Assembly: GCA_006503535.1 (NCBI GenBank)
Contig: QYRS01000008.1
Location: 2,852,001-2,916,000, forward strand
Source of the DNA: Arthrinium phaeospermum
Lineage: Eukaryota > Ascomycota > Sordariomycetes > Amphisphaeriales > Apiosporaceae
Direction: 5' to 3'
DNA: 64,000 nt
Under the pieces are notes generated by a model that saw nothing but the letters and a program-made list of their open reading frames with translations, was not told the origin of the DNA and did no database searches. Below are positions 1-64,000 of the stretch, in pieces. How positions within the stretch are numbered: the stretch's first letter is position 1; every line of letters begins with the position of its first letter. The translations under genes were made by a program, and so were the position numbers.

Positions 1-85
1 GTGCTTAGCAACGCCCCCAAATTGCTTGAAACACTAGTTGGCCCCTTTTTGGTTCTACCGAGCATATTGAATCCTCTAAGTAGCA

Positions 86-1767
86 ATGGCGGGCTGGGAA
101 CGACCCATCGATGGTTCTTCTTGGCAACACACACGAGATACCAACATGTACAGCACCACTCCCTCCCGCAAGGGCCATATGGATGGGATTGGCAAGATTA
201 TCTCTAGGGACGACACTTCCTACCAGACGACGGATCCTACTATGGCAACGCCGGCCATGACCAGAGACAGCGACGATGATCCGGATCACCCCGAAAAGGC
301 CTACGCGAAGCCCTCGCCTGCCGGGAAGAGGGCCAAGGTGAAACGCCATTTCGCCCGTTTCTGGTGTTGCTACGTGCTCGCAATTATCATCTTCTTGGCC
401 ATCATGCTGCCGGTGCTGTAAGTACTATCACCCTGCCACCTCCATCTCAGTTCGTTTGAAGAACCGAACTCTGACAAGCGACTTGCAGCTTCCTCAAAAT
501 CATTCCCGCCCTGGCCCAGCGCATCGTGGATGACACGGATCTGCCCATCAAGAACGCGACGCTGAAAGCGGTGAGCAGCGACCTCGTCCAGGTCTCCCTC
601 ACGACCTCGCTCAACGTCCCCAAGGGCCTCAGCGTGGGCTTGGACGAGTTCAGCCTGTACATGTACAACCCGGAGACCACGGGCGCCTTCTCCCCGTACC
701 TGTCCCTGGACATGAAGGGCATGACCCTGTCGGGCAACACCGACATCACCGTCACGGACCAGCTGCTGCGCGTGTCCAACCACACAGAGCTCGACAGCTG
801 GCTGAACCGGACCTTCGTCGACGACAACACCGAGCTCAGCGTCAAGGGCGACACGACGGCCCACCTCGGCGCCCTCAAGATGCCCATCCACCTCGCCAAG
901 ACGGTGCCGCTCGCGGGGCTGCGCAAGCTGGCCGGGGTGCGCCTCGACGCCATCAAGCTGATTCTCCCGCCCGACGCGGCCGACGGCACCAACATCGTCG
1001 GCAACTTCACCCTGCCCAACTGGTCCATCCTGACCATGGACCTCGGCAACATCACCCTCGACATCCTGGCCGGCGATAAAGAAATCCTGCTCGGCACCGC
1101 CACCATTTTTGACGTCGTCCTGCCGCCGGGGAACCACTCGCTGCCGTTCCGGGGGCAGCTGTATATCCCGGCCCTGCTCGAGAACTTCGGCGGCGTGCTG
1201 AGCAGCCAGGGCGACGCCCTGGCTTCGGGAAAACTGACGTTGGGGGTCCGGGGCAATAGGACCGAGGTCGATGGGCGGCGCATCAGCTATCTGGAGCACG
1301 TGCTCAACAACATGTTGTTGATGACGGACGTCCCTGTCGCGCAGCTGTTGGGGGACGTGGCGGATAGTGTGGCGGGGCGGAACGCGACGGTCTCGCTCGA
1401 TGGGCTGTTGGGGGTCGCGGGGCAGGCGCTCGGGGAGGGGCTGCAGAGTTCGTTGGAGAAGTTGTTGAAGGGGTTTAATTTGACGACGCCGTTGCTGCCG
1501 TCGGTGTTTCCGGATCTGAACCCGAATGGCGGCGGCGGGGACGGGGGGGCGGGCTCCGGGGGTGGTGGTGAGGGAGGGACTGGTGAAGGTGGCAGCGGTG
1601 GGGGTTTGCTTGGGCAGGGTGGGCTCGGGGGGTTTATTGATAGGTTGAATATTACGGGGATCTTGAATGACACGCTACAGGGGCTCAATGAGGGACTGAA
1701 AGAGGGCATCGGCGAGGGGATCAAGGAGGGACTCAGTGGGAATGATGGCTTGGGCCAAATTGCCTGA
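86..1767 (+). CDS. DUF3712-like single-pass membrane protein
   Basis: Two exons, 86-417 and 489-1767. The 71-nt intron has donor gtaagt and acceptor ttgcag, and the reading frame is kept across it (536 aa). The N-terminus is hydrophilic and basic (ERPIDG to KAKVKRHFARFW), followed by one hydrophobic segment at about residues 93-115 that spans the splice site. The rest is a long beta-rich, N-glycosylation-rich region with LEA-like/DUF3712 character (repeated N-A-T, N-H-T, N-F-T). This suggests a type II membrane protein with a lumenal or extracellular C-terminus. Residues from about 456 to 490 are Gly-rich and low-complexity. The downstream ATG at 146 is an alternative start. The molecular function of the family is not established. 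The family call is by eye; the gene model is solid. Confidence 0.8.
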
Positions 1768-2443
1768 GACGTCTAGGTTAGAGTTGTCTGTTACTTTGGC
1801 ACGTAAAGTATTGCTTGCATGTTGGACTTCCTTTCTTTTTTCCAATACCAATCATCACCGAATATGTGTCTCAGTATCCCGCCCCAAGTCCATTCTCCAT
1901 GTTCACCACTCCGTCCATACGTATATTGGTTGTTGTCAGTTTCTCGGGAGAAACCAACCCATTATGCACTGCACCCGGCCCAATCCCCTGAAAATAGTTT
2001 CGAAAATGCTATGGAACCGTTGAAGACTTGCATGCATACATGCCTACGAGCTGTATTCTCCCCTCTTACACATTTGTAAACCATCAGAAGGATGATGCGA
2101 CCGCCGTCAGATCGCCAAGCAGGATGATCACTGGATGCGGGGAATGCTCAGGGGTGTGCTGCCGCCACGCTCCAATGAGAGGTATGCCTCGGTTCGGTTT
2201 CTTCTTGGGGATATGGGGGGTGCCCGCTCAGAGATGCGCATTGTTGCAGCAGATTCACGTGCTCGCTGGTCAAGTGGTCACGAGACGGACCTTGGGGTCT
2301 CGTCCTCGAAGAGCCTAACAGGATTGGTAATAGCGAATCAACACTCTTATAGTACCTTGAGGATCACCCTAAGGACTACTTGGAAAGGGAGCAGAAAGTG
2401 TGACAGCGCGTCACTGCCGTTAGCTACGTCTCACGTAACAGCA

Positions 2444-3076
2444 ATGTCCTCAGTTACTCATGTGCCCTCGAGTGGCCTACTTCCCAAGACATTAGCAAAC
2501 TACGCTTCCCAAAAACCAGAGTCCTCCGGGTCTGAGGACTTAGACGGAGCTCAGCCGGATAACCCCAGCTCGGTCGCCGGTTCTGCGAACGAATTCCCCG
2601 TCGAGCATGGAACCCCAAGACCAATAAAGGCCAGCGAGGTCGTAAAACGGGTGCCTAAATCATACACGGCGCAGGAAGTGACGGAGCATAATTCGGAATC
2701 GAACCTCTGGATCATCATAGGCAGCGACGTTTACGATGTAACTGAGTTCCAGCATCAGCATCCAGGGGGTGCCAAAGGTCAGCGGCCCAAGCCCATTCTT
2801 CCTACTTCGCTGATGCCCAAATGTTCTATGTGCATTCCTATTTGCTGCCTGCATTGCTGACCTCGTTGTATTTGAACAGTAATGCGTGGGGTCGCTGGCA
2901 AGGATGCGACCAAGAAGTTCGATAAGCACCACCGCCGAGGCATCCTGGAGCCGTATAAGGCCAAATATCTGGTTGGGGTGGTGGTCACGGCATCGGAATC
3001 TAAGGCTGGTAGAGATCAGGCCGATACCGTTGCTTCCAAGAGGAAAGGAGGCTTACTTAGGAGGCTATGGAGGTAA
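2444..3076 (+). CDS. Cytochrome b5-like heme-binding domain protein
   Basis: Two exons, 2444-2777 and 2880-3076, joined by a 102-nt intron (gtcagc donor, aacag acceptor). The result is a 176-aa protein. About 85 N-terminal residues look disordered. The cytochrome b5 fold then follows: SYTAQEV, NLWIIIGSDVYDVTEF, HPGG at residues 106-109 (first heme histidine) and DKHHRRG at about 126-132 (second heme histidine). Splicing places both axial histidines in one frame, which supports the model. There is no obvious transmembrane anchor; the tail is basic (KRKGGLLRRLWR). It probably acts as a small electron carrier or heme-binding protein. The start at 2444 is the last ATG that keeps a reasonable N-terminus; the frame is open further upstream to about 2135, so an extended N-terminus is possible. 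Confidence 0.75.
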
Positions 3077-6024
3077 GGTGTGAGTGATCCTTAGGCCGGA
3101 GCTGAGCCAATACGGTCTCTGCTCCGGGCGGTTACAGATCAATAGGACGCTTGACGGACATAGACGGGTTAAGTGGTTCTTTGGACTGCATGATTCGTGT
3201 ATGGAAATAGACGACGATAGTTTGCTTTTGGCATGGGCGAACATAGATTAATTCATCGCTGCATAGTGGAACTAGTGTCAGCTTGCCTTCCACATGCACA
3301 TCTATTTCTGTATTTTATATGGCCCCCTCAACTGTTGCGGATGTGATGTCGGATGATTGAAGATATCCTTTTTGGCGACTGCGCTCAAGCACTGTCGCCA
3401 TTTCAGGGTAGTTGACGCTAAAGGCGTACCAAGAAGCCTAAACGTCCCTGACTGCCAAGAACAGGCCAGCATACGGAGTGCATCCCATAAATACATAGTA
3501 GGTTCGTATATATTAGGAATATCCATAAGCATTCCATCTTTACCTATGCCCGTGAATGGTGGTAACACTGTAACAGTGGTTAAAGGTGCTTCGAGTGCCA
3601 TTAGTGATACCTGCTTGGCAACTGATAAGATCTGAGATATTGGCTAGAACACACATCCTGCGATAGTTCATGTCACACTCGAACAAGCTTTGAATTGTCC
3701 TTGACGGTCACCCACGATGCGTTGTACAGCCCCTCGTCGCCTTTGAATGGAACTTTTAGAAGCCTCTTCGGACGTGCAGAGTAGGGGGGCCCTAGTGGCT
3801 CGGAACCGGCGCACTGGCGGGCTCCACCCCTAAGGCAGCAGAATAACTCAAACTTAGACGATGTTATGGGGACCCTATTGGCGGCCACATCCAGGGGTCG
3901 TTCTCCATTGCAGGGAGAAGGTGGGTACACCTCCGTTGGCTCAGTGCCCAAACTCCCAGATTGTGGTGTTCTTTTTTTGCCGAGCGTTCTCGTCACACGG
4001 TTTCAAATCCTCAAGCTTGAGTTATCACTTTGTTGGGAGATACTACTGTGACTGAAAATGTTGCTCCGTAACGGCAAAACTAAATGGCATACGAGACGCG
4101 CAGGGCTAAGAGAAATGGCGCCAAAAAGGGACCTGTAAATACGCTGGATACGTCCTCGATTAGGCAACCATTTAGGGAACGTTGCACGGCGTATCTCGCC
4201 TATTTTCAAGGCAAAATGGCAGACATCAGTGGTTTGGAACCGCTTCATGTACCCGAAGAAAGGAAGGGGCTTGACACTTGTCAGACTCGGCGGCTGGCGA
4301 CATCATGTAGGGAAGCGGAGTTGGAGCATGTCTTCGTGTAGAGGGGTCCGTCAATTATGCGCTGGACCACGACTCTGTAGTCGGTGGATGGGTTTCAGAT
4401 GTGATATAAATGACTGCTCTTGAAGTATCCGAACTGTGCAGGTGATAGCAAATATGTCATAGACGGTGCCCAAGATCTAGGAAATTCAGAATGATGGCTC
4501 GTCGTATGGGACTACTCACTAGAAAGAAGTAATATGAAACAATTTCAAATCCCGCCATCTAGGCCTGAGTCGTCATGACCATGAAAGAAAGAAGACAATA
4601 TAATCAGTGAGGCCCAAACAAGAAGGCGTCCGTATGCAGAAACGTCGTTACGAGTCTTGCACTCACTTACTCGGACAATGTTTGAATGTGCAGAAAACAG
4701 AGCCGGCAGCCTGGGCCCTGCAGTGCCGCCAACAGCCCGATGGAAAACGGATGCCTAATTCCCAATGCACATATTTCCCTAGCTCAATAAGCTTGGGGCA
4801 GTAGTAGGGCCGATCCGGGAAGGCCGTAGGTTGAAGGAAACTGTGCTCTCGAACGGCACCATCTGTGGCGCTGGGAATTGCGCGAAATTGGTTAAAGAGT
4901 ATGTGAGATGTAGGATCACCTGGCTGGCCGGAATATACAGAATTCAACGCGTCTCAAGCTGAACGCTGGTGCTGCCATCTCTGAAGCGGGAATCTCGTTA
5001 TCTCCGATGTCCCATTGTCAGAGGTCTGTCTGCCTGACTGTGGCGTTCAACAGGGTAGAGGGACACGGTGGCCCGAGCGTTGTCGCTCTCTAGCCACTCA
5101 GTTCTCGCTTGTCAGCCACAGACAGCCTTCGTTTATCACCTCACCCAACTTGTTACCAAGCAAAACCGCCTGCACCAATCGCCAAAATCGCCCATATTCA
5201 AATTCTAGGCAACGAGATTCGGTCCCGGCAGCAGGGTTGTTCCTTACTGTAGGTACTAAGACCGCCAAAGGGAGCCGCTAGTAGACCGTCATCCGATCTT
5301 ACTACTTGGAGGTGGGTAAGAAGAGAGAGGCTCGCTGTGTGGTAGATCTGGGTGCTCCACATTAAAAGCTGACTGGGCACTTTGGCACTCTACTTGACCT
5401 TAGGCAACGAAATTGTTCGGCTCAGCGTCCGTGGACCCCTCGAGGCGTCGCGCGCCAGCGAAGGCAGCCATATTCTTTTCTACCTCAGCTCAACCAACAC
5501 AAGATATTGCCGACTTCACCTCAGCATCTTTCAATCCTTCTGAAAATGACACACTGAGACTGCATAGTCGTCTATCTATTATATTCTGCTTTTCTTTTTC
5601 GCTGTACGCAGCTGTCGCTATTTCGGGATATCAACCTTGTAATCCGACGTACCACCGTCGCCTCCCCCATTCTGGGCCTAAACCTGACTGGAGGCTGGAC
5701 CCCGCCTAGACACTAATAACAGCTCACCATCCCCGCCATCAACTTGGTTACCACAATTTCAGCATCTTGGCATCAAACTCCAGCACCAGCCTTACTCGGG
5801 CGATCACGCAGTATATCACAGTTCGAATTGCTGGCGATATGCTCATCACTTAATAACCAACTATCCCGTGGCCAAACATCTTATTGCCGACCAGCCATTG
5901 ACTGCATCGGCAATCAATTGTTCCGCCGACAGCTACCCCACTGTCGTTAACGGTTCGGACATACAGGGGCCTCATTCTAACACCCTAGGTCAATTGGTCT
6001 GAGAGAGGAAGACCGTCGCCCAAC
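3077..6024. other. Gene-poor region
   Basis: I find no convincing gene in about 2.9 kb. A minus-strand reading frame at 3673-3996 has one ankyrin-like stretch (NGERPLDVAAN followed by FELFCCLRGGA), which could be the remains of a decayed ankyrin gene. Other frames lack motifs or plausible splicing. The last several hundred bases before 6025 are CT-rich in part and probably hold the promoter and leader of the next gene. Confidence 0.5.
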
Positions 6025-9000
6025 ATGGAGTCATACTTACCCCTGGGTGGCTTCCAGCTGCCATTTCAGAGGCGGCTCAGCCGGCTCTATAATGACACCA
6101 AGAAGTCATCCGACTTCGTCAAAGAGCCATCCTCCGAGGACCCGGAGATCAAGGCTCTGCACCGCAAGCTCAAGATACAGAAGGACCGCCTGGTCAGTTG
6201 GGGGCTGGAATGGAGCGATCCCTCCAACCAGTCGGCCGAGATCGACGAGTCCCTCTCCAAGGCCGGGCTCAGCGACTTGGTCGGCAGTATCATGTCAACT
6301 ATTAAGGACATTTTGGCAGAGGCTGAACCCCTATGGCTGAGCTCGAAGCGCCGGATAGGGGAGAAGGAGCCTGAGAGGCCCACCGGCGACAAGAAAATCC
6401 CCATAGTCGTTTGGGACAAGACGCGGTTCGAAGACCTGATCAAGGACCTCACAGCTTCTATCGACACCCTCCATGACCTATCCAGGACCAGGTCGTCCGC
6501 CACGTCTTCGAGCAGGATGGGCAGATTGACCAAGTCGCAGGCTTCCCTTGAGGAAATGCGGCCATTCGGCTCAACGCGCATCCAGACGCCTCAGCAGATA
6601 GATCCGCAGACACTGACTAACATCCAGACCATGCAGGCCGTTCCGCTGGCGTCGCCCGTCACCTCGGAACGTCGCTCCCAGGAGATCGTCTTCATGGGGA
6701 AGCAGGCGTTTGCGGACGTGCGCCGCGGACGCCAGGGATGGTCGCCACTTTTACTCGAGTTTGCTCAATTCGATCCCATCTACTCGACGACCGGCATCAT
6801 GCCTTCCATGTCCCGCTTCGAGAAGCTCAGCGAAGGCCTTCAGACCGAGTCGTCCAGGGCTCCCGGCGCTTGGTCTGGTCTGCCCATGTTGCTTGGCTAC
6901 TACGAGGACATGGAGAACTCGAGGCTGGGCCTCGTCTATCAATTCCCTGCCAACTTCAGCCCTGTCACTTTCGAGAATCTTACGCAGAACCCTATCGACA
7001 ATCTGTGTACCTTGAGCGAGCTCTTGTCGCGTCCCGACTTCGAGCCTCGCTTGGAGGCCAAGTTCCGCCTGGCTCACAACCTTGCCAATACCATCTTTGA
7101 CATGCATGCGCGAGGTATCACCCACGGAAACCTGCTAGATTCAACGATATCCTTCTGCAGCCCAGTTGGCAGTGAACACAGTATGGAAGCGGCGGAGGTC
7201 GACGTCCGAAAGCCCCTGGTGTCTAGCTTCGACCTGTTCCCTGAGGACGGCCCGCAACTACCACCGTCAGTAGAAACCACCCTCTACCGACATCCCCTAG
7301 ACCCACGGACAACTCCCCAGTCACCCCTATCTAGCTCCAGAGATACCAAGACCCTCGACCTCTACTCCCTCGCTATGCTGCTGGTCTCTATTGGCCTGTG
7401 GACCAAACTTGAGAACCTAGTCCCAAGCCCAAACTCACCAAGCATTCCCGAGTCGGTCCTCGAGCAGCTTGCCATTAGATGTGGCACGCTCTACATGAAG
7501 GCGGTGCAGGCCTGTTGGAACGCTGTCGACCAGGAACTGATGCGACCGGGCGCCGGCGACGAGATTCTGAGCCAGGTTCAGGTCCGAGCCAGTCGTTACC
7601 TGGAGGCCTGCTCCATTCTCGATGGTGTTAGCGGCCTTGACGACAGGATTAGTGCCGACATTGGAGATGTGCCGCTTACTCCGCGTGAGCGTCAGCCGTC
7701 ACTTGCGGTCTCGGTCTCCTCTCTGGCTGGCCCGTCCAAGGGGGACACCAAGTCCCGCTCTCCCGCTACCCCTCTCCTGGCTGAACGCAAGTTCGAACCA
7801 TCCCCCGTCACGCGACCAGCATTCGTTTCAGATCTGGGCAAACGTGGTTCTAGTTTGAGTGAAGTGCCCTCAAGCCAGGGCAAGAGTCGTACTACCCCTG
7901 GGCCGACCCAGACAGCCGAGGTTGCACCCTCTTCCGAGAAGCCCAAGACGTCCAAAGCGCGCCTCTATCCCCAGATTGCCCTGCCGCCTGACGCTGTCAA
8001 TCAATGGAATGACATGATCATGCCGCAGATCAACATGGCGCTAAAACACTTCTACCGCAAAAACCCCGAGTCCGTCGAGATCTCGCTCGAGTCTATCGGC
8101 GAGTCTCCGCAGGAAATTACGCCCACGGTCCTCGTCGTCTGCACTTCTGTCAGCAAGGTTCGCTCTATTCTGAAGAAGAAACTCGGGGTGCTGTTTGATG
8201 GATCCACCGGGTTTGGGCTCAAAGTGTGCCGGGGCTCGATGCTTCGCTCTAGGAAAGGCGGCGTAACCAGAAGCATGGCCAAGAGCGACGAAGCCGGATC
8301 CGAGATGGGAGAGGCGAAGTGGAAGCCGCCAACCCCGACTACCAAGAGCGGCCCCACAATGGAGCCAGTATTGGGGCCTGGATCGGCGACCGTCATCTCC
8401 CTCCCGTCAGTTTTGGCGGCATGATCATGGTGGACGACAAGCCCTACGGGATGACGGTGCATCATATGTTGGACGACCCTGAGCCAAGTCACAGCCAGAA
8501 GATCGATCAGGTAGCCATGCCACCGGTTCGAAGCAGTGCAGCCTCTCAAAGCTTCGCCTACCTACAGGAGACCGATACATCAGAAAGCAGCAGCGGCGAC
8601 GACTTCGCCTGCGAGTTTTCCGACACCGAGTCGGACTACTCGGTAACAGACTTGACTAGCGACGACGAGAGCGATGAGGAAGATGAAGAATATGCGGAAC
8701 CCGGCGACATACCCGGCATAGAGCCGGGTTTGGGCGAGGGATACGTCGTGACGCAACCCGCCTTAGATGACATAGGCGAAGGCTTCTATCCCACGGAAGA
8801 TACCATGGACGAAGACCATCTGGATACCTGTCGCCTGGGAGAGATCTATGCCTCTTCCGGAATACGGAGGCGACACGACCCCGAAGGCCTGATCCACGAG
8901 ATCGATTGGGCCCTCTTCTCGTTTGAAGATGAGAGACTTCCGGACCACGACCAGAACCGGGTACCCCAGGCCTTGCCGGACTCGCCGAATGGCCTACTTC

Positions 9001-9629
9001 AACCCACTGCCATTACCTCGTGGTCGAAGTTGGCGGGTCTAGAGGTGCAGTGCATCGGCCGCACCAGCGGAATGCAAACGGGCCTGATCATGCCTGCCCT
9101 CACGTCGGTCAAGATCTACGGGCGCGCGTCCCCAAGTCACACGTATCAAGTCAGCAGTAAAGCCGCCCCCAGAACAGGAGGCAAGACCGGGCCAACAGCC
9201 ATGCCCGGATTCGCCCCTGCCAACATGCGCATGATACCGGGCCTCTCTTTAGGTATACCTGGTGATTCGGGGGCGTGGATCATGGAGCGCCACAACGGTT
9301 CTCTATGCGGGCACGTCCTGGCCTGGAGCGAGCGGAAGCAGGTGGCTTACATCTGCCCAATGGAAGTCTTGATGTTGGACATCGCCGAGACGCTCGAAGC
9401 TTCTGACGTGAGATTGCCGGGTGGACGGTCGGTGTTATCCGGTCGTCGCTGCCCGGAGGTTGACCTGGGCGACTTGGTTGGGGACGACGAAGAGAACGAA
9501 GATGATGAGGAGGAGGACGGGATGGGTGTGGACGAAGCACCGTCGGACCTTACGGATAGTATGAAGAGGCTGGCCGAGGATTTGGATAGGATACACATGG
9601 AGAGTAGTAGCAGTGGTGTGGTGTCATGA
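6025..9629 (+). CDS. HeLo domain - pseudokinase - trypsin-like protease protein
   Basis: The first frame (6025-8424, 799 codons) opens with a HeLo-type prion-inhibition domain at about residues 1-190 ([10 protein letters not shown], then a helical region). A protein kinase-like domain covers about 240-520. Its catalytic loop reads THGN instead of HRD and SFDLF replaces DFG, so it is a pseudokinase. A disordered Ser/Pro region (about 545-650) and a conserved-looking segment follow ([19 protein letters not shown]). A second frame, open from about 8253 to 9629, continues with [14 protein letters not shown] and a trypsin-like domain. No good intron joins the two frames; a one-base shift between 8253 and 8325 would. 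Either this is one gene of about 1,200 aa with an indel, or two overlapping genes. By analogy with HET-S, HeLo domains act at membranes in fungal cell death; the role of this protein is inferred. Confidence 0.7.
8326..9629 (+). other. Trypsin-like serine protease domain of the HeLo gene (second frame)
   Basis: This stretch reads in a different frame from the upstream HeLo-kinase part. The fold starts at [15 protein letters not shown]. All three triad positions look intact: His in TVHHML (codons at 8460-8465), Asp in EIDWALF (8904-8906) and Ser in GDSGAW (9267-9269). A long acidic insertion (8590-8870) separates the His and Asp regions, and an acidic low-complexity tail follows the domain ([10 protein letters not shown]). 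A GDSG motif with a correctly spaced His and Asp argues for an active peptidase rather than a relic. Confidence 0.75.
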
Positions 9630-11347
9630 TTGATGCATGTTGATGACTGGATAAGAATAGGAATGATGATTAAACTGCTTACTGTTCCTATTCGTTGATG
9701 GTGATGTGATTATCGCCGAAGAATCAGGTCGTCGCAAACTGTCGGGGGTCGTCGTAAAACCGAATCATTGGAGATTTATAATGAAATCGCTTCGTATTCT
9801 GATTCCCCTGACTGGTCGTCGGTCCGCTGCCCCGCGCGGGTCATCATCTGAGCCTCTCCATGATTGCGACCGCTCTATCGCCGGCTATAGATAGCCAATT
9901 CCAATCAGAGAATAAGCTGCTGTAAATAATCGCACTGCCGAACGGTGACAGCAGATGGACTCTTACGTGCATTATCCCCCTTATATCCAGACGACGGTTT
10001 TAGCATGTAAGCGCCGCCTGCATCAGCCAGACTTGCGAATGGTGGGGGTGGAGGTTCCTGCTGGATCCCGTAGCGCAGAACCAAAATATTCGGCCAAGGC
10101 GACTTGCAACTATGCTCATAGTACAGCCAGCAATGGCCAATCAAGGAGGGTAGAATACTGATAAAAGCTTTAGATGTCCATCCTGTCCAATGCATATTCT
10201 GCAACCTGCATCTTCCTGGTCAGCTGGGTAAGATTCCAGCTTTCAATCGAGGCAGGGTGCATGGGTACGGAGGCGACTCCGACGGCCCAGCCAAGATCAG
10301 TAAACAGGGCAGGGGGTGGGTTATGTCCGACTCATGCTCTCCTGTGCTGCCGAACAATTGACGCAAGTCCTCCGCGTCATGTCATCCAGGGTCCTGTCGG
10401 AAACAAGGACTTATCACCGTGGAGGACTGGATTATTAACCACAGGTTTTCGGTCGACGAGAGACATCGATTGCCATATTCGGAAGGGGAGGGGGCTCTCT
10501 TTGTTTCGAATCCCATTCTTTTGTTGTCGTGAAATGGGCCAGGCCTAGGCCTAGGTGCGGTGGCAGGGGGACGGGTAACAGCTAAACTCCGACGGGCGGC
10601 GTTAGCTATTTTTTCTTTGATTGTGTCAGCAACAGACAGCAGCATCTCGGGCAGCCAGGCTAGCTCGCCCCAGTGCCAGGACACTTGCACTGACAGGCCA
10701 GCTCGCTTGCAGCTAGGACCTCAGCTAGAAGCTAGGCTTGCCCGATGCAGCTGCAGGCGGTAACTGCATTGGTCTACAGCATCTCCATTGTCCAGCACTT
10801 TAGCAACCGGCAACGTCCAACGGCAACTGCCGGTGCGGAAGAAAACCGCGTGCAGCGTGCCCACTGCCGGTCGTGCCCAGCACGGGTGGGGAATCCCACT
10901 TTGCATGACGTCCCCATCTCGCCTGGGATCTACTTTTATCTTTTTTATCTAAGATGAATCTCTGTTTTCTTACCACGGTGAAGGCGGGATTGCCACTTTT
11001 TCACTCCAGCAACCCAGCCCCAATTTCGGCCCTGCTCGGAATTCCATCGAAGCAATGGAAGCAGCAGAAGCCCGAACGTCATCGATCGGCCTGCCCCCTA
11101 CCCAAGCTAAAATTCTCAAACTCAACGTTCCCGGGGCTGCCGATTTGTCAGGTCGCCGTGACTGTCCGGCAGCATAAAAGGCCATGGCAGTCCCGCCTGT
11201 GGTTTGCGATGTTGTTTCTAGAAAAGAGATTCATTATATCTAGTCTTCAGACAACAAACACAGCAACTTCTTACAGCCGAGGATACCACCTACGACAGAC
11301 ACTATACCACATTGTAATAGCTTGACCTGCCAGAAACACTCGACATC
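9630..11347. other. Intergenic region with putative promoter of the alcohol dehydrogenase gene
   Basis: No gene is supported here. The segment is mixed in composition. It contains CTAG-rich palindromic stretches near 10545-10557 (CCTAGGCCTAGG) and again around 10660-10740. A CT/AC-rich stretch just before 11348 is probably the leader of the alcohol dehydrogenase gene. Confidence 0.5.
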
Positions 11348-12437
11348 ATGCCTTCTTTCACCGTCTTCAAGGGCTCCAAGGATGGCAACCCCGTCAAGAG
11401 CACCACCACGCGCCCCGACGAGCTTAAGGGCGACCAGGTCTTCATGCGGATAACGGCCTCCGGTCTCTGCGGAACCGATCTTCACTACGTAAGTTTGGCT
11501 TGATGCTATCGCCGCGTGGGGTAGTCCGCCGGCCCCAGCGCCATCTATCTACTTTGACCTGTAGACTGACACCCACCAGAAAACCGCCGACATGGCGCTC
11601 GGCCACGAAGGCGTCGGCGTCGTCGAGCAGGTCGGCCCCGAGGTCAAGGACCTCAAGAAGGGCGACCGCGTCGGCTGGGGCTACGAGCACGACTGCTGCA
11701 GCCGCTGCCAGGAGTGCCTCCGGGGCAACGAGTGCTACTGCCCGCAGCGCCAGATGTACGGCTACGCCGACCTGGACCAGGGCAGCTTCGGCACCCACGC
11801 CGTCTGGCGCGAGGCCTTCCTCTTCAAGATCCCCGACGGTTTGAGTGATGAGGCCGCCGCCCCCATGATGTGCGGCGGCGCCACCGTCTGGAACGCCCTG
11901 CGCGCCTACAACGCCCAGCCCACCGAGACCGTCGGCGTCATGGGCGTCGGCGGCCTCGGCCACCTCGCCATCCAGTTCGCCGCCAAGATGGGCTGCCGCG
12001 TCGTCGTCCTCAGCGGCAGCGACAGCAAGAAGGACGAGGCGATCCGCCTCGGCGCCCACGAGTTCCACGCCACCAAGGGCAAGACGGAGCTCAAGTTCCA
12101 GGGCCCCAAGCTCAACCGCCTGCTCGTCACCACCTCGGCCATGCCCAACTGGGACCTGGTGATCCCCAACCTGGCGCCCGGCGCCGTCATCCACCCCCTG
12201 GCCGTCGACGAGGGCAACCTCGAGTTCCCCTACATGCCCCTCCTGCTCGGCGGCCACGCCATCCAGGGCTCCGTCATCGCGCCGCGCCACCTGCACAACC
12301 AGATGCTCGAGTTCGCCGCCCTGCACCAGATCGCGCCCGTCACCGAGACCTTCCCCATGTCCGAGGCCGGCATCAAGGAGGCCATGGACCGGCTCGACAA
12401 GGGGCAGGTGCACTTCCGCGCTGTGCTCAAGAACTAA
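11348..12437 (+). CDS. Zinc-dependent alcohol dehydrogenase, cinnamyl-alcohol/ADH6-like (MDR family)
   Basis: Exons 11348-11488 and 11580-12437 (phase 0; donor gtaagt, acceptor ccaccag) give 332 aa. Catalytic zinc ligands are visible: Cys41 in GLCGTDLHY and His56-Glu57 in GHEGVG. A structural zinc cluster lies at about residues 86-101 (CCSRCQECLRGNECYC). The Rossmann motif GVGGLGHLAIQFA is at about 169-181. This pattern fits the NADP(H)-dependent cinnamyl-alcohol dehydrogenase branch, which interconverts aldehydes and alcohols in the cytosol. The physiological substrate cannot be told from sequence. The protein is slightly short for the family, but no motif is missing. The minus-strand frame over it is only a GC-rich shadow. 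Confidence 0.93.
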
Positions 12438-13096
12438 GCGCACCCCTAAAGGAAAGAAAGGGATTAATGATTATGAACTGGTGTAATACTTCATGGGACG
12501 AGCGAGATTATAGAATTGTATAGACGATAGAGAGAGACCTTCTGGGTCGAATTGATACCATAACCACCATGATGCCCTCCGCCCACTTTGTTCTTGAAGA
12601 TGCTTGTTTCATCCATGTATGGATGTTCGCCTGAGACTACATATTCTCATCCAACACCAGCCTCTTGTTTTTCGCTAGACCAACAAATAGGAACACAATG
12701 GGACCAAAGCCTGGAACAGATGATGCAGCAAAGTCAGAACAACCAACACCACACGGGGAAGAATGATCATTGTCTTCCAGCCCTATATCGAGGTTCTTTG
12801 TCAAAACGCTTGTCCACATTGTATCATTGATAACGACTGAGGAACAATGAATAATAATGTCCTTGTCAGAAACGTGATATAACTACCCAGCTTCCTGACC
12901 GCCCAGGTTTGTTCTCAGCTGTTTCGTCACACTATCATTTTCATCGCCCCCTTGATTTACCCTCTAGTTGATCTAGAGGAAACCACTTTTTACATTCATT
13001 ACTCGCTTATCTGCCCCCTTCTTTCCACACTCTCCATCCTCTCGTTTCCCCTTACCCGAGCTGACGGACAATCGCGACGACGACGACGACGACAAG
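12438..13096. other. Intergenic region
   Basis: I see no gene. CT-rich sequence from about 12950 and a GAC-repeat (13073-13094) lie immediately upstream of the next ATG and are probably promoter and 5' leader. Confidence 0.5.
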
Positions 13097-13480
13097 ATGC
13101 CCATCTCGCCCAAATCCCACATCCGGGCCCGGCACGCGCCCCTGTCCAACCCCAACAACGCCGCCGTCCTGGTCCTCCGCCCGCGCCGCAAGACCGTCAC
13201 CGCCGAGGGCCTGGAGATCGAGGTGCCCCGCACGTTCCACAGCCTCGTGGTCCACGTCAAGTACCGCTGCGGGCACCAGCCCCAGAACCAGAACAAGGGA
13301 GGCATCCCCGCCACCATCAAGCTCCGGGGCGACGACGACCCCCACGCCGGGCCGTGCCTGCCGTTCGTGCGGTGCTTAAGGGGGTGCTACGTGACCGAGA
13401 TGGACCACGAGCTGGGCAGGCAGTGTCCGGGGTGCGAGATGGTGGATTTGGTGACGGAGGGGTTGGATGTGCGGTTTTAG
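13097..13480 (+). CDS. Small Cys/His-rich hypothetical protein
   Basis: A single uninterrupted frame of 127 aa with GC-rich, codon-biased sequence. Visible features are an N-terminal basic stretch (RPRRKT), then VKYRCGHQ, PCLPFVRCLRGCY and RQCPGCE. The spacing of the Cys and His residues suggests a small zinc-binding fold. There is no signal peptide or membrane segment. I do not recognise the family. It may belong to the same loose class as the Cys-rich proteins at 13985-14431 and 48634-48945, but this is only an impression from the CxxC pattern. Confidence 0.7.
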   Translation: MPISPKSHIRARHAPLSNPNNAAVLVLRPRRKTVTAEGLEIEVPRTFHSLVVHVKYRCGHQPQNQNKGGIPATIKLRGDDDPHAGPCLPFVRCLRGCYVTEMDHELGRQCPGCEMVDLVTEGLDVRF

Positions 13481-13984
13481 AGTTGCATCGGCTGGGTCGT
13501 GGCTTTGACAGTGATCGACTGATTGGCAGCCGTGCTCGGGTTCTACGTAGGTAAGTTTCCCAGTAGATGCTAGAGAATGGATGAATACAATTTGGATCAG
13601 TGTTGCAGAATGAAGCCTGTCATGTGAAAGCAAGGTGCTGTTGTTTGATGTCAATTGCCTATCTGCTGAGACACATCACGTGCGTTGACAATGTGTTTCA
13701 GGGGTTGTCAGGGGGGCACCTTTCCTTTGTCTCCCAGAAAAGTAACGCAGCTGCTTTGGTCCCATTTACAACCAACAGTCAGAAGACAGATCTTCGTATC
13801 CGCCAAGGTCCATGCTTCCAAGCAAACTCTTCCTTTGCTGATGTCATTCCATGTTGCATCTATTTGCGGCAGACATCATGTCCAGCATAAAAAGGCCCCT
13901 TATTTACGTAATCTGTCGCCAGTCTTCACTCCCAGAACGTCCCTCCTGTACAAAAAGTAAGACTTCAGCTATACGCCTCATTTG

Positions 13985-14431
13985 ATGACTTATTCTCACA
14001 CCAAGTTCTTACCAAACTCTGTCTACAAAGCTTGGCCCAGGATGGAGTGGATCAAAACCAAAATACGGAAACATGCCCATCGCAGACCTTGCCCTGGCCC
14101 TTGCGTCCAATGCAGGGCCAGAGATACGTGTCATATAGTCGTCCTCACCGATCCGAGATGCCGCGATCAATCCCATGCAGAGCCAAGGATCACATACAAA
14201 CGTGATAATCACGAAAGGGACTGCAGCGAGCATTGTAGACAACAGCCTTGGTACGTAATTCAAGGGGGTGTCTGTGTTGATTGTAAGATGTGGGAGTGGC
14301 GCGAGGCCTCACTTGGCCATCCAGGCACAGAGACCCTAGATCCCACCCAGAAACTGGAAGAAGAGGCGAAGAGACAAGAGCTCGAACTGAAGCTTAGAGA
14401 GCAAGTAAAAGAAGCCTTGCGATTGCCCTAG
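13985..14431 (+). CDS. Small Cys-rich hypothetical protein with C-terminal coiled coil
   Basis: A single frame of 148 aa starting at the ATG at 13985; an internal ATG at 14044 (MEWIKTK) is an equally plausible start. The middle carries several Cys pairs (RPCPGPCVQCRARDTC, ERDCSEHC, GVCVDCKMWEW), consistent with a zinc-ribbon-like domain. The C-terminus is a charged helix (QKLEEEAKRQELELKLREQ) likely to form a coiled coil. I do not recognise the family. Codon bias is weaker than in the neighbouring 127-aa gene, so its reality is less sure. Confidence 0.5.
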   Translation: MTYSHTKFLPNSVYKAWPRMEWIKTKIRKHAHRRPCPGPCVQCRARDTCHIVVLTDPRCRDQSHAEPRITYKRDNHERDCSEHCRQQPWYVIQGGVCVDCKMWEWREASLGHPGTETLDPTQKLEEEAKRQELELKLREQVKEALRLP

Positions 14432-14869
14432 ATTCCACTCATAGGCATTATCATCAAGATCAGCGAATGCAGAAAGAAGCTGCCCCTGGCCTTGGTTATC
14501 TCCCACGTTTATGAAATTCTGCATTGGAGCCGGGCAATGGTGATTTTCCCACACCACGGCTGCTCTATCACTTGACCAGTTAGCATTCACTATAAATAAG
14601 CATTGGACACTTGGTCGTGAAGACGCTTTATATGTAGTTTCAGTTATAGAATCAAGCTACCTCCCAGATCTTGGCCTCGGGTTTACACATCAGTATAAGC
14701 CAAGCATAAAAGTAAATTCTCACCCAATTCATAAAGCTTGCAACGCCCATCCAGCCATGACCACCAAGACATGAACAAGCCCTCCCATCTCCCATCTCTC
14801 ACCCTTCCGAGAACGCCGCACGGACTTCGAACCCCAAGATGTACCGGCCTTGTGATAAACGTGACATGA

Positions 14870-17800
14870 TCAGTTATCGAGCTCGACGAGGTCCGGGTAG
14901 AATCCAACCTTCTCCGGAATCACCCCGGTTTCGACGAATGTCTCCAGCAGCTGCTGCACCACAACATGGCCCTCTTCCTGGGCGTATCGAATAGCCCGTC
15001 GGAGTTGACGCAAGTCTTTGCCCTGATCGGCCGCACCAACGCCAAGCAATACCGCCACCGTATCTAGGCGTCCGTGCTGGGCGGCCCCCTCCAAAGCAGT
15101 GACTCCATTGATGGTCGACCCCGGTGCATCAATGTCAGCCCCTTTCTCCAGGAGAAACTTTGCTATAGAGAAATACCCCTGAATAGACGCGAGCTGCAAC
15201 GCTGTTCCTCCGTCGTTATAGGCAGCCGGCTCGTTCACCGACATACCATTGTCCAAAAGCACCTGGATGACTTCCATACAGCCATTCTCGACAGCCTGTT
15301 GGAGCGGTGTCCTTCTTTCTCCTATCCCTCTCGGTTCGTTCATTCTGAAACCATGTTTCAGGAGCAGCTCGACAGTGGGAAGATGGTTTGTTTCGACAGC
15401 GGCTGAGAATGCTGTTTTGCTTGGCCTGCGGCTAATGAGGGTGTTGGGAAAGCAATTCAACTTGTCTTTGTTTTGCATTAGAAACTCCAGAAACCGAGGG
15501 CCAGTCTCTTTCGATTTTTCAATGGCATAGGCAAAAGTTGTTGATTTCGGCAAGCGGTTGTCGTTTCCTCGAGAAAAATGAACGTCCGCCATATACGTAA
15601 GCACCAGATCTTTGAAAGTAGCAAGATTGTTCGAGTCGATGCATGTTCGAAGTACCAAGACCTCCCAGCCTTTGCGGCCCCTTTTGTAACGACGCTTATG
15701 TTCGTTCAACATAGTGGTAAATAGGCCGTATCCCTTCAGAAACGCAATATTGATTGCCTCTGGATCATGAGGATCTGCTCCGTGCTCGAGTGCAAATTGG
15801 ACAAGACCGACATCTGAGGTCTCGATGGCACATCGAAGAGGAGTGACGCCATGCCTCATTCCGTTGATGTCGGCACCATGATAAAGTAGTGTTTGGGCCA
15901 CATCTAGCCTTTGGTATTGTATGGCCACAGCGAGCGGCGGAGGATGCCCAGTGTTCACGTCTGCCCCGGCATCCAAAAGAACTCGGATCATCTCATCCAT
16001 GCCTTCCTTGATGGCTACCGACAACAAACCCTCGTAGGATGAGTGACAAGGGTAGAGCTTTCCAGAATCGTCTTCTACTGAATATCCGCTCTCATCTGGG
16101 TCGGCTCCAGCATCCAGGAGTACTCTTACCATCGAAAACTGTTTAGAACTCATAGCTGCCGCAAGACTCGTCATATAGTCTTGATTTCTTGCAAGGCAAG
16201 TGTTCCAACCTTTACACCCAGCTTCAATCAAAGTCAAAGCAGCCATAGATTGTTTTGCTTCGATCATCTTCGGGACGGCCCAATCATACGGGCTTAGAAG
16301 GTCCGAGCCTTTTAAACCAAAACTTTCTTCGGCCGTCACAAGTAGGCTCTTCAGCTTCTCAACCTCCCCAGTAAGCCCTGCAGTTAACAATGATTCTCTT
16401 AGCCCTTGCAAGTCCTTAAAGCCACCGGATGAAAGGTACTTGAGCACCGCTAAGAGTATAGGCACTTCTCGACCCTTGGCAGTATCAAGAAGCTCGATTC
16501 GATAGGGATCATCCAGACTGGGCTCTAGGTCATGTACCAGCGCTCTCTCGACCACGGATACATCCTTTGACTCTTTAACAACGGTTATGGCCACTTTTCC
16601 GGTAATTTGCATCTGCGGAATCCTGTCGAGGAGATCGTGGAGTTCTTTCCCGTCAAATCTTCGCAACAAGCTCCCAAGAATCATTTCGTACTGGTCCCGC
16701 AAATAGCTCCGCAAATGGCTTTCCGTATACCTGGCATCTGGGTTCTCTCCAAATTCGGCCAAGGCCTGCAATACTTTACAGCAGGTGGAGAAAGGCTGAT
16801 AATCAAACGTTGCCCGTACCAGTTCCTTGTAAAACCAATCTCGACGATTAGTCATGATCTGTCCCAGTATAAGCCGATCAATTATATCGCCTTGGAGTTG
16901 AGAAACCACCTTGAACAGTTGAAACATCGATAAGAGCAAACCATGCTCTAGCAGTGGTTCGATGACTCTTGCATGGTTTGACATTATAGGTTTGGAGCCG
17001 TGGTGAGTATCCAGTAAATTGTCGATGATATAACAGCCCTCTAAATCCGCACCAGCGTTTATAAGAGCTCTTACGACGTCAACGTGACCTAGGGCTGAAG
17101 CCAGCTCAATCGGTTTCTCTCGAAATTGACCAGATGGCTGGTGGATCCCAATGGTTTCATTAACCATGCTGGGCGATTGTTCAAGAATGAAGAGTACTGT
17201 TTCCGTATCCCCCGCTTCGAGCGCCACACGAAACAAGCCCCGAGCAAGAGCTTGAACTCCATACAGCTTAGGTGCGTTTCCTAAGGCGAGAGAAAGTCCT
17301 GGGGTTGACTCCTGCTTCAAGATCTTCAAGATATCTGCTTTGGACATATTATCCAGACCAGTGAAGTTGTTTGCGATTGAATACAAGAGGCTTCGATAAA
17401 GTGGAGAGGCGAAGAATCGAGTCGTGGCGTTCATGAGAGATGATACAGAATGTTGCGGGTGGGTATCCTCTGGGGGCATTATCGTTCGAAGAAAACCATT
17501 AGACGAGTCGTTGCTGCTAAGCGCCTGGAAAATGGGACCCGTACCGGGCCGGGGGTGGAGTATCAACACCCTTTCCATCATGTGAAACGGAAGTTGAGGG
17601 GCGATCGTGACGGTTGTAGGTTGCACTACCGCTCGGACAATGACATCGCTGGGCAGGGTTGGCAGATCCCCTATTCGTCAAATGAGTACCATCTCCAAAA
17701 AGTTGAAACGTGAAAACATACCGGCAGTATCAACATCGCGAGTGGACTTCTTGTAGCGGACCATCGCATTGCGAACCTCTTCGGGAGTCTTTAGCTTCCC

Positions 17801-18139
17801 ACCAATCCAGACCTGTGCCTCTTTCCCTCCCCGATTGATCCTCCGGACATGTGGTATGGCGGCCTTCCAAGTTGGGGACGAGCTTTTCTTGGCACATTTC
17901 CACTGCTGGTTGAAGTGTTTGTTGTAATGGTATGGCCTAGCCAGGCATCGTTAGAAACCCGGTACAAATGTGAAAAAGCATCCTGGTCATACTCAAGAAG
18001 CATTGAAATTGTACTTCTCTGTCATGAGAGACCGAATCTCGCGAACCGACTTGTTCTTCTCCACGTAGAGCTCTTCTAGCTCAGACCGGTGAGCATTCCA
18101 TGCTTCTTCAGAGGGTGAGATGTTGATCAAGGAAGACAT
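14870..18139 (-). CDS. Clr5-domain ankyrin-repeat protein (frameshifted in first exon)
   Basis: Exons in transcript order: 18139-17993, 17936-17722, 17670-14870. The N-terminus is a Clr5 domain (AWNAHRSELEELYVE, then YHYNKHFNQQWKCAKK), found in fungal ankyrin and tetratricopeptide proteins. It is followed by a basic linker (GGKLKTPEEVRNAMVRYKK), a helical region and many ankyrin repeats from about codon 190 to the C-terminus (for example NTGHPPPLAVAIQYQR, TPLQQAVENGCMEVIQVLL). Intron 2 (51 nt, gtatgt donor, aatag acceptor) splices cleanly. At the end of exon 1 the Clr5 frame meets an in-frame TGA, and exon 2 is read in another frame; one surplus T in the tct-tga context explains both. So this is either a sequencing indel or a recently broken gene. 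A scaffold or non-self-recognition role is inferred. Confidence 0.75.
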
Positions 18140-19079
18140 TGTCGTTGAATAGTGCTGGACAATCTAAAGTAGGCCAAACTTGGAGAATACCGTCTAAAGG
18201 TTTCTATTCTGTAGTGTAGTGTCCGGGGTGAAGTGAATAAAGTGATGTTCGCTCGGGGTTCCAAAAGCACGATCTGTCTGTGGACACTGGGTGAGGGGGG
18301 AGCCGTGGGGTTGGGATCCAAGACTAGACGGGTAAGGTCTGGTTGGGACAAGCCTTGTGTGGGAATCCTGGTCATATTGACCAAGCTCTAGGTACAATTT
18401 TTGAGCTACGCGACTATGTCTTGGCAAAAAATCGTATATTTCTTTTGATTGGTTGACACGCCACTGGCCGGCCTCGGAACGCCCCCTTTACGTGGTAAAG
18501 CATCTTCCAAACTTGATAGGCTATTGTCGATTTTTTGGATAGCATGGGTGCGCCCATCAAAAATCGTTTTATGTGATCTGAATGGCTCTGGCATTTGCAT
18601 TAGCTGTGTAGGAACTGCATTGTCCTTCTAGCCTGCTCCATGTACTAATTACCATGGTGATGCCTCTTCGACGGAGAGCTGAAGTCCAGATGAACACAGC
18701 CATTTCGCCATGTTGTCTGCCCCACATTTCGATTTCTAAAGATTGCCCCCCTGTCTCCTCGTAAATCGTCCTGCGCCAGCCGAATGACTTTTTGACGTGA
18801 ACATTCATGATGAATTTGCCTGGCAGTAGTGAGCTGCATCACTACTTGGTGATAATCATTGCAATTCGCGAATACATATGCATTGAAGATGTCTGCTGGG
18901 CTTGATGCACTCAGATGCATTGCTTTCGTATCTCAAGCAGACAGCGAGTAATTATTAGTCTACTTCAATTGATACTCCCGGTTTTGTCTAAGTCCTTTAC
19001 CTCTTTCTCACCCCTCATCTAGACCTAACAATTTATACAACCGAAGAATCGGCACATACTTACCATATTGCTTGACACG
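18140..19079. other. Intergenic region
   Basis: No supported gene in about 940 bp. It is flanked by the start of the Clr5-ankyrin gene (leftward) and the start of a small membrane-protein gene (rightward), so it probably holds two divergent promoters. Confidence 0.5.
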
Positions 19080-19419
19080 ATGCCAGTGTCTGACGAAGCC
19101 ATCGTCGCTATCGTTGGACTTGTCCTTGCTTTGCCATGCGCTGTCTTGGCAGTCCACCAATGGGTGCAACATCAGCGCAGCAAAAGATTGCATGCAGGAG
19201 GTACTATGAGCCAATTGCCCACGTTTGACAGCTCAGTAATCTGATGACAGCATCCCAGAGGTTCAGGCACACTATCCCGCCAATCGAAACAAGTACTTTT
19301 GGTCGAGATCTAGACCGCGTCCGGAGGACCTAGAAAGCGCACCCTTCGTCACCGGCGGTGTATCGCGGCAGCCGACTTCACCAGCGCCAGTATACCTTCG
19401 TGGCACAACCCAGTTTTGA
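19080..19419 (+). CDS. Small single-pass membrane protein (93 aa)
   Basis: This gene appears only after splicing. Exon 1 is 19080-19200; exon 2 is 19259-19419. The 58-nt intron has a GTACTA donor, a CTGATGAC branch region and acceptor tcccag, and the phase matches. The N-terminus (MPVSDEAIVAIVGLVLALP) runs into a hydrophobic helix of about 22 residues, followed by a basic segment (HQRSKRLHAG). The cytoplasmic-looking tail contains NKYFWSRSRPRP. I do not recognise the family. Support comes from the strong transmembrane helix, good splice signals and a clean stop; there is no homology evidence. Confidence 0.55.
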
Positions 19420-20372
19420 TTTAAGAAAGTTTGCTTTTGGCGAACGTCAAGGTCGAAGAATGATGTCGACTTGTATGAAGTGTATCATAGTTGGATGAAC
19501 TGGAGTTGGAACTGCACGCCAGGGGTTACAAAACGAAGCCATGTTACTGCCTATGGGCAGCCTTTGAGATTGAAATGAGCGAATCTACTAAAACATGAAC
19601 TCACGAATTCAAGCGTTTGTCAGACCTCGCTATGTGCTTTTGAACTTGACATTCGTGTAGCCTTGGCATTGATATGTGACCAACCGATCGCTGAAACGGC
19701 GGGCTTCCGACGCAAGCCAGAACTAATTGGTCCAGAACGAGGGGTGTTCACACCAGTCCAACTGCCTTCGAAAAAACAATTGTTTTACGAGGGCCAATGG
19801 ACAAGTATGCCGCTGCTTGCCTGCATGTGCCAAGCCCCACCAAGGCCCGTTGCTGCCTCAGCCTGCCTCGATCATAATCGGCCCCCAACCAATGAAACGA
19901 CACCCGGGAAGCAGGCAGGAATAGCCAAACGCGGACATTATCTCAGATGAACCACACTCGACCTCGATCCCGAGAATATGAGTCGGGAGTACTTACGGAG
20001 CCTGCAGGCAGGGCGTGAGTCAACGCCGGTTTGACTGGCAGGCCAGCACTGGCTAGCTGCAGGCTGCGGCGTGACATGCAGATGCAGTGGTACGCTCATT
20101 CGTTGCCTCTTGGACGTATAGCAATTCGGCCGCGCCCGACTTTGCTGACGGCAGAAAAACATATGCCATTACCCCGCTCGAAGCTATATCACGCGATCGG
20201 CGGCTCTGGAAGCGGCCACCCCTTTTCAACTTCTTCTATATATTCCTGCGCTCCAAGGAGCAAACGGTCGGTCCACTCGTCCTAGAACCATTTCCTGCTA
20301 GGGGTCTCTTGCAACCAGGGTGTTTGGAGAGTTTCGTTGTTAGTAAAAGCCATTGTCATCCCCACCTTCACC
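19420..20372. other. Intergenic region
   Basis: No supported gene. Short frames here lack motifs. The 3' part up to 20372 is probably the promoter of the next gene. Confidence 0.5.
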
Positions 20373-21340
20373 ATGGCCCAACAAGTCTTCGTCCAGCAGG
20401 TCGCCTTCCTCGAGGGCCTCCGGGACGTTACCCCGGCCAAGGAGACCCTGCCCGTGACCCTGGACAACATCCACGCCCGGGTCAGCGCGCTGGAGCGGCT
20501 GATGGGCCAGCCGCAGCCGCCCACCACCGTGCCGGACTGGGAGTCCCTGCGCTACCGGACAACGCGTCTGTACCGGACCCCCATCGGCCCGCCCCGCATC
20601 CACGCCCTCATCGTCCTGGCGGACCAGTGGTGGCCCTCGGCCGAGGCGTCGGACGAGCAGGAGACCGCCGTCGCGCTGGAGCGGACGCTGCGCAGCCTGG
20701 GCATCTCCAGCTACTCGGCCTCCTCGCCTGCCGCTGAAACCAAAAAGGAAGTCGACAGCAGCACGGACGCCAAAAGCGACGGTGTCGATAGTTGCAGCAG
20801 CAACAGCGACCAATTCGACCTCGCCACGCAAGAGTTCTGCCACCTAGCCGGCCAGAAGCGCAAGCAGCCCATGCGCCCCCTCCAGACCGCGCGCGACCTC
20901 TACGCCGCCGCCTTCGAGCTGAGCCTCGTGCTCGAGGGCAAGCCCGCCTCCCCGGTGCAGTACCCCCCGCCGCCCGGCTACAACCCGCCCAGCCTGCCCG
21001 GTGGGCCCGGCCTGGGCGGCATGCCCATGGGAAGGCCCCCCGGCTCGTCGCCCCCGCATGGGCATGGACCCCCTCCTCCCCTCCCCGCATCATACAAGTC
21101 GACAGGCAGAGGAAGAAGAAGAAGCCCAAGGCTAGTGGCGGGCTGTTGCAATTCATGGCGAGCAAGAAACGACGCCCGGCCGATTCCGACTCGGACTCGG
21201 ACTCGGATGATGACAGCGTCCGCGCCAGGAAGGGGTGGAGGCGCTGGCTGCCGCGTTGGCTGTCCAGGGGTCGCCCCAAGAAGAGCCGGAGCGGTTATGA
21301 CACTGATTCCAGCAGCGGTAGCAGTACCATTTACGACTGA
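20373..21340 (+). CDS. Hypothetical protein with disordered, Pro-rich and basic/acidic C-terminus
   Basis: The frame from ATG 20373 encodes an N-terminal helical part (QQVFVQQVAFLEGLRD, VSALERLMGQ). A conserved-looking core follows (PRIHALIVLADQWWPS; ARDLYAAAFELSLVLEGKP), then a Pro/Gly-rich stretch to about 21100. After that the plausible coding frame changes to one reading KKKKPKASGGLLQFM, an SDSDSDSDDD tract and RWLPRWLSRGRP, with a stop at 21340. The change could be a weak intron (about 21047-21105, poor donor gtcgcc, acceptor gacag) or an indel. If the original frame is kept, it runs to 21491 with less natural composition. I do not recognise the family. The two Trp residues after WLPR could form a basic amphipathic, membrane-binding helix. 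Confidence 0.6.
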
Positions 21341-21947
21341 TTTCCTCTGCAACGGCATCTCTACCACAACCGAGACGAAAAAGGAAGAGGAAGATGGGCG
21401 GGCTTCTGGGGAGTGTTCTCGTCTCTTGAACAAGACAGTGATGATTTGGCTTCGGACGTTGTTCGAGCACTCGTCGGGTTCGGAAGACTAACAGAGTTAT
21501 ACTTTACTACGTGATATACCAGGTTAATAATGTTCTGTGGTTGTGACTCCTGCATTGTGGTTTGGTATTTGATGAAGTCATGACCTCTTGGACAAGAAGA
21601 TGTGACATCGACATGAAGCATGCAACATGTCCGTTCGGTCTTTTCTCCATCAGCCCTGTGATGTATGAAACATTTTGGTCTCTCAAATAGACATATGTGG
21701 CTGCAGGCGCAACAACACTCTCGCTTCGCCGTGGCGCGCCCGGGTGTCGCAGCAAAAGCTTGCAGCTGTCGGCCGGGACGTCTACAGCAGGGGGCAATTC
21801 GCGGCTGCTGCTGGCTAGCCCCATAAAAAGCATCGAGCCCGGAAAGCTAGCCGTCAGCACGGGCGTTGCAAAAAGTCGTCAAACTCCACGAATGTCTCAT
21901 CGTCCGCCCCCTTGAGAGCGTCCAGGGTTGACAAAAAGTAAAGTTGA

Positions 21948-22019
21948 AGGTCCGCCTGGGGCTCGAACCCAGAATCTCCTGATTCGTAGTCAGACGCCTT
22001 ACCATTGGGCCAACGGACC
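21948..22019 (-). tRNA. tRNA-Arg (anticodon ACG)
   Basis: The reverse complement folds as a 72-nt cloverleaf without intron. The 7-bp acceptor stem starts GGTCCGT and the D arm is TTGGCCCAATGGTAAGGC. The anticodon stem-loop TCTGA-CTACGAA-TCAGG carries ACG, and the T arm contains GGGTTCGAGCCCC. ACG reads CGU/CGC/CGA after inosine modification. Confidence 0.93.
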
Positions 22020-23281
22020 TGTCCTTGGATGGCTTGTGGTTTGATGAAAGACTCGTGCTTATTGACTGTCATTAGGAAGATAGCCAACGATTGCCTTGAC
22101 CTAGAAATGAGCTGCTTTGTCACCTGCAACGCAAGCAGGCAAAAGGTTGGACACGAAAGACTAGCTCAAATGCAAAACGTTTTTTATTTTAGCTTACGCA
22201 ACGATCAAGAATTAGACGATTTTGGTCTGTCACATATATGACAGGGGGCTAACACACTCTAGCAGGGATGGCCGATCTAGTCCGCCGGCATTCATCAACT
22301 TCCGCAGGGATCATGCCTGGCGCTATCGATCTCCTCGTCCAACAGTATCTGGGCCATGCCTGCTAACCACGTTGCTCGGCCGTTAAGCCGTTAAGATTGC
22401 AATTCCAATTCCACGACCTTGCCTGATGTGCCTCGGCAACCTGAACTAGCGAAAGCATGATCTGGAATTATTAGGTAAGAGCATGATGGGGTGGGCTGGC
22501 CCAATCTCCACCCCCTCCCCTCCGGCTTCTCTTCTCTTTCTCTGCCCAATCCCGATCGATCGCTATTAAGAACGGCGAGCAATAAGATTAAGATATACTT
22601 ATATATTGGCTGGCATGACTCGCGCGTCAGGCGAGTGTCGTCGGCAGTCGGTCCGGTGCTTGGACGTCCATTCGGAAACCCCACCCCGTCGTCCCCCGAC
22701 CGCGCGATGGACGAATGCGGCGATCAGTTCGTCTCATAGCCCACCACCACACACAGGACCAGGGTGCAGCGTCGACGGCCACAGGAGGCCATCCAGGTCG
22801 GGTATCGTGCCGCCCCGTCTTTTCGGAACTTAAAACGGGATTTGGCTGGTTCAGGGTGACATCGCCCCGTCCCTCTCCGGACATTCGATGCGGGTAATTG
22901 TATATGCGGCAATCAGGAACCAGTCGATATTATGATCTTGTTTTCCTTGGTGTGGTGGTTTCGATTTGCCTACTTGTCCGAAGTCCGTTGCAGGGTCATC
23001 GTGGTAAAACATGACCAACACTAATTTCGGCATAAAAGTTGGGTACGTCGATGTAGTAAACAAGCGTTCGTAATGATTGATTTTCCGGTGGTGCTTGCAA
23101 ATTAATTGGTGATTGATCGTCTTCCGGTAAACCTAGCCTACCTCACCAACGACTCGTGCCCAACTCGCAAGAACGACGACGACGTACGATTGCGACGATT
23201 CAGCGACCTTTTACATGTCAGGCAAGCGTCTACGTGCCGAAGCCTAAGCGACGAAAGAAACCCCAACGGCAGCACCTAGTC
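22020..23281. other. Intergenic region with putative promoter of the RGS-LOV gene
   Basis: No gene is supported. The open frame of the next gene extends 5' of its first ATG (from 23156), so this region should contain its leader and promoter. I do not see an obvious conserved light-response element and cannot assign one. Confidence 0.45.
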
Positions 23282-25901
23282 ATGCCGTCCGATCTAGACT
23301 CCATGGATGGGTCGATCGACGACGTCCATGGACCGCGCCGGACCATGCACCCGTCGCAACCGCGGTACAAGCAGATGCCGAGACTCGACGATGAGATTGA
23401 CGACGACATCTTCTACAACCGGTCGCCCAAGCCCAGCGCCACCCAAGCCGCTGCGCAGACATTTCTAGCCATGGACGACATGTCCGAGATAGGATCGCCC
23501 AGACCATCGGGACGGGGACGGTCCTTCTCTATGGACAGCATGCGGCCCGACGAGCACCGACAGTTCGTGCCGGCCTACAAGAAGGGGCACCACCAGAGGG
23601 AGTCGTCCGACGTGATCCCGCAGTTCACCGAGGCCGCCCTGGCCGGCTTCACTATTGCGCCGAAACAACCTAGCACTTCACAGCAGCGAACCTCCCGGCG
23701 CAACAGCATAAGCGACAAGAAGAATGACACCAGCGGCTATGGTCGGAACAACCGAGATGACTACGAGGGAGCAGAGAGGCCGCTCCCCGCACTGCCCAAA
23801 AGACCGCGCGAAGACGAGATCGAGGCGGCCCGGAAGATCCTCGCGGCGGCCGAAGCCAGCAGCCGCCCGCGCCAGCCCAGCGAGAGAGCCCCCTCGCCGC
23901 CTGCGACCGTACGCTCGGCCACCCCGCCGCCCATCGGCCGACCCAGGCGCTACTTCACCGACGAGACTGAGACGGGCCCGCAGCAGACCAACAACAAGGA
24001 GCAACACGGCACGCCCGAAAAGATCCCGCCGCGGTCGTCGTCGAAGCGGCCGTCGTCTTCGGCGCGACGGAGCGTGGCGAGCATGTCCACCTTGCCGTCG
24101 CGGGTCGAGCCGGTTCTCGACCAGCACTACCAGCTGGACGGGGACGACGACTTCCGGCCGCCGCCGCAACAGGACTACAACAGCATGGGCCGCAAGCGCG
24201 GGGCCAGCCACAGCAACAGCAACGGCAACAACACCGTCACGGCCCGGGCCCGCTCCACGCGGGAGACGGACAGCCCCCGGGACGTGGACGAACTGACGAG
24301 CTACCCCCGCGGCCTCCTCCCTGTCGTATCCGCCAACGGGACGATCAAGGGCCCGGGCCGCCTGCGCCGGACCTACAGCGACGACGAGCTCTCGGTGGCG
24401 CGCGGCGGCGGGTACGCCCCCTCGTCCAAGCACAGCGTGGTGAGCGGGGGCTCGCGGCAGCACAGCAGCCGGATGCCCGAGTTCTTCAGCGAGGAGGCCT
24501 TCCAGACGGTGCTGCACAACCCCATCACGGCGCACGAGCTGCAGAAGTTCAGCGAGGCGCGCCTCTGCGGCGAGAGCGTCGCCTTCCTGGCCAAAGTGAA
24601 CGGCTACCAGGAGAGCCTGGGCGGCCTCTCGGGCCAGCTGGCGCACATCCACAAGTCGTTCATCTCGGACAGCTCCGCGACGCAGCTGCAGGGGGTCCCG
24701 CGCGAGCTGCTGCTGTCGGCGCACCGCGACATCAAGACGACGGTGGCGAGCACCTTCACGGGCATGGAGACGCTGTTTACCGACCTGCAGAGGCGGGTCG
24801 AGCAGAGCGTGTTTACGGACATTTACCCGCGGTTCGTGCGCGAGAAGGTCTCGTTGAGCGCCATTCAGGCTCTGGCCAACGACCGGCACAAGTACCAGGG
24901 TCTGGGCGACTGCTTCTGTCTTAGTGATCCCAAGTATGACTTCTCCTTTTGCTTTCATATTTCCTCTTGTGGTATATACATGCTAACAACCCCCCAGCAA
25001 AGCCGACAACCCCATCGTCTACGCCTCGGACGGCTTCGTCAAGGTGACGGGCTACAGCCGGCGCGAGGTGGTGCCGCGCAACTGCCGGTTCCTGCAGGGC
25101 CCGCAGACGGACCGCGAGACGGTGCGCAGCATGAAGATGGCCCTGGACGCGCGCAAGGACACGGTCGAGCTCATCCTCAACTACAAGAAGAACGGCGACC
25201 CCTTCTGGAACCTGCTGTACATGGCGCCCCTCTTCGACGAGACGGGCACCCTCGCCTTTTTTATCGGGGGGCAGGTCAACTGCTCCACCACCATCCACTC
25301 CAACACCGACGTCATGAAGGTCCTGGCCGGCGGGACCACTCCGGCCGCCAAAGAGACCGAGTTAGTCCCGCCGACGCGGCGGCAGATCCAGCGGCAGAGT
25401 TCCATGCCGTCGGCGCGCAAGGCTTTGCTGAAGGCGTTCGGGGTGCGCGTCGACGAGGCCCGGACGCTGGGCGAGTCCGGCATGGAGGACCAGGTGCTGG
25501 GCCGGATGGAGGGCCAGGACCTCAGCGACCAGATGAAGGAGTTCCGGACCGCCTACTCCAAGTACCTGGTCGTCCGGGCCGACACTTTTGTGATTCACTT
25601 CTACTCGGAAGGCGTCAGCGAGATGCTGCACCCGGGCAACACGGCGGGCCTGGTGACGGGCCAGGAGGTTTTCCGGTTCTTCAAGGCCAACATGGTCAGC
25701 AAGGAGACCGACTACCGCAGCCGCGTGCGGCTGGCGACGCGCAACGGCAACCCCATCAGCGTCGAGATCCGGCTGCAGACGCGGCGCAGCGCGCTCTACC
25801 GCGGGGACGAGCGGTTCGTCACGCACTGGACGCCGCTCAAGGACGAGAACTCGGCGACGGAGTGGGTGGTCATTACTTTGGCTCCCACCATGGGGCTGTA
25901 A
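23282..25901 (+). CDS. RGS-LOV photoreceptor (BcLOV4-type)
   Basis: Exons 23282-24933 and 24998-25901 (64-nt intron, gtatga donor, tgctaac branch, cccccag acceptor) give 851 aa. A long disordered N-terminus is followed by an RGS domain at about 407-540 (VLHNPITAHELQKFSEA, SVFTDIYPRFVREKVS). A LOV domain follows at about 552-660. It has NPIVYASDGFVKVTGY and the flavin motif RNCRFLQG with the photoactive Cys580. After LOV comes a basic amphipathic segment (RRQIQRQSSMPSARKALLK, about 677-695), as in the RGS-LOV proteins that bind anionic membrane lipids in light. A second PAS-like domain (about 727-850) ends the protein. Known relatives move to the plasma membrane on blue light; coupling to G-protein signalling through RGS is the family expectation. 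The start is the first ATG in frame. Confidence 0.92.
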
Positions 25902-26294
25902 GCTTCCAAATTGCGTAATACCCAGCGACTGGACTTTTCATGACGTCGTTTCTGGCGCTTTTCTATGTAATAGATAATGGCTCAAATACCAGGTGGACTT
26001 AGATAGTAATGAAATAGGACATCAAACCAACCGATTTCGGGACGAAGCCAATCAACTTGCTCACTGGGGCTTGATTAGGAAACTCTGGGTTGCTAGTCAA
26101 ACCCAATTTCTGGTACAGGACGACGTGGCGGTGGTGGCTTTGCAACTCTCTCGGATACCTCTCTGGCTTAAAGCCTACTAAATCTTCCGACCCCAGAAAC
26201 TATGTACTTGGAAGAATATTCCAAGGGCCACTTCACTCTTCGTCCTAACCGCCGGCCACTACCATTCCCACCAATCTCTCACTCTACAGACAAC

Positions 26295-26864
26295 ATGTCG
26301 CACCCTTTCCCGTGGCATCTAGTCGCCTCTGTTTCGGGTTGGCTACGCCTCCTGACCCTGACCCCCCAGGCGCAAGCCGCTTTGCTAAACTCCACCACCG
26401 CGCTGCACCGGGTGACGGTCGCCTGGATCCTGCTTGCGCCCGCCATCGCGGTCCTCCTGTCCATGTACTGCCCCGAATGGGTGTCAACCTTCAACGCGGC
26501 GACGTCCCTCTTCGGTCTCTACTACGCGACCAGAATCTATGGGACGTACACCCCGGAAGAGATCCTGCCGCAACAGGAGAGCGAGGATATCAAATCGATC
26601 GCGAAGGAGCTGTGCGGTAGTGGTCGTTACACCATATCGTGGACGGCGCTGGACTTGACCGAGAAATGTCTTGCCCTTGTGCCGGCGACCGCGGACCAAG
26701 AAGAGGTGCTGTTGCAGGTCAGGAAGGCGCAGCAGGCCTACGCTGGCATGCTTAGACGGATGCACCGCTCTCGGTTTGGGTCATTGAAGCCTGGGGCTAC
26801 GTCTTCGACTCTCGACGCGAACCCTAGTGCCGAAGGAGATGGGAAGATTGCGAGCCAACCCTAG
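26295..26864 (+). CDS. Hypothetical membrane protein (189 aa)
   Basis: A single frame. The ATG at 26295 (MSHPFPWHL) is preferred over an upstream in-frame ATG at 26202, because it is followed at once by a coherent protein and preceded by leader-like CT-rich sequence. One strong hydrophobic helix (TVAWILLAPAIAVLLSMY) is followed by a moderately hydrophobic stretch (SLFGLYYATRIYG). The hydrophilic C-terminal half contains helical segments (EEVLLQVRKAQQAYAGML). I do not recognise the family. Confidence 0.6.
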   Translation: MSHPFPWHLVASVSGWLRLLTLTPQAQAALLNSTTALHRVTVAWILLAPAIAVLLSMYCPEWVSTFNAATSLFGLYYATRIYGTYTPEEILPQQESEDIKSIAKELCGSGRYTISWTALDLTEKCLALVPATADQEEVLLQVRKAQQAYAGMLRRMHRSRFGSLKPGATSSTLDANPSAEGDGKIASQP

Positions 26865-27315
26865 GCGAAGCCCCCTATGAGAATACAGTCCGTACTTCTA
26901 CGTTCCCGAGTTCTATTTGCTTGCCACAGTGATCAATTGGAAAAACCTCGGCATAATTGCACCGTCGATACTGTCGTGACACCAGTCTTTCCCGAACCCC
27001 CCTTCATGATCCACATCTTTATGGGTTAGGCAGCCAGATTCACGGAACGCCGGCTGTAGAGTCAGATATTACCAGTTCAAATTAATAAAAGAATTCGCAG
27101 ACGGATAATTTCCGGAGGAAAAGGAGTAGTGAGTTTTATTACAACTGGATAGCTAAAATAGAGGGACATATATGGATTGCAACGAGAACGTGATACCTGG
27201 GACCGTGTTTTACTGACAAAAGTAATTACCCAGCTTTGCTTGTCTGTGTTGAACATTTCCCCTGAGTAATCTCCCGCTGGATGTTTCATCTCTTTAGGAG
27301 GTGACTGCAGTCTCA

Positions 27316-28820
27316 CTAGTGTCTTGGGAATCGGGGTCTATTCTTTCTCAAGAATAAATCTTCGAAAGAATAGCGCCCAGCCTCGATTATTCTCAGTGCC
27401 AACTCTTCCCCCTGCAACATCCTTTGAAAACCTATATTCTACTCTGTCGTTAGTTTGAGAAATGTAAAATCATGGATTGGTTGTGTCTTTGGCTCACCTA
27501 GTAAAGCTTTGATACACTCCAGGAATATTGATGCTACCAGGACCAAGGCTACAATTTGCCCGAATCCCCATTCATTCTCGGAATTACCCGACAGGTATCT
27601 GTCGTTCGAAGCCCTGAGTGCATAGACCATGTAGCCGTGAACAGGGTATTGAATCAATGCCAAGACCAGGACCTGGATTCGCGCTTCGTAGGGTGTTACA
27701 TCCAACATCCCATGGGGACTTGACTCCAAGAAACCTTTGACAAAAGCCTGGAGCACGCGTTGCAATTGTGGGTTCGGTACGCCGATTTCGTGCCTTTGTT
27801 CGTTTGTGGGCGAGAGCAGGGCCTCTCTTAGCCTCGCACGGGACGGGTCATGAACTACCAAAGGTAGTCGATACACCGCTGTTATGTATTTGATGATCTT
27901 ATGGATGTCGTTGTCAATACCACTGGGTGTGTCGTCCATCTGGATGGCCTCGACTCTTTTGAACTCGGCCATCACATATGCTCGCGCCACGGTATAGGAT
28001 ACAGATAGGCTGGAGAATAGCCAAAAGGCTGTTATGCCGAGATATATGTTGTCAACGTATGGATGAGATGCATCAAACGCTGATATTCTTTCCGTGTTAT
28101 AGCACCTTCCGGAGATATTGTCGTCCCACGTCCGTAGTTTCAGCCCGAAGAGTACAGTAAATGCAAGGTAAAGCGACATGTATACAGATGTTAGTAAGCC
28201 GCTGAAGAATAAGCCTTCTGGTCCCTTAGAAGTGGTAGCCACAGCTGCTGCAGCAGACACACTGGTGACGTTAGCTGAATACTTTATGTCGAAAGAGTGA
28301 CAGGAGTTGTACCCAGTGAAATTGACCACATCATAGACGATATGGAAATGGTAGAGTCCCAAGGTCTGATGTTGAGCCAAAGCACCGATGAGCAGAGCGA
28401 TTCCTGGTGGATTTCAATTAAGAACAAGCTCTAAAAGGCGTGAGATGCGTCCAACTAACCGTTCAGCAGCTGTGTATTGCCGATCGTTCTTAATACTCGG
28501 TCGATTAGGGTAATGGCGTTACCGGAGTATTGATGCGGCTCGTGCATCTGCACGCTGCCATCCCTGCCGGGTTCCGCATCATTGCTACTGAGGCTAGCTT
28601 CTGCACCGCGTTGGGCGTCGCGTTTGCGAAGAAGGGTCTCGATCCAGATAGACCAGCCAGAGAGGAAAAAAGATAGACCGGCTTGTATCGTGAATGAAAG
28701 AATGATCTGAGCGCGTTGCATGAGTAACGCGAACGGGCCAAAAAGTAAGTACGTGAGATAAGCACCTACTCCTAGTCCAGCTATGTCAGGGTTCGTGCTC
28801 CCTACGTCTGCGCAGGCCAT
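27316..28820 (-). CDS. Multi-pass membrane protein of unknown function
   Basis: Three exons in transcript order: 28820-28460, 28403-27498, 27431-27316 (460 aa). Introns: gttagt donor with ccaccag acceptor, and gtgagc donor with a CTAAC branch and atatag acceptor; both keep frame. There are about seven to eight hydrophobic segments, for example LTYLLFGPFALLM, ILSFTIQAGLSFFLSGW, YMSLYLAFTVLFGL, LGITAFWLFSSLSVSY and IVALVLVASIFLECI. A large soluble loop separates the last groups. Exon 3 adds a charged tail (EELALRIIEAGRYSFEDLF). If intron 2 is retained, a short alternative C-terminus results. No family is recognised; it resembles poorly characterised fungal polytopic proteins. Confidence 0.75.
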
Positions 28821-29495
28821 GATTAATATTGGTGTTGTTGGAGCCTGAAATGAGTTTGAAATTGCAGGGAGCTAGATCAGGCTGAGATTATCAGTTAAGC
28901 TGCGTATGTCAGAAAATCTAGACGGATGCCGTAAGTAATGCAATTATTATGAGATACGACTCCCCGAAAACAAATTGCCAAATCGGTTTCGAATTCGCGT
29001 TGATAAATGATCTGGTGTCGATGTAGATAAGTGTAATAATCTGGGATGGAGATGCGACATGATCATGATCTTGAGACTCATGTTTGACTGTTTTGAATCA
29101 GAATGAAAATCTATTTTTAGAAACATGAACCTAACTACTGCCAAGCCTGAGCTGATGCGCCTCTCGATGTCATCCTTTAAGAGAACCCGTGTTGCCTTAT
29201 AACGATTGGGCTCTGGCCTGCAAAGCTGTGGCTTGACTGTTACGCCTCATCAAAAGCTAAGCGAGTCTAGACCCAAGCTTACAATCAGTGTTCAAATATA
29301 GAAGTGATCTGCACGCAGCCTTGACATAGTTAAAACAGAGCTGCAATTAGCGCGTAAAACACGGAATACTTCATCCAGTATTTTTCTTTATTGCGTTGTC
29401 TGCAAAGTATCCCGTTTAGCCAATGGCAAATGGACTCAGTGGTGGAGTGAAAACGAAGAGTACCTAGACTCGTGAGATTGTTCATACCATTCTAT
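28821..29495. other. Intergenic region, AT-rich
   Basis: No gene seen. It lies between the start of one leftward gene and the 3' end of another. Confidence 0.45.
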
Positions 29496-30899
29496 TTAAA
29501 GCCTCAAGTGACTTTTCATCTCGAAGCTCCGATTCCCATCAATGTCAACAACCACCTCCCGAGTTCGGGTGATGCCCCCGCTAAGGTTACTTTGCCCACT
29601 CTGTGCATCCATACCAACATTGCCACGCATGTCTCTGCACCCATACATCCCCGAGTTATGGTGGTTGCTCTGCCTAATGTACCCTCCTGTCGACGGGGAC
29701 TTGGAACCGTAGTGCCTCTTCGTCGCGTCCCTGAACAGCACGCGCAGCACCGGGACGCAGGCCGCAATGATCGTGGCGTTGGGCTCCGCCAGGGTGAATA
29801 TCCAGAAGATGACCAGGTTGTACTTGACTATTACCGCCAAGTGTCAGCGATTTGAAGATACGTCATGTCAACTAGAGACTCACAGTCTGGGACCCTCGAG
29901 TCGAGGGTGGTGACGCTCTGTACGGCTTTCATGATACCAGTAACGCCTGCACTAGTGAAAGTCAGTAGATAAGATCACATGCGGGACTTGAATGAGTCTT
30001 ACGTGACACCAAAGCTCATGCCGATGGCGAGACTGATCCTCTCCGACCTCCTCATCTGCAAGTCCATCAATACTTTCCACTGGTAACCGTGTTAGTAGGA
30101 GACAAGAACAGTCACTCCACCCTCCGGCAGGGCATCGCGACTCACGGGTAACAAAGCCAACACGAAGTCCGCCATACTAGAGTAGAGCGAGCTGAAGATG
30201 TTGAGCACAACCGCATGGCTGGCATTCCAGCAACTGGTGTGCAAGTCGTGTGGTGTCTCCCCCTGGCAGAAAGGGCGCCATAGCAGTACGATGTGGATGA
30301 TAAAGACAATGTTGATGCTGCCGATGACGAACCAGACAACGTATCGCTGCCAGGCTCGGGTGATTTGGATTAGGGTCACCGCGAACGAGGTTTTGGTCAG
30401 CGAAAGTGACACCATGTGGCAAGCTGTTTGCTTCATCATTAGTGGTGAGCGACTATGAAAGGCTACTGTGAGTTGAGAGCCTTGTTGGTGGGAGATGCCT
30501 ACTGTGGGCGCATCGAGCGAGTAGTGTGATGGTATTCTCTCCCAACACCGTGTCTATGTACCCCATGCTCATCGCTTTGGTCAGTAGGGAGGTCGAGCAA
30601 AGCATGCAGACCCACCCAGCGGCCAGAACAAAGTCGTCGCGCATGAGGTTTCCGGAACGGCTCATGCGACAATAGAAGCGGAGAGCCATGAACGATGTCG
30701 AAATGGCGAGCATGACCCAGATCGAGGTGTCAACTAGGACGGCCGGCTGCCCCGGGGCGAACTTGCGGGTGCCATCCCGAGCAAGCAGTAGAATACCAGA
30801 GCCAGGGGAGGTGCTCTGCACCGACTTGATGAGCTCGTGATTCATCATTACCGAAGCATCGTAAGGGTTTAACATCGAGGAGAACTGATCGACATTCAA
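29496..30899 (-). CDS. Rhodopsin-like (PTH11-related) fungal integral membrane protein
   Basis: Five exons in transcript order: 30899-30503, 30423-30146, 30079-30003, 29951-29884, 29827-29496. All junctions have GT-AG ends and matching phases (383 aa). Seven hydrophobic helices are visible, from VDTSIWVMLAISTSFMALRFY through LVIFWIFTLAEPNATIIAACVP. The pattern RFYCRMSR..NLMRDDFVLAAGW is the signature start of the fungal rhodopsin-like domain found in PTH11-type receptors. There is no N-terminal CFEM domain. The last helix (EPNATIIAACVPVLRVLF) and the Ser/Asn-rich cytoplasmic tail are also typical. The family is widely expanded in Pezizomycotina; most members have no known ligand. Confidence 0.85.
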
Positions 30900-31753
30900 G
30901 CGGATAAAGGGGTGCGAGAAGGACCCATCATCTAGTTATATAATCGTTGTTGAAAACTCTATGTGGGTGGTTAAGCTTTGCATTACCCCTTACACGTGGG
31001 ACAGGGGTATATTCGGGCCTTTGCTGCGACACTCCTCGACCATGCTCGCTCAGTTGGCTCTTTCCCGCCATTGCAATGGAACACCCAACACTTTCTATAT
31101 TGGGTCTTGATCACTTTGACTCCTTTTGCTCAGCCAAAACCTACTTGATCATATATTGCCAGTTTCGATGCCGGGAACCAGTCAGCCACCTGAGAAAAGG
31201 CCGTACCCTCGCCAGTCTCCTCCTTCATCAGGTCAATACGATGCAGCTTGCTCTAATAAAATTGGAAACGAAGTGAGGGGGCCTCAACCCAGGATTATCT
31301 GGTTCGTTTTAATGTTTGCTTGTTTGCCAGATTTTACATGGGTTGTGATTGGCGTGACAGTGTAGACCTAGAAAACATCCATCTAGACCAGTCCGCCAAG
31401 GAGCTCTCCAGTCTTCTCATTCGCCGGGCCGGGGATTGGTACGGAACTGCCGGGAATCTCAACCCCACACACCACCATATGCGTGAAAGGCGGGGGTGGA
31501 AATGAGACCACGAGACTCTGGTTTGCTTGCGGCGAATGTCGCTTCAAAAAATACCACACTGCGGATATGCACTCACCCGATAGCGTGAGAAGACGGACCC
31601 CTGCATAATCGGAAAGTCCGATGCAAGGGGACCGGCTGCATAACGGCCAAGCCAGCTTTAAGAGCCAACCATCCCGTGTGTAGCCATTCCATCAACATCT
31701 CATTCCGTATCAAGGGAACCGTCCTCCAAGTAGTAAACACAATCACCGTTGCT
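30900..31753. other. Divergent intergenic region
   Basis: No gene supported. It is shared upstream sequence of the rhodopsin-like gene (leftward) and the FAD oxidase gene (rightward). Confidence 0.45.
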
Positions 31754-33561
31754 ATGCGTTCCACTTTGTTCTCCGTCGCGGTTGCCGCTGTGGCCGATCT
31801 TGTCGTCTCCCAAACAGCTGCAACAACACCCGATGGTTTACTTGGCGTAAGTCAACCCGAAAACGTGATTTCCGTCTTTTATGCACGCATGTTAAGTCAC
31901 TGATTCGTTGGGTGCAGTGCAAAGCCCTAGCAGCGGCCGGACTCGGAGACGGCATATTGTTCCCCTCCACTCCCGGCAACGGCTACCACGCCAGCCTCGA
32001 GTCTTACTACGGTCTCAACAGCCGGGAAATCAACCCGTCCTGCGTCTTCCAACCAGGGACTACACAGCATGTCTCTCGCGCCATCAAAGCGCTATCGAAA
32101 CTTCCTTCGGTGCGCATTGCCGTCCGGGGCGGCGGCCACAGCATCTGGCCCAACAACAACATTGCCGATGGCGTGACCATCGACCTGAGTCTCCTTGACC
32201 GGACCGAAGTCCACTTGCCCTCCGCGCCCCATGCGCCTGTGAGTTTCAACCGTAATATATGGGTACAAAGCACCAAAAGACTAACACCAGCGGCCAACCA
32301 GCCTATTGCCGCCGTCGGCGCCGGCTCCAGGTGGGCCCCTGCCCTGCTCGAGGTGGAAAAGTACGGGCTCTCCATCAACGCCGGCCGCGTCGGCAACGTG
32401 GGCGTCGCCGGCCTCACCCTCGGGGGCGGCCTCTCCTTCCACTCGGGCCGGCACGGCTTCACCTGCGACGACGTGGCCAACTACGAAGTCGTCCTCGCCG
32501 ACGGCCAGATCGTCAACGCCAACCGGAAACAAAACCCGGACCTCTTCAAGGCGCTCAAGGGCGGCGGCGGCAACTTCGGCATCGTGACCCGGTTCGACTT
32601 TGCCGCCTTCCCCGCCGGCAGGCTGTACGGCGGCATGGTCACGACCTCGTGGGACCACCGGGACGCCGTACTCGACTCGTTCGTGCGGCTGATCTCCATC
32701 AATGAGCGGCACCCCGCCGACAGCCAGATCGTCATCTACATGTATGAAGCAGCGACTCGCTCGCTCGTTGTCTCGTCGACTCTGATCAACACGGACGGCA
32801 ACACCAACTCCACTTCGTTCGAGCCCATGGCCGCCGTACCTTGGCTCGCCGACTCCAGGAAGACCCAGACGTATGGCGAGTTAGCGGCCGCCACAGCAGA
32901 TCCTGGGGGCGACCGGTGAGTTCTTCTTGGCAAAGGCCGCTCATGCTTTTCACATCTGCTCTGAAAACTCCCTTGAACTAACGACTCGCTTCTTTAGCTA
33001 CGTGTGGTTCTCCCTCTGCTTCCAAAACAACAAGCGCGTCATCGACAAGGCCACCGAGCTGTTCGAAAGGCTCCGCGACGAAGCCCCGGGCGACATGATG
33101 GCCGACGTGCACCGCCTCATCTGGGTCTTCCAGCAGCTGCCGAAGCACTACGCGCAGAAGAACCCCGGCGGCAACGTGCTGGGCGTCGACAAGACCCTGG
33201 CCGAGGACGCCGTCGTCTGGCTGGGCGAGGCCAACGTCAGGACACCGAAAGCCGAGGCCTTCTTCCAGGGCAAGATGGCAGACATCACGAAGGAGCTCGA
33301 GGCTTTTGCGGAGTCGGTCAATGCGGCGTCGCGGTGGCGGTACATGAACTATGTCAACCAGGACCAGGACCCTATCAAGACATATGGCCAAGAGGCAAGT
33401 CTCTTTCCTCGGAGTCTGCATTGAATCGAGAGCCTATCGCTAACAAGAAGTCCATGGGACAGAACATCGCGTTTATGAAGAGGGTCGCTGCCAAGTACGA
33501 CCCGCAGGGGTTCTTTCAGACCAGAGTTCCGGGTGGCTTCAAGATAACACACGTCGCGTAA
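31754..33561 (+). CDS. Secreted FAD-linked oxidase, berberine-bridge-enzyme-like
   Basis: Five exons: 31754-31846, 31918-32238, 32302-32915, 32998-33394, 33451-33561 (511 aa). The signal peptide (MRSTLFSVAVAAVADLVVS) is followed by the PCMH-type FAD fold. Visible motifs are PSVRIAVRGGGHS with His105 as the likely covalent FAD site, GLTLGGGLSFHSGRHG, and the C-terminal BBE segment ending KYDPQGFFQTRVPGGF. Intron 2 is 63 nt and free of stops in frame. Intron 4 appears to use a GC donor (GAG|GCAAGT) with a CTAAC branch; a GT donor nearby gives the wrong phase. Such enzymes oxidise sugars or secondary metabolites outside the cell, or act in biosynthetic pathways. There is no polyketide or peptide synthase nearby. 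Confidence 0.9.
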
Positions 33562-34145
33562 GGTTCATTGGCAGTGCCTCTGGCAGAGAGTAGGTGTTTA
33601 CCTGTAGGGGGGTAATAGAGCCCGCCGAGTGTAATGATTTGCAGTAACATGGTAGCAAAGCTTCCACGGCTCCTGACTAATGCCACAAGAGCCAATACAT
33701 CCAGGCTTACATTGGTGGTAGGGGCCATATCGCCTTGTGTGTAACGATTTCAGAAACGTTCGTATCGGACGGCTAAGATCACTCAGAATATTGCAACGGA
33801 GTTCCCATTGTGGGCACGTCTACCTCAGCAAGTAATATAGACCCCAATACTCAGCCTACTCCTTCCTGCACGCCCCCCTCCCCCTTTTTTCTTCAATGTC
33901 AAGACAGCCCCTCAAATAGAGCCTTGAAATTGGTACCACCCCAGCCGGCGTAGAGAAGCGTAAAATTTCACAGCCCGAAGTTATGTGATTGTGTGTAATT
34001 GGATAAGATAAGTGAGAAACGACAGTAACGATTGGTTCTCGGTTTGCACATGATAAGCATGGCCAAACAGGGAACCAGTCCAATAGGAAAATTTTCCCTC
34101 CCCCCTTCTCGGCCCCCCTGGCTTGTCCCCCATGCCGTCATGTGC
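33562..34145. other. Convergent intergenic region
   Basis: About 580 bp between two genes pointing at each other. No gene seen; a C-rich and T-rich tract lies at 33871-33893. Confidence 0.45.
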
Positions 34146-35180
34146 TCAGAAACTGTCCCCATTATGCATCTCACCATCCGCTCTCATTTCGTTCCCCTCC
34201 CACCGGTACTTGTGGGCTACAGGGCGGACGCCGTTCTCGAACTGCACACCATTATGCATCCTTTCGACAAGAGCGGGGTCCGCAACCGCATCTGTTTCTG
34301 GTGTTTCTTTGATGTTACCCCGATACGTCGTATTTGCCGAGACGCGGAGCAGGTCCTCTTCCTGGATGGAGTTTCGCACTTTGGGGCCGTTGTGCATAGT
34401 CCCGCGCCCGGTCATGACGTTGTCCTCATAGGTGGCTGGGGTCGCGGCCCGAGCACCACCTGAAGTCAGCCACTGGGATTGATGCGGATGGCCCTGCCTT
34501 GGGGGTTGATGTCGGGAATCCCCGGGCTCCAAGTGGCGGTTGTCATCCCAAAGGACGACTTCTTTGCCTTGGTCTCCGACCTCGCGCGAGAACTGAAAGC
34601 ACACGAGGCTGTCACTCCCAGTCTCCGTTGAGTGAATATGTGCTGGGTCTTCGCAATGCTGGATTCGGCACGGGTCATGGCCAGAAGCATCGTGGTCGGC
34701 CAGTCTGACTCCGCCGTCTTCCTCCATCAGTTCCATCTCGCGCTCTGTGGTAAGATCCATTGCTGCTGTCTCTGCTCGTCGCTGGCGGTATTGGGGTCTA
34801 GTCTTGATCTCGTCCAGAGTAATTTTGGCAATGTACAAGGAAAGTGTGCTCTTCTTTTCTTCGATAGACTTGAAAGTGCGACTGTAGCGCTTCTCCCTGA
34901 TCACGAAGGCAATCGACGCGAAGAAGCGGTTATTTCGCTTGGGAATTGTGAAGGGTTCGAGCATGGCCGCGAGGGACCGGGTGCAGCTAGTTATTTCAGG
35001 CGTGTTCAAGCAAGGCTCCTGGTGGATCTGCCGAAGGAGGGGGTGCAGGTCGCGGACTCTTTCCTGGTAGTTTCGCGATGTCTCGGTGGCGTGGTAAAGC
35101 TGGTCGAAGAGCCCGCATAGCTTCAAACAGTACTCCGCTGCCTGTGCAGCACTCATCACGAGGGCCAACACTTCTGCCAT
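34146..35180 (-). CDS. SesA/HeLo-like N-terminal domain protein with three C-terminal MHNG motifs
   Basis: A single exon of 344 aa. The start MAEVLALVMSAAQAAEYCLK is the usual beginning of the fungal STAND/SesA N-terminal helical domain; an in-frame ATG six codons upstream (35198) is less typical. The helical domain spans about 1-130. A disordered region follows, with no NB-ARC, NACHT or repeat domain. The C-terminus carries three copies of a motif built as Y-x2/3-N ... MHNG: TYEDNVMTGRGTMHNGPKV (MHNG at 262-265), one with a longer insert (308-311), and KYRWEGNEMRADGEMHNG at the very end (338-341). A weaker fourth copy (WDDNRHLEPGDSRHQ) may precede them. The neighbouring divergent gene at 36087 carries the same motif. 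A homotypic oligomerisation or amyloid-type signalling role is inferred. Confidence 0.75.
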   Translation of the reverse strand: MAEVLALVMSAAQAAEYCLKLCGLFDQLYHATETSRNYQERVRDLHPLLRQIHQEPCLNTPEITSCTRSLAAMLEPFTIPKRNNRFFASIAFVIREKRYSRTFKSIEEKKSTLSLYIAKITLDEIKTRPQYRQRRAETAAMDLTTEREMELMEEDGGVRLADHDASGHDPCRIQHCEDPAHIHSTETGSDSLVCFQFSREVGDQGKEVVLWDDNRHLEPGDSRHQPPRQGHPHQSQWLTSGGARAATPATYEDNVMTGRGTMHNGPKVRNSIQEEDLLRVSANTTYRGNIKETPETDAVADPALVERMHNGVQFENGVRPVAHKYRWEGNEMRADGEMHNGDSF

Positions 35181-36086
35181 GGCAGCCGTGACATTCAATC
35201 AGACCTGATCGACGATGCGAACTGTTAGCACGGGACAGTGCATCGAAAACCGTCTCACGTAAGGTCATGTACTTAACAGTTCATGAACAAGGCTGGCCTG
35301 GGTGACAGCGTAGTCCTGAACAGCTTGATGCATTGGCGACCCAAAATCTTCATCGTCACTCTGCGACCGGGCAACAAAATGTGTTGGCACTTCAAAGGCC
35401 CATGCGGCTTACGCTCATTTTACAGCATGTTCATAGGACAGTTAGTTTGGAATGGGAGGCTGGCTGATGCAGTGTAACGTAATACATATGCGATGATAAG
35501 GCCACAGCCTGATTTTGCCCCGGGCACTTTTCGCCGTCAGGCTGTCTAGAAAGCCCAAACCAGAGTGATCCTTCTTGCTACCACCCACTAGCAAATGAAG
35601 AGGTTCTGTACGTGTCTACAAGAAACAAGGGGCTTGTTATGCACATGATAACATTGACAGACACAGCCGCAACATAGAGCCGTTGCCAACCATGGTAAAG
35701 GGTGCATGAATTACAAGGATCAGAGTTGGATGGCACGTGAATGATCTAGCAACCCCTAACCCATTTCTTATGCTACCTATGAGGATTATCTTAGTAAATC
35801 GAAAGCTGGAACATAAATATCAGGATCGCTTACTCATGTTGGCGATGGCGCAACCTGGTATGGAACAACGTGAGGGTAGCATTCGTTTGGGGATATTTAT
35901 TATTAGATTGTTGGCTTCGCCACCTTTACGCCAGCTTTCCCATTATAGCATAGCTTGCTTGTGATAGAGGTCATTTCCATGGAATATTTAAGGGAAGTTA
36001 CAGAAAATCGATACTGCCACACGGTATATCGCTGAGAGTCGTGGCCGCTACCTATGTTCCCCCTTCATACACCTAATTACTGAGTC
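35181..36086. other. Shared upstream region of the divergent MHNG/HNG pair
   Basis: About 900 bp between two head-to-head genes, so it should contain both promoters and could co-regulate them. No gene, repeat or recognisable operator is visible. Confidence 0.45.
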
Positions 36087-36817
36087 ATGTCGCAACAGTT
36101 ACCATCACGGCCGATATCACACAGGCCACTTTACGACGGCAATCATCACTTTGGTCACGGCACCCAACATAATGGCGCTAAGATAAGCAACACTCAAAGC
36201 GACGTACACATCTGGTTTGACAGGCACCGGGCACAGGTGCTGGCAACTATTGCTGTCGTTGCCATTGTAGCTATCGTGAGCCTGAGCTTGGGCCTGAGTC
36301 TGAGTCTTAAAGGCAACTCTAGCACATCGTGAGTCAATGTTATCAAACATGTAATTCGCGTTTACTATGCAGTAGGCTAACGAGCAACTCCTGGAAATCC
36401 ATGTCGGCCAACGAGCCCGCAGCTTCACCAGGTTCTGCCGGGCCTTCCAGCGTGGCCTCCTCCACGACGGCCAAGGGGGAGACCCAAACCACGGCTGCCA
36501 GCCCTTCGGTTACGCGACCAGTCGACCCCTTCTACTGCGACCTCGGCTGCGAAAAGGCCTTCATCGAGGAGCAGGGCTGCCACAGCAACTGCCCCGGCGC
36601 CGCCTGCAGAGACAGCAACGACTGCGAAGACCCGTACCCGTGCATAGCGCGACATTGGTCCGGGACGACCATGAGTGTTTCCGGGACCCCGGTGAGCTCA
36701 TGCTGGCTGGCCGGCTGCATGGAGTCGTGGACTTGCCAAGGGGCGTGCTCGCTGGACCTGAAGTGCGTCACGGCTACCAACTTCACCGCGTCTTCCACTT
36801 GCACCAGGATGGGGTGA
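36087..36817 (+). CDS. Single-pass membrane protein with cytosolic HNG motif and Cys-rich ectodomain
   Basis: Exons 36087-36328 and 36373-36817 (44-nt intron, gtgagt donor, atgcag acceptor) give 228 aa. The N-terminus holds the motif LYDGNHHFGHGTQHNGAKI (residues 15-33). It matches the first motif of the divergent neighbour at Y, N, G-x-G-T-x-H-N-G and K. A basic stretch (FDRHRAQ) and one transmembrane helix (about 51-74) follow. The basic flank predicts cytosolic N-terminus and outside C-terminus. A Ser/Thr linker leads to an ectodomain with 13 cysteines (YCDLGCEKAFIEEQGC, SNCPGAACRDSNDC, CWLAGCMESWTCQGAC). There is no signal peptide, so the helix is a signal anchor. The layout resembles a receptor; ligand and function are unknown. 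Confidence 0.75.
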
Positions 36818-37525
36818 AGCCATAGCTCTTAGAGTGTGGACCGTGCAGACACGCATCAGTATGGCGCTCAGAAAGGGGGACAGTGCAACTTGACCTTGCT
36901 TCCTTCTACTGCGTCGGACTGGTGATAGGAACAGGGCTCGTCAGGTTTCGGTGCCTTTTCCGCGCAGCTACTACCCATCACGTATATCCAGCCTGAGGGT
37001 GAGGGGGCCGGTAGGTGGCCGTTACGCCACTGAATTGGCGTTTCCTTTCCCATGGCAACGTTCCTCTCGGCATAAACGCCAAAACTTGACCAAAGTCACT
37101 TGAGTCAGCAAGGTTGGACCACTGCCCGTCAAATCCGCGCTGCTTCCTTACTACGAGAACAATGGAAGGAGAAGCTGCAAATTGCGTTTCCCAGGGTTGT
37201 TCCAGTCCCGATACAGACTATGATTCCAGTCGGTCGGTTGAAGATGTGAGCGGACATAGATCTTGATTTGACAAGAAAAAGGAGTTGAAGTCACTGTCAA
37301 GCTTTCGGCCTCCACAGCGCTAGACGGAATGCAGGTGGCGGGGGTACCGACGGAAGCTGATGTGCTCGGCCTGCCGCCCAAACAGGACATTAGACGAAAA
37401 GAAACTCAATTCACAAACGGCGAACTGACTGAGTGACAACACACATCGTCGGCTTGGGTAAAAGACATTGAGCAGACTGGTAAAGTCGCCAAGATTGTCG
37501 AGAAACGGCAAAAAGAGAAGTTTGT
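36818..37525. other. Intergenic region
   Basis: No gene supported in about 700 bp between the membrane protein gene and tRNA-Gly. Confidence 0.45.
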
Positions 37526-37596
37526 TGCACTAGCCGCGAATCGAACGCGGGGCCCATCGATGGCAACGATGGATTTTACCACTAAACCACTAGTGC
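37526..37596 (-). tRNA. tRNA-Gly (anticodon GCC)
   Basis: The reverse complement gives a 71-nt cloverleaf. The acceptor stem GCACTAG pairs with CTAGTGC. The anticodon arm CATCG-TTGCCAT-CGATG carries GCC, and the T arm is CCGCG-TTCGATT-CGCGG. No intron. Confidence 0.95.
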
Positions 37597-37775
37597 CTGG
37601 CGTGGGTGGGAGCCTTGGATGAAAAAATACCGCCGTATTAGACATCATCACCGGTTCACTCTGTCTTCTTCTAATAATCCATAACTCCCCAAGCTATTCC
37701 TGGCCTGCATCTCACGAACAGTAGCATTTTTACAAATTACATTTGCCTCACCACAATGTACGTGGCCAACACGAC

Positions 37776-38933
37776 TTAGTTATTCACAGCCGGTTGAATA
37801 AGAGTAGATCCTGGAGTCACAGTCAGCACCCAAGTCTTTCCGCAAATCCCATCGCACCGCAATCAATCAAATCAATCAGCCAAACTCACCTCCATCCGGA
37901 TACACAATCTGCCCATTGTAAAACACCCCGCCCCGCCCCGCCAGGAACAAAATCGTCGCCGCCATGTCGCCCTCCTCCCCCAGCCGGCCCGACGGGTTCG
38001 TCGCCTTCATCGAGAGCGTGCTCTTGTTGTCCTCGCCCGACTGGCCGCCCGCCGTCATCTCGCTCGGGAACAGCCCGGGGGCAATGACGTTGACGCGCAC
38101 CTTGACGTCCTTGAAGATGGTCGCCAGCATGCGGCTCAGGTGCGTCGCCGCCGCTTTCGAAGAAGCGTAGGCCGGCTGCCCCATGCTGGGCCCCTTCATG
38201 GCGCCCGAGATGGACGACACGTTGACCACCTGCGACGAGTACCCGGGCGTCGCCTCGCGCCCCTTCGCGAGCAGCGGCAGGAACGCGACGGACATGAAGT
38301 AGGCCCCCATGACGTTGGTCCGCATCGTCTCGGTCCACTGCTCCTCGGTGCTCCGGAGGAAGTGCTCCGAGACGGCCCGGGCGTCGCCCATGTCGGGCTG
38401 CCCCTCGCCGCCCCAGTACCGCGTGTCGTCGTCCCGCGCGATGCCCGCGTTGTTGACCAGCAGCTGGATGCCCGCGGGCTCCCGGTCCCCGATCTCCTGG
38501 GCCAGGCGGACCGCCTCGCTCTTCTTGCTGACGTCGCCCGGCAGCGCGATGATCTGGCCCGGCCCGTGGCTGTACAGCTCGACGGTCTTGTCCAGCACCT
38601 CCTGCCGGCGGCCCGTGATGTACACCTTGGCGCCGTTGGATTGCAGCGCCTGCGTGATCATGAGTCCGATGCCCGTCGCGCCGCCCGTCACGACGGCCGT
38701 GACGTGCGACACGTCAAACAGCGCGCTCGCGCGGAGGTCGGCGTTGTTCTGTTGACCTGCAATTGTCTGATTAGCGCCAGCATATCGGGTTTGGAAAGAT
38801 GCGATCTTAGCGCCCTCTCACCTGTTGCCATGGTTGCTCTGGGAATGATGCTGGTGGGTGTCAAGGGTCGGAATGCACTGCGTGTTAAGGAAGATCTCGT
38901 CCTTGAAAAGAGTCGAAGCATGTTTTGGAACAA
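37776..38933 (-). CDS. Short-chain dehydrogenase/reductase, possibly dual-localised
   Basis: Three exons in transcript order: 38933-38822, 38756-37890, 37810-37776 (337 aa from the upstream ATG). Classical SDR motifs are present: TGGATGIG (61-68) for NAD(P), LVNNAG, catalytic Ser in NVSSISG and YASSK. The last intron matters: without it the protein would end at DGGEFG; splicing gives DGGSTLIQPAVNN, a usual SDR end. The first 34 residues (MFQNMLRLFSRTRSSLTRS...) are Arg/Ser-rich with no acidic residues, like a mitochondrial presequence. A second ATG at 38831 (MATGQQNN) would give a 303-aa cytosolic form. The substrate is unknown. Confidence 0.88.
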
Positions 38934-39374
38934 GCCGTGCCGAGAGATATGACTGACCAGTGCCGGCGCACCCGATGCAGGGTGCTAGATCGCCCAGTGT
39001 TGACATGCGACTCGTGTACGTCAACAGAGGGGCTTCTGGAGCTTCATGACGACAAGACACGGCATCCCCAGATTTAATCCAACTGCCGCAATCCACACTT
39101 TCTTTCGGCACTACCTAGACTTTCTTGCCACAAATTCAATTGGGTGGTGTGGAAACATAGAGAGTCTATCGATGGCACGTCATGCACGGTCGCATCTCCG
39201 CCAGCAATTGGGCCAATATCGTTTTCAATTAGAAACTATTCTGCGGGCTTGTCGCACAAGTCGGGAAGAGTTCTAGGTATTGTCGTAGTCAAGTGCTCTC
39301 CTCAATCAACACGCCCAATCCCTCGCCATAGTACGAATGCTCGTCAAAGTTGAAGACCTTGTGCACGCCACGTC

Positions 39375-39572
39375 CTAGTCCGACTCGGCGTCCATCCTCT
39401 TGGCTTGACTGTGAAAGAACGAGGCGTCCTGTGCGAGCTTGTCAGCCGTGTCTGGCCCCCACACAATCTGGGTGTCTTGTAGGGAAGCCTTCCTTACCTG
39501 AGGGTCGTCGAACTCGACGATGTAGGAACCTTGTATCACTTTGGTGCGTCTCTTTGCCGTTGCGACCGCCAG
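39375..39572 (-). pseudogene. Subtilase propeptide (I9-like) relic
   Basis: Two small exons on the minus strand, 39572-39498 and 39428-39375. The gtaagg donor, GGCTGACAAG branch and cacag acceptor are well formed. They read TKVIQGSYIVEFDDPQ, then DASFFHSQAKRMDAESD and a stop. SYIVEF followed by a helical SFFHSQAK is the hallmark of the I9 inhibitor propeptide of S8 subtilases. Just past the stop another frame reads RGVHKVFNFDEHSYYGEG, which looks like the continuation. No protease domain follows. It is most likely a decayed or truncated subtilase 5' end; a stand-alone I9 inhibitor is the alternative. Confidence 0.4.
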
Positions 39573-39852
39573 CTACGCCGGTTGGAGAGGCATTAATGGT
39601 AGGATTGTCCGGAGGAATCTGAGGGTTAGGCACGGCTGGATTGTACGGGGTTGTCCAACTCCCCATAGTCGGCGGATTCCTCGGATCTGCATATGGTGCA
39701 TACGGATTTGTTGGTTTTAGAAGGTCGTTTGGCTTCTGCGGCATGAGCGCAGGCTTGAACAAACCTAAAAAGGAATGCCAGAAAATTCCCGCCAGGGTGC
39801 CCAACAGCACGAGGAGGAGGAAAGATGCCACAAAGCAGCCGTTATGACCCAT
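39442..39852 (-). CDS. Possible small membrane protein overlapping the I9 relic
   Basis: A frame of 136 aa from ATG 39852. It starts MGHNGCFVASFLLLVLLGTL, a clear hydrophobic helix, followed by a Pro/Asn-rich segment (PTNPYAPYADPRNPP). Its 3' third overlaps the I9-like exon in another frame, so only the first two thirds look natural. It may be the upstream exon of the same locus, or a separate small gene whose real 3' end is spliced differently. I do not recognise it. Confidence 0.35.
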   Translation of the reverse strand: MGHNGCFVASFLLLVLLGTLAGIFWHSFLGLFKPALMPQKPNDLLKPTNPYAPYADPRNPPTMGSWTTPYNPAVPNPQIPPDNPTINASPTGVAGGRNGKETHQSDTRFLHRRVRRPSGKEGFPTRHPDCVGARHG

Positions 39853-40864
39853 GCTGAACGGCAGTGATTGACAATGGATTGGAACTTGTGCAACGAGAGG
39901 ATGGCAAATAGACTTCAAAGCTTGATCAAGTGATGAAGAGAACGGCATGCAAAAGCTATGTATGATGTGGTGAAAGCGTGGTATGCCGAGTCTGTGATTG
40001 CAAAAGTGATGATGGATGAAGAGAAGTTCGGAAGACGTTGGCTTGGAGCCATGGGCAGGACTCTGCAATGATCTGAGGTGTCAGCCATCCTGATGGACAT
40101 CTTGAGGAAGGAGCTTGGTCGCAATGGGGGTTTGGTGTCAAAGGTGGAAGGACCGCGTCGTTGCTGGCCGCGTCGCTGCCTTTGGCCAAACTGGGAAGGC
40201 GGGCTGGTCTCGTTGAGTGTGATTGCAATTCTCTTCCCACAAGAGCTGGCCAGCATACCACATCCATTGGAAGCCCCATCTGGCACATGTTGGAGCCCAC
40301 GCAGATGATTGGAAAGTGCTTCTTCCCTCAACATCGGTTCCTTCTCATACCGCCAAAAGGGCCCGAACTTAGGATTAGCTGCTACAGAAACCTGTCCGTC
40401 AATGAAATTGACCTTTCGACGGAAGTTGTAATCTGCAGAGCTCGGCTCATGCATACGCGGCAGTTTCTGTATCGCGCTCTTGATGCAATCTTCCGGGCAA
40501 TTGTCTGCTGCAAACTGGGGCAGTCGAGAAGGCCTTTATCAAATGATCCATTTCAGCCAAGTTACCACAGAAGATTTGTAGATCCATTCGTCCAAAGTGT
40601 TTTCCTACCACTGGTTAGTTCCACAGCCGAAATCAACTTCCAGATAGATTCCACCCCAACTGGTGCTCAGCTAATCATGTTTCAACATCACTTCTAGGTC
40701 TCCGTCGCATCACCGCGTCCGCAATGCCCTCATTCGCAGCTCTAGTCATCTAATCGCCTCTGTGGCACGACCGCTCTGATGGCTGGGGTTTCCGGCCTAC
40801 TCAGCCCGCCCGATGAGCCCGGCCGGTCAGCAAGCAACGGCAGCGCCCTCCCCGTCATTACCAT

Positions 40865-40990
40865 GGATGCACAGCTTCTGTTATAGGCGGCCGCCTCTAC
40901 GGGTGTCAAGGTGATGGACCCGTCGCAGCTGCAGTACGCCTCGAGAATACCATGATCAGGGTCCTCATCGTGTAGTGTGCAATTGAGAGC
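40865..40990 (-). pseudogene. Fragment of a Cys-rich extracellular domain
   Basis: On the minus strand this 42-codon stretch reads ALNCTLHDEDPDHGILEAY followed by CSCDGSITLTPVE and NRSCAS. The C-x-L-H-D-x-DPD ... AYCxCDGS pattern recalls a Cys-rich module seen in secreted or cell-surface proteins of Sordariomycetes (recognition from memory, not searched). Upstream the frame is closed by a stop near 41018, and downstream it degenerates. No signal peptide is attached. Probably a gene fragment. Confidence 0.3.
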
Positions 40991-41537
40991 TGGGGCCTTG
41001 TGATGGGGCCAATATCAGACGTCGTCGTCTTGGTGGAGGTTTGCGCTCCTGGGAAAGGGGGCATCGGGCACGCCTCTGCGGGTGTTCCTCTGTTCCTCTC
41101 AGCAGATGTAGGTGGGTTGTTCACGTCAATGTCGAAAGGGGGCAATAGGTTACCATCCCCTCTTCTCCAGTCGGTTGTCCTCCTGAAGTGCTCATCTACA
41201 CTGACATGAGTGGTGGCGGTGTTGGCTGTGTTTGCAAGTTTGGCAGCTTCATCCCTCGCCATATGTTGGACCTTGATATGGGTTTTTGGAAAATGCCAGG
41301 GTCGCCTGTGGATTGACTTCGCTGATGCGGCTTTAAGCTATCAGGGACATTTCCCCTTGCGATATCTGGGCCATGGCCATGGCGAGTAGTCCTGGTGGAC
41401 CTGTTGTCCGATCTTGTACCTTTCTCTGAGCAGCTTTGCCCACCAGGTGCACCCAAGCGCATCATTGAACATGATGCCGCGGGAGACAGCTTGACGTAGT
41501 AAAAGTCCTTCTCCATGCCGAACCCCAGTATTCACTC

Positions 41538-42092
41538 ATGCAGAGCCCGTGGATTGTGGCGGCTATGCTCGAGAACCCGGACCTGGACGTTCTCCAGGCC
41601 CTCCTTGACTACGAGCCCGGCTTTGCCTGCATCCCCCTGGACGATTCCCACCTGCGCTGCTTCCTCCCCGAGGCCTGCGCCTGCCCGCCGTCGCAGATCC
41701 CCCCGGTACTGCATGTCTTGATCGGGAATAGGGCTGACCTCCACGATGGCGGCTTCGGTCTCAGCACCGGCGCTCTCTGGGCGGCTATCCGCGGACACCA
41801 GCCTCCGGAGATCGTGGGCAAGATCCTCGCTCGGAACGGGCCGGTATCCCGTAGTTTCGCCTTGGCTGCTATCCGACACTCTGACGCGGCTGTGACGAGG
41901 TGCGTTTTCGACGGTAAGGTCAAAATAGACGCCAGAGTCTCGGTGAAGGATTGTGAGGAAGAGGCTAAGAAGAGGGGAGATACCGAGGTCGTCTCAATCG
42001 TTCAATCTTGGGCAGAGCTTCGGGTCAGTGGTAATGACACGTCATGGTCCCAGTCATGGCAGAAATGGAGATTTTGGAGGCCATGGGCTTGA
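41538..42092 (+). CDS. Ankyrin-like hypothetical protein, possibly a 3' fragment
   Basis: A single frame of 184 aa from ATG 41538. Ankyrin-like helices are visible: SPWIVAAMLENPDLDVLQALL, PPVLHVLIGNRADLHDG and ALWAAIRGHQPPEIVGKIL. A Trp-rich end follows (WSQSWQKWRFWRPWA). A possible splice acceptor (ccccag) lies just upstream at 41528, so it could be the last exon of a larger ankyrin gene whose 5' part is lost or unrecognised. Confidence 0.5.
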   Translation: MQSPWIVAAMLENPDLDVLQALLDYEPGFACIPLDDSHLRCFLPEACACPPSQIPPVLHVLIGNRADLHDGGFGLSTGALWAAIRGHQPPEIVGKILARNGPVSRSFALAAIRHSDAAVTRCVFDGKVKIDARVSVKDCEEEAKKRGDTEVVSIVQSWAELRVSGNDTSWSQSWQKWRFWRPWA

Positions 42093-42281
42093 ATGCACAG
42101 CCGTGAACCACAAGTCTTTTTTTTCTGCGAGCTTTTGCTCGTCTCGATGCAAAAGGTAAAAGCCTAAAGGAAAGAATTCTCTACCAGAAAGAGATTTAAC
42201 ATAGTAGACTGGAAGATTTATTTATTAAGAAAAATGCCGCCTGAGTAAACTTGACTAAAGAAATACTATATAGAATTCACT

Positions 42282-44186
42282 TTACCAATTCTTCCTGAGT
42301 TGATCAAAGCCATCGTCGAGACGTTGTGGCTGGGGATCCGGGTCGCGCCGCAGGTAATAAACCATATCCTCTGTCGTATCCCCTATATCTTCGAGTGCCC
42401 AATGTAATCCGTGTCGAGCATAAAATCGGTGGTCCCAGTCTTTCCAGATCATGAAGGTGACACCGAGAGTCGAACAGTACTGGGTCCGGAATAAAAACGC
42501 CTGCATCAACTCTTTCTCGAGCATGTAGTTTTCACCATGACCAACAACTGCAAAATCGACAAGGTCCATAAGGCGGTCAGCAAGAGACATAGCGTTGGGT
42601 TCTTTGTTTAACTCACTGTAGATAGACTCCCCGTGTGCTTCTGTGGCCAACAGGCTTCGCATCGCTTGATCAATCCTTTTTGCTTCCCCATCGCCAAAGA
42701 CCAATCTTGAATGCTCGTATACTCCCGTGTGTTCGGTGTTGCAGTGCTCGATTTGGATCACGCCCACGGCCTTGGTTTGCCCAGATCTTTGGTCATTGTG
42801 TATCGCAATGAACACATCGCCTCCGGACTCGATAGTTCGTGTGAGGCTGCGGAACTTTTCCTCCTCATATGTAGACCAAGTGTCTACATTATATCCACTA
42901 TGTATGAAATTACCAAACCATGATTCTCTCTGATGCAAAATAACCACAGCCTCATGCAAGTAGAACTCCGCGGCCTTTTTCTCGGCGTAGGTGGAATTTA
43001 ACAGATCAGACGTTATCTTGAGTACCTCCAGCGAACAGGGGCGGTCATCCTGGGCTGCTTCGACCTCTCGTATGGAGGGAGCACTATACAACCTATCTCC
43101 AACCCAGACTGTATATTTGAAGTCACTATTACCGTGATCGGTATCTCGAAAACTGTCCTTGTGGTATACGTTATACCAGCAAACGCCCGGAGTTGGAATG
43201 TTCTCGCTGTCGTGTGGCTGGCCCTGGTTGCCCGGGCTCTTCCAGCTTCCTTGAGGAACCGAGGATGACGTCGGTGCTGGAAGTAGTTTTACCTCGCGCG
43301 GTTTGACGTTGTCTGTTAGCGATTTCTGTTCCTGTGGGAAAAAGAGGCTGTCTGTTCGTATTCCGCGGACGTTCATGAGAGTGGAAGCCAAGGTGACAAC
43401 AGTTAGTTGAGATGGATCTGGGATGGTCCCCGGTAGCATCTTGGCTTCGGGCAACTCCGGGTATGCTTGGGATTGTTGCAGCAGAGGTGACGTATGATTT
43501 CCCCGCTGTTCTTGCTCTCCCTTTGGGGTGAGAACAATTAGGCCTTGCTTTTGGGCCTGCAGAAGTTTGAAACCCTGCATTATGTATGGGACAATACCAG
43601 GAATCATCCATTCCAACTTCAACCATATGTGCTCCGGGTTCTCTTCTACATGTGGTATGAGGTCCATGTTATCTCCGTGATTTTTGTAGGGGACGACGGC
43701 AGAAGAAACTGGCGTCTTCTCGCACGTATTAAGGGTCGGCTTCCTACGTGGCTCATGCTCTGTATTATGCCCTCCCTTCTTCTTGTCGCTAGACGAGGCA
43801 TCGTTCTTTTCTTTCCTCGATTCTCGATACTCTCCGTTGTCCGTGTGCTTCTCTGACCTGGTGTGGCTGCTGCGATGTTCACTTGGCTTTTTCCCTCCGT
43901 CTTTCTTCGTCGAGGTATTCGATGACTTTGTTGTTTTCGACTTGGTCTCACTAGTATGCATTGCCTCATCTCGATGGCCTGTCTGGGGGGTACTCGTGGA
44001 AGAGTAAAGCGGTTGTTGCTTATTCGCGGCAAGTGTTTCGACGTCCAAACTCGAGTCTTCTCTAGGTTTATGGTGACGCTTGCTTGAACTGTGGTGCTGG
44101 TCGGTATGTGATTTATGGCGACCACTTCTCGATGTGTTGGATTCCGCTTGAGAGCCCTCCCCCCTCAATTTTTCGATAATACCCAT
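42282..44186 (-). CDS. Hypothetical 634-aa protein with Lys/Ser/His-rich N-terminus
   Basis: One uninterrupted frame. The first 170 residues are low-complexity and strongly hydrophilic (SSSKRHHKPRED, KTTKSSNTSTKKDGGKK), a likely disordered region. The remaining part is globular, with segments such as ENPEHIWLKLEWMIPGIVPY, FKYTVWVGDRLYSAPSI, VFIAIHNDQRSGQTKAVGV and FMIWKDWDHRFYARHGLHW. There is no membrane segment or signal peptide. I do not recognise the globular domain. The length of the frame and normal composition make the gene itself credible. AT-rich third positions relative to neighbours hint at an accessory gene. Confidence 0.75.
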   Translation of the reverse strand: MGIIEKLRGEGSQAESNTSRSGRHKSHTDQHHSSSKRHHKPREDSSLDVETLAANKQQPLYSSTSTPQTGHRDEAMHTSETKSKTTKSSNTSTKKDGGKKPSEHRSSHTRSEKHTDNGEYRESRKEKNDASSSDKKKGGHNTEHEPRRKPTLNTCEKTPVSSAVVPYKNHGDNMDLIPHVEENPEHIWLKLEWMIPGIVPYIMQGFKLLQAQKQGLIVLTPKGEQEQRGNHTSPLLQQSQAYPELPEAKMLPGTIPDPSQLTVVTLASTLMNVRGIRTDSLFFPQEQKSLTDNVKPREVKLLPAPTSSSVPQGSWKSPGNQGQPHDSENIPTPGVCWYNVYHKDSFRDTDHGNSDFKYTVWVGDRLYSAPSIREVEAAQDDRPCSLEVLKITSDLLNSTYAEKKAAEFYLHEAVVILHQRESWFGNFIHSGYNVDTWSTYEEEKFRSLTRTIESGGDVFIAIHNDQRSGQTKAVGVIQIEHCNTEHTGVYEHSRLVFGDGEAKRIDQAMRSLLATEAHGESIYSELNKEPNAMSLADRLMDLVDFAVVGHGENYMLEKELMQAFLFRTQYCSTLGVTFMIWKDWDHRFYARHGLHWALEDIGDTTEDMVYYLRRDPDPQPQRLDDGFDQLRKNW

Positions 44187-44818
44187 GCTTAAATGTACTG
44201 ATTTGAAGGTTGAGAAGAAACTGGCCAGTTGGAAAAGGTATATTCGTTTCTCATAGTGGTCTATTTATCTTCTACCTTGGTTGATATGGGTCCTTGAGAT
44301 GCCGCATCTCCTTTTCGTAAGTTTTCCTTGTGGTACTGCAGTCCACTTACACGACTAAGTCAACCACAAAGGAGAGATGCCTCTAGAAACACGATAGAAA
44401 AGAACTTCATTGAGGATGCCATGTTTCAAGCGAAAACTCTAGGTCTTTAGAATAGGGTTTGCTATCTAGAAGCATACGACCGTCAGTATGTGTATGGTCT
44501 CGAGATGCATCATGGAACCGACTTGTCAAAGGATTCATTGTAGTTGGCTCGATTGGTAGACGGGCTCATCATCACCAGGAGCCAGAAAACACAGCGCTGG
44601 AATGCCTGTGGTTGGTTGGCTGCGAAAAACCCATTCCAGCGCTAGCTCGCCTGAGGGTCCTGTCGGAAGTTGCCGAAAAGCCAACCCCGCTTGTTGCCCC
44701 TCCGTCCGTGAGGGAATGGAACTCTAAGTCCGCCTATCGCAGCTGTCCCTCGCGCTGCTGATGGGCTCAAAGAGGCAGGTACTCGGCCAAAAGGTTTTCC
44801 CAAACAAACCACCCCCCA
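44187..44818. other. Divergent intergenic region
   Basis: No gene supported. It contains the upstream regions of the 634-aa gene (leftward) and the Xaa-Pro aminopeptidase gene (rightward). Confidence 0.45.
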
Positions 44819-46529
44819 ATGTCCTTCGCTCATCTGCGCTTCTTTAGCAGGTGTGCAGCACGAGTCCAACTCCCACGCAGAGCAACGCCCTCCTCAATCC
44901 AAGTCTTCCTACCGACAATCCGGACATCGCACCAACGGTATTACTCCTCGTCGCCTTTTCGTTCCTCCACGACAAAGCCTCGTACGATCCCCGCCCCCAC
45001 CATGACGATGGACGTCGACAAGATCCTCGCGGGCAAGTACCCCGCCAAGGCGCACGCCGCGCGCGTCGCCGACTACATCCGCAGCAAGACGGACGCCACG
45101 GGGATCCTGTACCTCGAGGGCGCGGCCTCGGGGCTGCTCGAGGACTGCGACGAGCCGGTGCCCTTCCGCCAGCGCCGCGCCTTCATGTACCTGACGGGCA
45201 TGGACGACGTCGCCGACAGCTACCTGGTCCACGACATGGCCAGCGGCCACACCACCCTCTTCATCCCGCCCGTCGACCCCGAGGAGGTCATCTGGTCCGG
45301 CCTGCCCCTCTCCACCGACGACGCCCTCGCCCGCTACGACGTCGACGCCGTCCTGCCCTCGACCGAGCTGAACGCGACCCTCGCCCGCCTCGGCGCCGCG
45401 CAGAAGGACTCGAAGAAGAACACCGTCTTCGCCATCGCCGACCGCGTCGCGTCCCACGTCAGCTTCCTCGAGTTCGACGACAAGAACTTCAGCCTGCTGG
45501 GCGAGGCCGTCGACGAGTGCCGCGTCGTCAAGGACGAGTACGAGATCGCCCTCATCCGCAAGGCCAACATGGTCAGCGAGGCCGCCCACCAAAAGGTCAT
45601 GCAGGCCGTCCGGACCGCCACCAACGAGTACGAGCTCGAGGGCCTGTTCCTGGGCGAGTGCTACAAGAAGGGCGCCAAGTTCCAGGCCTACCCCAGCATC
45701 GTCGCCAGCGGGCGCTCCGCCGCCACGCTGCACTACGTCCACAACAACAAGGAGATGCCCGGCGGCAAGGACCTGCTGTTGCTCGACGCCGGTTGCGAGT
45801 GGAAGCTGTATGCTTCGGATATTGTGAGTTTGCCCTGAGTACGCGACCTGATAGAAGGATGTCAGGGACTAACCCCACCGACAGACGAGAACCTTCCCCA
45901 TCTCGGGCAAGTTCACCAAGGAGTCGCGCGCCATCTACGACATCGTCCTCAAGATGCAGCTGGACTGCATCGCCATGCTCAAGGAGGGCGTCGCCTGGGA
46001 CGACGTGCACCTGCTGGCCCACAAGATCGCCATCGACGGGCTGCTGGACCTCGGCATCCTCAAGGGCGACAAGGACGCGATCCTCCAGGCGCGCACGAGC
46101 GCCGCCTTCTTGCCCCACGGTCTCGGCCACTACCTGGGCATGGACACGCACGACACGGGCGGCCACCCCAACTACTCGGATCCGGACCCCCTATTCCGGT
46201 TCCTGCGGGTGCGCAGGAACCTGCCGGCCGGTAGCGTCATCACCGTCGAGCCTGGTATCTACTTCTGCGACTTCATTATCCGGCCATACCTCAAGGACCC
46301 CAAGCACGCTCAGTACATTGACGAGAAGGTCCTGGACAAGTACTGGGACGTTGGTGGTGTTCGGTAAGTTTCTTTGCTGCTTGCAATCCGTATTTACGAA
46401 GCATGTTTGCTAATTACATGGATGCGTAGTATCGAGGACAATCTCCTGATCACCAAGGACGGTTGTGAGAACTTGACCGACTGCCCCAAGAACCCGGATG
46501 AGTTGGAGAAGATTATCACGGGGGCTTAG
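44819..46529 (+). CDS. PEPP: Xaa-Pro aminopeptidase (prolidase, M24B family)
   Basis: Exons 44819-45823, 45885-46363 and 46430-46529; all GT-AG with matching phases. It releases N-terminal residues next to proline, using two metal ions. Metal ligands are visible in order: [12 protein letters not shown] and the following ITRTFP (two Asp), [15 protein letters not shown] (His), ITVEPGIY (Glu) and IEDNLLIT (Glu). The conserved start [12 protein letters not shown] of the fungal PEPP group is present. There are two plausible starts. ATG 45002 ([16 protein letters not shown]) gives the usual cytosolic form. ATG 44819 adds 61 residues rich in Arg and Ser ([18 protein letters not shown]), like a mitochondrial presequence. 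Confidence 0.93.
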
Positions 46530-46907
46530 GCGTAAAACAGGAATGTCTACGGTAAAGGGGTTTCATCGCACGGCGTTTTTGATACCTGATGAGTCATGAC
46601 CAATATCGCATTATCTACAAGTCTATCTCTTTCAACCAAACCGTTCCAATCGTTCCTAGCCAGGACGACCGCGTAACATATTCCCCATTGTCGGAATGCT
46701 CCAATTCGTAAATGATTCATATGCTCATCCTATCACGTCTGTCCCTTGAAATCACTGCTCCCACCAAATTATGCCGTATAAACACTTTGTGTTATTGGCA
46801 TAATGCTTATTCCAACGTTTATCCCGTTAATTTTAGAATACCCGATTGGAGTAACAGCCCTATCGATTATACCAGGAGCAGCGCTATCGCCATCAAGGGA
46901 TACTACA

Positions 46908-48038
46908 CTACACGGACATCTTCATGGCGATGGACTTGTGGGGGTCGTAGCCCTGGATGGAGAAGTCCTCGACCTGCCAGCCGTCGATGCTGCCGTTCTT
47001 GGGCTTGGCGATGTCGAGGCGGGGGAAGGGGCGGGGCTCGCGCTCGAGCTGGGTGCGCAGGGCGTCGACGTGGTCGACGTAGACGTGGGCGTCGCCCATG
47101 ACGTGCGTGAGGCTGCCGGGGACCAGGTCGCAGACGTGGGCCAGCATGTGGGTCAGGAGGGCGTAGCTGGCGATGTTGAAGGGGACGCCGAGGCCCATGT
47201 CGCAGGAGCGCTGGTAGAGCTGGCAGTGGAGGTGGCCCTTGGGTTTGGGTGCTTCTTTCTCTTCTTTTGACTCCTCTTCTTGTGATGTTGATGTGGAGGA
47301 GGCCTCATTGTCTGTGCGGCTGCTCCGCGGGTAGGAGACGTAGAACTGGGCGAACATGTGGCAGGGCGGCAGCACCATCTCCTTCATGGCCTTGGGGTTC
47401 CAGGCGCTCAGGATGAGGCGGCGGTCGTGGGGGTTGGTGCGCAGCTTGTGCACGATCTCGGCGAGCTGGTCGACGCCCTGGCCCGTATAATCCGTGTCGC
47501 AGTCGACGTAGTCGGCGCCGAAGTGGCGCCACTGGAAGCCGTAGACGGGGCCCAGGTCGCCCTCGGCGCGGTGGGTGAGCCCGAGGCCGTCGAGGAAGGC
47601 GCGCGAGCCGTTGCCGTCCCAGATCTTGATGCCGGCGTCGCTCAGGGGTTTGGAAGAGGTCGAGCCCGAGATGAACCAGAGGAGCTCGGCGATGACGGCC
47701 CGGGTGAAGACGCGCTTGGTGGTGAGGAGGGGGAGGATGGGTTGCGGGTCCGATGTGCCGTCGGCGGCGGGGGCGTGGAGGGCGAATTTCAGCGGGCGCG
47801 GGGCGAAGATGGAGTAGGTGCCGGTGCCGGTCCTGGAGTGTTGGGAGTGGCTGTCAGCTGGTGGTCTTTCATGGCCGTTTCTCGACAACGTCGTTGTTCT
47901 CTACGGGAAGAAAGGAGTATTGGGGAGAGTGGGGGATGGGATGTACCTGTCGGGCCGGCGCTCGCCGTGGTCCAAGATCTCGCGGACGAGATCGAGGTAT
48001 TGGTATTCCTCATGTGTCCTGGGGTTCGTGGAGCCCAT
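46908..48038 (-). CDS. CDC21: Thymidylate synthase
   Basis: Exons in transcript order 48038-47947 and 47832-46908 (338 aa; 114-nt intron, phase 2). It converts dUMP to dTMP with methylene-tetrahydrofolate. Family motifs: [20 protein letters not shown] at the start, [43 protein letters not shown], the catalytic Cys in [32 protein letters not shown] and HVYVDHV. A charged insertion of about 30 residues ([19 protein letters not shown]) lies between the catalytic strand and the QLYQRS motif, where many fungal enzymes have extra sequence. The gene is single and complete. Confidence 0.97.
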
Positions 48039-48633
48039 TTTGACGTCTAATTGATTGTGTCGCGAATGTATATACTATCGCTTCCGGTGTCGTGGTGGTG
48101 GTGAATGGGCATGGGAAAATGACAGTCGATCCAATTAACGCGACACGCGACAAAAGTCCAGGAGGCACAGGTAGCGCGTTGAGGGGCCGCTAATGCAGGG
48201 CAGGGTTCCTGGTCTTCAGCGCTTGCTGGCGCTAGCCGTGTAATTGGTCCTTGGTGGGAGCCCGCTACGGGATGACTTCAGACTGAGACATGCAGAGCTC
48301 GTCCCGCCGTGCATGGCTAGTACGGGCGAGATGGGATGCAGAGACGTCATTCGGCATCAGAAGTCAGCGTTGGCAATGCATCTGGTACGGTGTAGGTTAC
48401 CGCCTATGGCCTGGGAACCTGTTAAATCTGTCCAGAAGCCGACGGATAATCGGTACAACGATATGTCTTAACAAAATCTAAATATAGGGAGCCTACATTG
48501 ACGAGACGTTACAATTGGACACGGATTCATAGTCACCAATCAAAAATACTTGATCTAGTTGATTCGAAGATTGCATTTGCTTGGGTATCATTAGGGACTA
48601 TAAGAAATATACTAGAGAAATAAGCATCTCAGC
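48039..48633. other. Intergenic region
   Basis: No gene seen between the thymidylate synthase start and the 3' end of the next leftward gene. Confidence 0.45.
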
Positions 48634-48945
48634 TCAGCGCAGCGCCTCCTTGAGGCCCTGCCTGGCCCGCTCGAGCCCACTTACCAGCGATTCGCGGACG
48701 CGCTTGGAGCCCGACTTGACGAGGGGGGTCCACTGGATGGGCGCCCGGGTCTTGCAGCCGTGGGGGCAGGGCTCGTCGAGATGGGCCCGGAGCGACTGCG
48801 CGACGAAGGGGTCGAGGTCTTTCACGTCGCCGCAGTGCGGCGCCCGCGAGCAGGTGCCGCGGTCGAAGCGCGGGCAGTACTGCGTGATGGGCTTCATGGC
48901 CGCGTGGGTCCGGCAGGGGTACCAGATGGTCTGCTCGATGCACAT
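48634..48945 (-). CDS. Small Cys-rich hypothetical protein (103 aa)
   Basis: A single GC-rich frame. Cys and His pairs suggest a zinc-binding fold: MCIEQTIWYPCRTHAA, QYCPRFDRGTC, RAPHCGD and PCPHGCK. A basic helical C-terminus follows (KRVRESLVSGLERARQGL). No signal peptide or membrane segment. I do not recognise the family. Confidence 0.65.
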   Translation of the reverse strand: MCIEQTIWYPCRTHAAMKPITQYCPRFDRGTCSRAPHCGDVKDLDPFVAQSLRAHLDEPCPHGCKTRAPIQWTPLVKSGSKRVRESLVSGLERARQGLKEALR

Positions 48946-51883
48946 GGTGGCTTCGTTTCTGTTCTCTGTCTTCTCTGTCTTCTCTTATTCTTTTATCTCC
49001 GATGACTTACTTAAAGGCAAGGGAATAAAACTTGAGATACTTAGCTCGGTTTAGGTAGAATGGTCATCTGTTTGATGCGATCCCTTGATGGTGAAAGAGA
49101 CCAGTTGTGTTGTCTTCGATGCTGGAGCAGAGGGTCAGTCAATTGGTACGTGGCGAGGAGAGGCGGTCTTTAATAGGGCGCCAGCGCTCTGATGTTGAAA
49201 GCGCGCTCTCGAGAACAAGATCACATTGTCTGTTTGTTCAAGTCAAATTGCGATTTCCGGTTGGCAAAGAATGGGAACAATGCTTGGTCTTCCCGGAACC
49301 GCTTCGTCCGTGCCGTCCGTTCATCGTCAATGGGCATTGTCCGTCTCTCGAAACCACGTCATCGGGGCTTGCCAAGTACAATTGTTCACCTTGGTCCGTT
49401 GGCAAAAAGCGTTCCTTTGCGTGCCGTCCTAGCCAAGAACGTCGCCCTCGCTCATTGATGTCAGGTCGACATGACCGCGTCAGTTTCGAATGCACGTTCA
49501 AGACGCCCTGTCCTCCATCAAAGGACGATGCGTTTTCAGCGCGTTGTTACATCCGGAGAGTAAGCTGCACATACACACCACACCGTCTCGGTAGGTCCTA
49601 GGACCTACACGCAGCTTCTCAGATTTCTCAGAATAGAGAAGAGGCGCTCGTGAGCCAGGCCAATGGTGAGTAATGTATGTAGTTGATCCTGCTCTTGGGG
49701 GAGTTGGGAGCTCTTTCCCAGCCAGCCAATTTCTTCCATGGTGGCGCCGTTGATCTCCCCGGTGCTAACCCAATCTCTAAGCAAAGCCACCCCTAAGGGA
49801 CCCCTGTACTCCCCGAATCGTGCATAGGCGAGCTGGGAGGGCTGAAGCCGGAAATGGGGAAAAGGCCGGGGAGGCGATGGCCGCCTCTGCATTACACATC
49901 CGTCATTTTGTGCAACGGTCGGTCAGCCAGCCATGCTGCAGTATTCCCGCGAGACTTTATGCATGCGCCCCTGCTTACTTGCATTCCATCCAGTCTCTGG
50001 GTAAAGATAAGCTGCGTACGTGATCAAGCTTCGTCCTTTCCATTTGGAACCGGGCTGCATTGCTTGCCTACATGCATGTGGTATTGGATGTTGGATTTAG
50101 GCGGTAATATGTAAGTACATGTATGTTGTATGCGTGGGGGTTTCTTTCAGGCCATCGGTCCCGGGAGGGGTGGGACCGACTCGCCGAACCACCAACACTT
50201 GGCACAGATTTGCAACTCTTCATTGCATGTCCCCAAATAGAAAATGTGCATCACTGTGCATACCACCTCCAAGCGCGGCCTTCCTGGTCGGTCAGAGCTC
50301 CAGTCCATTCCGAGCCGGAGATTGGTGGCTGTTCACCGCCTGTCGTGCAAGTCGGTTGGCCAAGAAATCCCCGACACGGCATGTCGCTTGGCAACCACGC
50401 CGACTCGTCGAGGCAGGGCAAACAACTGCAAGCCCCGAGCCATGCCGAAGCGAGAGGAGACAAGTTGCTAGCTACCTCTGCTTTACGATGCAACGAGGTT
50501 CTCAAAAAGCCACCAGGATCAACCAGGCAATTTCGGCACCAGATCTTGGTAGCACAGCTTCGATCAGCGGTATAGTGTAGACTCTAAACCGTCCCAAACT
50601 CACGCCTCGTGGCCTGCGTACACGACTTCCCAGCTGGCCGGTTACGCTTTCATAGCCTGGTCTAGTGGTCATCTAGACGCGCAGCTAAGCTACACTGCTA
50701 ACCTGCCTCAACTGTCCCAAACAGGCAGTCACATGCCGGTGCCGAAACAGACGGTTGGCTGCACTGGGGCTGTACTGGGGCTGCACTTGGGAGGAAGCCA
50801 CCCGCCATCCCAACTGCACATATGCAGACGTTCTGGTGTGCAGACCATCCATACCAGTTATACTCCCTGTTTGGTATGCCGTCTGATAGGTCCATCAACG
50901 ATGCCAGGACGATTTCTCCGCACATCGGGTCCGAGAGAGAGGAAGAGGGTGTGTGGGAGAGATCGTGAGCTCAGAGACGCGAACACCGCTGGACCAGTGC
51001 TCGATCACAAGCTACAGTCTAACCAACATCCCAGCCTCCTCCGCTTCGACATGCTCGCGGCAGGATCTGATGAGTGTCCAAGGTTAGTCTCAATCCTCCG
51101 ATGGAATCTTGCGGCCAAGCTACCGACGTGCGAAGTCAAAGACCTGCCTGCTACCCTGAGCATTGCCTGCTTGGCTTGGTAAGCAGTCATCAACGGCCAA
51201 CGACGACCCCGGTGATGTACCCTGTCACCCATGCGCTTGCTTCCAGTGACAAGTTGACACCCGCGCGCCTCTGCCAGCCCAACTCGCCTGCTCCCTCAGG
51301 ATGATAGACTCGCGTCGGACCCATGCCCATGACTGGGCCTACCCGTCCTGGCTGGCCATCCCGGATACCAATCATCAAGCCTAGGCAGCACGAGCAGCAC
51401 CCCACACCCTCTTTTCTTTTACGGCTGACTTGATAGTAATCCCCCTCCACTGCCCTTCCTGGCCAAAGTTGGCTTGGGAGTACCTCTGGCTCTCGGCCCT
51501 TGCTGGAACCGCGCCTCGCCGCTGGTCTCGCTCGCCCTATCGCATGGGTAGGAGAGAGATACATGAGCATATGTGTGGGAGGGGTCGTGTGTGTTGGCCA
51601 AATGAAACTCTTCGCCTTCTCATAAACCTATGCACCCCGGGGCTCTATTTCTGACTTGCTTCCTGCCTTGCGGACATTTTTCATTGCCGATTCTACGTTC
51701 GTTCCATGTGGCCCTCCTTCCTGCTTCTCCTCTAAGAAGACCCATCCTGCATCTGTCATTCTTTCATCTGTTGTTATCGTCGTGTCGTGTCGTAATCGAT
51801 ATTTTCAAATAGACAGCCCTCCTCCTCTTCTGTCTTCTGTTGATTACAGAAGCTACATGACAGACGCCGCGAACTGAGGCAAT
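48946..51883. other. Long intergenic region
   Basis: Nearly 3 kb without a gene I can support. Several short frames exist on both strands (for example 49107-49601 and 50119-50580), but they lack motifs, good starts and coding-type composition. The last 300 bases before 51884 are CT-rich and are probably the promoter of the P450 gene. Confidence 0.5.
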
Positions 51884-54125
51884 ATGGCCGCAGCACCTAT
51901 CATTGCCATTGTTGCGTTGTTGCTTTACGTCGTGTTCCTCAAGAAGAAGGAGCATGACCGAAACAAGATACCCCCGGGGGCTCGACCTCTTCCCGGCCCC
52001 AAGGGTAAGTCCATCTCAACCCTTGCTGCCTTTGCCTCGACCGCGACTGCTTGGCAAGAAAACACTGACTGACGGAACAATCAGGCCTCCCCTTAATAGG
52101 TCGCATCCATGATGTCCCCGCCGAGAAGACGTGGCTCAAGTTTTATGAATGGAGCAAGGTGTACGGCCCCATCTACCAGATGGAGATCTTTGGCTCCGTC
52201 CATGTATGGATCTCGTCCGAGGCCATTGCTCACGACTTGCTGTCGCGGCGGGCCCTCATCTACTCGGATCGTCCCATGATTCCCAATCTGCCCAACAACC
52301 GAACCGGCGGAGAGTATCTCGCCCTCCACGGTCGCAATGGTAGGCTCTTGTCCACCAGGAAGGACCCTTGACGGGATACCTTCATTCAGTCGGATTGGCT
52401 AATGACGCTCCTATAGATACGTGGAAGAGGCAACGGAAGCTGGCCCAGCACCTGATGGCGCAGTCGGCCAACGCCTCGTTGCACAACTACCCCTCCAAGG
52501 AGCGCGACCGCTTCCTGTACCTGCTGTCCAAGGACGCCTCGCAGTACCGCGAGTACATCGAGCAGTTCACGGCCCGGACAGTGTCGCGGCTCTCGTGGGG
52601 CAGCCCACACCCAGCCAACCTGCTGCGTGAGACCACCTTCGGCCTGCTCGAGACCATCTCCCCCTCGGGTGCCTTGCCAAACGTCATCTCGTGGCTCATG
52701 CACGTGCCCTACTTCATGTCGCCCTGGAAGCAGAAGGAGCACGCCCGCCACGAGATCGAGGCCGGCCTGTTCAAGAGCAGCGTCAAGTACGTGCGCGACG
52801 GCGTCGACAGCGGCACCGCCGACCCCAGCTTCGTCCGGACCTTCATCGACACCCTCACCAAGCCCGGCGACGGCGCCAAGTGGGGCGAGGAGGCCGAGGC
52901 GACGTACGTGGTGGGCCAGATGGCCATTGCCGGCGCCCTGACGATCGGCAGTCCCATCCAGAGCTTCCTGCTGGCCATGCTGCACTTCCCCGAGTGGCAG
53001 CACAAGCTGCAGCAGGAGATTGACGAGACGTGCCATGGCCGGTGCCCCGAGTGGGAGGACCGCGAGAAGATGCCGTTGCTGCGCGCCGTCGTCAAGGAGG
53101 TCATTCGCTGGCGGCCGCCCGTCCCCACCGGTGAGTTCTTTTCATTAACTGCCTTCCTATCTGAAGTTTCTTCTTGGTGTCTAACATTTCTCGCTTAGGC
53201 ATCCCGCATGCTGTTGAGAAGGACGATGTCTACAACGGCTACTTCATCCCCGCCGGCGCCACGATTCACGCCATGGAATGGTGAGTCTTGATTCTTGATT
53301 CTGCCTCTACTATTGCTCCCACACGTGAATCTTCAAACTTCAAACGCTGTCACATGCATGCTGCCAGTACATTTGCCACCAAACTCTCGGACCTCCGAGA
53401 ATGAACTAGGTTTTCCCTTTCAGACGAAAGCTGACACTCGCCACCAGGGGTATCTCCCGCGACGAGGCCACGTACCCCGACCCCGAGACCTTCAACCCGG
53501 CCCGCTGGCTCGAGCCCAAGTACCCGACCTACAAGGAACCCCTGACCATGCACCCGAACCTGGCCGGCTTCTCCCAGTTCGGCTTCGGGCGGCGCACGTG
53601 CCAGGGCGTCCCCATTGTCGAGATGGACCTGTTCCTGGCCATGGGCGGCATGGCCTGGGCTTTCCGCATCCAGAAGAAGCGCAACCCGGACGGCACCGAG
53701 GTGCCCGTTCACTGGAACGACTTTACGCCCTGCTGATTGCCAAGCCCGCGCCCTTCGAGTTCGACCTGGTCGCCCGCTCCGAGGCGACGGCGCGCGCAGT
53801 AAACGGGATGTGGGAGAGCGGCAAGGGCGACGACGACGAGGAGGTCGAGCGGGCGGCGGAGCTCGAGCGCAAGATTACCGAGGACCGTCGGCGCGAGGCC
53901 ATGGCGCGTGTCGCTGTCGCGGCTTCGGCCGATGCGGCGACGGAAGAGAAGGAGGTCATTGCTACCGATGACGACGATGCCTGTTCTGTCGGGGGCAGCG
54001 ATACGTCAGGCGGCAGCAGTGGGTTGGCGAACGGGGTGACGCCCAAGACGGCGAGCTCGTTAAGCAGCACGTCGAGCGTGAGCGACTTTCCGCAGTTGCG
54101 GGCGGATGCGGAGATTTGGTCATAA
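51884..54125 (+). CDS. Cytochrome P450 with frameshift after the heme motif
   Basis: Exons 51884-52004, 52085-52339, 52417-53130, 53199-53280 and 53448 onward. An N-terminal anchor (APIIAIVALLLYVVFL) and proline hinge (PPGARPLPGPKG) are followed by the I-helix region (GQMAIAGALTIGSP), ExxR (KEVIRWRPP) and the heme loop FGFGRRTCQG with Cys442. The layout resembles the OrdA-like microsomal P450s. In frame, the protein stops at 53736 after 486 aa. One base missing near 53728 would extend it through LLIAKPAPFEFDL, the usual P450 end, plus an acidic tail to 54125. The shortened form still holds every catalytic motif. Either an assembly error or a real truncation. Substrate unknown. Confidence 0.85.
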
Positions 54126-54869
54126 TCTTTGAGGTTGAGGGGGAGAAAATGATTTGGCGGCTAGAGAAAGATAGACATCTCGCAATTAGAAGAGAGCAAG
54201 TAAGGAAGGGGGGAGGAGGAAGGACGAGAAGAAGATGTCGATTTTGAAGCATGATACACCCCTTTACTACCGCGACGCGACGCGACCGCGCGATGGTCGG
54301 TAGAATGTGCGATCTCTTATTTATTTTAGTTTCACTTGGAATATATTTGGCAGTTTACTTACTTGACTTTTGTTACGTGTCGTGCTTCGATATTGAACGG
54401 TGGGTCTCTCGTCAGCTCGAGGTTGCGAGACTACTGTCATGATTAGAGTGCTCGCTTCGCGGCCATGACCACAACTTCATGCGAGGGTGTTGAAAATGCA
54501 AGTAAGCAGCGCCTACAAGCTCAAGTTCATCGCGCGTTCAATTCATGATGGTATGCCAGAGTACCAGTGTATCCATTCCCTTTTCCGTTCTAGACTAAAC
54601 ATGTGTTCTGTCGTGAGAGCCTTCAGTTGCCGCAATCCGGGGCTTGTCATCTCAGTAGTGTTCCTTCGTATCCCCGTCCAGCAAATTCCATCTTGTCTCG
54701 TTATCCTTCGGATCATCGTACAGTGGTTGACTCCATTCGTTCTCGATTACTCCGTTCGTTCTCAATTACTCCATTTGTTCTTGATTACTCCATTCGTTCT
54801 CGATTAAGCGTCTTGGCGACTCTCAGCTTCACCGTCGAGATATTGACGGGGACCATCTCCGTATCGGAC
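54126..54869. other. Intergenic region with tandem repeat
   Basis: Convergent spacer between the P450 gene and the next leftward gene. It contains the 19-bp tandem repeat listed separately; no gene seen. Confidence 0.5.
54731..54806. repeat. Tandem repeat, 4 x 19 bp
   Basis: Four head-to-tail copies of a 19-bp unit (CTCCATTCGTTCTCGATTA), at 54731, 54750, 54769 and 54788. Copies 1 and 4 are identical. Copies 2 and 3 differ only by transitions (A/G and C/T). Confidence 0.9.
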
Positions 54870-55709
54870 TCAAGAATTCGTCGAGTCGCTGCTTCGGTTG
54901 ATCCACATGGTCACATGGAAGAAGTCACCGCTGGGATGGGAAGTTCCACGCGCCTTGATGGTGACTGGATAGAACAGCTCTACTCCGGGCCCCAGGCGCT
55001 GCTCGCATCGCCTGTGAAACATGCGCTCGGCGAGCATCCAGGCGCCGTGTCCCTGGACTATGGTGGTGACGCAGTCGCCGGGCAGAGCTTCCCAGACAAG
55101 GGGCGGGTGGTTCTCGAAGGCACTAGCGTCCTGTCGCTCGAAGGTCTCCTCGCCGTCATTCTCTTCGTCACCCTCCCCGTCCTCATCCCGCTCAGGCGAT
55201 AGTACGAGTTTGTCGATGAACTTGTCTAGAGGGTCGGCAAGGGGGTCATTGTTGTCCTCATTGGTGGCGGGAACGCCGGTGCCGCCGATGATACAAGCAG
55301 GAATCTGTCCCTCGCGAAGCTTCTGGAACGTGACGGAGTACATGGGCAGGTCGGAATGGAGTTCGAGATGGAGCTCGCGGCGGTACTTGGTAAGAAGCGT
55401 GTCGGAATAGTCTCCGATGCGCTCGACGACCCGGTTGAGGAACTTCTCGGTCGCGACGGCAGTAGCGTCGATTCCCTCGGCTGTGGCAGTAATGCCGACG
55501 TCTGGTTCCGGAAGGGCCGTCCAAGTGGCCGTAGGAAGGGGCCGGTAATGGATGCGGTCGGTGAGTCGTGAACCCCGATCTCCCTCTTTGGGCTTCGGCG
55601 TGAGTTTGCTGATGAAGTTGTCCAGCACTGCGAGCTCGGCGGGAGTGTAGGGTAGATTGCCGTAGCCACCACCATCTGCTGCTGTTTCAACCTCAGCGCG
55701 ATTCGCCAT
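54870..55709 (-). CDS. Hypothetical acidic protein (279 aa)
   Basis: A single frame. The ATG at 55709 (MANRAEVETAADGG) is preferred over one 59 codons upstream, because the upstream part is Ser/Pro-rich and reads like a leader. Segments include YTPAELAVLDNFISKLTP, NRVVERIGDYSDTLLTKY, an acidic stretch (DEDGEGDEENDGEE) and a C-terminal part with GDCVTTIVQGHGAWMLAERM. No known motif, signal peptide or membrane helix. Family not recognised. Confidence 0.65.
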   Translation of the reverse strand: MANRAEVETAADGGGYGNLPYTPAELAVLDNFISKLTPKPKEGDRGSRLTDRIHYRPLPTATWTALPEPDVGITATAEGIDATAVATEKFLNRVVERIGDYSDTLLTKYRRELHLELHSDLPMYSVTFQKLREGQIPACIIGGTGVPATNEDNNDPLADPLDKFIDKLVLSPERDEDGEGDEENDGEETFERQDASAFENHPPLVWEALPGDCVTTIVQGHGAWMLAERMFHRRCEQRLGPGVELFYPVTIKARGTSHPSGDFFHVTMWINRSSDSTNS

Positions 55710-56239
55710 GTTGGTCGTGTTGATCGTTGCAAGTGGTGGGTTGGTGTGACTTGGTTGAACTTGAATGAGGAACTTGGGGGGTGAACCTGGAAAGCGTGAT
55801 GGAGGCGACGATGAGCTTGGATGATCAGATGAACTTGACCACTGCCAAAAAGTAGATCCAGTTCGTTCGCGATGCTCGAAATACACTCAGAGAAACAAGA
55901 AGGGAAAGTAAGTTTGGGCTGGAGTGATGTTCTTGGTTGTTGACCAAATGAGAGGGTTGGCTGCGATCAATGTGGATGGAATTGATTAGGCCAAGACCCT
56001 CGAGCTGGATCCATGGATCGTTGGCATTCGAATAAATTGTCTGCAGTGATTGTTCTGATTGTTCAATTGTCAAGTAAAGGTGAAGGAGTGGTCAGTGGAT
56101 CCGCTGTGTTCATGACATCCCACAACAGAACAATCAATCTTCAGTCTTGGAGCTTCATGAGCTCCAGTACCCACCCTAAATACACCTAGACAATCCCCCA
56201 GTTAAGACCGAACCTCATCACCTTCCCATCCTCCCAGCA
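55710..56239. other. Intergenic region
   Basis: No gene supported; upstream region of the hypothetical acidic protein and 3' flank of the second P450. Confidence 0.45.
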
Positions 56240-58171
56240 TCACCTGCGACGGAGCCGCACCCGCAACCCCCGATTATACGCCACCCCGCCCGCCACGACG
56301 TACGCCCCGGCCTCCAACAGCTCCATGTCGAAACACCGCACCACCTGCGGCAGCAGCTTCCAAAGCTCCATGACCGCAATCTCCTTGCCCAGGCACACGC
56401 GGGGCCCCAACCCAAACACGAACTGCGCCGCCTCCATCTCCGCCGCCTTTCTTTCTCCTTCCCCTCCTTCCCCTCCGGCTTCGGCTCCGGCCTCCTCTAG
56501 CCACCGCTCCGGTCGGTACGTCAGTGGGTCCGGCGCGTAGAGGTCCGGGTCTCGCTGGACTACGTAGGCGTTGGTCGTGACTTCGGTCCCGGGTGGGACG
56601 AGAACGCCGTCGATGCGTTTGGGAGCAGCAGCCACGGAGCCGCCGCGACCTGCTGACTTTGAAGACGAAGAAGGCGAAGAAGAAGAAGGGGTAAGGCGCG
56701 CAAACAAGTTGGTGGCAGGCGGGTTCAGCCGCAAGGCCTCCTTGATGCAGGCCCCGAAGTAGGGCAGGTGCCTCCGGGCCTCCTCGTACGCGATGGGATC
56801 GCTCAGCTTCCCCGCGCGCCCCGCCGCCTCGAGCTCTTGTCGGGCCTTGGCCAGCGCCCGGCCGCCGTCCTGCGTCAGCAGGTACCGCAGGGTGCTGCCC
56901 AGGGCGGTGGCCGTGGTGTCGGCGCCGGCCTGGATCAGCAGGGTGACGTGGGCGCGCTTCTGGACGGGCGTGAGGGGGGCGCCGGACTCGTCGCGGGCTT
57001 CGAGGCAGCTTGGTGGTGGGTGGTTAGTATCGAGATAGGTCAATTCCAAAAAGTTGTTTCCCCTTTCTTGATAACCAATAAAAGAAGAACCGACTTACTA
57101 CTGCAAGTAATCCGGCCGCTCCATGTAAAACGCCTCCCCCTCGGCCTCCATCTCGGCCTCGCGCCGGCCCACCTGGCGGTCGGCCTGGGCGTACAAGTAC
57201 CCCATCCCGCGGCGGTCGTCGATCGAGGGGAGGAAGTAGGGCGACAGCCGGTCGTCGGCCAGGACGTGGCGCCGGAACCACTGCCAGCGGCCCGCGACGC
57301 CGAAGAAGTCGAGCCCCGCGCGCCACGACGCCAGCAGCCCGCGCTCGTCGCGGCCCTGGGCGACGAAGCCCCAGGGCTCCGTGAAGGAGACCATGGTCAT
57401 GATGTCGGCGGCGAACTCGCTGGGTCGAGCCAGTGTCAGTTCCAAGGCTCTCATGAAAAACAAAAGTGATAAAAGGCTTACGCGACTTTGTCGGACAACT
57501 CTACAACCTCTTCCCGCTCGGCGAGCTCCGTCATCTTGTCCACGAAGAGCCGGATCTGGTCGTCAAAGCGGGATTCCCAATTCTTCTTGAGATGGCCAAT
57601 TGACCACTGGATGAAACGTTAGACGGATATGAGCATACGATTTCTGGACCCAATGAGCAGCAAATGACGTACCTGCGTGCCACCCAAGGCTTTCCGCAGC
57701 CTCCTGTGGGCTTCGCCGTCGCGCGTCGTGAAAAGATGCGGCGGCCCCAGCGCACCGGTGCCGTAGAGCTCCGCCTTCAAGTTGCAGGCCGGGTCCGCGT
57801 AGATGTCCTTCAGCGCCGACGGCCGGGGGAAGAGCAGCATGGACGGGGCGATCCGGATCGGGGTATCCGCTAGGTAAAAGTCAGTCACACGGAGACTCAT
57901 TCATGCCATACGGGTACCTATGTAAGAATTGATTGGACCTACTTCCGTACTTCTCCGTCAGGCCGAGCAGCCATTGCGGCTCGACTCGTCGCCAGGAGAC
58001 GATGGCCGACGTGAGCGATGTCGCCGCCGCGTACCAAGGGCCGGGAAACTTGGACAGAGGATGGAGGTAGACATTGCGGACGATCCGGATGACGGCGGCC
58101 GAGAGGGACCCTACGAGCATCAGCCCGAGGATGTGGCCCCAAGAAAGCTCGCGGAGCAGTGAGCTAGACAT
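56240..58171 (-). CDS. Cytochrome P450 monooxygenase
   Basis: Five exons in transcript order: 58171-57943, 57869-57673, 57606-57482, 57419-57099, 57008-56240 (546 aa). All phases agree. The N-terminal membrane anchor (ILGLMLVGSLSAAVIRIV) is followed by LHPLSKFPGPWYAA, typical of fungal microsomal P450s. Further motifs: YGTDTPIRIAPS, I-helix AGADTTATA, ExxR in KEALRLNPP, PERW (YRPERWLEE) and the heme loop FGLGPRVCLGKEIA with Cys496. A Ser-rich insertion (SSSSPSSSSKSAGRGG) precedes the PERW region. The exon 5 acceptor is AAG, slightly unusual but in phase. It is complete and probably active; the substrate is unknown. It does not look like a recent duplicate of the P450 at 51.9 kb. Confidence 0.92.
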
Positions 58172-58826
58172 GGCTATTGATGAAAGACAGCAAGGTGTTT
58201 TGCACTTAATGGTTCCGCAGTCTCGTACGGTCGAAGATAATTTTGCAATCAAGAATGTGACATATACTGAAGAAACCGGCCGTGTCCCAGCTTAAAAGGA
58301 GGTGTCAAATGCACACAAGACAGGATCAACATCTTTACACGAGGGTGTCGTCAATCGCGGGGAAACTCTGCATAATGCCTGCCTGCATGCCTAACGTACC
58401 CAAGAAGATTCTACACGAACCATGCGCATCTTCATTGCAACGGCCCGGGCCTATCAGGATTGGCATTAGCTAATGTGACAGGTCGGGAGGGGGGGTCGAC
58501 CAAGACTCTGGATGGTTCGAGGGGTTGATGGTCTATCCGACTTTGGGAGGGCCCGATGCAACGTCGCGCCCGGTTACGGGACCGAGCAGGGAAATGGGTG
58601 CTTTGATTGGCAAACGCAGTACTAGGCTGTAAACGGCTCGGGCTATTGCAATCGGCTGTCTTGCTGATGGTGATGGGTACGAGGCCGGTGTCATACAGCG
58701 TAACCATCAGAGAATCGGTAGGCATCATGTCAAAAGGCAGTGAACAACTGTAACACAGCTTGACGTATCCAAGTGCCATCCATCCGTAGCGTTCCTAATT
58801 CCCAAGAAGAAGAAGAGGAAGGGCTG
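58172..58826. other. Intergenic region
   Basis: No gene seen between the P450 start and the 3' end of the first EEP-like gene. Confidence 0.45.
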
Positions 58827-60287
58827 TTAATTATGCAACCACTCCCTCCTTTCGGGGCCCGCAACCACCTCAAACTCGGCCATGACGCCGATGCGATCCG
58901 TGATCCAAGCCTTCTCGTACCCCAGCTCGCGCATACTCCTCGCCTCCTTGGCCTTGGCCGGCGGCAGCGTGAGGCCGGCCCCGAACGTGTGGAACCCCAG
59001 CAGCCGCAGCGCGCCGCTTGGGTTAAAGTAGCAGACCTTGTCCCGGCGCGCGCATCCCACCTCCCCCTCTACCAGAGCCAGACTCAGGCTCTTCTTCCGC
59101 CTCTCCCCCCATACCGGATCCTCCTCCCACTCTTCTTCTCCTCCGCCCTCCTGTGCCTTTGGCCGCCGCGGCGCCTGCGGGCCCCACGTGTAGCCCCCGG
59201 GCGCGTCTTCCTCCCCGCCGAGCGCGAGGTAGGCGTCCTCCAGCCCGTAGCGGGCATGCAGGCGGCGGTCGCGGTCCGCGACGGCGTGGAAGTCGCCCGC
59301 CGCGATGCCGGCGGCCACGGTGCCGTCCCTTAGCAGCCCGGCCACGCGGCGCATCTGCGACAGCCGCAGGGACGAGGCCCGGTCGAGCTGCGTGTTGCAC
59401 AGCCGTATGGGCTTGATGCGCCGCGGCGACGGTGCCTTCTGTCCCGGCTTTTGTCGTTGTTTCGGTGCTCCTCCCCCGGGGGGCATTATCACGATGTCGG
59501 CGCACAAGGCGGGGCGGTCGGTGTGGGCCGTCGCCCGGCCATGCCGGAACAGGTCGGCGAGCGGCAGCCGCCGGTCGATGAGCATGGCGGTCAGCTGCTT
59601 GGGCCGGGGCTTGCAGGCCAGGCTCTCCTGCACGTCGGTCAGGTAGAAGTACTTGCGCACCCACTCGCTCGCGGCAATGGTGTTCAGGTCCCCCCGCACC
59701 AGGTCCTGCAGGAAGATGACGGTGGCGACCGGGTCGTCCTTGATCTTGAAGCGCCCCGCCGCGCCCTCTTCCCCCGGCGAAGACTGCTCTTGCTGCTGCT
59801 GCCGCCGCCGCCGCTGGTGGGTCGTCAGCGTCTGGAGCGCGTCCAAGGCGGCTTGCATGCGGGGCCGTTCGTTGGGCAGCAGGTTGGTGAGATCCCAGCT
59901 GAGCAGCGCCAGTCTGGAGACGCTGCTACTGCTACTACTACTGCTGCTGCTGCTGCTGCTGGTCGCCGTCGCCCCGTCAGCGGGCGGTGCACCCCCCGTG
60001 GCAACCTCGGCCGTTGTTGCCCGTGGTTCCCATTGCCGCTTGTTGCGATTGAACTCGTAGTACTGCTGCCGGACCCGGTCTCCAGGCCCGAGCGCTTCCT
60101 GAGATGACAACGGCGCCCTTTTGCCTGCGCCTGTATGTTTCTCCTCCTCTTTGGCGGCTTTCCGGTATGCCCGATTGGGGATGCTGTTCCTGCTCTGGGG
60201 CGGCTGGGGGCGGCTCTTGTCGGGCTTCCAGGCGCGACTCAACACGCCGTGCACGTCCTTGGCCTTGCGAGCGCGAGAACTCATCAT
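58827..60287 (-). CDS. EEP-fold (endonuclease/exonuclease/phosphatase-like) protein, degenerate active site
   Basis: A single exon of 486 aa from ATG 60287. The N-terminus is basic and disordered with a poly-Ser tract. The EEP-like fold follows: RLALLSWDLTNLLPN, VATVIFLQDLVRGDL, MLIDRRLPLADLF, RLCNTQLDRAS, QMRRVAGLL, IAAGDFHAV, GGYTWGPQ and AWITDRIGVMAEFEV. Catalytic positions of this superfamily are altered: the first-strand Asn is Asp (SWD), the Glu is Asp (LQD), GDxN is GDFH, and the terminal SDH is TDR, so the key histidine is missing. It is probably not a normal nuclease. A divergent paralogue starts 385 bp away at 60672. Confidence 0.75.
   Translation of the reverse strand: MMSSRARKAKDVHGVLSRAWKPDKSRPQPPQSRNSIPNRAYRKAAKEEEKHTGAGKRAPLSSQEALGPGDRVRQQYYEFNRNKRQWEPRATTAEVATGGAPPADGATATSSSSSSSSSSSSSVSRLALLSWDLTNLLPNERPRMQAALDALQTLTTHQRRRRQQQQEQSSPGEEGAAGRFKIKDDPVATVIFLQDLVRGDLNTIAASEWVRKYFYLTDVQESLACKPRPKQLTAMLIDRRLPLADLFRHGRATAHTDRPALCADIVIMPPGGGAPKQRQKPGQKAPSPRRIKPIRLCNTQLDRASSLRLSQMRRVAGLLRDGTVAAGIAAGDFHAVADRDRRLHARYGLEDAYLALGGEEDAPGGYTWGPQAPRRPKAQEGGGEEEWEEDPVWGERRKKSLSLALVEGEVGCARRDKVCYFNPSGALRLLGFHTFGAGLTLPPAKAKEARSMRELGYEKAWITDRIGVMAEFEVVAGPERREWLHN
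59922..59962. repeat. CTG/CTA trinucleotide repeat encoding poly-Ser
   Basis: A run of about 13 CTG/CTA triplets on the plus strand. Read on the minus strand inside the EEP-like gene it encodes a run of serines (AGC/AGT). Confidence 0.85.
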
Positions 60288-60671
60288 GTCGAAAAACAAA
60301 AGCGGGGCCACCCTTTTCTCGATGAATGAAGTGAGTGATGTTTTGCCCAGGGCCCAACTCCTCCCGTATGTGCTGCTGGTCGTTGGTTATTTGGTAGGAT
60401 TCGAGGGGGAAACACATTTGGCGCAAATAACGTACCCTGGCATCGGTAGATCGTTATTCCCGTCTTGGCCATAAGTGCATTACTTATCGGTACGTTGTAT
60501 GCAAGGCACATTTGCAACGACGCAACCTCCCTCGAGCGCACATAACCTACCTCTCAATCGTCTTGTCGTTTCACCGTCTTTAGCCCCCCCCGCCGGCGCA
60601 GTCGCAGTCGGGTGATATAATTGATTGAATCAGCGTACTAGCGAAATGAAGGTCCATGCTCTTCCGAAACA
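60288..60671. other. Shared promoter region of the EEP-like pair
   Basis: About 385 bp between two head-to-head paralogous genes. No other gene fits. It could drive both in a coordinated way. Confidence 0.5.
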
Positions 60672-61956
60672 ATGCCCTCTTCTTGTAGTCGCATGGGAGG
60701 TGCCGCACGCGGCGCTGCCAAACACGCCGCCCGAGCATACCAGAAAGAACTCAAGAAACTCGGGCTGGCCCCCCACGACGGAGGAGCGCCATGGGCATTA
60801 TCTGAAAAAATGACTTGGAAGGAAGACCAGGCGCTGGTCCAACGCCAACCCGGAGACCCGATCCGCCAAAACTACTACAGCTACAATTCCCGCAAGCCCG
60901 AGTGGGAACCGCGGACGGCAGGGACGCAAAAGGCCCATCATGTAGGAGGCGGGCAGCTCTGCAAGCTGGCTCTGTTCAGCTGGAACCTCGACTTCATGAT
61001 CCCCGTCCCCCGCGTGCGCAAGACGCGCATGACGGCCGCCCTGCGCGCGCTCGAGACGGCGACGGGCATCGACCGGGCGCGGCCGCTGTCGGGCACCACG
61101 GCCACCGTCGTCCTGCTGCAGGGCTGCCTGCACGAGGACCTGAAAGTCATGGCCGAGCGGCCGTGGGTGCGCGACCACTTCTTCCTGACGGACCTGCGGC
61201 CCGTGAAGCCGGCCCTCACCACCACCATGCTCATCGACCGCCGGCTGCCGCCCGCGCGGCTGTTTCGGGCGCACTACCCCGAGACGGGCATGGCGCGCGA
61301 CGCGTTCTGCGTGGACCTCTCGATGGCCACCGCGTCGGGACCACCAGGAGGGGGGGGGGCCCCGCCGGACGATCCGGCTGTGCACCACGCACCTCGACGG
61401 CGGCGTGACCCGGGCCGCCGACCCGACGGAGACGAGGGCGACCAAGACGCCGCCGACGGTGCGACCGGCGCAGATGCGCCGCGTGGCCGGGTTGCTGAAA
61501 GACGACAGTAGCGTGGCGGCGGGCATCGCGGCGGGCGACTTCCACGCGGTCCGGGACTACGACCGGGCGCTGCCCGCGGACCTGGGGCTCCGGGACGCGT
61601 ACCTCGAGCTCGGGGGTCGCGAGGACCGCGAGGAGGGGTACACGTGGGGTCAGCAGGCCGCGACGGCGGCGCGGGAGGGGCTGGGCGTGGAGCGCGCGCG
61701 CCTGGACAAGGTGTTGTACGTTGCTGGCGGCGGCGACAACAACAACAACAACAACAACCACGACCCTAACGATTCGGATGTCCTCCGGCTGTTGCGGTTC
61801 CAGCGGTTCGGGGCCGGGGTCGAGATGCGGCCGGGCGCGGCCAAGAGGCAGTCGGAGCCGGTGCTGGCCGAGATGGGCTGCGAGAGGGCTTGGATTACGG
61901 ATCACCTCGGCGTCATGGCCGAGTTTGAGGTGCGGCCGGTTAGTAAGACGTGGTGA
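60672..61956 (+). CDS. EEP-fold paralogue with frameshift at a G10 run
   Basis: The first part (from 60672) reads LALFSWNLDFMIP, TATVVLLQGCLHEDL and MLIDRRLPPARLF, matching the divergent neighbour segment by segment. At the run of ten G (61350-61359) the matching frame changes. The second part reads TIRLCTTHLDGG, QMRRVAGLL, IAAGDFHAV, GYTWGQQ and AWITDHLGVMAEFEV, and ends at 61956. One G fewer in the run would join the two into about 427 aa. In this copy the first-strand Asn and the terminal His are kept, but the catalytic Glu is replaced by Gly (LQG). In the first frame alone the protein would stop at 61511. The gene is therefore frameshifted or mis-assembled. Confidence 0.7.
61350..61359. 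repeat. G10 homopolymer at frame change
   Basis: Ten consecutive G followed by four C, exactly where the coding frame of the EEP paralogue changes by one base. Confidence 0.9.
61738..61758. repeat. AAC trinucleotide repeat (poly-Asn)
   Basis: Seven AAC triplets within the EEP paralogue, encoding seven Asn in a loop just after VLYVAGGGD. Confidence 0.9.
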
Positions 61957-62650
61957 TTTATCCGAGGGGGGGGCTTCTAGGGGCCAGGAAGGCTGGCGTC
62001 TAGGTACAAATTATGGCAGCTGTATAATATCTTGAATAAACGAATACACGTCTAATACCGTGATTGGCATCAATATCGACCGCATGGTTGGTTAACAAGC
62101 CGCAGCGTGGAGGAGTCGGATCCTGGGCGGCTCCAGCAGGTAATTGGAGGCCCCTGCATCGCTCAGTACTCAAGACCCGGAATATGAGCTTCAGTAAGGT
62201 ACACACACTGTCATTGGTAACCCAGAGAATTGTTCCTTGGCCGTCAATGCACCATAGGTACTCACCCAGCCTACCTTAACCCCAGCGTCCAACCAACCGC
62301 AATGCCCCCATCATCAGAAAAACATGTCACCCAACTAAATTCATAGAGAACACGGCACCACAAGACAACCTCAGGTATTGAATAATCCTCAATTGATCTG
62401 GTTCAAAAACACTGTCTGTATAGTACAGCAAACAACGAAAGGGGGTATGCAGAACAAAGCCAATCAATGCAGCCGCCTAGCCACCTAGGGGGGGTATACT
62501 ACCACCTCCTAGCCCTAGCCATACCGAAAAAAGAGAAACTCCATGAGATGCAAGTTTAATCCAAACTTCATTAAGTAGTAGTCCCAGTCCTCCCTTTCCC
62601 TCTCTTTCTTTGTTCCTCCCGATTACCCCGTGCTATTCAAACTGGACCTC
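61957..62650. other. Convergent intergenic region
   Basis: No gene seen between the 3' ends of the EEP paralogue and the MFS transporter. Confidence 0.45.
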
Positions 62651-64000
62651 CTAACTCCGATCCGGCTGCGTCGAAGGTATCGTGGACAAGTGGTTGTGCA
62701 GCCGCTGCGCGTGCTCCTCGTGATGCAGACCCACGGCGTCATCCACATCCGCCTCGCCGCGCGGGCCCTCGTGGCTGTTGCGGCCGCTCGGCGCCCGGCT
62801 GTGGTTCGCGCTCGCCACGCGGCTGTGGGCGCGCTCCGCGGCGTGCCGGCTGGCGTAGTACGAGCTGCGCCGGCTGCTGGGCCCGAACCGGTCGCGTCCC
62901 AGACCCGGTCGGGTGGGCGTCTTAGCCCCCGAGGGCGTGGCGGTGCCGGAGCGGTTGTGGTGGGCGGGCGTCGCCACCCCCGAGGAGTCGGCAATGTCGT
63001 AGGTATCCGACGTGTCATTGTGACGGCCGACAGAGGCGGCAGCACCAGCACCAACACCGCCAGGACCCGCACGCGAGGGTCGGCGTGAAGCCCCCGTGCT
63101 GGCGTGGGAGTGGGTCCGCACCAGGCTGAGGCGGCGTCCCTGGTACTCTTCGTTGCCCGAGGCCAGGCTCTGGGCAAAGGGCGAGCGCTTGCGCAGGGCG
63201 GGGCCCTTCCAGTAGATGATGTAGACGGCGGCGACCAGCAGGAACGAGATGCAGAACAGGATGGTCGAGGCGTAGGGCAGGTTCATGCCCTTCTCGGCCC
63301 CAATGTTGGAGTAGAAGGGCGTCGCCGGCACCGTCAGCACACCCGCCAGGAAGTCGCGCGCCCAGCCGTTGCCGCCCGTCGCCGACGCCGAGTAGGGGCC
63401 ATAAGCGCAGATCATGTAGTCGATCGTGGCCATGTAGATGGCGTAGTTGGCGATGCCGATGATAGCGCTGCCGAACATGGTGCCTATCCAGTGCAGGGGC
63501 GGGCCGGTGCTGGTCCAGGCGAAGATGATCAGGCCGATGGGCAGGCAGGGCGCCAGGTACAGCAGCCACGACAGCCGCGACTCGTACTGGGCGTGCTCGT
63601 CGTCGGGGTTTCGGGCACGGGCGCGCTTGTTGCGCTTGATGGCCGGCAGGAACGTCAGCCAGGCAATGACGTAGCCGATGCCGATGGGGATGAAGGCCAG
63701 GCCGATCTGGGAGGCGCTGAAGCCCCACTGCTTGTAGACGAGCGCGAAGGATTGGATCATCATGAAGATCAGGGCGTCAGCGAAACCCGAGAGCAGCGAC
63801 AGGACCAGCACAATGGGCTCCGTCAGGAACATGCGGAAGGGCCGGAGCCAGGTGTAGATGAGCTCCTTGACGGTGAAGCGCTGCCAGAACGACTCGATCT
63901 CGTCGGGGCCGTAGCAGTTGGGGTCCTCGCCCGTCTTGCGCCGCTTCTTGGCAATGTTGTTGAGCATGATGGTCGTGCGCGTCTCGGGCACTGTCAGGAA
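62651..64000 (-). CDS. MFS transporter, DHA1 (drug/polyamine:H+ antiporter) type, C-terminal part
   Basis: The gene runs off the right edge, so its start and first half are missing. About 446 codons are present, open to the window end. Six hydrophobic helices of the second MFS half are visible, including PIVLVLSLLSGFADALIFM, GLAFIPIGIGYVIAWLTFL, LAPCLPIGLIIFAW, SAIIGIANYAIYMATIDYM and TILFCISFLLVAAVYIIYW. The sequence YGPYSASATGGNGWARDFLAG is typical of fungal DHA1 members close to the TPO/polyamine group. A long Ser/Arg/His-rich cytoplasmic tail (about 170 residues) follows the last helix, which is unusual in length. Substrate unknown; efflux at the plasma membrane is the family expectation. 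Confidence 0.9.
   Translation of the reverse strand, partial: FLTVPETRTTIMLNNIAKKRRKTGEDPNCYGPDEIESFWQRFTVKELIYTWLRPFRMFLTEPIVLVLSLLSGFADALIFMMIQSFALVYKQWGFSASQIGLAFIPIGIGYVIAWLTFLPAIKRNKRARARNPDDEHAQYESRLSWLLYLAPCLPIGLIIFAWTSTGPPLHWIGTMFGSAIIGIANYAIYMATIDYMICAYGPYSASATGGNGWARDFLAGVLTVPATPFYSNIGAEKGMNLPYASTILFCISFLLVAAVYIIYWKGPALRKRSPFAQSLASGNEEYQGRRLSLVRTHSHASTGASRRPSRAGPGGVGAGAAASVGRHNDTSDTYDIADSSGVATPAHHNRSGTATPSGAKTPTRPGLGRDRFGPSSRRSSYYASRHAAERAHSRVASANHSRAPSGRNSHEGPRGEADVDDAVGLHHEEHAQRLHNHLSTIPSTQPDRS

Follow-up and report, generated by a model that had tools for sequence, protein, structure and literature searches.

In P. anserina, het-S and nwd2 are divergent genes, the sensor carrying a lone N-terminal motif and the effector carrying motif repeats C-terminal to a helical domain, as described in the available excerpts of four papers (PMC3321046, PMC5485727, PMC10197012, and PMC12881547). 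The sigma motif of SesA, SesB, and HET-eN is presented in the accessible part of PMC3321046 with the submotifs GxGxQFNxx and GGTQNINT, three of them following one another. In Drosophila, clustered PGRP-LC receptors nucleate Imd amyloid through cRHIMs, according to the retrieved passages of PMC9496462 and PMC7885112. In the available portions of the fungal amyloid-signaling papers, the role of sensor falls to an intracellular NLR, and the word "transmembrane" refers, in the excerpts of the fungal and fly amyloid-signaling literature, to HeLo, MLKL, or Bell helices or to fly receptors. Among the matches listed from the open-licence literature, which leaves out preprints and most subscription papers, no title concerned a fungal membrane partner or receptor of the type described below.

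The locus considered here lies in the window, namely, the whole stretch of 64,000 nucleotides that was analyzed (C8:2852001-2916000), within the single assembly searched in this work (48.4 Mb, 19 contigs), whose introns and NLR content point to a fungus. A sequence-only reading had proposed a divergent gene pair sharing a motif at 34146-35180 (minus strand) and 36087-36817 (plus strand), and this observation was confirmed: both genes are true open reading frames at those positions, separated by a divergent intergenic region of 906 bp (35181-36086). The minus-strand gene, designated effector gene A, encodes in a single exon a protein of 344 amino acids in which an N-terminal helical domain is followed by a linker and by C-terminal motif repeats. 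Residues 1 to 140 (34761-35180, minus strand) were predicted from AF2 and hydropathy to form a helix bundle with a long first helix. The three repeats claimed for this gene were found, all on the minus strand, at 34386-34430 (copy 1, YEDNVMTGRGTMHNG), 34248-34325 (copy 2, with an 11-residue insertion and ending in ERMHNG), and 34158-34202 (copy 3, WEGNEMRADGEMHNG), and M-H-N-G closes every one of them. The plus-strand gene, designated membrane-protein gene A, encodes 228 amino acids in two exons (36087-36328 and 36373-36817) around a GT..AG intron (36329-36372) placed by eye, without cDNA. Its product carries one motif copy (YDGNHHFGHGTQHNG, 36132-36176) in a tail that is probably cytosolic, a single transmembrane (TM) helix recognized by hydropathy (36237-36293), and, past an S/T-rich stalk, a Cys-rich domain of the form CPGAxC....DC..P.PC (36506-36814). 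The TM helix is the only hydrophobic segment (residues 51 to 69, Kyte-Doolittle value of 2.65, with no other segment above 1.6), and all 13 Cys residues are C-terminal to it; the single matching motif, the single TM helix, and the 13-Cys domain claimed for this gene were all seen.

Elsewhere in the window, the divergent neighboring frames 58827-60386 (minus strand) and 60642-61511 (plus strand) encode similar proteins ('LNTIAASEWVRKYFYLTD' and 'LKVMAERPWVRDHFFLTD', with MLIDRRLP in both) and form a second head-to-head pair, made of duplicated genes. Frame 24987-25901 (plus strand), inside 23117-25918, resembles, by eye only, a LOV/PAS-type photoreceptor core (ASDGFVKVTGYSRREVVPRNCRFLQG).

Within pair A, the tail motif and effector A, with its copies 1 and 3 and the copy with the insertion, aligned without gaps. 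The similarity between tail A and effector A reached z scores of 4.9 to 8.0, with none of 400 shuffles scoring as high at each of four word lengths, and further shuffle tests gave 0 of 500 and, for gapped alignment, 1 of 2,000. A DNA pattern for GxGxxHNG occurred 33 times in the whole genome, compared with 35 times for the reversed control, and thus the bare pattern is not enriched. Among the 30 of these 33 sites that were read in context, the setting Phi-x-x-N..[QM]-x-N-G was present only at the two places in pair A.

Chained searches of the same genome revealed that the membrane protein has three paralogues (two on C9, one on C2), and the resulting pairs were named A (C8), B (C9:2462.8k), C (C9:859k), and D (C2:4151.6k). 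Membrane protein A as the query retrieved B (E = 5e-6), B retrieved C (E = 6e-5), and C retrieved D (E = 2e-6), while the second exon of membrane gene D retrieved itself and C9:859k only. The ectodomain family count of four refers to matches at E < 1e-4; the weak matches L067-L069 (E values of 0.8 to 5.6) were left out of this count, as was L043 (E = 0.06), whose sequence on reading resembles another gene. In all four membrane proteins, an N-terminal tail leads into the one TM helix, which is followed by an S/T-rich stalk and then by a Cys-rich domain with CPGAxC....DC..P.PC, and their ectodomains were significantly similar in six of six pairwise comparisons (0 or 1 of 1,000 shuffles). An intron, located by eye, follows the TM helix after 12 (A), 19 (B), 3 (C), and 7 (D) residues; genes A and B share phase 2, and genes C and D share phase 0.

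Directly upstream of each of the four membrane genes, on the other strand, lies a head-to-head gene for a helical-looking protein of 276 to 344 amino acids, at intergenic distances of 906 bp (A), 779 bp (B), 794 bp (C), and 726 bp (D). Effector gene B spans C9:2460719-2461546, and the start codons of effectors C and D are at C9:858298 and C2:4150461, respectively. Just downstream of effector B is a stretch of 5 to 10% G+C (L036 7500-8600; C9:2459500-2460600), an AT-rich sequence of the type left by repeat-induced point mutation, which may mark a move or duplication of that pair. The effector N-terminal domains were related in the A-B (z = 7.3), A-C (z = 6.3), and C-D comparisons (0 of 1,000 shuffles each), with weak kinship between B and C (18 of 1,000) and no significant kinship between A and D (z = 1.1, 145 of 1,000) or between B and D (703 of 1,000). 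Genome searches with effector A (E ≤ 0.001) and with effectors B and C (E ≤ 10) as queries retrieved only the queries themselves. Head-to-head order was thus kept in all four homologous loci, which are paralogues within one genome. Considering this paralogy, the linkage in four of four cases represents one ancestral linkage kept through duplication and dispersal rather than four independent events. The effector domains of B to D share 17 to 20% identity with that of A, and the linkage kept despite this divergence provides the chief support for regarding the two genes as a functional unit. A functional gene pair is considered very probable.

Two motif patterns, both composed after sight of the sequences, were compared with a background set of stop-to-stop frames no shorter than 60 residues, some overlapping (209,593 residues in total), from which 23 loci had been removed beforehand, along with 2.8 kb of the window. 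Under these post hoc patterns, pairs A, B, and D each have a motif of one shape, with a single copy on the tail side against two or three on the effector side. Phi-x-x-N-x(5-7)-[QM]-x-N-[GN] matched one place in tail A, two in effector A, one in tail B, and two in effector B (one in two registers), with no match in C and D and 1 match in the 209,593 background residues. Phi-x-[GD]-N-x7-[MVLIQ]-x-[IMN]-G matched one place in tail D, two in effector D, one in tail A, and two in effector A, with no match in B and C and none in the same background. A double motif match within one effector tail arose in at most 1 of 20,000 shuffles, and tail residues G18, N19, and H24 are invariant in the alignment of the four membrane proteins, in which B was aligned via its second GN. 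In pair C (L042/L063, C9:857-860k), neither the patterns nor word comparison recognized a shared motif. Conservation of the motif among homologues, here paralogues in one genome, was therefore observed in three of four pairs (A, B, and D) and did not extend to C. Pair C retains the gene layout and a DGN..H tail core, and it may rely on some other motif or no longer signal.

The motif did not co-vary equally well in all pairs. Hand-chosen 21-residue tail words from A, B (first word), C, and D had their top z scores with their own effectors (8.0, 4.0, 1.3, and 1.8, respectively), and a second tail B word did not. With all words included, the true pairing ranked 1, 2, 1, and 2 of 24 at word lengths of 12, 15, 18, and 21, and it ranked 1, 2, 1, and 2 of 6 at the same lengths when pair A was left out. 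Gapped similarity to the own effector was limited to z scores of 1.5 for tail B and 0.8 for tail D, and the comparison of all windows gave 0.7 to 1.8 and -0.2 to 1.1, respectively. At word lengths of 15 to 21, tail D matched effector A (z = 2.8 to 3.7) better than its own effector (0.4 to 1.1), and tail B matched effector D (1.7 to 2.7) better than its own (0.7 to 1.8); at most word lengths, another pair's effector matched these two tails equally well or better. Co-variation within pairs was clear for pair A, and tails B and D did not single out their own effectors, so that a general co-variation, with the true pairing first or second of 24 and driven by A, is only suggested. Because of these cross-matches, a motif family common to the pairs is better supported than one private motif per pair. 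The closeness of tail D (L066) to the motif of effector A, with z scores of up to 3.7, raises the possibility that pairs cross-talk.

The "SesA/HeLo-like" label that the sequence-only reading had given to the N terminus of effector A found no backing in Pfam, in which no family matched effectors A, B, and D at E ≤ 10. None of the eight pair proteins had a Pfam match over the cutoff, the best being that of effector C to PF17111 (E = 3.9e-5), whose 23.6 bits fall under the cutoff of 27.2. Comparison by hhalign of the helical domain with two- and three-row SesA and PigL_N sets from the same genome gave probabilities of 0.2% and 1.2%, and a PDB sequence search with effector A returned nothing at E ≤ 10. 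AF2 with a four-row alignment modeled the effector A domain as a helix bundle (mean pLDDT of 66) with helices at residues 2-30, 35-54, 61-77, 85-126, and 129-139. Generic helix bundles ranked top when this model was searched with Foldseek and VIA-align, and HeLo or MLKL was not among the best 50 matches shown, a result that was not counted as evidence against such a fold. An N-terminal hydrophobic segment in effectors A, B, and D (19-residue hydropathy of 1.39, 1.85, and 1.22, respectively) is compatible with a membrane-acting domain, without proving one. For the membrane protein, the ectodomain model was useless (pLDDT of 36), and thus no ligand class was assigned. The charge flanking the TM helix favors an N-in orientation in B and D and does not favor it in A and C.

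At least 62 NACHT and at least 12 NB-ARC matches were detected genome-wide at E ≤ 0.01, and no such match, among those listed, occurs within 180 kb of any pair. The nearest of the listed matches are 181 kb (C), 217 kb (A), 579 kb (D), and 929 kb (B) away. Next to the effector, the membrane protein is thus the sole sensor candidate detected, and, in line with the contrast that had been drawn with NLR-based pairs, this neighbor is a TM, Cys-rich protein. The genome also encodes two SesA proteins with GxGx[MQ]xN tails, L044 (1465-2121; PF17107, E = 1e-38) and L045 (PF17107, E = 3e-31), which are useful control genes. A NACHT match begins 0.4 kb past the stop codon of L044, an arrangement equal to that of the sigma locus as given in the accessible part of PMC3321046. 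L045 is followed by a frame that looks by eye like NB-ARC and is absent from the listed NB-ARC matches.

From these sequence features, we propose that the pair may be a two-gene unit in which a surface receptor templates a cytosolic, probably membrane-acting effector, a full mechanism for which we consider the chances evenly balanced. The membrane protein would span the plasma membrane, its N-terminal tail facing the cytosol and its Cys-rich domain standing outside on the S/T-rich stalk, and the binding of a putative ligand, or clustering, outside the cell would gather the single-copy tail motifs. The gathered motifs would then nucleate an ordered amyloid-like fold, converting the repeats in the soluble partner's tail. 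This conversion would release the N-terminal helical domain of the effector, which would act at the membrane and most likely kill or wall off the cell. That the shared motif is of amyloid type is reasonably probable. The wider proposal of a fungal family of NLR-free amyloid units, in which a Cys-rich surface receptor would directly template a cytosolic cell-death effector, perhaps with its own motif variant in each pair, is tentative and falls a little short of an even chance. As a whole, the interpretation offered by the sequence-only reading is partly supported.

The tail motif is short and present in a single copy, and tails other than that of pair A resemble their own effectors only weakly, which would suit an ordinary linear docking module, rather than an amyloid, through which the membrane protein tethers the helical protein at the membrane or keeps it inactive as long as nothing engages the surface domain. 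However, effector repeats facing a single partner copy, together with the sigma-type GxGxQxN cores of pairs A and B, make up the amyloid-pair arrangement published in the available part of PMC3321046, and we regard simple docking as rather unlikely. The tight divergent linkage kept on C2, C8, and C9 would also be expected of killer/antidote or incompatibility genes, in which case a putative toxic helical protein would be neutralized by the linked membrane protein or alleles would be incompatible between strains. Sensor-effector pairs predict the identical linkage, though, and such a poison-antidote or allorecognition role seems improbable.

The two genes might instead have no functional link, one ancestral neighbor pair having been duplicated several times and the motif likeness reflecting shared descent or chance. 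This explanation accords with the paralogy of all four loci, whose adjacency does not count as four independent events, with the motif not being found in C, and with the failure of tails B and D to single out their own effectors. It is nevertheless very unlikely, given that linkage, spacing, and, in three pairs, the motif persist at 17 to 20% identity of effector domains B to D to that of A.

The proposed unit of a surface receptor templating its effector is similar to HET-S/NWD2, as far as the excerpts of that literature describe it, in its adjacent divergent genes, single sensor-tail motif, and repeats behind the effector helical domain (pairs A, B, and D, under post hoc patterns), and the copy ratio between tail and effector in these pairs approximates that of R0 to R1/R2 in NWD2/HET-S. 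It differs in its sensor, a single-pass membrane protein bearing a Cys-rich domain rather than a NACHT/NB-ARC protein, and in its effector domain, a predicted helix bundle that is at most a candidate member of HeLo/SesA. The motif of pair D was weighed as a HET-s type: at hydrophobic positions 3, 14, and 16 and at G17, the tail copy and the two in the effector agree with the HET-s consensus, but N at position 6 departs from the published consensus, and the motif is therefore called only HET-s-like.

Sigma submotif A with F relaxed (GxGxQxN) was present in tail A, effector B, and the SesA protein L045, with 1 occurrence in the 209,593 background residues, and one of the three effector A copies and the SesA protein L044 have M in place of Q (GxGx[QM]xN, 2 background occurrences). 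The strict form GxGxQFN was found in none of the eight pair proteins. Pairs A and B thus resemble the sigma motif in their GxGx[QM]xN cores, which the genome's own SesA proteins L044 and L045 also carry, but H or V stands in place of F, the effector A copies are spread over ∼90 residues, and the neighbor is not an NLR.

PGRP-LC has a type II topology. With the NLR replaced by a membrane receptor, the proposed unit resembles PGRP-LC/Imd, as portrayed in the retrieved passages on the fly, in that a surface receptor would nucleate a cytosolic partner through an intracellular amyloid motif. Unlike that system, the pair proteins have no PP/RHIM-type core (G-[LIV]-Q-[LIV]-(x)-G in 0 of 8 pair proteins and 5 times in the 209,593 background residues), and the partner is a helical protein rather than a death-domain adaptor. 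The four pairs in one genome provide a chance to test insulation versus cross-talk between motifs, and, if the proposal is true, the question of which extracellular cues fungal death effectors respond to becomes directly testable. Should the membrane receptor use the same logic as the intracellular sensors, it would define a surface-triggered fungal death or defense pathway, parallel to PGRP-LC/Imd in insects.
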